This document shows positions 1 to 33,158 of a stretch of 33,158 nucleotides of DNA, piece by piece. The translations under genes were made by a program, and so were the position numbers. The number at the start of each line of letters is the position of its first letter. Position 1 is the first letter of the stretch. Location of the stretch: the NCBI GenBank assembly GCA_029259795.1, contig JAJDEM010000092.1, positions 1 through 33,158 on the forward strand, given 5' to 3'. The DNA is from Planctomycetota bacterium. Lineage in GTDB: Bacteria > Planctomycetota > PLA2 > JAEUHO01. A model generated the notes under the pieces. The model saw only the letters and a program-made list of their open reading frames with translations. It had not been told where the DNA came from and did no database searches.

Positions 1-1562
1 CAGAAGCCGTCCTCCTCGGCGTCGAGAACCACCTCCAGCGGCGTGGTGCCGCCGAGCTTCTCGTCGATGGAGAGCATGCCCTGATGGATCGGGCTGTCCT
101 CCTTGAAGTAGTCCATGAAACGGTTCTCGACGTTGAGTCGCGTCAGCCCGAACCCAAAGACCACCGCCAGAACGCAGGTGATCGACAGCACCTTGTTGCG
201 GTGGTTCATCGACCAGACGCCCACCCGGGTGAAGGGCGAGGGCCGATCGATCGCGGCCAGGTGAACCGCAGGCTGCGGTCCCGTTCCCAGCAGCATGTTG
301 AGAGCCGGGAAGAGCAGGAAACTCAGCGCATAGGCGACGGCAATGCCGAGCACCATGATGAGTGCGAAGTCCATGACCGGACGAATCTGGCTGACGTACA
401 GGGAGCCGAAGCCGACCATCGTGGTCAGGGCTGTGTAGAGACACGGGCGTGCCATGTCCGACGCGCTGTGCGCCATGAGCCTTCCGTTGCTCCAGTCCGG
501 GTTGCCCGCATGGAGCTCGCGAAAGCGGACCACGATGTGGATGAGCATCGCCATGGCGACGATCAGCAGCAGCGAGACGAAGTTCGACGTCACGATGGTC
601 GCCGGCCAGTCGAGCAGGCCAAGGAGACCGATGATCGCGAGCACCGTCAGGCCGCAGATGATCGTCGGAAGCACGGTCCACTTCAGGGAGAGAAACAGGA
701 CGAACAGCATCAACAGGGCGAGAGCCAAGACGGAGAAGCCGAAGACCAACAAGTCGCTCTCGATGTAGTCGACGATGTCGACGTTGATCATCGGCACACC
801 GCCGATGTGGATCTCGCCGAGCTCTTCGTAGGCTGCGACGACCTCGCGAATCGACTCGATCTGCTGGCGCCTGGACACAGACCAGCGGGCGTCAGCGCGG
901 CTGAGCTCCGCCCCCAGCTCCACCAACCGGCCCTTCTGAGCGGGCGTCAGCTTGTTGGCATCCCGGAGGTCCCAGAGTTGGTAGCGCTCTTCTTCAAGCT
1001 CGGCGACCCCGGACTGTTGCTCGAGTGTGACCTGGAGCGCCGTCGTCTTGCCGTCGCGGCTCAGAAGCGCGTCGGCGAACAGGGGGCTCCTTGTGAGCTC
1101 GGCTCGGGCCAAGGCTCGATCGACGGCCGGGTCCGTGATGGTCACGAACCCGGTACCCAGGGCCGCGAGTCCGCGGTTGGGACTCTCGAACAGGGGCAAG
1201 TCCACAAGGCTGGTGACGCTGGCGACACCCTCAAGCGCCGCCAGGTCGTGGTCCAGTCGCGCGATCGCCGCCAGGGTCTCGGGCGCCAACAGGTCCTCGC
1301 CGGGGGTGACCGCTACGAAGACGCTGTCGTCGGCGCCGAAGGTTCTCCGGGTGTTGTCATAGAAGCGGAGGTCGGGGTCGTTCTCGAGAACGATGGCGTC
1401 GGAGCTGGCATCGACCCGGAAGTCCCGCGCGTACCAGGCAAGCAGGAGCACGGGAGCGAGAAGCACCAGCAGCGCGGTCCTTGGACGCTGGATCAGGGTC
1501 CTGAGGAGAGCGTTGCTCCTGCGACCCTCAGGATTTTGACCAGCCTCGTGGTCGGCGTGCAT
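1..1562 (-). CDS. RND superfamily / MMPL-type transporter, C-terminus truncated by window edge
   Basis: Not in the ORF track because no stop lies inside the window. The minus frame from ATG at 1562 reads MHADHEAGQNPEGRRSNALLRTLIQRPRTALLVLLAPVLLLAWYARDFRVDASSDAIVLENDPDLRFYDNTRRTFGADDSVFVAVTP..., and in the same frame further on MNHRNKVLSITCVLAVVFGFGLTRLNVENRFMDYFKEDSPIHQG. These are the duplicated TM plus 'ENRFMDYF' signatures of MMPL/RND proteins. Confidence 0.85.
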   Translation of the reverse strand, partial: MHADHEAGQNPEGRRSNALLRTLIQRPRTALLVLLAPVLLLAWYARDFRVDASSDAIVLENDPDLRFYDNTRRTFGADDSVFVAVTPGEDLLAPETLAAIARLDHDLAALEGVASVTSLVDLPLFESPNRGLAALGTGFVTITDPAVDRALARAELTRSPLFADALLSRDGKTTALQVTLEQQSGVAELEEERYQLWDLRDANKLTPAQKGRLVELGAELSRADARWSVSRRQQIESIREVVAAYEELGEIHIGGVPMINVDIVDYIESDLLVFGFSVLALALLMLFVLFLSLKWTVLPTIICGLTVLAIIGLLGLLDWPATIVTSNFVSLLLIVAMAMLIHIVVRFRELHAGNPDWSNGRLMAHSASDMARPCLYTALTTMVGFGSLYVSQIRPVMDFALIMVLGIAVAYALSFLLFPALNMLLGTGPQPAVHLAAIDRPSPFTRVGVWSMNHRNKVLSITCVLAVVFGFGLTRLNVENRFMDYFKEDSPIHQGMLSIDEKLGGTTPLEVVLDAEEDGF

Positions 1563-1674
1563 CGTGGCCTCCCGCAGCAGGATGATACGGGGCCCGGCAC
1601 GAGACCGCGCGATTCCGGACCTTCGGGTCGCGACGTGTGGGTGCTGCCGCCAGCTACGCCAACGCGTCGATGAC

Positions 1675-4071
1675 TCATTGCGGAACGGTGAGGGTCTTCT
1701 CGGGCTCGCCGGTCGTCACGGTGCCGACCTCGAGCCAGCGGTAGCTGAGCTTCCCTTGCGCATCCAGGTCCCGAACGTTTGCGAAGACCTTCCAAGTTCC
1801 GGGAGGGGCGGCCTTCCAGCTCACGGGATGGGTCCTGAATTGGTGCTTGTAGCTCGGTCCCCCACTGACCCGCTCGACGCGCACGCCCGAAGCGGAGTTG
1901 CCGCGTGTGCCGAAGACCACGCGAAACTGCAAGCGCGGCGTCGTGTCGATGCGGATCTCAAGATCATGCGTGCCCGCAGCAACGTCGTCGGTCACGACCG
2001 TGCGTCCCGAGCGGCCGGGCAGCCGAGCCGAGACGCGGTAGCTGCGGGACGGCTTCAGCGTGGTGATCCGGAAGGTCCCGTCCGGATACGACGCTGCACC
2101 GTGGAGCACCTCCCGTCTCGGCGCAGGCCCCAGGACCGACACAAGCACGGCGGCCAGCGGGGCCCCCGTCTCGTCCACGACCCGGCCAGCGATCGTAGCC
2201 CCCTTGAGCAGCTGGACCGTGCGCTCCTTGGGACCGGCTTCGATGCCCGTGGCGCCGCCGAGCGCGTGATGGCCCACGACCTCAAGGTCATAGACCCCGG
2301 TCATGAGCTGCACGAGCCAGAACCTGCCCTGCGCGTCCGTGTCAGCGAACGCGCTGCCGTAGGCGGGTCCCTGGTGGCTCGGCGCGCTCCGCATCTGCGC
2401 GACAACCCGGCGCTTGGGGACCGGCGCACCGGCGGCATCCACCACGCGCCCGTGGATCAAGGAGCCGGGCAGGCGCAGGATCACGCCCGCCGTCCCCGCG
2501 GCGATCCCCGTTGCGATGGGACTACTTCGAGCCCAGGCCCGGTGTGCGCTCTGTCCAGGCGTCGTGAAGCTGAACTTGTGGGCGCCCGCCGCAAGGCCTC
2601 CGATCCGGAAGGAGCCATCCGCGGCGGTGACGGCGCTGCCCCACGACCCGCCGTCCATACCCAGGGCGTGAACACCGAAGCCCGGCAGGGGTATGTCAGC
2701 GAGGCAGACGAGGCGCCCGGCAATCGCGAGCGTCCCGGCAGGCGGCGGGGCCGGTGGCCTCTTGGAGCGCTCGGCCCTCACGCGCGCGCGCTTCGCCTCA
2801 CGGACGGCGCGCGCCTTGGCCCTGGCTGCCTTGACGCGGCCGTCCCAGCGGTCCAGGGCGTGGAGGCACTCCCGGCGCACGGCGTAGGACTCCGTCGTCT
2901 CGTGCGCCAGCCGCTCGAGCAACGGAGCGAGTTCCGCGCCGAAGCTTCGCTCGAGCGCTGCAAGGACGTCCTTGCTGAACTTGACGCCGATGCCCGTCTT
3001 GCCGCGCACGACGCTGATTTGAATGGAGGCCATCTTGGCGCCACTTGCGCGTGCGCCGGGCTCTGGTGCCTCGAGAAGCCGGCGAACGATCGGTACCGCG
3101 GCTGTGCCGGTCGCGAGCAGGCCCGGCGACACGATCGGCGTTCCCGGCGCGCCGAGCGTGCGAGCCATCTGCTCGGCGATCTCAAAGGCCTCGGGGGTTT
3201 CGTCCTCAAGAAGCATCGACTGCAGGAACCAGAACGCACGGCGCTCCGTCGGGCGCATGGTGAGCCAGCGCTTCCACGTTGACGCCACTTCCGCCAGGGC
3301 CAGCGGAGCGAAGGCTTCACGATGCGCTGCACGGTGCACTGCACGCTCTCCCGCGCTCAGCTGCTCGGCCCACGCGGCGAAAACGGCGGTGCGCCGCTCT
3401 CCCTCGAGCCGAGGGAGGAGTGCCTTGGCTCCCCGAAGCCAGTCCCTCGTAGCGGGTAGGACTACAAGTAGCCCGGCAACGACCGCGCAGCGCGACGGAT
3501 CCTCTTGAGCGGCAGCGCATCCGACGAGCTCGCTGACGAGCAGCGAGGGCTGGAGGACGCGATCCATGGCGCCGTGGCGCAGCGTCGAGCGCGCGCGGTC
3601 GTACTCACCGCGCCGGAGTCCGGCCACGATGTCCGCCAGCGTGACGAACCGGAATAGAAACGCCCGCAAGGGCTTGAACTCAGCCCGCGCTCCGATGCGC
3701 ACGCGGGCACGCTGCACATCACCGAGGCCGACGGTGACGTCCCAGTTGCTGTGTAGGGATGGGTGCATCGCGCCAGGCCAGACCTTGAAGAAGCGCGAGG
3801 CGGCCACGGCGCGCCTGCCCTGCTCCAGCTCCGCCGGCGTCAATCGAAAGGTCAGCACGAGACTCGGCGCGACCTTGGCGCCTGCCGCCTGCGTGACGCG
3901 GGTGCTGCCGTCAGGATCGATTTCGATGCGTGTCCATCCGGAGCGCTGCATGTCCACGGTGCTGGTCGCCGAGATGCGCAGCGGCTTCGGCTTGTCCTCA
4001 CCCTGCGCCGAACGTCCAGGCGTCGCCGCGACGAGCAGCAGGAGCACGGACAAACGCAGCACACACGACAT
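1675..4071 (-). CDS. Exported protein with carboxypeptidase-regulatory-like (beta-sandwich) repeats
   Basis: 798 aa. N-terminal signal peptide MSCVLRLSVLLLLVAATPGRSAQG. Repeats of the type 'GRVVDAAGAPVPKRRVVAQ...DAQGRFWLVQLMTGVYDLEV' and 'GRVVDETGAPLAAVLVSV...PDGTFRITTLKPSRSYRVSA'. Confidence 0.8.
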   Translation of the reverse strand: MSCVLRLSVLLLLVAATPGRSAQGEDKPKPLRISATSTVDMQRSGWTRIEIDPDGSTRVTQAAGAKVAPSLVLTFRLTPAELEQGRRAVAASRFFKVWPGAMHPSLHSNWDVTVGLGDVQRARVRIGARAEFKPLRAFLFRFVTLADIVAGLRRGEYDRARSTLRHGAMDRVLQPSLLVSELVGCAAAQEDPSRCAVVAGLLVVLPATRDWLRGAKALLPRLEGERRTAVFAAWAEQLSAGERAVHRAAHREAFAPLALAEVASTWKRWLTMRPTERRAFWFLQSMLLEDETPEAFEIAEQMARTLGAPGTPIVSPGLLATGTAAVPIVRRLLEAPEPGARASGAKMASIQISVVRGKTGIGVKFSKDVLAALERSFGAELAPLLERLAHETTESYAVRRECLHALDRWDGRVKAARAKARAVREAKRARVRAERSKRPPAPPPAGTLAIAGRLVCLADIPLPGFGVHALGMDGGSWGSAVTAADGSFRIGGLAAGAHKFSFTTPGQSAHRAWARSSPIATGIAAGTAGVILRLPGSLIHGRVVDAAGAPVPKRRVVAQMRSAPSHQGPAYGSAFADTDAQGRFWLVQLMTGVYDLEVVGHHALGGATGIEAGPKERTVQLLKGATIAGRVVDETGAPLAAVLVSVLGPAPRREVLHGAASYPDGTFRITTLKPSRSYRVSARLPGRSGRTVVTDDVAAGTHDLEIRIDTTPRLQFRVVFGTRGNSASGVRVERVSGGPSYKHQFRTHPVSWKAAPPGTWKVFANVRDLDAQGKLSYRWLEVGTVTTGEPEKTLTVPQ

Positions 4072-4227
4072 GGGTCCAGCGTAACGGCACGGGAGGCACC
4101 GCCGGCCGGTCCCGTGTTCGCGCCTCCACAGCCGAGGTCCGAGGCCTGCCCGAGCCCCCTGCGATTGTGCTGCCCCGCCGGAGCCCGTACCCTGAGGTCG
4201 CTAAGCGCTCGAACGGGGAGGTGGGGA

Positions 4228-5355
4228 ATGCGAGGTTCAGTCGTTCTTTTGGCTGGGGTGCTGGGCGTCGGTCTGCTCATGGGGCTGATCGGCACCGCCC
4301 GTGCGGGCGATCCCGATCTCGCGAAGTTCCTTCTGCAGCATGGCCGGACGGCGTTGTTGAAGGGCGACTACGACGACGCGCTCACCAAGCTTCGCAAGGC
4401 GCGGGTCGAAGACCCCACGTTGATCGAGGCGACGTACGTGATCGCCCTCGTCCTTGAACGCAAGAAGGAGCCCACCAAGGCCGTCTTGGAGTACAGAGCG
4501 TTCCAACTCGGTGCGGAGGCCGCACAGCGCGACGCGAAGCTCAGCAAGAAGATGTCCAAGTTCCTCAAGAAGGCCATGGGGCGCCTCAAGGCCCTCGATG
4601 CGGGCAACACTGAGATCAACAAGGCGCAGGCAGCGTTCGCAACGGGCCTTTGCATCTCGGCCCGGGCCATGGCCTCCACCGATGCGGGCCTCGCCATTCG
4701 TATGCTGAAGGTCGCCCGTGCCGCGGCGCCTGACCACAACGATGCCCGCAACATGCTGGACGAGATGGCCAGTGGGTTCATTCCTCTCGCATCGGTCTTC
4801 GACAGCGTCCACGACTGGCAGGACGTCATCAAGAGTTCCATGCTGGGCAAGAATCCCGGCTGGACCTACCAGGGCACCAAGATTGCCGTAACGACCCTCG
4901 GCGGCTCCCTCATTCGTCCGCCGGGGGGCTACGAGAGCGGTCCCACTTACGCACTCACAGCAGACCTCGCACTGAAGGACAAGCCATCTCTCCAGAAGAC
5001 CATGACTGCCGGGCTGCTCTTTGGCATCGCCAAGGACGAAGGCTTCGCAGCGATCATCCTCCAGGACGAAGGGAAGAAGGATCGGCTCGCTCTATCCGCG
5101 ATGTCCCTGAGTCCGCCCAAGGACCGTCCGCTGAAGATCGTCAACCTCCCCAAGTGGACCGGGGGCACGACCCATCGGGTGTCCGTCCTGGTGGAAGGAA
5201 AACGCATCCGTCTGTTCTTCGACAACGAGTTGGCGATCGACCACAAGGTGTCGGGTCGAGACGACCTCGGCGGGACCATCGGCGTCTCCTTCCAAAACAC
5301 CACGCTCGACATCAAGCAGTTTCGCGTCGGCAAGGTCGTGGGAGGTGCCAAGTGA
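4228..5355 (+). CDS. Exported TPR protein with C-terminal LamG/DUF1080-like domain
   Basis: ORF trimmed to ATG 4228, preceded by GGGGAGGTGGGG. Signal peptide MRGSVVLLAGVLGVGLLMGLIGTARAG, TPR-like helices, then a C-terminal 'HRVSVLVEGKRIRLFFDNELAIDHKV...GTIGVSFQNTTLDIKQFRV'. Confidence 0.75.
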   Translation: MRGSVVLLAGVLGVGLLMGLIGTARAGDPDLAKFLLQHGRTALLKGDYDDALTKLRKARVEDPTLIEATYVIALVLERKKEPTKAVLEYRAFQLGAEAAQRDAKLSKKMSKFLKKAMGRLKALDAGNTEINKAQAAFATGLCISARAMASTDAGLAIRMLKVARAAAPDHNDARNMLDEMASGFIPLASVFDSVHDWQDVIKSSMLGKNPGWTYQGTKIAVTTLGGSLIRPPGGYESGPTYALTADLALKDKPSLQKTMTAGLLFGIAKDEGFAAIILQDEGKKDRLALSAMSLSPPKDRPLKIVNLPKWTGGTTHRVSVLVEGKRIRLFFDNELAIDHKVSGRDDLGGTIGVSFQNTTLDIKQFRVGKVVGGAK

Positions 5356-6431
5356 TGCGCTACCTGCTGATGTGCCTATGCCTCCTTGGCTCGCTGAGCA
5401 TCGCCGCTCCGCTGGGCGCGGAGGATGCGAAGCCTCCGAAGGCGCTGGTCGACGCGCGCGCGGCATTGGCCGCGAAGGACTACGACAAGGCGTGCACACT
5501 GGCCGAGGCCGCCATGGCCGGAAAGCCCAGCAAGGTGCACTACCGCGAAGCCGTAGTCATCCGCGGCGAAGGCTACCTGGGCCAGAAGAACACGAAGAAG
5601 GGTGTAGCCTGGCTTCGCGAGGTGCTCCTCCTCCTCGAGGCCAACGTGCCGCTCTCCGACGCGGAGCAGGACCTGTGGACCCGAGCGCGCAAGGCGATCG
5701 GAGCGGCCAGTCCGGACGACGCCGGGCTGCACAAGAAGATGAGCAAGCAGTCCGGCAAGATGGTCAGCATCTCGAAGAAATGGCTCAAGAAGGACCCCAA
5801 GGCAGCGGAGCGCGCGGCGCTCGCGGCACTGGCACTCGATCCCGCCAGCAAGCGCGCACGAGCCGCGTTCGACGCTGCACGCAAGGCCATGGGCGCCGTG
5901 CCCCAAGAGTTGCTCGAAGTCGCAAAGATGGCCGGCTGGCGGGGACTGACCGACAAGAACTGGCCGCGTGAGAACGGCGTCCTCGTTGGGTTCGTCGACA
6001 AGACGGCCATGATGTTGACGACCGAGCGCGAGTGGACGGGCAACTTCGACGTTGTCCTCGAGGCTCGGGTCATTGAGTTCTACAGCAACAACGGACCGCC
6101 CCTCTTCGCACTCGCTTGCCCCTTCGTCTCCGACAGCCGCTACGTCACACTCAGCTGCATGGCGGCCCAAGCGGAGCTGTATGAGTGGACGAGCAAGCGG
6201 GACGGAAAGACGCACGCGAAGAAGGCCTACAAGGAGCTGGGCAAGAAGGTCGACCCCAAAGACTGGGTGCGCTACGAGTTGCGAGCGCGCGACGACGAGC
6301 TCATTGCCCTCGTCAATGGCAACGAGATCGGTCGCCAGCTACGCCCCGACTACCTGAAGACGTTTCGCATTGGCATGAAGGTGCAGTTCTGCAAGGTCGA
6401 GGTCCGCAGCGTGAAGATCGTCCGCCGCTGA
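5355..6431 (+). CDS. Exported TPR protein with C-terminal LamG/DUF1080-like domain (paralogue of preceding gene)
   Basis: ATG at 5355 overlaps the preceding TGA (TGATG). Signal peptide MRYLLMCLCLLGSLSIAAPLGA. C-terminal 'RYELRARDDELIALVNGNEIGRQLRPDYLKTFRIGMKVQFCKVEVRSVKIVRR'. Confidence 0.75.
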   Translation: MRYLLMCLCLLGSLSIAAPLGAEDAKPPKALVDARAALAAKDYDKACTLAEAAMAGKPSKVHYREAVVIRGEGYLGQKNTKKGVAWLREVLLLLEANVPLSDAEQDLWTRARKAIGAASPDDAGLHKKMSKQSGKMVSISKKWLKKDPKAAERAALAALALDPASKRARAAFDAARKAMGAVPQELLEVAKMAGWRGLTDKNWPRENGVLVGFVDKTAMMLTTEREWTGNFDVVLEARVIEFYSNNGPPLFALACPFVSDSRYVTLSCMAAQAELYEWTSKRDGKTHAKKAYKELGKKVDPKDWVRYELRARDDELIALVNGNEIGRQLRPDYLKTFRIGMKVQFCKVEVRSVKIVRR

Positions 6432-6450
6432 ACCTTGGGAGAAGGCAACA

Positions 6451-7794
6451 ATGCGCCACGCAGTGCTCGTAGCCATGTCGTTGGCCGTGCTCCTTGGCTC
6501 CATGCGGAGCGTCCACGCCGAGGACGAACCTCACGCGGCACCGGAGAGCACACAGTTCCTGGATAGTCTGGCCCCAGGGCTTACGAAGGCACACCGCTCC
6601 GGGAAGCTCGTGTTCGTCTGGATCTCGCGCCGTGAGCCCGATGAACTCACGGGACGGATTCAACGCGCCCTGTTCACCGGGCCCGGCAGCCGCGCCATCG
6701 GAGAACAGGCCGTCGCCGTGCGTCTGCGCGTGGGCGCGCCCTACGACGAGAAGGCGAGCGCTTTGCTTCGCCGGTACGAAATCCGCGACGTTCCGACGTT
6801 CCTGATCCTGACCGCAGACGGCGCCCTCATCACGAACGAGCTGACGAGGTCCGGGGAAGGCATTTTGCAGCACCTCGCGGCCGGGCGCGAGGCCGAGTCG
6901 CGTTGGACGATCTCAGAGGCAGAGTGGAAGAGAGCCAAGGACAGGGAAACGCGCCGCCATCTTGCGAGCGTTTATCGCGCCCGGAAGGAGTGGGCGAAAG
7001 CAGGCACCGTCCTGGGCGAGATGGTGAAGACGGAAGCACAGCTCGAAGACCAACTCGCGCTGCTCCATACCCTACGCCACACAGGGCCTGACAAGCGTCG
7101 CGTGAGTCTGCTGCAGAAGCTCCTCGCCGCGAACCCGAAGGACAGGCGGTGGGTCGTCTGGCGCATCGAACTCGCCTTGATTGGCATTGCCAGGCCCTTG
7201 CCAATCTCGCGCAACGAGTACCTTGCTTCCGTTCCGGCTCAGATGAAGGCACTCCGGCTGATGGCTGCGGAGGTGACACCGATAGAGCACCAAGTCGAAA
7301 TCCACACGTCCCTCGCCCGAGGGCATGAGGAGCTCGGCGAGTTGGACGGGATGCGCGCTGAGTGCATGGTCGTCCGGAGCAAGCTAGAGAAGCTGCCAAA
7401 GCGTCCCGACCTCCGAAGGGCGCTGGCCATGATGTTCGTGACGGCTGGCGCGCCCGAGGAAGCCAAGACGGAGTTCCTGCGCGTCGTCAAGGAGCACCCC
7501 AAGTCCGACGAGGCTCCCAATGCGCTCCTTGGCCTCGCCCATGTCTGGTATGGCGAGGCACGGGGGCAAGAGAGCGTGCTCGATCGCAAGGCCATGGACG
7601 CGGCCGGCATGGCGCTCGAGTACCTGGCGAAGCTTGAGACGGGCTACCCCGACAGCGAGGCCCAGCAGCACGCCAGGGAGCAGGCGATGCCCGCGGTGAT
7701 CCAACTGATCGAAGAGCAGATGGCAGCCAGCCGATCCGTAGGAAAGGGCAAGGACGAGCCCGGCGGGAACAAGGGGGGGAAGGACGACAAGTAG
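6451..7794 (+). CDS. Exported thioredoxin-fold protein (no CxxC) with TPR-like C-terminal region
   Basis: 447 aa. Signal peptide MRHAVLVAMSLAVLLGSMRSVHA, then 'SGKLVFVWISRREPDEL...YEIRDVPTFLILTADGALI' (thioredoxin fold with cis-Pro VPT but no redox cysteines), then helical repeats. Confidence 0.65.
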   Translation: MRHAVLVAMSLAVLLGSMRSVHAEDEPHAAPESTQFLDSLAPGLTKAHRSGKLVFVWISRREPDELTGRIQRALFTGPGSRAIGEQAVAVRLRVGAPYDEKASALLRRYEIRDVPTFLILTADGALITNELTRSGEGILQHLAAGREAESRWTISEAEWKRAKDRETRRHLASVYRARKEWAKAGTVLGEMVKTEAQLEDQLALLHTLRHTGPDKRRVSLLQKLLAANPKDRRWVVWRIELALIGIARPLPISRNEYLASVPAQMKALRLMAAEVTPIEHQVEIHTSLARGHEELGELDGMRAECMVVRSKLEKLPKRPDLRRALAMMFVTAGAPEEAKTEFLRVVKEHPKSDEAPNALLGLAHVWYGEARGQESVLDRKAMDAAGMALEYLAKLETGYPDSEAQQHAREQAMPAVIQLIEEQMAASRSVGKGKDEPGGNKGGKDDK

Positions 7795-7880
7795 GTGGAG
7801 CGCCTCGGCACGCCGAGGAGCGCCAGTCGGCCCAGGGATCTCGAGACCGGTTTGGTCATGCCGACGATCCCGTTGCCGAG

Positions 7881-9881
7881 CTACTTGCGCTTGATGTCCA
7901 ACGTGACGTCAATGAGCATGGTCCCCGGCATGACGGCGCCCTTCGGCCCGAAGGGGAGCTCGGAGTACTCAACCTCCATATCGAGGCGCATCTGGAAGGT
8001 GCTCATCTCCGGCGTGGCGTGGGTGAGATGGATGACGGACGTGCTCTTGCCGCGCCCCGTGAGCGCCAACAGCTTCACGCGCATGTTCTCTGCGCCCGTG
8101 TAGAGCTCGCCGACCTCCTGCTCGTTGGCGATCTCCGTCACGGATGCCTTCACCTCGACGCGATCGCCGTCGAGTGCTACGAGCTCGTAGCGCCTCGTGT
8201 GGCGCAGGCGCATGCCGGAGGAGATCACCACCTCGGCGACCTCCCAGATGGCACCCACGCCGATCGGCTCGACCGGGAACGGGATCGGCAGCGTTCCCAT
8301 GGTCCAGGCAATCACTTCGATCTGCTGCCGGCTGCCATCGGGGATGGCGAGGCCCTCGGCCAAGGCGTAGGAACGCGGCACACCGTTGGGGGCATAGATC
8401 GCCTCCCCCGCCAGGGCACGGTAGGCCGCTTCCTCTGCCATCCGCCCAGCAAGCTGGGCCTTGGTCAGCGGTGCCGGGGCGGGGGCCTGAGCCCCTACGG
8501 CGACGCCACCTTCCCCAAGCGTGAGCTCGGTCGCCCGCCAGGGGAGCCGCAGGTCTGTCGCTGCCCCGGAGGAACCGGGCTCGCAGTCGATGGTGAGCGT
8601 CACCGGGCGCTCGGCGAGCACGATCGGCGCCATGGCCGGCGCCTTGCTCGCCGCACCGCCGGGCTTGCTGCTCGGGCGACCGACGTTGACCGTCACACGC
8701 TGTTCGTAGTCCAGCGTGAGCGTCTCGGAATGCGCGTCGTTCCACCGATAGCGCAGCGCGCGCCGCGGCTCCGCCCCCGCCTCCAAGAGCTTCACATCGA
8801 ACTCGCCGATGCGGTTCACGGCGCCATCCCCGAGAGGCGACCAATCACCGCCGCCTCGCAGAAGCACGCCGGCGACGACAAGCAGCAGCAGCAGGAGCAG
8901 GCCGCCTGCGATCCACGCGACGACCTTCGTCGCGCTCGCGCTGGCGACCGGTGCCGCAGCAGCCTCGGGCGCAGGCGCAAGGGCCGCGTCGAACGCGTCC
9001 ATGAACGCACTACACGAGGCGTAGCGATCCTCCGGACTCTTCGCCAGGCCGTTCATGACGGCAGCGGCAGCAGCCGCAGGAAGATCCGGAACCAAGTCGG
9101 CAAGGTCATCGGGGGGTTCCCCACCCTTGCGAACGAGGATCTCGATGGGCGTGCCCTCGGTGAACGGCGGGCGATCGGCCAGGCACTCATAGAGCATGGA
9201 CGCCAGCGCGTACTGATCGGCCGCGGGCAACAGGTCGCCACCGAAGCCTTGCTCCGGAGCCATGTACTTGGGCGAGCCGATGCCCGTGCCGACATCCGTC
9301 AGGTTCGCATCGTCTGCCTCGAGCACCTTGGCAACGCCGAAGTCGGACAAGAAGACGTGGCCGTCCTCGTCGAAGAGGATGTTGGCCGGCTTCACGTCGC
9401 GGTGGATCGTTCCGCGGGTGTGGACGAAATCCAGCGTCGTCGCCATGGTGCGCATCCAGGGCACGAACTCGTCTCGCGGCAGCGGCCCCTCGCACGCCTC
9501 CATGCGCTCCTCGAGCGTTCCGCCGCCCAGGTACTGGAGCACGAAGAAGGGCACCTGCTCGTGCTCGCCCTGGGCGAGGATGCGTGCGATGTGGGGATGC
9601 GCCAGGCGGACGAGTTCCTTGATCTCACGCGCGAAGCGCGGACGAAAACCGGGCTCGCTCAGGAACTTCACGTGCGGCACCTTGATGACCACGCGCATGC
9701 CGAGATTCTCGTCGCGGCCGCTGTAGATGCTGCCCATCCCCCCTTCGGCGATCTTCTCCTCCACGCGGTAGATCCCGAGCAGGATGAGACCTGCGAAGTC
9801 CACAGTGAACCGGTCCGGCACACCGCTGCCTGAGTCGCCGACCGGCGGGTTGTCTACGGGGTGGGAGTCGTCGTTGCTCAT
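7881..9881 (-). CDS. Transmembrane Ser/Thr protein kinase (Hanks type) with extracytoplasmic C-terminal domain
   Basis: ORF trimmed to ATG at 9881 (MSNDDSHPVDNPPVG...). Kinase motifs GGMGSIYSG, VVIKVPH, HRDVKPANILFDE, DFGVAKV and MAPEQ, then TM 'VVAWIAGGLLLLLLLVVAGVLL' and a long C-terminal region. Confidence 0.9.
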   Translation of the reverse strand: MSNDDSHPVDNPPVGDSGSGVPDRFTVDFAGLILLGIYRVEEKIAEGGMGSIYSGRDENLGMRVVIKVPHVKFLSEPGFRPRFAREIKELVRLAHPHIARILAQGEHEQVPFFVLQYLGGGTLEERMEACEGPLPRDEFVPWMRTMATTLDFVHTRGTIHRDVKPANILFDEDGHVFLSDFGVAKVLEADDANLTDVGTGIGSPKYMAPEQGFGGDLLPAADQYALASMLYECLADRPPFTEGTPIEILVRKGGEPPDDLADLVPDLPAAAAAAVMNGLAKSPEDRYASCSAFMDAFDAALAPAPEAAAAPVASASATKVVAWIAGGLLLLLLLVVAGVLLRGGGDWSPLGDGAVNRIGEFDVKLLEAGAEPRRALRYRWNDAHSETLTLDYEQRVTVNVGRPSSKPGGAASKAPAMAPIVLAERPVTLTIDCEPGSSGAATDLRLPWRATELTLGEGGVAVGAQAPAPAPLTKAQLAGRMAEEAAYRALAGEAIYAPNGVPRSYALAEGLAIPDGSRQQIEVIAWTMGTLPIPFPVEPIGVGAIWEVAEVVISSGMRLRHTRRYELVALDGDRVEVKASVTEIANEQEVGELYTGAENMRVKLLALTGRGKSTSVIHLTHATPEMSTFQMRLDMEVEYSELPFGPKGAVMPGTMLIDVTLDIKRK

Positions 9882-10168
9882 CGTGGCTCTCTTGGGAGGG
9901 CCCAGGGTACCGACCCGCCAGCGATTCGCTGCGGCTCGCTGGAGACCGAGCGGCCCGGCAGGCGCCCAGACGCGGTAGCAGGAATTTTTCCTCGGCCGTT
10001 GCGGTGGCGGCTCACCGCATGAGCCAACGCCCGCGATGCGGCACCCGTGTCCTGATAGCAAGCACGACGGAAGCTGGCGCACGTGGATGGCATGCCTCAC
10101 CTTCCATGAGTCGCCTACGGCGCGCGGCCTCACGTCACCAAGGCACGTGCGCCTTGGGTGGCCCACCC

Positions 10169-12352
10169 TCAGGGCGTCTCGACGCCGATCTCGAGAATCT
10201 GCCCAGTCCCCGAGCGGACCCAGGCACGGCCCGACACCGGCGAGCCGATGATCCCGAGCGCGGAGCCGCCCAGGCCGTGGGGCATGACGCCGCTGAGTTC
10301 GAGCTGCCCGCCTTGATCGCGGATCAGCTGCACGTGCGGGCCGCGCAAGCCGAGGAGGAGTCCGCCGCCGACGGTCGTGGTGCCGTGCGTGGGCCCGTCG
10401 ATCCGCTCGCGCAGCAGATTCAGCGCGTTGTCGAGCAGGCGCAGGCGGTGGTAGCCTTCCGCACCCGCCAGCAGCATGCCGGCGCCGTTGGCAAGGAACG
10501 CAAACTGCGCCCGCTCGTACTCCTGGTTGATGGTGGCTTGGGCTACGAGCGTCGCGGGGTCGAGCAGTGTGGCTGCCTGCGTGTCGCCGAGATCGAGAAC
10601 GTAGCGATCGGGTGCGAACAGCACGGCCCCTGCCTGGGGCGCGTGGCGCAAGGTCGATACGAGCACCGGCGACTCTTCGCCTGCACCGGTCGCCTTGTCT
10701 GCGGCAATGACCTGCTGCACGACGCCTGCGGCATTCGCACGGAACACACCACCCAGTGTCGAGGCCACGAGCATGGTGTCGGGTGCTGTGTCGATCGCGA
10801 GATGCACGTTGATCGGCGTCGCCCCGTTCATGACGGTGATGGTCGTCGTCACGGTTCCTGCGGGCATGGCGATGCGCAGCACGGTCCCGGCAGAGGTCGT
10901 GGCCAGCGCCGTAGTCCCGTCCGGCCCAAACGTCAGCCGCTGCGAGGACGGACACGTCCCCAGTGACGTTGCGACCGCCGTGGCTCCCAAGCCCGCGGCC
11001 CCAGGCTGCCGCAGCAGGATGACGACCTCGGACGAGCGATCCCACGCGATGAGCTTGCCGCTGCGGTCGCGCGAGAGCAGCAGATTGCCGTCCCGTGAGA
11101 CGGCGATCTCCTCGACGCGGTCCGCGTGGCCGATCAGCTCGGCCGTCAGGCGAAGCGTCGCGCCAAACGCGGCTCCGAGGACCTCGTCGCGCAAGGACAC
11201 GCCGATCGGCAAGGGACTGACCCGCGGGATGTACTCATACACCGCCGCCGTGCCGTCCTGGCGACCGACGCAGAAGCGGTCGTCGGCACCGAGGGATGAC
11301 AGCGAACGCGGCGTGAACGGCGACTCGCCAGCAGGCAGCTCGGCGTGTACCACGGGCAGCCGGTCGGGGAGGCGCAGGAGCGCGAGGCCGAAGAAGCCGC
11401 AGGTCACAGCGTGCGCTTGGCCACCAGCCAACAGCGGCCCGAGGCCCCCGTGGAGGCTGAGCCCGGTCACCGCTTCCGCACCGGTGTCTCGATCCAGGAA
11501 CACACCGCGGCCGTCCTCGCGCCCTACGATGAGCATGCCGAGGCTGTTCTCCTCGAAAGCGCTCACCGAACCGTCGAGGGTGCCGGGCGAAAGCAGCGCC
11601 GCGCCGGTGCCTGTGTCCCAGCGCGTAAGGCCGCCGTCGAGCGGCGGCCCGACCGGCGGCGAGCCCGGCTCACCCGGCGGAATGAAGTCGGCGAGGGCGC
11701 TCAGCAGCGTCGCGTCCCCCGGGCCGTAGCGCAGCAGCCGCACCGGGGCGAGGCCATCGGCCGCGCGATAGGTCCGCACCGGCGCAAGGCCGGGAAGCGC
11801 GAACTCCGCGATGCCGCCCAAGTCCGAACCCACCGCGAGCCGCGTGCCCGCGGCGTTCACCGCGATACGCGAGACGGCCGTAGGCAGCTCGCTGACGGCG
11901 GACGGCGGGCCACCGGCCACGCCGTAGGTGGCCAGTGTCCCGTAGCCGTTCACGGCCAGGAACTCGGCCGTCGCCGGCAGAAACACCACGCCCGTGACGC
12001 GCCTGCCGTTGCCGTTCGCGAAGCCCTCGCTGGGCGTCGCGTCGAAGCGGTCGCCGGGCTCCGGCAAGGTGACACGGGTGCGCAGTGCCCCCGTGTCTGA
12101 CTCGAAGAGGGACACGTTGCCGGACGCATCCCCGACGGCGGCGAGCGTGCCGTCGGCCGAGAGCGCGGTGCGCTCGATCTCCGCGCCGGCTTCCGCAGCG
12201 CTGAGCACCTTCAGGCAGATCAGGGTCCCCACGTGGTTGGAGACGATCTCGATCGGTCCCGCCGGCGGGGCCGGGGGAGCACGCCCACCCCCGCCGCTGC
12301 CGCAGCCCGCGGCGAGCAGCAGCAGTACACACGCGCCTACGCGCACACCCAT
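10169..12352 (-). CDS. Lipoprotein with WD40/beta-propeller-like repeats
   Basis: ORF trimmed to ATG at 12352: MGVRVGACVLLLLAAGCGSGGGGRAPPAPP (lipobox LAAGC). Repeated blades such as 'TALSADGTLAAVGDASGNVSLFESDTGALRTRV' and 'EIAVSRDGNLLLSRDRSGKLIAWDRSSEV'. Confidence 0.75.
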   Translation of the reverse strand: MGVRVGACVLLLLAAGCGSGGGGRAPPAPPAGPIEIVSNHVGTLICLKVLSAAEAGAEIERTALSADGTLAAVGDASGNVSLFESDTGALRTRVTLPEPGDRFDATPSEGFANGNGRRVTGVVFLPATAEFLAVNGYGTLATYGVAGGPPSAVSELPTAVSRIAVNAAGTRLAVGSDLGGIAEFALPGLAPVRTYRAADGLAPVRLLRYGPGDATLLSALADFIPPGEPGSPPVGPPLDGGLTRWDTGTGAALLSPGTLDGSVSAFEENSLGMLIVGREDGRGVFLDRDTGAEAVTGLSLHGGLGPLLAGGQAHAVTCGFFGLALLRLPDRLPVVHAELPAGESPFTPRSLSSLGADDRFCVGRQDGTAAVYEYIPRVSPLPIGVSLRDEVLGAAFGATLRLTAELIGHADRVEEIAVSRDGNLLLSRDRSGKLIAWDRSSEVVILLRQPGAAGLGATAVATSLGTCPSSQRLTFGPDGTTALATTSAGTVLRIAMPAGTVTTTITVMNGATPINVHLAIDTAPDTMLVASTLGGVFRANAAGVVQQVIAADKATGAGEESPVLVSTLRHAPQAGAVLFAPDRYVLDLGDTQAATLLDPATLVAQATINQEYERAQFAFLANGAGMLLAGAEGYHRLRLLDNALNLLRERIDGPTHGTTTVGGGLLLGLRGPHVQLIRDQGGQLELSGVMPHGLGGSALGIIGSPVSGRAWVRSGTGQILEIGVETP

Positions 12353-12366
12353 GGTCTGCGCGGCCC

Positions 12367-13239
12367 TCACCGGAGGTAGAGCCGGATGCACTTGAAGAGC
12401 GGCAGGCTCCAGATGTAGCCCGAGTGATCGTCTTCCGCGTCCTGCGAGACGCCACCAATGTTTGGGTTCGGACTGAAGCCACCCGGCCTCGCTCCGGCGA
12501 TCAGCTTGGGAGTGCAGTTTTGTTGATAGACGCCGCGCGGGAGACAGAGCATGCCGTTCTCGCTGCCTCCCGAACCCAGCGCCCCGGGGAAGGTGCCGCC
12601 GAGGATGTCGTCCTCGTCGTTGTGCCACGCAATCATCAGCCCGGCATTCGTTGCCATGTTGCTTCCGCCGAACTCCTGCCCGGGCTCCAGCACCTCGTTC
12701 TTGACGGCGGCGGCGATCAGGTGCGTCGAGTCCGTGCAGCCCCCGCACTTGAGTGCGTTGAGCGCCACGCGCGCACCCAGGCTGTGGGTGATGATGTGGA
12801 TCTTGATGCCCGGGCACGAGGCCTTGATGGCCTTCAACAGTTTCGCAAGGACCTTGCCGTTCATGTTCGCGCTGCGCTCGGCATCGGGAAACTGCGTCAC
12901 ACCTGGGTTGCTGTCCCAGGAGAAGCCGTAGACAGGGCCCGGGTAGCCGACCCGCCCAAGCATGGTCTCGACCTGCGCGAAGTTCATCGTCGCGCCCGCG
13001 GCATCGTTTTGAAAGCCGTGGATGTAGATGACGATCGAAGGCGGGCAGTTCGCACCCTGGAGCGAAGCGGGCACGGGCAGCGTCGGCTCCGCGCCCACCC
13101 ACTTTGTCGTTCCGAAGCCCCGCACGGCCGGGAACGAGATCTGCCCGCGCGTGCTGAACTCCTCGGGGGCCGCTTGGACCTCGCGCAGTCCGACGCCGTT
13201 GAGCAGCACAAGGGCTAGCACAATCTGAAGCGCACGCAT
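12367..13239 (-). CDS. Exported alpha/beta hydrolase (DUF900-like)
   Basis: 290 aa. Signal peptide MRALQIVLALVLLNGVGLREVQA. 'VIYIHGFQNDAAG', 'YGFSWDSNP' and nucleophile-elbow-like 'IITHSLGARVALNAL'. Confidence 0.75.
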   Translation of the reverse strand: MRALQIVLALVLLNGVGLREVQAAPEEFSTRGQISFPAVRGFGTTKWVGAEPTLPVPASLQGANCPPSIVIYIHGFQNDAAGATMNFAQVETMLGRVGYPGPVYGFSWDSNPGVTQFPDAERSANMNGKVLAKLLKAIKASCPGIKIHIITHSLGARVALNALKCGGCTDSTHLIAAAVKNEVLEPGQEFGGSNMATNAGLMIAWHNDEDDILGGTFPGALGSGGSENGMLCLPRGVYQQNCTPKLIAGARPGGFSPNPNIGGVSQDAEDDHSGYIWSLPLFKCIRLYLR

Positions 13240-13483
13240 GCAATCACCTCAAAAACGGCAACGGAGGCCGTCTGGCGTGCATTGTGTCCTATTCGATGCA
13301 TCAGGCGCAAGGCCCTGGGGGATAGACGACCTCGTCCCCATTTGCTGGTCTCTCGTGGAACGGGCGTAGCGCGAGACGGCGCCGCTTGAATGCCTCCCCC
13401 GCGCGAGCGGGGCAAGCAGACCGGGTCGACATCAACGAATCTGACTCGCCAATCCAGACGCAGGCCGTTGATAGAGGCCCGGT

Positions 13484-13508
13484 CTCGGTACTCGGTACTC
13501 GGTACTCG
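13484..13508. repeat. 7-bp tandem repeat (CTCGGTA) x3 plus partial fourth copy
   Basis: Direct read: ctcggta ctcggta ctcggta ctcg, just downstream of the Fic gene stop. Confidence 0.85.
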
Positions 13509-13524
13509 ATGGAATCTAGGAGCC

Positions 13525-14136
13525 CTAGACCGCTGTGAACCTGCGATGGAGTTCACCGAGGAGTGCGTAGTCGCCCCCATCGGCGGCGCGGACCGCACGT
13601 AAGTACTCCCCACGGATCTCGCTTGCTATGCCAAGCACGGCATCGGGCCACGCGACGATGGACGCCCCGTGCTGCTTCAGCCAGATGTTGGCGAGCAGAC
13701 GTGCCCAGCGTCCGTTGCCGTTCTCGAAGGGGTGGACCTGCACCGCCTTGTGATGCAGCCACGTGGCCTGGGTCTCGAGTGCGTGCCCGAACCCAGACCA
13801 GCTGTGCAGGTCAGACGAGAGCGCGGCGAGTCGCTCGGTGATCTCGACCGGCGGGACGCCGAGGTTCAGGTCGATCCGGCGGATCACGCCTGCCCAGGTC
13901 CAAACGTCACCGAACATCTCTGCGTGCAGCTTCAAGAACCACGCGTAGTCAAACGGGGCAGCGCGAGGGCTCGGCGGCGCCGCGAGGTACTTCAGGAAGC
14001 TTCGGTTGATGTTCAGCGCTTCGGCGTCGGCCAGGTCGGCGCGATTCCTGACGAGGGCTCTGTTCTTCAAGCCCGAGAGATCGATCGGCGTCGCACCTGG
14101 CAAGCTGTCTTCAGGCCGGGCGTCCCACGCGGCCAT
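13525..14136 (-). CDS. Fic/DOC-family protein resembling 'mobile mystery protein B'
   Basis: Fic motif 'VHPFENGNGRWARLLAN' (HPFx[D/E]GNGR). N-terminal 'GATPIDLSGLKNRALVRNRADLADAEALNINRS' and 'HAEMFGDVWTWAGVIRR' are typical of that subfamily. Confidence 0.88.
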   Translation of the reverse strand: MAAWDARPEDSLPGATPIDLSGLKNRALVRNRADLADAEALNINRSFLKYLAAPPSPRAAPFDYAWFLKLHAEMFGDVWTWAGVIRRIDLNLGVPPVEITERLAALSSDLHSWSGFGHALETQATWLHHKAVQVHPFENGNGRWARLLANIWLKQHGASIVAWPDAVLGIASEIRGEYLRAVRAADGGDYALLGELHRRFTAV

Positions 14137-14138
14137 GC

Positions 14139-14543
14139 CTACTCCGCCCAGAGACGTCGCGCCGAACCGGCCATGAGGGCGTGGAAGTTCTCCTGCTCCA
14201 TCTGACGAAGCGTGCCGGCTCCCACGGCCTCTGCCTCGAGAGCCATCGTGCCCTGCACGAGCTTCACCATGCGCTTTGCCTTCGTCCTCGCCTGCGCCTC
14301 GCGGAACGCCTCTGTGCTGACGCTCTCGTGCACATGCGCCGAGTCCGACAACCGCACCTCCACACCAAGCGCCACGGCCAGCGCGGTGACGATGTCGATG
14401 CGCGGCCGACTCTCCCGCCCCGCAAGGAGCCGTCGAACGGTAGGCACGGAGATCCCCGCCCGGCGTGCCAGGGACGTCATCGACATGCGCAGGGCGGCCC
14501 GGCGCTGGTCGAACTGTGCGAGGACTTGGGTTGTGGCTGCCAT
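14139..14543 (-). CDS. XRE-type HTH regulator / putative antitoxin partner of the Fic protein
   Basis: HTH 'MSMTSLARRAGISVPTVRRLLAGRESRPRIDIVTALAVALGV'. Immediately upstream of the Fic gene with 2 nt between them, same strand. Confidence 0.8.
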   Translation of the reverse strand: MAATTQVLAQFDQRRAALRMSMTSLARRAGISVPTVRRLLAGRESRPRIDIVTALAVALGVEVRLSDSAHVHESVSTEAFREAQARTKAKRMVKLVQGTMALEAEAVGAGTLRQMEQENFHALMAGSARRLWAE

Positions 14544-14559
14544 GGCGGGCTCCGCTCGC

Positions 14560-14579
14560 TCATATCATAGCTTTTATGA
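14560..14579. promoter_or_regulatory. Candidate operator: TCATA-TCATA-gcttt-TATGA (direct plus inverted repeat)
   Basis: TCATA (14565-14569) and TATGA (14575-14579) form a 5-5-5 inverted repeat with an extra TCATA at 14560. It lies about 17-36 nt upstream of the HTH gene start in a locally AT-rich patch of a GC-rich window. Confidence 0.35.
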
Positions 14580-14720
14580 ATGCCTGCACGCGATAAACGC
14601 ATCAAAAATAATACGATTACGCTCACTCCGAACAAGCGAGACAACATAACCCATTGACTGAAAATGCTTTACGCCTTCAAGCGCCACGGAGCCTGCGGAG
14701 CCGTAGATAGCCCGGCGCCC

Positions 14721-15296
14721 CTAGCTCGACCCGCGCGCACGAGCCAGGATGCGAGCCGCCGAGGCCAGCCCCGCCTCTCGATCGTCTTCGGCCGAGACTC
14801 CGGCTGCCAGGGCCATGATGCGGAGCATGGCCTCAAGCAGGCGGCCGAGGAGCGCAGCCGAGGGAGCGCCTGGCGGCGCGAGCGCGTGGGGCGCCACGTG
14901 CAGCTCCACCAGGATGCTTCCGGACTCACAGTACTCGTCGAACTCGCTGAGCTCGGGTACCTCACCAAACATGTCCGGAGCGGATTCCGGTTCCACGTAC
15001 CGCTTCACGTGCGCGTCGGGTCCCTCGGCTGAGGCGCCGACGACCCAGGCCCACTGGAGCCGCGCGTCCCCCTCGAACACGGTCTGGTAGCGGGAGCCGA
15101 GCACGAACAGGTCCAACGCCAGAAAGATCGCACGGAGGTCCTGGGCCTTGACCGCCTCGGGTCGCCCCGACGCAAGGTGGGGTCTCAGGCAGAGCACAGC
15201 CTTCTGCGCAAGCGCCATCCGGCGGCCGAACGCCTCGGCGTTCTCGGGTAGCGCCGACACCAGGTCATCCAGAAGAGGGCTGAGGCCTTGGTCCAC
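14721..15296 (-). CDS. Hypothetical protein, acidic, no family recognised
   Basis: 191-aa ORF MDQGLSPLLDDLVSALPENAEAFGRRMALAQKAVLCLRPHL... with plausible composition. No recognisable motif. Confidence 0.55.
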   Translation of the reverse strand: MDQGLSPLLDDLVSALPENAEAFGRRMALAQKAVLCLRPHLASGRPEAVKAQDLRAIFLALDLFVLGSRYQTVFEGDARLQWAWVVGASAEGPDAHVKRYVEPESAPDMFGEVPELSEFDEYCESGSILVELHVAPHALAPPGAPSAALLGRLLEAMLRIMALAAGVSAEDDREAGLASAARILARARGSS

Positions 15297-15432
15297 CCCC
15301 TACTCTCCCGATCGACGGGCCACCGGTCCGCCGGACGGTCGCGGATGCTCGTCGTCGCAGTTCTTGCTCGGCATACGTGAGCCTCCGCGGGTGTCTCACG
15401 CGCGCAGGCTGCGTAGTCACAAAGGCCGTAGG

Positions 15433-15456
15433 AAGAGACCCGGCGCCGTGTCTCTT
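15433..15456. repeat. Inverted repeat AAGAGAC-N10-GTCTCTT (potential hairpin)
   Basis: Perfect 7-bp arms at 15433-15439 and 15450-15456 in the gap between the 191-aa ORF and the STN-like gene. Confidence 0.6.
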
Positions 15457-15562
15457 CAGTAGCTGGCTCAGAGTCTCGGCGCAGGGTCGGGGATCGCTTG
15501 ACGGGTACCGGACGTCGCGCTGGGGGGGCCTGCCAGGGCCCCCTCAACGACGCCGCGAGCGG

Positions 15563-16597
15563 CTACCCGCCCGACACGTGCTCCTGGTGGGTCAGGACGA
15601 GCACGTTGCCGCGGGCCTGCCACACCACGTCAGGACCGGCGGCTTCCTTGAGCATCGTCAACGCGGTCATCAGCGAGACGTCCTTGACGTTCAGCGCGCT
15701 GATGACCTGCTTCTCCAGCTCGTGGGCGATACGCGGATCGATCATGAGATTGCGACCGGTCTGGATCATCACGATCTTCAGCGCGTCGGGCAGCGGGGTG
15801 TCGTTGAATGCGAGCGTGATCTTCGTGGCCTCCAGCTCGGCCTGCAGCTTCTTCGGAAGGGTGGACGCCTTTACGGCTGCGCGCTGACGTGACAGGTACC
15901 CGCCAACGCGTTGGAGGACGGGCTTGGCCGCTCGAACGACGAGGATGCCGTTGTGGGGTTCGATCGTGGCGTCCTTGCGCTCCCAGTAGCCGGGCGAGAC
16001 ATCCGCCTTGATCGCGTCGACGAGCATCTCCATCTCGGCGGAGGGCGGGAGGGGTGCCTTGATGGGCTTGCCATTCTTCGGAGGTTCCGGCAGCGGGCCG
16101 ACGAGGTCCTTCACATCGTAGAAGCGCAGACTCGTGGGTCCGTCGATCTCGTCGTTGGTCCGGAGCCATACGACGCGGTCCTTGATGATCCAGTGCATGT
16201 CGAACGGCGAGGTCAATACGACGTCCAGGACCGTAGCGAGCGACACGTCATCGAGCTGGGCCGAGATCCTGATGTCGTCGAACTTCTCGGTACGCGCCTT
16301 CTCGCTGATCTTGAACGCGAGGCCCGAGATCGTACTCAGGTAGGTCAGGGCAACGTCCAGGCTCACGTCGTCCCAGCGGAGGCCCTTGACGCGCTTGCGC
16401 GCGAGAATGGCCGGGGTCCGATTGCTGATGCTCTCCGTGGGCTTCGGCTTGGGGACCGCCTCGGCAACCTCGGTCGGCGGCGCCGTCTCCGCTGTCGTCG
16501 CCACGACGGGGCCGGGACAGCACGCGCGACGACCCTGGCAGGCGGCCAGGGAGAGCAACAGGACGAGACAGACCAAGCGCAACGACGTGTTGACCAT
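15563..16597 (-). CDS. Lipoprotein with two STN-like (secretin/TonB short N-terminal) domains
   Basis: ORF trimmed to ATG 16597: MVNTSLRLVCLVLLLSLAACQGRRACCPG (lipobox LAAC). STN-like segments 'LRWDDVSLDVALTYLSTISGLAFKIS...ISAQLDDVSLATVLDVVL' and 'ITLAFNDTPLPDALKIVMIQTGRNLMIDPRI...LNVKDVSLMTALTMLKEAAG'. Confidence 0.7.
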   Translation of the reverse strand: MVNTSLRLVCLVLLLSLAACQGRRACCPGPVVATTAETAPPTEVAEAVPKPKPTESISNRTPAILARKRVKGLRWDDVSLDVALTYLSTISGLAFKISEKARTEKFDDIRISAQLDDVSLATVLDVVLTSPFDMHWIIKDRVVWLRTNDEIDGPTSLRFYDVKDLVGPLPEPPKNGKPIKAPLPPSAEMEMLVDAIKADVSPGYWERKDATIEPHNGILVVRAAKPVLQRVGGYLSRQRAAVKASTLPKKLQAELEATKITLAFNDTPLPDALKIVMIQTGRNLMIDPRIAHELEKQVISALNVKDVSLMTALTMLKEAAGPDVVWQARGNVLVLTHQEHVSGG

Positions 16598-16721
16598 GCG
16601 GACCTCCAAGGCGCTCACCCTCCCCCGGAGCGGTCACACGGGCATCACCTGGGAGAACGCCGCTAGACTCGCCTGGCGCGGAATTCCTGAAACGCGAGCG
16701 CCTCTGGCGTGAAGGAGGGAT

Positions 16722-19373
16722 GTGACACGCAGTCTTGAATCCCTCTTTGAACGCTACCGCAGGCGGGGCGAGGTCTCCGCCCTGGCGAAGATCTTCGATC
16801 GCACGGCTCCCGAGCTGCTCAGGATCGCGATGCATCTCGTGCGCGATCCGGCCGTGGCGGAGGATCTCCTTCAGGAGACCTTCGTCGCCGCGATGGAGAG
16901 CGCCGAGCGCTTCGACGCAAGCCAGCGGCTCGTGCCGTGGCTTGCGGGCATCCTGAGCAATCAGGCGCGCCGGCATCATCGCTCCACGGCCAGGCAGCCG
17001 GATCCCACGCGGTTGCACGCGCGGGGCGAAGCCTCAGGCGTCGGTGAGCTGGAAGCAAACGTCGCGCAGGGCATCGATGCCCTGCCGGCGCGCTACCGGC
17101 AGATCGTTCTGCTCAAGCTCGGCTACGGCATGGAGCCCGCCGCGATCGCACACCTGCTTGATGTGCCGCCGGCGACCGTGAGGACACGGCTGCATCGAGG
17201 GCTCGAGCAGCTGCGCGGGCGGTTGCCGGCCGGCTTGGTGCTTGGCGCGCTGCCGCCGGCCGCGGCGCTCCGCGGGCTCGAGGGAATCCGGGAGGCCGTG
17301 GTGAGCCACGCCTCCGCGAGCGCTGTCACGACCACCGTCGTAGCTACGGCGGCCCTGTGGACCTTGGGAGGTGTCGTCGTGACGAAAGCCAACATAGCGG
17401 GCGCGCTCATTCTCTTGGGGCTGGTCCTCGTGGGCGGTGTGTTCACGCTTGGCGACTGGAGCGCCGGGTCGAGCGACACGGGCGAGACGCCTGGCCTGCA
17501 TGAAGCCGACGCAGACGAGGGCCCGGCGCTGCAGGTGCGGGAAGGCGCTGGCAAGGAGCAACCACCGGAGGAAGCCACCGAGCCGGAAGACGCGGAGCCC
17601 ACGGACCGCCATGTCTGGCGAGCGTCGGGTCACGTGGTAGCGGACGAGAAGCGTGTGCCCGGGGCCTACATCGAGGCGTGGATCGAGCGCGGCTCGGTCA
17701 TCATGTCGCTGCCTGCCGGAGCGGCCGATGCCGCTGGGCGCTACACCCTCGATCTCAAAGTGATCAAGGCGTGGTCAGACCTCGAGCGCGCCTCGGCAAC
17801 CTTGATGGTGCGTGCACGGGCGCCGGGCTACCGGCCTGGTCAACCGACGCGGTTCCCGTTGGTCGAGCACGCAGACATCCACGCGCCCGAGGGCGATCTG
17901 GAGCTCGAGCCTGGATTCTCGATCGAGGGCCGGGTGGTTGACGCCCGGGGAGAGCCGGTGGCGCGGGCCGGGGTCTCACTCCACCGCGTGCCGCACGACG
18001 GTGCGGACTGGTACGCCTACACAGACACCGACGGGCACTACGCCGTCGGCACCGAGGACGCGGGCACCTACGCCGTGGCCGTGCGGTCGAGCCAGGGCAC
18101 GGGACGCTCCGAGGCACGCGCCATCGCCCTACGAGAGAGCGTCACCCTTCCCGACGTGGTCCTCTCGGAAGGCCTCTTCATCCGGGGACGTGTGGTCTCG
18201 GCCGACGGCACCCCCCTGCCCGGGGTCGACCTCTTTGCGAATGCGCTCCCCACCGCCGACGGTACGCAGCCGCCCCGGGAGGCCGGCAACCATCAGCTGC
18301 GCGCGCGCACCGACGCCGACGGCGGGTTCCGCTTGTTCAGCCTCTGGGACGGACGCTTCCGCATTCATGTGAGCGGACTGCAGGCGACAACCGACGCCGC
18401 CATGGGTGAGCACGAGGTCCTGATCCGCATCCTCGCCCCTGTCATGGTGACCCGCGTTGTGGGCCCGGAGGGGCGCCCCCTGCCCGGCGCTGGCGTGTCG
18501 CTTCTGGGCTGGCGTGGCAAGCACGTCGACATCGTCGACCAGATCCTGGCCGGCACCGTGACGCTTGAGACGGCCCGCGCGGTCAGCTCGTCGTCGTCCT
18601 ACAGCACGTTGCTCTCGGCCGACGGCACGCTGACCGACTTCGTCACGCCGGGAAGCCGCTGGATCGTCTCTGCACGCGTCGTCGGCGCACCGCCCGCCGA
18701 GACCACCGTCCGCATCGATGGCAGCGAGTCTGTCACGCGCGTGAACCTCGTCATCCATCCGGCCATCCCCCACGGCCGGCTGGATCTACGGGTGCTCAAG
18801 CCGGATGGCTCGCAGCTGAAGGACTTCGAGGTGGAGATCAGCACGCCGCTCGGCATGGGCGTCGGCTCCTCACGCAGCAACGCGAACGGTGAGTTGCTGC
18901 CGGTCGAGTCGGGTTCGCTGCGCTTGCGCGTGCTTCCGTTTGCCAGCACAAACTACATGGCACGCCGCTTCGGACTCGGCACCTTCCTGCTCCCCGGAAC
19001 CGCAGCCGTCGAGGTACCGCCGAACGGGCGTGGCTCAGCGACGGTGAAGCTCCGTGAGGGCGGACGCTTCCGCCTGCGCCTCACCTACCCCGAGGGCGAG
19101 CAGCCCAAGACCGAGAGCCTCCGGATCCGCCTCTTCGAGCGAGGCCACGCCGATGCCCCCTTCCAATACGGCGGCAGATGGGTCTACGACGAGCCCAAGG
19201 GACTGCACGTAACGAGCGTCTTCCACCCGGCGGAGGCTTGCCTCAACGCGAAGCTCTTGGCGCCGGATGACTACCGGCTCGAGGTGCGCACGCAGAAGCA
19301 CGGCACGCATGACCGCACGATTCGCATCCGCGCGGGCGAGGTCATCGACGTCGTGATGGATCTGCGGAAGTAG
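16722..19373 (+). CDS. ECF-type sigma-70 factor fused to a TM helix and extracytoplasmic carboxypeptidase-regulatory-like repeats
   Basis: GTG start with GGAGG upstream. Sigma region 2 'LFERYRRRGEVSALAKIFDRTAPELLRIAMHLVRDPAVAEDLLQETFVAAM' and region 4 'LPARYRQIVLLKLGYGMEPAAIAHLLDVPPATVRTRLHRGLEQLR', then TM 'IAGALILLGLVLVGGVFTL', then repeats such as 'GRVVDARGEPVARAGVSLHRV...DTDGHYAVGTEDAGTYAVAV'. Confidence 0.88.
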   Translation: MTRSLESLFERYRRRGEVSALAKIFDRTAPELLRIAMHLVRDPAVAEDLLQETFVAAMESAERFDASQRLVPWLAGILSNQARRHHRSTARQPDPTRLHARGEASGVGELEANVAQGIDALPARYRQIVLLKLGYGMEPAAIAHLLDVPPATVRTRLHRGLEQLRGRLPAGLVLGALPPAAALRGLEGIREAVVSHASASAVTTTVVATAALWTLGGVVVTKANIAGALILLGLVLVGGVFTLGDWSAGSSDTGETPGLHEADADEGPALQVREGAGKEQPPEEATEPEDAEPTDRHVWRASGHVVADEKRVPGAYIEAWIERGSVIMSLPAGAADAAGRYTLDLKVIKAWSDLERASATLMVRARAPGYRPGQPTRFPLVEHADIHAPEGDLELEPGFSIEGRVVDARGEPVARAGVSLHRVPHDGADWYAYTDTDGHYAVGTEDAGTYAVAVRSSQGTGRSEARAIALRESVTLPDVVLSEGLFIRGRVVSADGTPLPGVDLFANALPTADGTQPPREAGNHQLRARTDADGGFRLFSLWDGRFRIHVSGLQATTDAAMGEHEVLIRILAPVMVTRVVGPEGRPLPGAGVSLLGWRGKHVDIVDQILAGTVTLETARAVSSSSSYSTLLSADGTLTDFVTPGSRWIVSARVVGAPPAETTVRIDGSESVTRVNLVIHPAIPHGRLDLRVLKPDGSQLKDFEVEISTPLGMGVGSSRSNANGELLPVESGSLRLRVLPFASTNYMARRFGLGTFLLPGTAAVEVPPNGRGSATVKLREGGRFRLRLTYPEGEQPKTESLRIRLFERGHADAPFQYGGRWVYDEPKGLHVTSVFHPAEACLNAKLLAPDDYRLEVRTQKHGTHDRTIRIRAGEVIDVVMDLRK

Positions 19374-19486
19374 CGGCTGCTGCGGTGAGGGGTGATGGTG
19401 AAGCTGGTCCACGCCCAAAAATCCGGGCCTGCGCTTGCACCACGGCGTCCCTTTGCGCCATGATCGACGCACTGGGAGGGTTCACT

Positions 19487-21229
19487 ATGAATAGAGCCAT
19501 CTGGATTCTTTTTGTCTTGTTGATCGGCACGGCGACGGCCGTCGCCAAGTCAGGCGCCACGTATGGCATCAAGGGCGACGCGCCGTGCGCGGACGTCGAC
19601 CCTGCCGTCGATGGCGCGTCGAGCTTCCCCGGGGAGTGGAGCGACGCACTCGCGATGCCCGATGGGTTCACGGACCCGTTCACCGGCGCGTCGCCCGCCG
19701 GCTACTTCTACTACCAGAAGCGCATCGACTGGATGGCTACGAGCGCCGCCGGAAACAGCGACACCTACACGGGCTCGACGGCCTTCATCGCCCACGACAT
19801 CTACGGAGGTGCACTGGGCGCGTTCGCCTTCTTCCGCATCAACAACCCGTTCGACTGGAACTACGTCAAGGTCGAGCGCCAGGACGGCTCCATAACCGAG
19901 TGTTGGAACTTCGGCGGCTTTGTTGCAACGCCCACGCCGCCGCACGGTGGCGGGAACGACCTGAACGAGATGGATGATGGGCTGTGGATTACCGCCGCCG
20001 GGCCGCTGGCCACCTCCGTACTGATTCCCGAAGGACCGGGCGCGGACCTGATCGTCGACGTCGGCTTCATCGTGCGCAAGGACGAGGATCCGTCCACAGA
20101 CAGGCACTGGCTGCCGGGCATGGACGAACCCGGCGATCCGGGCTGGGACTGGGACATGTGGTACGGCTGCTTTGCGCGGGCCGGCTTCAACGCGTCCTTC
20201 TCGATCAATGCGGACGATGCTTCACCGGACGCCGCACTCCACACGGACCCGAACGAAGTCTACGAGTGGTGCTTCCACGAGTGGGCCGAAGGCGGGCCGC
20301 CGCTCAACTGCACACAGTGGTGCTTCGAGTGGATTGACCCGCCCAAGCGCCTCGTCGTGTACACCGCCGCCAACTGGTTTATTCACTGGGGTCCGCCGCC
20401 CGTGCCGTCCACGCCGACGCCTGTTCTCGTGCTGCTTGGCAGCCTGCTCGCGCTCGGGGGCTACAGCATCTTCCGTCGGCGGCGGCGCACGACCGTGCTC
20501 GTGACAGCGCTGGCGCTGCTCGCGCTCGCCATTCCCGCGGCCGGCTGCGGGGGCAGTGGTGGCGGCCCGCACAAGAACCCGCCCCCCTTCCGCATGACGA
20601 CCGTTGTGCCGCCCAATGGCTACGACGGGCATCCGTATCCTGTGCCCGGAGGGCTTCCCGCCGTCAACATCGGCGGGATCCAGGGCGGCACACCGCCCTT
20701 CTCGTTCCAACTGATCGGCGGGGCGCTCCCCCCCAACGTGATCCTCTCGCCCATCGGACAGATCCACTCGAACCCGCCTGGCACGCCCATTCCCGCTGGG
20801 AGCGCAGGCAACTACGACTTCCTCATGCGCATCACCGACGCCGCCGGGGACTCGATCCAGTCGGAGAGTTCGCTGCGCATCGAGGAGCAGGTAACGCCGT
20901 TCCCCCCCGGACCGCCCATCCCGATCGAGCTGGTGCAGCTCGATCTCGTAAGCGTCTCGCCGATCGACCTGCTGATGGCGCCGATCAATACGGATATGGC
21001 AGGTGTCATCAAGGTGCGCGGCGGGGACCCGAACTTCCCGTACACCTTCCAGGAGTTTCCGCCAGGGCAGCTTGCCGCGCCCCCCTTCAACGGCAACTTC
21101 ACCCTGAGTCCCGGCGGCGTCCTACGGGGCCAGAGCCCGGTGCCGTTTGGTCCGCAGAACTTGTTCATCGATGTGACCAACGTCGGGCCGCCGACGCCGA
21201 TCGTCATCCGGGTCCAAACCACGCCGTGA
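19487..21229 (+). CDS. Exported protein with mid-protein CTERM-like sorting signal followed by lipobox and Ig-like (He_PIG-type) region
   Basis: ORF trimmed to ATG 19487 with GGGAGG upstream; signal peptide MNRAIWILFVLLIGTATAVA. Internal 'VPSTPTPVLVLLGSLLALGGYSIFRRRRRTTVLVTALALLALAIPAAGCGGSGGG', then 'GGTPPFSFQLIGGALPPNVILSPIGQI...AGNYDFLMRITDAAGDS'. Confidence 0.75.
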   Translation: MNRAIWILFVLLIGTATAVAKSGATYGIKGDAPCADVDPAVDGASSFPGEWSDALAMPDGFTDPFTGASPAGYFYYQKRIDWMATSAAGNSDTYTGSTAFIAHDIYGGALGAFAFFRINNPFDWNYVKVERQDGSITECWNFGGFVATPTPPHGGGNDLNEMDDGLWITAAGPLATSVLIPEGPGADLIVDVGFIVRKDEDPSTDRHWLPGMDEPGDPGWDWDMWYGCFARAGFNASFSINADDASPDAALHTDPNEVYEWCFHEWAEGGPPLNCTQWCFEWIDPPKRLVVYTAANWFIHWGPPPVPSTPTPVLVLLGSLLALGGYSIFRRRRRTTVLVTALALLALAIPAAGCGGSGGGPHKNPPPFRMTTVVPPNGYDGHPYPVPGGLPAVNIGGIQGGTPPFSFQLIGGALPPNVILSPIGQIHSNPPGTPIPAGSAGNYDFLMRITDAAGDSIQSESSLRIEEQVTPFPPGPPIPIELVQLDLVSVSPIDLLMAPINTDMAGVIKVRGGDPNFPYTFQEFPPGQLAAPPFNGNFTLSPGGVLRGQSPVPFGPQNLFIDVTNVGPPTPIVIRVQTTP

Positions 21230-21747
21230 GCCCGGAACAGCGGGCGCCCCCCCCGGGACGCCGACTCGCCCTGCGCTTCGGGCTCGCACTGCCGCTCCTG
21301 GGCGGCGGCCTCATCGCGCTGTTTGCCTACGCCCCAGCGCTACAGTCCGTGCGCGAAGGGATCGTGCATGGGACCGCCGCGACCGCAGGCGGCCTGCTTC
21401 CGCTCTCGGGTTGGGACGTCGAACGCAGGGGACACACACTCCACGCTCCGGGTGACCGAGCTGTCGAGGTTGTGAAGGACTGCGATGGGCTGCCCGTGAT
21501 GCTTCTCTTTTTCGCGGCCGTACTCGTCACCCCGACCGCCTGGCGACGCAAGATCGTGTTTGCCGGCATCGGGCTTGGGCTGCTCTTTCTTGTCAACCAG
21601 GTGCGCCTCGGGCATCTGCTCTACTTGAGCAGTGGATCTCCCGGGAGCTTCCGAGCCGCGCATGAGACCTGGTGGCCTGCCGGGCTGCTGCTCTCCGCAG
21701 GCGGCCTCTATCTCCTCTGGGCTGCACGCCAGGTGCCCCGCGCATGA
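21226..21747 (+). CDS. xrtH: Exosortase family protein (XrtH-like)
   Basis: GTG start overlaps the previous stop (GTGA). Multi-TM protein with ordered exosortase residues: Cys in 'VVKDCDGLPVMLLFFAAVL', Arg in 'LFLVNQVRLGHLLYL', His in 'SFRAAHETWWPAGLLL'. The subfamily call (H) is tentative. Confidence 0.75.
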   Translation: MSPEQRAPPPGRRLALRFGLALPLLGGGLIALFAYAPALQSVREGIVHGTAATAGGLLPLSGWDVERRGHTLHAPGDRAVEVVKDCDGLPVMLLFFAAVLVTPTAWRRKIVFAGIGLGLLFLVNQVRLGHLLYLSSGSPGSFRAAHETWWPAGLLLSAGGLYLLWAARQVPRA

Positions 21748-22223
21748 GGCGCGCACTCCCCTGGATCTTGCCGCTGGTCGTGGCCGCGCTGGTCGCTCTC
21801 GCCCAACACGCCACCTACCCGGCGTTCCTGGCGCATGCCACCGAGATCACACGCGACCTTGTCCCGATGGACACGCCGCCAAGCATCGTTCAGGTGAGCG
21901 GCGACCGGCTGCGTGTGCTTGGCGCCGCCCAGCCCAGTTTCGTTCACGTACCCGCCATCGGCTGGAACCTGCCCGTGCTCGTGTGTCTCTGGGGGTGGAT
22001 CGTGGGCGGGCGCCGCCTCGCGCTGCTCGCTGCTGCCCTGCTCCTGGTGATCGCGCACGTCGTCGTTGCCGATCTCGCCATCCGGCGTGGGCTCGGCGAG
22101 CTCGTCGGTTGGCCCCATGCCATCTACCGCGCGTGGTACATCTGGATTGCGCCGCTCCTACCCATAGTGTGCGTAGCCCTCGGCAGATTCGCCGGCACGA
22201 CCCCGCAGGAGCAGGCTCCGTGA
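21744..22223 (+). CDS. Multi-TM membrane protein, possibly exosortase-H-associated membrane protein
   Basis: ATG overlaps the exosortase stop (ATGA). MRRALPWILPLVVAALVALAQHATYPAFLAHATEITRDLVPMDTPPSIV..., four predicted hydrophobic helices. Identity inferred mainly from context. Confidence 0.6.
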   Translation: MRRALPWILPLVVAALVALAQHATYPAFLAHATEITRDLVPMDTPPSIVQVSGDRLRVLGAAQPSFVHVPAIGWNLPVLVCLWGWIVGGRRLALLAAALLLVIAHVVVADLAIRRGLGELVGWPHAIYRAWYIWIAPLLPIVCVALGRFAGTTPQEQAP

Positions 22224-22723
22224 CGCGCTTTCGAACCATCTTCCTGCTCGCACTGGTGCCCCTGCTCACCGGATGTGGGGATGATCGCGAGCCGCGCCGC
22301 GACCCCACGGTGGCCGGAATCTATGTCCTCGACAAGGAAGCCATGCGCGGGCCGTGGCTCGACGCCTACGACGCGCTTGTCGACCGGCGGCTCGCCGGCC
22401 TACCGACCGCGGCACGGCGCGCGAAGGACCGGTCGGCTGCCGCGGCGGCCAAGACGAAGTTCCGCGGCCAGTTCGAGGCGCTGAACGTCACCCTGGTCCT
22501 CGGGGCCGACGGATCCTGGACACTGAACGGTGCCGCACTCGAGGGACGCATCACTCGACGCGGGACCTGGACCCTCAAGGAACAACAGCTCACTCTGGTT
22601 GCCGAACCACCCTCCGGTACGCAGGCTGGTGGTTCCGTCACGCCTGCGGTGTTCCAGGACGGAGTCATCTCGATGCGGCCGGAGCCGCACCTTCCCGAGG
22701 CCATGATCTTCCGACGCCGGTAG
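22220..22723 (+). CDS. Small lipoprotein, function unknown
   Basis: GTG overlaps the preceding TGA (GTGA). MTRFRTIFLLALVPLLTGCGDDREPRRDPTVAGIYVLDKEAM... (lipobox LLTGC). Confidence 0.65.
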   Translation: MTRFRTIFLLALVPLLTGCGDDREPRRDPTVAGIYVLDKEAMRGPWLDAYDALVDRRLAGLPTAARRAKDRSAAAAAKTKFRGQFEALNVTLVLGADGSWTLNGAALEGRITRRGTWTLKEQQLTLVAEPPSGTQAGGSVTPAVFQDGVISMRPEPHLPEAMIFRRR

Positions 22724-22730
22724 AGGCGCA

Positions 22731-25700
22731 TTACCTCAGCACGATACCCTCCGCACCGGCTTCGGCCTCGACGGCGGTGAGCTCCTTGCCTTGCATGTCC
22801 ATCACGTGCAGGAGGTAGCGGCCCGGAGGCAGGCCGCGGAGGTGGAAGGCGCCGTCTTGCTTGGGGTAGGTCTGCTTGAAGAAGCCGTGGCTTACGGACT
22901 CGGCGCGGATGGTGATCAAGCGCGTGCTCCTCTTGCGCAGGGCGGGGTCGATCGAGCCCTTGATGCTGCGGCCTTCGACGAACGTCAGCTCGAGCGGATC
23001 GCCGCTCGTCTTGACGTTCTCGACCAGCACGTAGCGGTCATCCTTGCGCCCGTAGAGGTAGAGGGTGACGGTGCCCGCCGCAGGCAGGCGGTTGAGCAGG
23101 AAGCTGCCGTCGCTCTCGACGGGGCCGCGCATGCCGTGGGGCTGCCCGGCGGTGGTCCAGGCCCACTGGAACCCTACGAGACCCTCGGCCGCGACGCTGC
23201 CCTTGCGGGTGCGGGAGGTCTGGAGCCGTAGCGTCAGTCCGAGCGTAGGCACCAGGACACCGTCGCGCGTGAGCGGATCCTCGGTCTTCGCTTTCGGAAA
23301 GGCCGTCACCGTCACGTTGGCGCCGGTCGGGAACGGTCCCACGCGGAACGCGCCTTGGCCGTCGGCCGTGGCCTGCACCCCCCCCGCCGTTTCACCCTTG
23401 GCGAACGCGGACAGCATGTGAGCTGCGGCCGGCGAGCCGTCGGGCCTGAGCAAGGTGCCCTCGATGAACCCACCCACCTTGAGATGCAAGACGAGATCTT
23501 CGCGACCGGGCCGGACGTCGCGTTCACGCGCAAGCATCAGGTCACTGCGTCCGATGTCGCGCTCCCAGGGCCTCGCGCGAACGGTGTAGATGGCGCCTTG
23601 GGTCAAACCAGCGAAGCGGAAGCGGCCATCCTTGCCAGAGCGGGCGTTGACCCACTTGGCAGTACTTCGGTCGCCGGGCATCGCGGACATCTCGACGTTC
23701 TCGATGCCCTTGCCGTCCGGGCCCAGCAGCTGGCCGGCGATGACCGCACCGCGCGTGTAGGAAAGGGTGAGGTCGGTATCATCCGTGGTTGCCGACACTT
23801 CGCGCGGGCCGAGGTACTCCGCCGACAACACAAGCTTGAGGCGATGCCCGCCCGGGGTCAGCCCCTCGAGGCGGAACGCGCCACTCGCGTCGGAGTTCGT
23901 CCGATGGCCCTCGACTTGACCGCGGCGGCCGCGCCGGGTGTCGATCCAGACCCGCACGTCAGGGATGCCCTTGCCGTCGTCGTCGACCACGCGACCCGCG
24001 ATGACGCCGCCGGCTCCGAGTTGGAGTGTGAACGGACCCTTGTCGGCCGACTTGCCGGTGAGGCTGAACGGCGCGTGCATGATCCGGCGCCCCTCGCGGT
24101 CGCGGGCGTCGTTCACCTCGAAGGAAAGCGACGAGCCGCCGACCTGGGCTTCGAAGGCTCCACGCAGGATGGCGCCTGAGGCGCCCCGCCCGCCCTCGAC
24201 CTTCACGCGCACGATGCCCGAGTCGACCCGCGTGCCATCAGGCGCCAGTACCGTGCCCGTGATGGCAAGACGCTTGGCTGCAGGCGTCCGGCGCGGCCAC
24301 GGGCTGTCGCCGGACGCCGGGATGACGGCGTTGATCACGATCGCCGCCGGCTCGTTCGGGGGCTCAAGCGGCACCTTCGCGCTGCTGCCCACCGTCCGCC
24401 AGCGCCGGTCCACCCGCGCCATGGCGTTGACCTGGTACGTCGCGGGCGCGAGCGCGTCGAACTCGAAGGCTCCGTGCTCGTCGGTCATGCCGATGGCGAC
24501 GGTCCCCGCGCCTTCCGCATCGAGCCGAACGGTCAGTCGCGGGAGCGGTTGTCCCCGGGCATCGACGACGCGGCCCCGCAGCGTGCCCGGCCCCTTGAGG
24601 CGCAGGGTGAGGGCGACGGGCTTGTCGAAGTCCGAGACGACGACGGCCTCGCTGCACGACGCTTCGGTGTGGGCGAGGATCACCCAGTGGGCCTCTGCCG
24701 GCCCAAGCCCCGGATGCTCGAAGCGTCCCTCCGCGTCGGTTACCGCAACGGGCTCCAGGTCACCCGGGCTGGGAATCGTCACCGGCTCGGGCTGCCAGCT
24801 GCGTCCGCCGCGGCGGGGCTTCTGATGGCGCCAGCGCACCTGGGCCCCCACCGCCGGACTGCCATCGGGCGCAAGCACGACACCACGCAGAGGCATGCCC
24901 CGCTGGATCGTGAAGTCACGCTCGCTCTCGGAGCCCGCGGCCTCGACGCGCAGCTGGTAGTGCTCGTTCGGCCCACCGACGCGATGCCAGCCGGAGCTGA
25001 AGCTGCCGCCGCCCGCGCGGATCGTGGGGCCCTCCGGGTCGTAGTAGCCCCGGGCCCTCACGTAGAGTTCGTAGTCGCCGGGGGTGAGGCCCAGCAGGGT
25101 GTAGCTGCCGTCTGCATCGGTCAGCGCGTGCAAGCGATTGTGCGCAGAGCCACCATAGGCACCGACCCGCGCACCGACGACGACGGCGCCCTCGTTGTCG
25201 AGCACGCGACCGCGAAGAACCGAGCCCCGATACAGCGTGAGCTCGAGGTGAGTTGCCTCGCCAGCGCGCACGCTGCGTCCGAGGCTTCGCCAGCTGCGAG
25301 GCAGCCAACCGGCACCGCGCGCGCTGAGACGCACGAGCGCGCCCGGAGGAACCCCCGTCACCTCGAACGCCCCGCTTGTGTCGGTCGTCGCTTGGAACAC
25401 GTAGTTCGCACGCCCCGCTGTCTCGGTGCGCACGTCAAGCAGGACCGTCGCGCCATCGATCGCCACGCCATCCCCGTCGGCCAAGCGGCCGGTGACCCGC
25501 CCTGCGTTGGCTCCGCCGAGCCGAATCACGACCTCGCCGGTCTCGGGGACCTCAACCTCCAACCCGCGCAGCGCCAGGCGGCCGGCAACGTGCACGTCAA
25601 AGCGCAGCAATCCTGTCGGTGCGCTGGGAATAGAGAAGCGGCCGCCTTCGTCGGTTGCGAGCGGACCGAAGCCCCACGCGGTCTGCGACATGGGCCGGAC

Positions 25701-26345
25701 ATCGTCACCGGCAGCATACGCACGCACGATGGCGGCCACGGGACGGTCGGCCGCGTCGACCACGCGGCAAGCAAGGGCTACGCCCTCGAGCACCCGCAGG
25801 ACGATCGCGTGGCTGCGAAGACGTCCCCAGTTCGCGAGGAGCGCGCGCGTCGAGCGCCGGGGTGCCTCGACGACGGCCTCCACCTCGTAGTGCGGCTGGT
25901 TTGGGGCAACGAAGCTGCCGGATCCCGTTTCGATGCCGTCCAAGGCGAAGCGACCACGGGCGTCGGTTACGCCGCGCGCGACGACTCGCTTGTTGGTTGA
26001 CGGCGGCAGGATGCGATCGAACGGATCGTTCGCACCGAAGCGCTGGCTTCGCGAGGCCACCACCGCAACGCCAACGACCGGCGCGTCTGCCGCATCGAGT
26101 ACCACACCGAAGACGCGTCCGCTACCCCGGACCGGCGCCGGCTCGACCACCTTGGGCGGGGCTTCGCCGCGGGTCTCGAGCTGCGGGCCACCCTCATCGG
26201 GAGCCTTGCTCGATTCGTCGCCTGGCTCTCGGACGGGCTGCTCCCCGTGGTCCCCCGCGAGCCACCACCCGACGGCGCAGATCACGGCGACCAGCGCCAG
26301 GGCACCCAAGGCTCGTCCACCGCTCCCACGACTTCGCATGCGCAC
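22731..26345 (-). CDS. Large membrane-anchored protein of many carboxypeptidase-regulatory-like repeats
   Basis: 1204 aa. N-terminal TM 'GALALVAVICAVGWWLAG', then many 'GRVVDxxGxP(L/I)xxxxVxxx...xxGxFxxxGLxPGxYxLxV' repeats. Confidence 0.85.
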   Translation of the reverse strand: MRMRSRGSGGRALGALALVAVICAVGWWLAGDHGEQPVREPGDESSKAPDEGGPQLETRGEAPPKVVEPAPVRGSGRVFGVVLDAADAPVVGVAVVASRSQRFGANDPFDRILPPSTNKRVVARGVTDARGRFALDGIETGSGSFVAPNQPHYEVEAVVEAPRRSTRALLANWGRLRSHAIVLRVLEGVALACRVVDAADRPVAAIVRAYAAGDDVRPMSQTAWGFGPLATDEGGRFSIPSAPTGLLRFDVHVAGRLALRGLEVEVPETGEVVIRLGGANAGRVTGRLADGDGVAIDGATVLLDVRTETAGRANYVFQATTDTSGAFEVTGVPPGALVRLSARGAGWLPRSWRSLGRSVRAGEATHLELTLYRGSVLRGRVLDNEGAVVVGARVGAYGGSAHNRLHALTDADGSYTLLGLTPGDYELYVRARGYYDPEGPTIRAGGGSFSSGWHRVGGPNEHYQLRVEAAGSESERDFTIQRGMPLRGVVLAPDGSPAVGAQVRWRHQKPRRGGRSWQPEPVTIPSPGDLEPVAVTDAEGRFEHPGLGPAEAHWVILAHTEASCSEAVVVSDFDKPVALTLRLKGPGTLRGRVVDARGQPLPRLTVRLDAEGAGTVAIGMTDEHGAFEFDALAPATYQVNAMARVDRRWRTVGSSAKVPLEPPNEPAAIVINAVIPASGDSPWPRRTPAAKRLAITGTVLAPDGTRVDSGIVRVKVEGGRGASGAILRGAFEAQVGGSSLSFEVNDARDREGRRIMHAPFSLTGKSADKGPFTLQLGAGGVIAGRVVDDDGKGIPDVRVWIDTRRGRRGQVEGHRTNSDASGAFRLEGLTPGGHRLKLVLSAEYLGPREVSATTDDTDLTLSYTRGAVIAGQLLGPDGKGIENVEMSAMPGDRSTAKWVNARSGKDGRFRFAGLTQGAIYTVRARPWERDIGRSDLMLARERDVRPGREDLVLHLKVGGFIEGTLLRPDGSPAAAHMLSAFAKGETAGGVQATADGQGAFRVGPFPTGANVTVTAFPKAKTEDPLTRDGVLVPTLGLTLRLQTSRTRKGSVAAEGLVGFQWAWTTAGQPHGMRGPVESDGSFLLNRLPAAGTVTLYLYGRKDDRYVLVENVKTSGDPLELTFVEGRSIKGSIDPALRKRSTRLITIRAESVSHGFFKQTYPKQDGAFHLRGLPPGRYLLHVMDMQGKELTAVEAEAGAEGIVLR

Positions 26346-26441
26346 AGTCTACGCAAGGTGTGGCACCCGCGGGCGCCCTCGCGGAGCACCAGCAGTAGGG
26401 ATCTGCTCCGGCAGGCGCGCGTTTTGGGGTCCAATGCCGGG

Positions 26442-26720
26442 ATGGAACACGCGATCGAACACGACGTCGAGGACGAGCGCTTCACCCTGGATGGCGCCGG
26501 GGGCCTCTCCTACCTGCTCTACCGGATGCGGGACGCAACGACGATGGACACCACGACGACCTTCACCCCCCGCGGCGCCCGGGGCCAGGGGATCGCAGGC
26601 AAGCTCACCCGCGCCGCGCTCGACTATGCGCGGGATCAGAGCTGGAAGGTGGCGCCCTCCTGCTCGTACGTGGATGGCTGGATGCGGCGGCATGCGGAGT
26701 ACGAGGATCTGCGCGCGTAG
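26442..26720 (+). CDS. GNAT-like N-acetyltransferase (YjdJ-type, COG2388-like)
   Basis: 92 aa, ATG 26442: MEHAIEHDVEDERFTLDGAGGLSYLLYRM...TTTFTPRGARGQGIAGKLTRAALDYARDQSWKVAPSCSYVDGWMRRHAEYEDL. Confidence 0.85.
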   Translation: MEHAIEHDVEDERFTLDGAGGLSYLLYRMRDATTMDTTTTFTPRGARGQGIAGKLTRAALDYARDQSWKVAPSCSYVDGWMRRHAEYEDLRA

Positions 26721-26765
26721 CCGGCCGGGTTGGTCCTACGGCCCCATCCCGGATACGGTGCAGGC

Positions 26766-27137
26766 ATGGCACGCAACGTACTCGGCACCCCGCTCGTCAC
26801 CTGCTCCACCGACCCCATGACCGGGTGGTATCGAAACGGCCTCTGTGAGACCGGTCGCGACGACGTCGGACTGCACTGCGTGTGCGTCCGAATGACGGAC
26901 GACTTCCTCATGTACTCCAAGGCCGCCGGCAACGACCTCTCGACGCCGAATCTGGCGCACGGCTTTCCGGGCCTGAACGCCGGTGACCAGTGGTGCCTCT
27001 GCGTCCTGCGCTGGAAGCAGGCCTGGGAAGACGGCGCGGCCCCCGAGGTCGTGCTCGAGAGCACGCATATGTCGACGCTCGAGTTCGTCGACCTCGAGGT
27101 GCTGCAGGAGTACGGCGTCGCCGCCGACCCCAGTTAG
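26766..27137 (+). CDS. DUF2237 family protein
   Basis: MARNVLGTPLVTCSTDPMTGWYRNGLCETGRDDVGLHCVCVRMTDDFLMYSKAAGNDLSTPNLAHGFPGLNAGDQWCLCVLRWKQAWEDG, closely matching the DUF2237 signature as I know it. Confidence 0.88.
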   Translation: MARNVLGTPLVTCSTDPMTGWYRNGLCETGRDDVGLHCVCVRMTDDFLMYSKAAGNDLSTPNLAHGFPGLNAGDQWCLCVLRWKQAWEDGAAPEVVLESTHMSTLEFVDLEVLQEYGVAADPS

Positions 27138-27302
27138 TCGCGGGTTCGCGCCCGCCGGTGGTGCGGCCAAGCCCAGCCCCTCCCTTTCGGCAACTGCAAG
27201 CAACCAAACAAGCACTCATCAGGATTCGTCAAGTCGCGCGCCCAGGCCATCGATAGGGATCCCGAGACGCGGATGGCCCTGCCCTCCGCAGTGAGGATGG
27301 GT

Positions 27303-27974
27303 ATGTCCAAGCGCACTGACCAAGGCTTCTCCCTGATCGAGCTGATGATCGTGATCGCCCTGATCGCGGTACTCGTGGCGATTGCTGCGCCCAATCTCTT
27401 CGCCGCCCGCCGCGCCGCCGACGAGACCCGCGCACTCGCGATGCTCCGCAACATCACCGCGGCGCAGGCTCAGTTCCGGCAAAACGCCCGCGCCGACACC
27501 GACGACGACGGCGCCGGCGAGTACGGGGGCTTCCTCGAGATGGCCGGGACGATCGCGGGTCGCCAGGCCTCCCCCCTCACCCCTGCCGTTCTGACGGCCA
27601 GCCTGGGCATGCTGAATGCCGCAGGCGAAGCGAGGCGCGGCGCGTACTTCTTTCGCGTGTTCCTCCCGGATGCGAACGGCGCCGGCGTAGCAGAACCCAC
27701 CACAGGGTTCAGCGACGATGGCTCCGTCAGCAGCGACAACGCCGAGACGGTCTGGTGCTGCTACGCCTGGCCGATCAATGCGCAGGGAACCGACAACCCG
27801 ACGTACTTCACCAATCAGTCGGGCGTCCTGCTCGCCACCCGAGGCGCCGCCTACGGAGGATCGGGCGGCGGCCCGGCAGCAGATGCTGCCTTCGCTACCG
27901 CCGGCTCCATCCTCACGCCGGTGACGCCCGGCACGACCGGATCGGACGGCAACGTCTGGGTCGCGGCCGACTAG
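27303..27974 (+). CDS. Type IV pilin / type II secretion pseudopilin-like protein
   Basis: Prepilin signal 'MSKRTDQGFSLIELMIVIALIAVLVAIAAPNLFAARRAADE' (G/FSLIE cleavage context). Confidence 0.85.
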   Translation: MSKRTDQGFSLIELMIVIALIAVLVAIAAPNLFAARRAADETRALAMLRNITAAQAQFRQNARADTDDDGAGEYGGFLEMAGTIAGRQASPLTPAVLTASLGMLNAAGEARRGAYFFRVFLPDANGAGVAEPTTGFSDDGSVSSDNAETVWCCYAWPINAQGTDNPTYFTNQSGVLLATRGAAYGGSGGGPAADAAFATAGSILTPVTPGTTGSDGNVWVAAD

Positions 27975-27979
27975 CCCGG

Positions 27980-30280
27980 CTACATCCCGTCGATCCAGGT
28001 CCCGATGACGTCAAGGCCGGCGCCGTGAACGCGGCCGCTGCCAAGGCGCGGCATACGCCGCCCGTCCAGCGTCTCCATGCGGAGCCAGAGCACGCTGTCG
28101 CTGCGTGAGCCGGGCGTGATGACGCGCGGGGTCGCCAGTCCGAAGTCACCCTGCCCCGGCGGTACGTCGATCGCGTTCATGGCCGCATCCGGAACGCGCC
28201 AGCGAAAGTCCAGGTTGCCCGGCGCCGTGCCGTTGGCCCGGTGGCATTGCGCACAGTTCGTGGCGAGGTAGGCCCTCGCGCGCGTGGTCGACGTACCAGC
28301 GGTCCCCTGGGGGTCGGGCCAGGCCTCCAGCGAGGCAGAGGCACCGATGTCCGTCGTGAAGAGGGCGACGTGGTTCCACGCACGCAGCTGATTGTCGATG
28401 ATGACCTGGCCTGCGGCCACGGGATCCGGGTAGTCGTGGTCGCGGTTGAGCTGCCCCGTGCGCACGCCGAGGACGCGTCCGGCCGGCTCCGTGTGGCACT
28501 GCATGCAGTCCGTGCGGCTCGGGTAGCGCCAGGTCTGGTCGCGCTGCCCGCCCGGTGCCGACGGATCATTGATCGTGAAGGTGTCTTCGGCGGCGCCGGG
28601 GAGCAGGACGGCATCGGTCTGCGCTGCGTTCCAGCGGTAGGTGTAGCCAGCCCAGCCCCCTGCTTCGCGCACGAGGACGCGCGTCTCCAGGCGTCGCCTG
28701 GATCCGGGGTCCCCGACGGTCAGGGCAAGCTCGAAGTGCTTCACGAAGAGTGTGCCTTCCGGGAAGGTCCACGGATCTTGCGCCGAGAAGCCGATCTGCC
28801 CCCCCGCGGGGAGCGCGATCCAGCGCTGCTTCTCGCTGTCGTCCGACCAGAGCCGGGCGTTCACCTCGTAGGGAATCACGCCCGTCGCAGGGCTCAGCGT
28901 CGCGAGGTCGCTGAAGAGTCCCGTCTCGCTCAGCAAGCCGGGGAACGGCGGCGGCGACACGCCTCCCTGGGGCTCGGCGAAGCGGCGGATCTGTCCATTG
29001 AGGGAGATGGCGTAGAGCTCGCCGCGCGCGTCTTCGCCGAAGCTGCACGTCTGGCCCAGCGTGTTGATCTGGAGATTGCTTGTCGCTGTGCCGTCGTTGT
29101 GCGTCAGGCCCCAGATGCGACCGCTGCCGTAGTCGGCGTAGACGTAGACGCCCCGCAAGCTCGGCACGTCCTGGCCGCGGTAGACGTAGCCGCCGACCAC
29201 GGTGGTGCCGAGTGATCGGCCGTACTCGACGACGGGTCCCTGCAGGCCGCCGGGTACACCGCCCTGAGGCGCGTTGTGCACGGAGGTGCCCTCGATGATG
29301 CGCCAGCCGTAGTTGCCTCCACGCCGGACGAGGTCGACCTCCTCGCGTGTAACCTGCCCGACGTCGCCGCACAGCAGCTCACCGGTGTTGCGGTCGAAGG
29401 AGAAGCGCCACGGGTTGCGGAAGCCGTACGCCCAGATCTCCTCGCGGAAGCCTTGGACGCCGACGAAGGGGTTGTCGGCAGGAATCGCGTAGCGCTGCTG
29501 CGCGCTGCTCCCGCGCACGTCTACGCGCAGGATGTTGCCGTGGAGCGTGGTGGTGTCCTGGCCGTTGTTCCACGGGTCGCCGCCCGAACCGCCGTCCCCA
29601 AAGCCGATGTAGAGCATGCCGTCGGGTCCGAACGCGAGCATGCCGGAGTTGTGGTTCCACGCGGGCTGGGAGAGCGTCAGGATCTCCAGCTCAGACGCCG
29701 GCGAGGCGGAGGGCGCGCCGCCGCCCGGAGGGAAGGTTGCGGTGTAGCGCGCGATGCGCGAGCGGCGCGGATTGGCCATCGAGTAGTGGACGTAGAAGAA
29801 GCCGTTGGTGGCGAAGGCCGGGTCGAAGCACAGGCCAAGCAGGCCTTCTTCGTTGGTGTCGTAGGCCACGGGGCCGCCGACGTCATCGCGCAGGTCGACC
29901 AAGACGCTCGCAGACAAGACGGCGTCGTCGTTGTCGAACACGAGAATGCGCCCTGCCTGTTCGAGCACGTAGAGCCAGTTCGAGGCATCGGGCGCATGCG
30001 TGAGGAACACCGGGCGCGTGAAGCTGAGGTTGGAGAAGGCGCGGTTCAGATCCACCGCCTGGGGCTGCGGGTTGTTGATCGGAAACGTCAGGGCGGCCGT
30101 GGCCGGGCGCGTGGCGAGGCCGAAGGGCGCCGGGGCGGGCGGCAGCGGGTCCTCGGGCAGGGTCGCGGGTGCCCCGCCTCCCCCGCCACCACAGGCCACC
30201 GCCAGGAGGCAGGCCAGGCTGAGCACGACGGGCAGCAGGAGGACGGGTCGGACGGTCGCAGGCGGTGCGGGTCGGGTCAC
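27980..30280 (-). CDS. Lipoprotein: PQQ-type glucose/sorbosone dehydrogenase domain fused to SO2930-like diheme cytochrome c domain
   Basis: Probable GTG start at 30280: MTRPAPPATVRPVLLLPVVLSLACLLAVACGGGGGG. Dehydrogenase motifs 'GLLGLCFDPAFATNGFFYVHYS', 'NHNSGMLAFGPDGMLYIGFGDGGSGGDPWNNGQ' and 'EIWAYGFRNPWRFSFDRNTGEL'. C-terminal CxxCH motifs 'DCMQCHTEPAGRVLG' and 'NCAQCHRANGTAPG', ending 'RRMPRLGSGRVHGAGLDVIGTWI'. Confidence 0.85.
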   Translation of the reverse strand: MTRPAPPATVRPVLLLPVVLSLACLLAVACGGGGGGAPATLPEDPLPPAPAPFGLATRPATAALTFPINNPQPQAVDLNRAFSNLSFTRPVFLTHAPDASNWLYVLEQAGRILVFDNDDAVLSASVLVDLRDDVGGPVAYDTNEEGLLGLCFDPAFATNGFFYVHYSMANPRRSRIARYTATFPPGGGAPSASPASELEILTLSQPAWNHNSGMLAFGPDGMLYIGFGDGGSGGDPWNNGQDTTTLHGNILRVDVRGSSAQQRYAIPADNPFVGVQGFREEIWAYGFRNPWRFSFDRNTGELLCGDVGQVTREEVDLVRRGGNYGWRIIEGTSVHNAPQGGVPGGLQGPVVEYGRSLGTTVVGGYVYRGQDVPSLRGVYVYADYGSGRIWGLTHNDGTATSNLQINTLGQTCSFGEDARGELYAISLNGQIRRFAEPQGGVSPPPFPGLLSETGLFSDLATLSPATGVIPYEVNARLWSDDSEKQRWIALPAGGQIGFSAQDPWTFPEGTLFVKHFELALTVGDPGSRRRLETRVLVREAGGWAGYTYRWNAAQTDAVLLPGAAEDTFTINDPSAPGGQRDQTWRYPSRTDCMQCHTEPAGRVLGVRTGQLNRDHDYPDPVAAGQVIIDNQLRAWNHVALFTTDIGASASLEAWPDPQGTAGTSTTRARAYLATNCAQCHRANGTAPGNLDFRWRVPDAAMNAIDVPPGQGDFGLATPRVITPGSRSDSVLWLRMETLDGRRMPRLGSGRVHGAGLDVIGTWIDGM

Positions 30281-30529
30281 AGGCTCTCCGGGTGCGGAGG
30301 TCTTCGGGGCTGAAGGTCTCGAAGATCTCCGGGGCTCAGGGCGTGCACCCCCATGCACGGGCGTCTTGTTCGCAGCCGTCTCCCAGCCTACCCCTCGCTT
30401 TCCGCGTTGGCACGCGCCCATGCGGCGGGTGTGTCGATCTGGTCGGGTGAACCCGGGACGTCCGTCGCCCGAACGGAGATGCAGGCCTTTTGCGAACGCT
30501 TGGCCGCGTGGCCTCTAGGCTTCTTCTTG

Positions 30530-31687
30530 ATGAAGCGCGGCACGTTCCTCCTGCTGGCCCTCGCATGCCTCAGCAGTGTCGCGCACGCAGAGGATCACCC
30601 CCTCCCCGTCGCCGTGGGCGGCATCATCGTGGACGAGCAGGGCCACCCGCTGCCGGGGGTGCGCGTCTACGCCGGTCTCTATGAGGCCCCGAACAGCACA
30701 CACACCGCGAGCGACGGCACCTTCACACTCAGACTTCGAGCCGCAACCATCCCGCTGTACATCCAGCACAACGGCTATGTCGCCTACGAGCAGGACGTCG
30801 CACGGGGTACGCTCGATCTACGCATCACCATGCGGATCGGCGGTCGCGTGCACGGTCGCCTGGAGGTACCCGCAGGCAGCAAGCTCCCGGCAACGGTCAA
30901 GCTCCTCACAGACGATGTGCGCGGCGGCCGGCACATCGCCACGGTTGCTTGGGACGGCCGGTTCATGATCGGTGGCTTCGCGCAGGGCAAGTCCCGCTTC
31001 CTCGGAATCTGGGCGCCCGGGTTCATGCCCATGCGGCTCGGTGCCGTGGCCCTCGATCCTGCCAAGCCGTGCGACCTTGGCCGCGTGAAGCTCAGCCTTG
31101 GGCGGCGCGCGACCGTGCGCGTTCGCGATCAGGCAGGCAAGCCGGTGAAGGGTGCGCGGGTGCGCCTCAACAGCACACGCTGGAGCGGCTTCTCATGGGA
31201 TGTGACGACCGATGCAACCGGCGACGCCGTCGTGCCGCACGCAACGGAAGACCTCCTGCGCGCCGCCGTGCATGGCCCCGACTCCGACTCCGGCGCGTGG
31301 CTGGAGATGCTGCCCGCCGGCGCCGGAAAGCCGGCAAATGTCACGGTCGTGGTCGAACACCCCGTCACCCTGCATGGCACGCTCGTCTGGAAGGGCGAGG
31401 GCGAGGCTCCCTGGGCCGGCAAGCACGGAGTCTCCGTGTCCGTCACTGCGCACGACGACCCCACCCGGTCGCGCAGCTGGCGCGGCCAAACCATCGGGAA
31501 CGGCAGTGCGGAAGTGTCGATCCGCGGCGCCGTGCCGGGCGACTGGAAGAAGGTGGAGATTCGCGTGGCGGTCGGCAAGCGCTGGTGGACACTCCAGCGT
31601 GAGCTTCGCATTCCGCGCGGCGACAAGCCGCGGACCGTGTTCGAGCTCAGCGAGATCACCGTGCGAACGCCGCCCGACGAACGCTAG
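30530..31687 (+). CDS. Exported protein with carboxypeptidase-regulatory-like domain
   Basis: ORF trimmed to ATG 30530: MKRGTFLLLALACLSSVAHAEDHPLPVAVGGIIVDEQGHPLPGVRVYAGLYEAPNSTHTASDGTFTLRL... Confidence 0.78.
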   Translation: MKRGTFLLLALACLSSVAHAEDHPLPVAVGGIIVDEQGHPLPGVRVYAGLYEAPNSTHTASDGTFTLRLRAATIPLYIQHNGYVAYEQDVARGTLDLRITMRIGGRVHGRLEVPAGSKLPATVKLLTDDVRGGRHIATVAWDGRFMIGGFAQGKSRFLGIWAPGFMPMRLGAVALDPAKPCDLGRVKLSLGRRATVRVRDQAGKPVKGARVRLNSTRWSGFSWDVTTDATGDAVVPHATEDLLRAAVHGPDSDSGAWLEMLPAGAGKPANVTVVVEHPVTLHGTLVWKGEGEAPWAGKHGVSVSVTAHDDPTRSRSWRGQTIGNGSAEVSIRGAVPGDWKKVEIRVAVGKRWWTLQRELRIPRGDKPRTVFELSEITVRTPPDER

Positions 31688-32625
31688 CCCCTCTTGGGCG
31701 TCGTCTTCTCGGGCGGTGCCTTCTTGGCAGGCTCGAACGACACGCAGCGGTTGGAAAACGCCGCGCCGTCGAAGCTGGCGAGCGGGAACCGCGCGACGTC
31801 GCTGCTGCGCTGTGCTCCGGCGGCGAGCAGCAGCGGCGTGAAGTGCTCGACTGTCGGGTGGTTCGTGCGGGCCGCGGGTGCCTTCTTTTGCCAGTCGAGC
31901 AAGGCGTCGACATCGCGCGTGCGCAGCGTCTGCTCGGCCCACGCATCGAACTCAGCAGCCCACGCGGGCGTCTCCGCGCCGCGCTTGGCGCGGTAGCGCA
32001 GGTTGTGGGTCATCTGGCCGCTGCCGAGGATGAACACGCCTTCGTCGCGCAGCGGCCGCAGCGCCTGTCCCAAGCGAAAGAGCGTCTTCGGATCACTGCT
32101 CGGCAGCGACACCGAGAGCACGGGCACGTCAGCCTTGGGATACAGGCCCCGCAGGGGGACCCAAGCCCCGTGATCGTGGCCGCGCTTGGGGTTGCTGCGC
32201 ACCTTCGTCGTCGGCGCCAGCACCTGGGCGACCCGGCGTGCGAGCTTCAACGCGCCGGGCGGCGCATACTTCAGCTTGTAGAGCGCCCGCGGGAAGCCAC
32301 CGAAGTCGTAGATGAGTGGCACGGGCGTGGTCGCTCCGAGCGTGACCGGCGCTCGCTCGTAGTGCGCCGAGACCACCAGCACCGCAACGGGGGTGGCCAT
32401 GGATGCGGCCCACGCGCCCCACTCGCGGTTGCGCACGGCACTGAGCGCCATCATGGGCGAGCCGTGGGAGACGAAACCCACCGGCATGGAGGGGATGGCG
32501 CGCGGCTTCGGCACCGGGTCCGCCGCCTCGAGAGAGCGGGCGCCGAACGCAGCGAGCGCTCCGGTCGCAGCCCCTGCGGCGATCACCTGACGGCGGGAGA
32601 GATGCGGATCGGATGTGGCGGTCAT
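31684..32625 (-). CDS. LigB-family extradiol dioxygenase (4,5-DOPA dioxygenase / YgiD-like) with Tat-type signal peptide
   Basis: ORF trimmed to ATG 32625: MTATSDPHLSRRQVIAAGAATGALAAFGARSLEAADP, then metal-ligand-type histidines in 'GFVSHGSPMMAL', 'VVSAHYERAPV', 'KRGHDHGAWVPLRGLYP' and 'TVEHFTPLLLAAGA'. Confidence 0.85.
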   Translation of the reverse strand: MTATSDPHLSRRQVIAAGAATGALAAFGARSLEAADPVPKPRAIPSMPVGFVSHGSPMMALSAVRNREWGAWAASMATPVAVLVVSAHYERAPVTLGATTPVPLIYDFGGFPRALYKLKYAPPGALKLARRVAQVLAPTTKVRSNPKRGHDHGAWVPLRGLYPKADVPVLSVSLPSSDPKTLFRLGQALRPLRDEGVFILGSGQMTHNLRYRAKRGAETPAWAAEFDAWAEQTLRTRDVDALLDWQKKAPAARTNHPTVEHFTPLLLAAGAQRSSDVARFPLASFDGAAFSNRCVSFEPAKKAPPEKTTPKRG

Positions 32626-32742
32626 CGGTCGTGCCTCCGGGCAGAGCGTAGCTGAGTCCGCGGGGGGAATGTGCGCAACGCGCCCAAGCCGTGAAGGCAG
32701 ATTTGGCTTGCCCCTCCCGGAGGCCGCGACTGTCATTGCGCG

Positions 32743-33158
32743 ATGGACCTGCGACCCTCCCAACAAGCCGCGCTCGACCACGTCACGCACTACGCCCGGG
32801 AGCGGGCGGCGGGCGGCCGTGCGCTGATCGATCACGTGCTGCGCATGGCCGACATCGCGGCAGCCGACTTCGAAGACGCCGTCGCTGCGATTCGAACCCA
32901 CGCCCGCGTTGGGCTGCATTTCCACCCCGATCGCCCCGGGGCCGATGGCACGACGGTGGTCGAGGGACTCTTGGCCACCGGCGTCTACCGGAGCCAGTTC
33001 GAGACGCAGCTCTCCAGCGGCAGCGTGACGGCCTACGCCAGCGGCGCGCGCGACCTGTGGGAGCAGGAGCTCTTCGGCGGGGCCTACCAAGCGGATGGAG
33101 CCTCGGCAGCGGAGCGGCCCAAGTATGGCGCGCTCGATCTCCAGCGCCACGCCGACGG
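32743..33158 (+). CDS. DUF3626-like protein, C-terminus truncated by window edge
   Basis: Open frame from ATG 32743 to the window end: MDLRPSQQAALDHVTHYARERAAGGRALIDHVLRMADIAAADFEDAVAAIRTHARVGLHFHPDRPGADGTTVVEGLLATGVYRSQFETQLSSGSVTAYASGARDLWEQELFGGAYQ. Family call from memory of the HFHPDR signature. Confidence 0.7.
   Translation, partial: MDLRPSQQAALDHVTHYARERAAGGRALIDHVLRMADIAAADFEDAVAAIRTHARVGLHFHPDRPGADGTTVVEGLLATGVYRSQFETQLSSGSVTAYASGARDLWEQELFGGAYQADGASAAERPKYGALDLQRHAD

Follow-up and report, generated by a model that had tools for sequence, protein, structure and literature searches.

The window, a 33,158-nucleotide stretch of DNA from a Planctomycetota bacterium (genome G000 below; G011, G002 and similar codes denote the planctomycete genomes compared with it), carries four successive genes at 19487–22723 joined by overlaps of GTGA, ATGA and GTGA. 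They encode a composite protein, an exosortase, a membrane protein and a lipoprotein, and presumably form one operon. The features discussed are as follows.

19487–21229, + strand: composite open reading frame of 580 amino acids, with signal peptide, N-domain, a junction of TM1, Arg cluster, TM2 and lipobox, and an Ig-like C-terminal part (translation; Shine–Dalgarno sequence; G011 homologue)
19487–19549, + strand: predicted N-terminal Sec signal peptide, residues ~1–21 (hydrophobic segment 4–20; sequence MNRAIWILFVLLIGTATAVAK)
19550–20374, + strand: predicted extracytoplasmic N-domain, residues 22–296 (tail-less homologues in G116 and G160)
20402–20488, + strand: CTERM-like segment of VPSTPTP, TM1 and RRRRR, residues 306–334 (read in translation; anchor-model scores)
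20474–20548, + strand: putative internal type II signal sequence, with RRRRR n-region, short h-region and AAG-Cys354 (read by eye; NF058595 at 24.7 bits; family profile)
20549–21226, + strand: Gly-rich linker and C-terminal Ig-like region, residues 355–580 (He_PIG matches)
21226–21747, + strand: short exosortase, 173 amino acids, with Cys86, Arg126 and His146 (TIGR04178, PF09721; GTGA overlap with the composite frame)
21744–22223, + strand: small multi-TM membrane protein, 159 amino acids (ATGA overlap with the exosortase gene)
22220–22723, + strand: predicted lipoprotein (LTGC), fourth gene (GTGA overlap with the preceding gene)

Just upstream of the composite gene, an 883-residue frame (16722–19373) runs from an ECF-type sigma factor (regions 2 and 4) into carboxypeptidase-regulatory-like domains. 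Facing the four genes on the opposite strand, a 1,204-residue frame (22731–26345) apparently holds many carboxypeptidase-regulatory-like repeats.

The initial annotation had described 19487–21229 as a single frame in which a motif, TM segment and Arg cluster are followed by a second TM segment and a lipobox, and translation confirmed this in one frame of 580 residues. Its ATG at 19487 is preceded by the Shine–Dalgarno sequence GGGAGGG (19474–19480). The junction reads PPVPSTPTP-VLVLLGSLLALGGYSIF-RRRRR-TTVLVTALALLALAIPAAG-C-GGSGGG, with VPSTPTP at residues 306–312 (20402–20422), TM1 at ~313–329, RRRRR at 330–334 (20474–20488), TM2 at ~337–349 and Cys354 at 20546–20548; the interval 20402–20548 thus extends exactly from the V of VPSTPTP through the Cys354 codon. 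GC at third codon positions stays uniformly high through the junction (0.77–0.93), as expected of one reading frame. A low-confidence AlphaFold model of the full protein (mean pLDDT 34.6, two sequences) placed helices at residues 2–20, 313–329 and 335–348. Pfam profile comparison assigned no family to the N-domain, which might, as a guess from a DG..EW..A motif, be a carbohydrate-binding-like sandwich.

A search of 101 relatives found a full-length composite homologue in one genome, G011, from the same family but another genus; a scan of genome contigs likewise matched only the G011 contig, and a plasmid search found no homologue. The G011 protein is 553 residues long, lies in a single frame and has the junction TPVPALPWP-TM-RRRGR-TM-LLLVGC-GGGGGGGG. 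Overall identity to the window protein is 46–51%, falling from 57% over the N-domain to 47% across the junction and 41% over the C-terminal part, where He_PIG (PF05345, cut-off 24) scores 44.9 bits in the G011 protein against 14 in the window protein. Since the same layout stands in one frame in another genus, an indel in one assembly, which the initial annotation had raised, is ruled out as the cause of the fusion. It had also noted an in-frame GTG at 20495 lacking a clear Shine–Dalgarno sequence, and inspection bore this out, the codon being that of V337. That the locus is in practice two genes, the C-terminal half arising by initiation at this GTG or the fusion by a sequencing or assembly error, we regard as highly improbable: the G011 gene does have a GTG at the same position, but a start there would strip every basic residue from the n-region, no Shine–Dalgarno sequence precedes it, a third composite (below) has no start codon at that point, and the error reading is largely refuted by the independent G011 genome.

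This third composite lies in the window's own genome, at G000:C147:2922–3152, with the junction VVPVLPPNP-TM-RLNAPRVAR-TM-AMGC-GGGGGGG and ~78 residues after the Cys. Contig C147 begins within the gene, so the protein is known without its start; what is present of its N-terminal part contains a VWA domain above the Pfam cut-off and a choice-of-anchor X match below the cut-off, so that, the junction apart, it and the window protein appear unrelated. Across 12 family genomes, a profile built from the three junctions matched at full length only at those sites, as it did among the best 15 candidates per genome in 395 Planctomycetota genomes, the phylum to which the survey was confined. Other family matches at E < 1e-4 began at profile column 31 or later, that is, in the lipoprotein half, and most of those inspected were ordinary N-terminal lipoproteins with C-GGGGG. 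A hydropathy and charge rule applied to 424 distinct coding-like frames (a non-random set) returned the three composites and two polytopic membrane proteins. The sample thus holds three composite proteins in two genomes. Since the arrangement recurs in two other proteins, it seems to be a genuine internal signal for cutting or anchoring and not a product of faulty sequencing.

Both halves also occur apart. N-domain homologues without the CTERM/lipobox tail were found in the distant planctomycetes G116 and G160 (E 1e-35 to 1e-42), and the C-terminal half matched free Ig-like lipoproteins in G037 and G211, and in G002 and G004 of the same genus, with the match starting at or near the beginning of their signal peptide. 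We therefore read the protein as two separately occurring modules whose joint is conserved. The initial annotation had suggested a fusion of two former genes and had asked whether relatives keep the halves split; the separate halves agree with a fusion, but the fused form has been conserved and is no accident; in G011 it remains one frame. As an aside, two copies of the N-domain stand in tandem in a protein of G116:C107, whose C-terminal region is unrelated.

The second part of the junction had been read as a lipobox preceded by a basic n-region, and this reading stands: RRRRRTT-VLVTALALLALAI-PAAGC shows by eye a basic n-region, an h-region and a lipobox Cys, and the second half alone scored 24.7 bits against the NCBIfam model NF058595. 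Its placement is not that of an N-terminal lipoprotein signal, the Cys being residue 354 of 580. The lipobox is AAGC in the window protein, LVGC in the G011 homologue and AMGC in the C147 protein, AAGC (with Ala at −3) being weaker than LVGC, and LspA is encoded in both carrier genomes. A separate locus, G000:C74, encodes a fused ResB–CcsA-like cytochrome c biogenesis protein with LSLGGC in mid-protein, either a composite look-alike or another internal lipobox.

Could the composite simply be an ordinary protein with two TM helices, in which motif and lipobox are coincidental? Gly/Ala/Leu-rich TM segments are often lipobox-like, as the internal GGC of the ResB–CcsA-like fusion illustrates. We nevertheless think this unlikely, as three proteins, of which one is otherwise unrelated to the other two, all combine VPxxP with a basic cluster, a GC lipobox and a Gly-rich linker, and the C-terminal half resembles free lipoproteins from their signal onwards.

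The description of the first part as CTERM-like was upheld by a fragment ending after the Arg cluster, which scored 18.7 bits against LPXTG_anchor (cut-off 15.9) and 16.6 against MYXO-CTERM (cut-off 20); on these scores the TM1 fragment resembles a generic C-terminal sorting signal. NF058595, named ‘lipo-invert putative C-terminal anchoring domain’, covers more of the junction. The score rose from 24.7 bits for the second half alone to 35.8 when the TM1 half was included (31.1 for the whole protein; cut-off 37), and this rise indicates that NF058595 appears to model this element order already. Model positions 6–82 of 113 align over residues 291–364, with positions 83–113 unmatched. Scores for whole protein and fragment were 28.4 and 31.1 bits for G011 and 25.5 and 28.8 for C147, all below 37. 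Judging by the match, the model resembles the composite in placing a TM, a basic turn, a second TM and a lipobox in this order, which is found in the window protein; the difference is that the Cys there is followed by 226 residues with Ig-like domains. NF033207, ‘midcut-by-XrtH protein’, aligned over residues 300–352 at 15.2–18.4 bits, under its cut-off of 45; its name implies a mid-chain cut by a short exosortase, as in the reading below, but the neighbouring exosortase in the window falls below the XrtH cut-off. Both models were compared by name and match, and a literature search found no paper on midcut-by-XrtH or lipo-invert. Judged by sequence, the window composite is a variant of a layout already curated in NCBIfam, scoring below the cut-off of both models. 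Elsewhere in the phylum, those NF058595 matches outside the composites that were inspected lacked the arrangement, most being lipoproteins with an N-terminal signal or spurious frames, and NF033207 matches in 297 planctomycete genomes were all below the cut-off, those inspected being ordinary IPTL-CTERM or unrelated TM proteins.

These models bear on the idea that nothing is released: the chain would stay whole, or the Cys be merely lipidated, and a hairpin of TM1, Arg cluster, TM2 and lipid would anchor the N-domain by its C-terminal side. The name of NF058595 suggests as much, and its match spans the whole junction (31.1 and 35.8 bits against 37); the C147 protein, with a large VWA/choice-of-anchor-X-like part and a short tail past the Cys, is of the expected shape. 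However, a plain hairpin would need neither a good lipobox nor a CTERM motif, and the adjacent sole exosortase would be left unexplained. We consider this idea rather doubtful. The tail of ~78 residues in C147 and the existing NCBIfam models nevertheless make such a composite anchor a rival to the polyprotein that the initial annotation had proposed.

The exosortase gene follows at once, and its membership of the exosortase/archaeosortase family is indicated by score (TIGR04178, 47 bits, cut-off 23; PF09721, 44.1 bits, cut-off 25.7) and by Cys86, Arg126 and His146, which are kept in the G011 enzyme. The GTGA stop/start overlap of four bases with the composite frame is also present in both genomes. 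In the tree, the window and G011 exosortases formed a clade (support 99/99, with a long G011 branch) that grouped with short XrtH-type enzymes at a weak join (83/66); the XrtH model (TIGR04177, cut-off 86) gave 50.8 bits for the window enzyme and 41.9 for that of G011, both under the cut-off, and the window enzyme also fell below the XrtX cut-off. Profile search detected exactly one exosortase in each carrier genome, directly downstream of the composite gene, in line with the link to the adjacent exosortase drawn by the initial annotation; with assemblies as fragmented as these (417 and about 610 contigs), others may have gone undetected, as may other substrates. Neither G000 nor G011 held an IPTL-CTERM (TIGR04174) protein over the cut-off, which leaves the composites as the best candidate substrates. 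All ten other sampled family genomes lacked both the small exosortase and the full composite, one of them (G006) having two long exosortases. By our own arithmetic, an exact test of co-occurrence (2/2 against 0/10) gives 1 in 66, with relatedness ignored. A small multi-TM protein with an overlapping start also follows the exosortase gene in G011, without significant similarity to the 159-residue membrane protein of the window, which had no NCBIfam match.

We put at about an even chance the explanation that 20402–20548 is an internal two-part processing signal, in which an exosortase-type sorting signal and a type II signal share the Arg cluster. We infer the topology, the lipidation, the two cleavages and what then becomes of each product as follows. 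The N-terminal signal peptide would direct Sec export, TM1 would stop transfer and leave the Arg cluster cytoplasmic, and TM2 would re-enter the membrane oriented as a lipoprotein signal peptide; the charge pattern predicts the N-domain out, RRRRR in and the C-terminal part out, which would place Cys354 where Lgt and LspA act. Modification and cleavage before Cys354 by Lgt and LspA would then give a lipoprotein with Ig-like domains, and the exosortase of the next gene would cut near VPSTPTP and anchor the N-domain elsewhere in the envelope. Against a cut in two stands C147, where it is hard to see what a free lipopeptide with just ~78 residues beyond the Cys would do; a pure anchor, or re-joining to the lipidated Cys, would suit its short tail no less well. 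The AAGC lipobox, the count of three composites in two genomes and the XrtH and XrtX scores below cut-off also weigh against the two-part processing signal.

Re-joining would mean that, once LspA has cut, the exosortase works by transpeptidation: it would link the N-terminal half to the new amino group that the lipidated Cys now offers, and the TM1–Arg–TM2 hairpin would be lost. The process would be an enzyme-driven protein splicing that leaves a lipid in mid-chain. This would account for the head-to-tail signals and for the sufficiency of a short tail after the Cys, and exosortases are suspected of transpeptidation (PMC11980579). The scheme is conjectural throughout, however, and we rate it very unlikely. 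We know of no precedent for exosortase-driven excision and re-joining.

Known systems resemble the proposed two-part signal in part. PEP-CTERM and IPTL-CTERM systems share the order of motif, TM and Arg cluster together with a membrane Cys protease, and VPALP and VPSTP resemble I/V-P-T-L. They differ from the composite, whose signal lies mid-protein (IPTL-CTERM, TIGR04174, belongs at the extreme C-terminus), and in having many substrates, whereas the exosortase here has one or two candidates. An internal signal sequence is used in FbcH, the cytochrome b/c1 polyprotein of Bradyrhizobium, whose precursor is cut there into two proteins, but by type I signal peptidase, with neither exosortase nor lipidation. 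In MYXO-CTERM/myxosortase, a Cys proposed to be lipidated is combined with a TM/Arg sorting tail, in a topology inverted relative to lipoproteins; the combination is like that of the composite, but there is one TM at the extreme C-terminus, a CPBP-type protease, and a Cys before the TM (PMC11980579).

The locus suggests that one open reading frame may give rise to two surface proteins, or to a single one anchored mid-chain. One short exosortase with one or two candidate substrates, each bearing a sorting signal joined to a lipoprotein signal, would be a minimal system, suited to direct tests of the cut, of the acceptor and of how LspA may come into play. To our knowledge, the acceptor to which exosortases attach their substrates is open in most systems. 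A further exosortase gene, encoding XrtM, was seen near an RHS-repeat gene on a mobilizable plasmid of Methylomonas koyamae (NZ_CP023670.1).

Follow-up and report, generated by a model that had tools for sequence, protein, structure and literature searches.

Three overlapping genes of a Planctomycetota bacterium, encoding a fused secreted precursor, an exosortase and a polytopic membrane protein, form a real and coherent unit within the 33,158-nucleotide stretch of DNA analysed here (the window). We consider it somewhat probable that they constitute a dedicated mid-protein sorting unit, in which one precursor is subject both to an exosortase cut and to lipoprotein maturation, and this precursor probably gives rise to two separately anchored surface proteins. 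The evidence comes from the gene structure, an architecture conserved between two genomes, the catalytic residues of the enzyme, the co-occurrence of fusion and exosortase, and the conservation of the gene overlaps.

Genomic organisation of the unit

The fusion gene (gene 1; 19487-21229, plus strand) encodes 580 residues in one continuous frame and is preceded by a likely ribosome-binding site, GGGAGG (19474-19479, plus strand), with a 7-nt spacer to the ATG at 19487. It is followed on the same strand by the genes for a 173-residue exosortase (gene 2; 21226-21747), a 159-residue membrane protein (gene 3; 21744-22223) and a small lipoprotein with an LLTGC lipobox (gene 4; 22220-22723). A sequence-only reading had linked these four open reading frames through three four-nucleotide start/stop overlaps, and direct reading of the sequence bears them out: GTGA at 21226-21229 joins genes 1 and 2, ATGA at 21744-21747 joins genes 2 and 3, and GTGA at 22220-22223 joins genes 3 and 4. 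Identical GTGA and ATGA junctions occur in genome G011, from another genus of the same family, within a block composed of fusion, exosortase and membrane protein. Because these junctions recur exactly next to a fusion protein (L011, 3685-5352, likewise a continuous frame) that is 50% identical to that of the window, the first two overlaps are not a product of chance. Of the proposed four-gene order, genes 1 to 3 are thus kept in G011, but gene 4 is not, as it has no homologue there at E≤1e-3. Since its distant relatives, all lipoproteins, are found in genomes that lack this exosortase, gene 4 is placed outside the conserved unit.

On the minus strand, convergent with the operon, lies a gene (22731-26345) whose 1204-residue exported product contains about nine repeats of the carboxypeptidase regulatory-like type. 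On the other side of the operon, a single frame at 16722-19373 encodes 883 residues, in which an ECF sigma factor (regions 2 and 4) is fused to a long part bearing carboxypeptidase regulatory-like domains; this product is possibly a sigma factor that spans the membrane, with part of it outside the cytoplasm.

Architecture of the fusion precursor

The gene 1 product starts with a Sec-type signal peptide (aa 1-24; 19487-19558), with its hydrophobic peak at aa 3-20 and an AVA end, which is predicted to be cleaved. The secreted domain that follows (aa 25-300; 19559-20386) belongs to no named family; a PDB search by sequence found no relative of it, and its AlphaFold model, built without an alignment, reached a pLDDT of 34, too low for a fold search. 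Downstream, an exosortase-signal-like motif, VPSTPTP (aa 306-312; 20402-20422; PVPALPWP in G011), is followed by transmembrane helix 1 (hydropathy 2.13) and an RRRRR cluster (aa 313-334; 20423-20488), which together make up a tripartite sorting signal. Transmembrane helix 2 (20489-20548; hydropathy 2.35) comes next and ends in PAAG-Cys354, resembling a lipoprotein signal (LLVGC in G011). The remaining 220 residues or so (20549-21226) comprise a Gly-rich linker and an Ig-like part of the He_PIG type, a family matched with 44.9 bits by the G011 homologue (cut-off 24) and with 14 bits in the window. All of these features lie on the plus strand.

The sorting signal VPxTPxP-TM-RRRRR therefore occupies aa 306-334 of 580, 246 residues away from the C-terminus, and it is likewise located mid-protein in the G011 fusion. 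Neither this position nor the lipoprotein-like signal with some 220 residues behind it had been remarked upon in the sequence-only reading. The two fusions share the order domain, VPxxPxP, transmembrane helix, Arg-rich cluster, transmembrane helix, GC-Gly-rich segment and Ig-like part, with identities of 58% in the N-terminal domain, 42% in the hairpin formed by the two helices, 42% in the C-terminal part and 50% overall.

The C-terminal half displays the features of a lipoprotein, namely a positively charged n-region (RRRRR), a hydrophobic helix and a lipobox cysteine (AAGC), and its sequence suggests that it matures as such, with lipidation at Cys354. The lipobox of the window, IPAAGC, is less canonical than the LLVGC of G011; Ala occupies position -3 in 5 of 19 local lipoproteins. 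GTG codons at aa 337 and 339 (340 and 344 in G011) were considered as internal starts for this half, which is less likely because the Arg n-region would be lost and no clear ribosome-binding site is present. The N-terminal domain occurs alone or in tandem, without the hairpin, in secreted proteins of genomes G114 and G158, and the C-terminal part resembles He_PIG-bearing lipoproteins of relatives, so that the precursor has the appearance of two secreted proteins fused through their sorting signals.

The exosortase and its probable membrane partner

The membership of gene 2 in the exosortase/archaeosortase superfamily, expected from the sequence-only reading, is confirmed by TIGR04178 (47 bits, cut-off 23) and PF09721 (44 bits, cut-off 25.7). 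The assignment to the XrtH type fared less well: the enzyme is XrtH-like, but against Exosortase H (TIGR04177, cut-off 86) it scores 50.8 bits, and its G011 counterpart 41.9. XrtX and XrtH are the nearest named subtypes, and neither is reached, the score against Exosortase X (NF046081, cut-off 170) being 52.2 bits. Cys86 (codon 21481-21483), Arg127 (21604-21606) and His146 (21661-21663), all on the plus strand and in the order noted before, are invariant in 11 homologues from the phylum; the Cys-His-Arg triad of sortase-like enzymes is reviewed in PMC9263693. The enzyme is a putative transpeptidase. In the tree, the window and G011 exosortases are sisters (support 99/96), the G011 branch being long. 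Searches of genome contigs returned no relative with the window exosortase and only three Planctomycetota/MAG loci with a typical XrtH as query, tblastn against plasmids gave no match for either an XrtH or the fusion as query, and a PDB search with the exosortase sequence gave one match, at chance level.

Gene 3 shares 29% identity with its G011 counterpart, which has the same position and the same ATGA overlap, and in XrtH loci of the phylum (G019, G050 and G072) a coupled membrane protein stands in its place. From this position and overlap, gene 3 is the probable membrane partner of the enzyme. No match at E≤1 was obtained to the XrtH-associated membrane protein NF041730 (cut-off 35); a profile comparison with the local XrtH partners (hhalign, P 0.001-0.0025, probability 12-18%) yields a weak similarity that is at most a hint of common descent. 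The AlphaFold model of gene 3, also built without an alignment, had a pLDDT of 60, too low for a fold search. Of the two accessory factors proposed earlier, the membrane protein thus holds the position of an XrtH partner, but the small lipoprotein lacks conservation.

Elsewhere in the phylum, G019 (L018, L012, L019) and G072 (L157, L158) have two or three distinct exosortases of the XrtH type per genome, each followed by its own membrane partner, and the partners in L160 and L162 bear a C-terminal SEC-C-like zinc motif (PCPCGSGKKxKxCC).

Distribution and range of substrates

The full-length fusion was found in only two of 392 genomes of the phylum, that of the window and G011. Of the 12 genomes of the family, two have the fusion together with this exosortase and ten have neither, a co-occurrence with p=0.015 if the two were independent, in a sample that is small and made up of incomplete genomes. 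Unrelated, longer exosortases of the EpsH type are present in G006. Within the window genome (4.29 Mb, 89% complete), gene 2 is the only exosortase detected.

The candidate substrate does not conform to the classic C-terminal IPTL-CTERM type that had been assumed, given that its signal is mid-protein and that the cut-off of TIGR04174 (20.5) is reached nowhere in the genome. Matches in the same genome below the cut-offs of NF033207 and TIGR04174 correspond to kinases, NuoJ/BatA-like proteins and others, and include no sorting substrates. The idea of a single dedicated substrate is in line with the lack of any other IPTL-CTERM protein above cut-off, but is weakened by a VWA protein of the same genome with a similar tail. 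This protein (L152, G000 contig C147, 54-3356) ends in a Pro-rich motif, transmembrane helix, basic loop, transmembrane helix, GCG and a short tail, and the same tail architecture is present in two tandem VWA proteins of G005 (L154, contig C40, 251-3574 and 3584-6820); the Pro-rich motifs of the three are VPVLPPNP, VPSKPVGAPPFP and VPMPRLPPLP. A profile of the hairpin is matched in full length and in order only by the two fusions and these three large VWA proteins, all five of which are rows of the profile itself. Its weaker matches are mostly ordinary lipoprotein signals, as are most matches of NF058595 across the phylum.

An internal segment of transmembrane helix, basic residues, transmembrane helix and (G/P)GC also separates the two parts of ResB-CcsA fusions (L153, G000 contig C74, 3-3038, minus strand; L156, G003, 1444-4620, minus strand), where the internal lipobox-like site is kept in two species of the genus.

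Proposed mechanism and alternative readings

Established knowledge of CTERM systems and of lipoproteins, applied to these genes, would lead to the following course of events. Gene 1 would be translated into one precursor and exported through its N-terminal signal peptide, after which the hairpin would sit in the inner membrane, with helix 1 entering from the outside, the RRRRR loop on the cytoplasmic face and helix 2 leading back from inside to outside. The exosortase, probably assisted by gene 3 as its partner in the membrane, would cut at or near VPxTPxP, just before helix 1, by means of Cys86, Arg127 and His146, and would transfer the N-terminal domain to an acceptor at the surface by way of an acyl intermediate on the cysteine, as has been suggested for archaeosortase A (ArtA). 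At Cys354, Lgt and LspA would modify and cut the chain, turning the Ig-like C-terminal half into a lipoprotein, and the hairpin would be discarded as a double signal. The Arg cluster would be used twice, with helix 1 as part of the exosortase signal and with helix 2 as the n-region of the lipoprotein. As both cuts would fall on the same precursor, one translation event would supply two anchored proteins in equal amounts. The full description, that of a polyprotein with back-to-back exosortase and lipoprotein signals sharing one Arg cluster, yielding anchored products in a 1:1 ratio and served by an exosortase-partner pair outside XrtH and XrtX, is put forward tentatively, as something short of an even prospect.

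Only two examples of the fusion are known, and the hairpin with GCG also ends the VWA proteins of G005, a 92%-complete genome in which no exosortase was detected. It is mainly these proteins that cast doubt on the processing of such hairpins by an exosortase, and they suggest that the hairpin may serve as an anchor by itself. The hairpin would then be stable, keeping both halves on one chain, perhaps with an acylated Cys354, which we regard as unlikely though well worth weighing; equally unlikely is the accompanying notion that the role of the neighbouring exosortase is confined to trimming or modifying the protein, or lies elsewhere. A stable anchor would agree with the best sub-threshold family match, NF058595 (31 of 37 bits), which is described as a 'putative C-terminal anchoring domain', as well as with the tails of the VWA proteins in G000 and G005, but would leave aside the adjacency of the exosortase, its strict co-occurrence and the overlaps kept with the fusion and not with the VWA proteins. 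Moreover, what follows the hairpin in the fusion is no short tail but some 220 residues with Ig-like domains. The VWA protein on C147 bears as well on whether the enzyme serves several precursors, a rather doubtful extension of mid-protein sorting and not an exclusive rival to it. Its tail, VPVLPPNP-TM-basic-TM-GCG, has the same architecture, is encoded in the same genome and scores 88 bits against the tail profile, of which it is itself one of five rows; yet its gene is unlinked to the exosortase, and its G005 relatives exist where no exosortase was detected.

That an ordinary IPTL-CTERM protein is accompanied by an XrtH enzyme and two accessory factors, as first proposed, appears very improbable. 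It would account for the XrtH-like enzyme, the VPxTPxP-TM-Arg signal and a membrane protein located where a partner is usually found, but it is already disfavoured by the distance of the signal from the C-terminus in the window and its mid-protein location in G011, by scores below the IPTL-CTERM and XrtH cut-offs, and by the lack of conservation of the fourth gene. The resemblance of the two halves to separate secreted proteins might come from two neighbours merged, either by the recent loss of a stop codon or by faulty assembly, an explanation that becomes exceedingly improbable in view of the same continuous frame in an independent genome at 50% identity.

Relation to known systems and significance

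The enzyme family is already known, and the idea of mid-protein sorting is named in NCBIfam and has an archaeal precedent. By its name, NF033207, 'midcut-by-XrtH protein', couples an XrtH-type enzyme with a signal in the middle of a protein, and gene 1 displays such a signal beside an exosortase of XrtH type; the likeness comes from the name of the model and from the matched stretch (model positions 28-81 on aa 300-352). Gene 1 scores 15.2 bits against a cut-off of 45, which no protein in the 392 genomes of the phylum exceeds. NF058595, 'lipo-invert', shares with the middle of gene 1 (aa 291-364) the order transmembrane helix, basic loop, transmembrane helix, GC and Gly-rich segment. However, the scores (31.1 bits in the window, 28.4 in G011) are below the cut-off of 37, and the fusion differs in having a large Ig-like part behind the segment and a gene coupled to that of an exosortase. 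Loci with Exosortase H (TIGR04177) and NF041730 likewise combine a small exosortase with a coupled membrane protein directly after it, but the enzymes of the present unit score 51 (window) and 42 (G011) of 86 bits, and gene 3 has no NF041730 match.

The bacterial chemistry of exosortases has been little tested, in part because precursors and mature products are difficult to distinguish.

The archaeal precedent is HVO_0405 of Haloferax volcanii, a domain fusion and ArtA substrate that, like gene 1, contains a central cleavage site for a sortase-family enzyme, at which it was shown to be cut; unlike gene 1, it is archaeal and is described as a strain-specific fusion, and the available text of that study describes no bacterial lipobox after the site (PMC7157517). 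In the same text, ArtA also processes the S-layer glycoprotein, unlike the dedicated enzyme proposed here, and the authors propose that a lipid amine resolves a Cys-linked intermediate (PMC7157517). Because fusion and enzyme are strictly paired, the double signal is shared and the exosortase lies outside XrtH and XrtX, the unit can be seen as an uncommon form of an established sorting system. A dedicated enzyme-precursor pair with a mid-protein cut would produce a large size shift, as HVO_0405 gave for ArtA, and the three genes fit a cassette of roughly 2.7 kb. The unit further raises the questions of whether a lipoprotein signal can function at an internal position, and in which order two anchoring pathways would operate on one chain.
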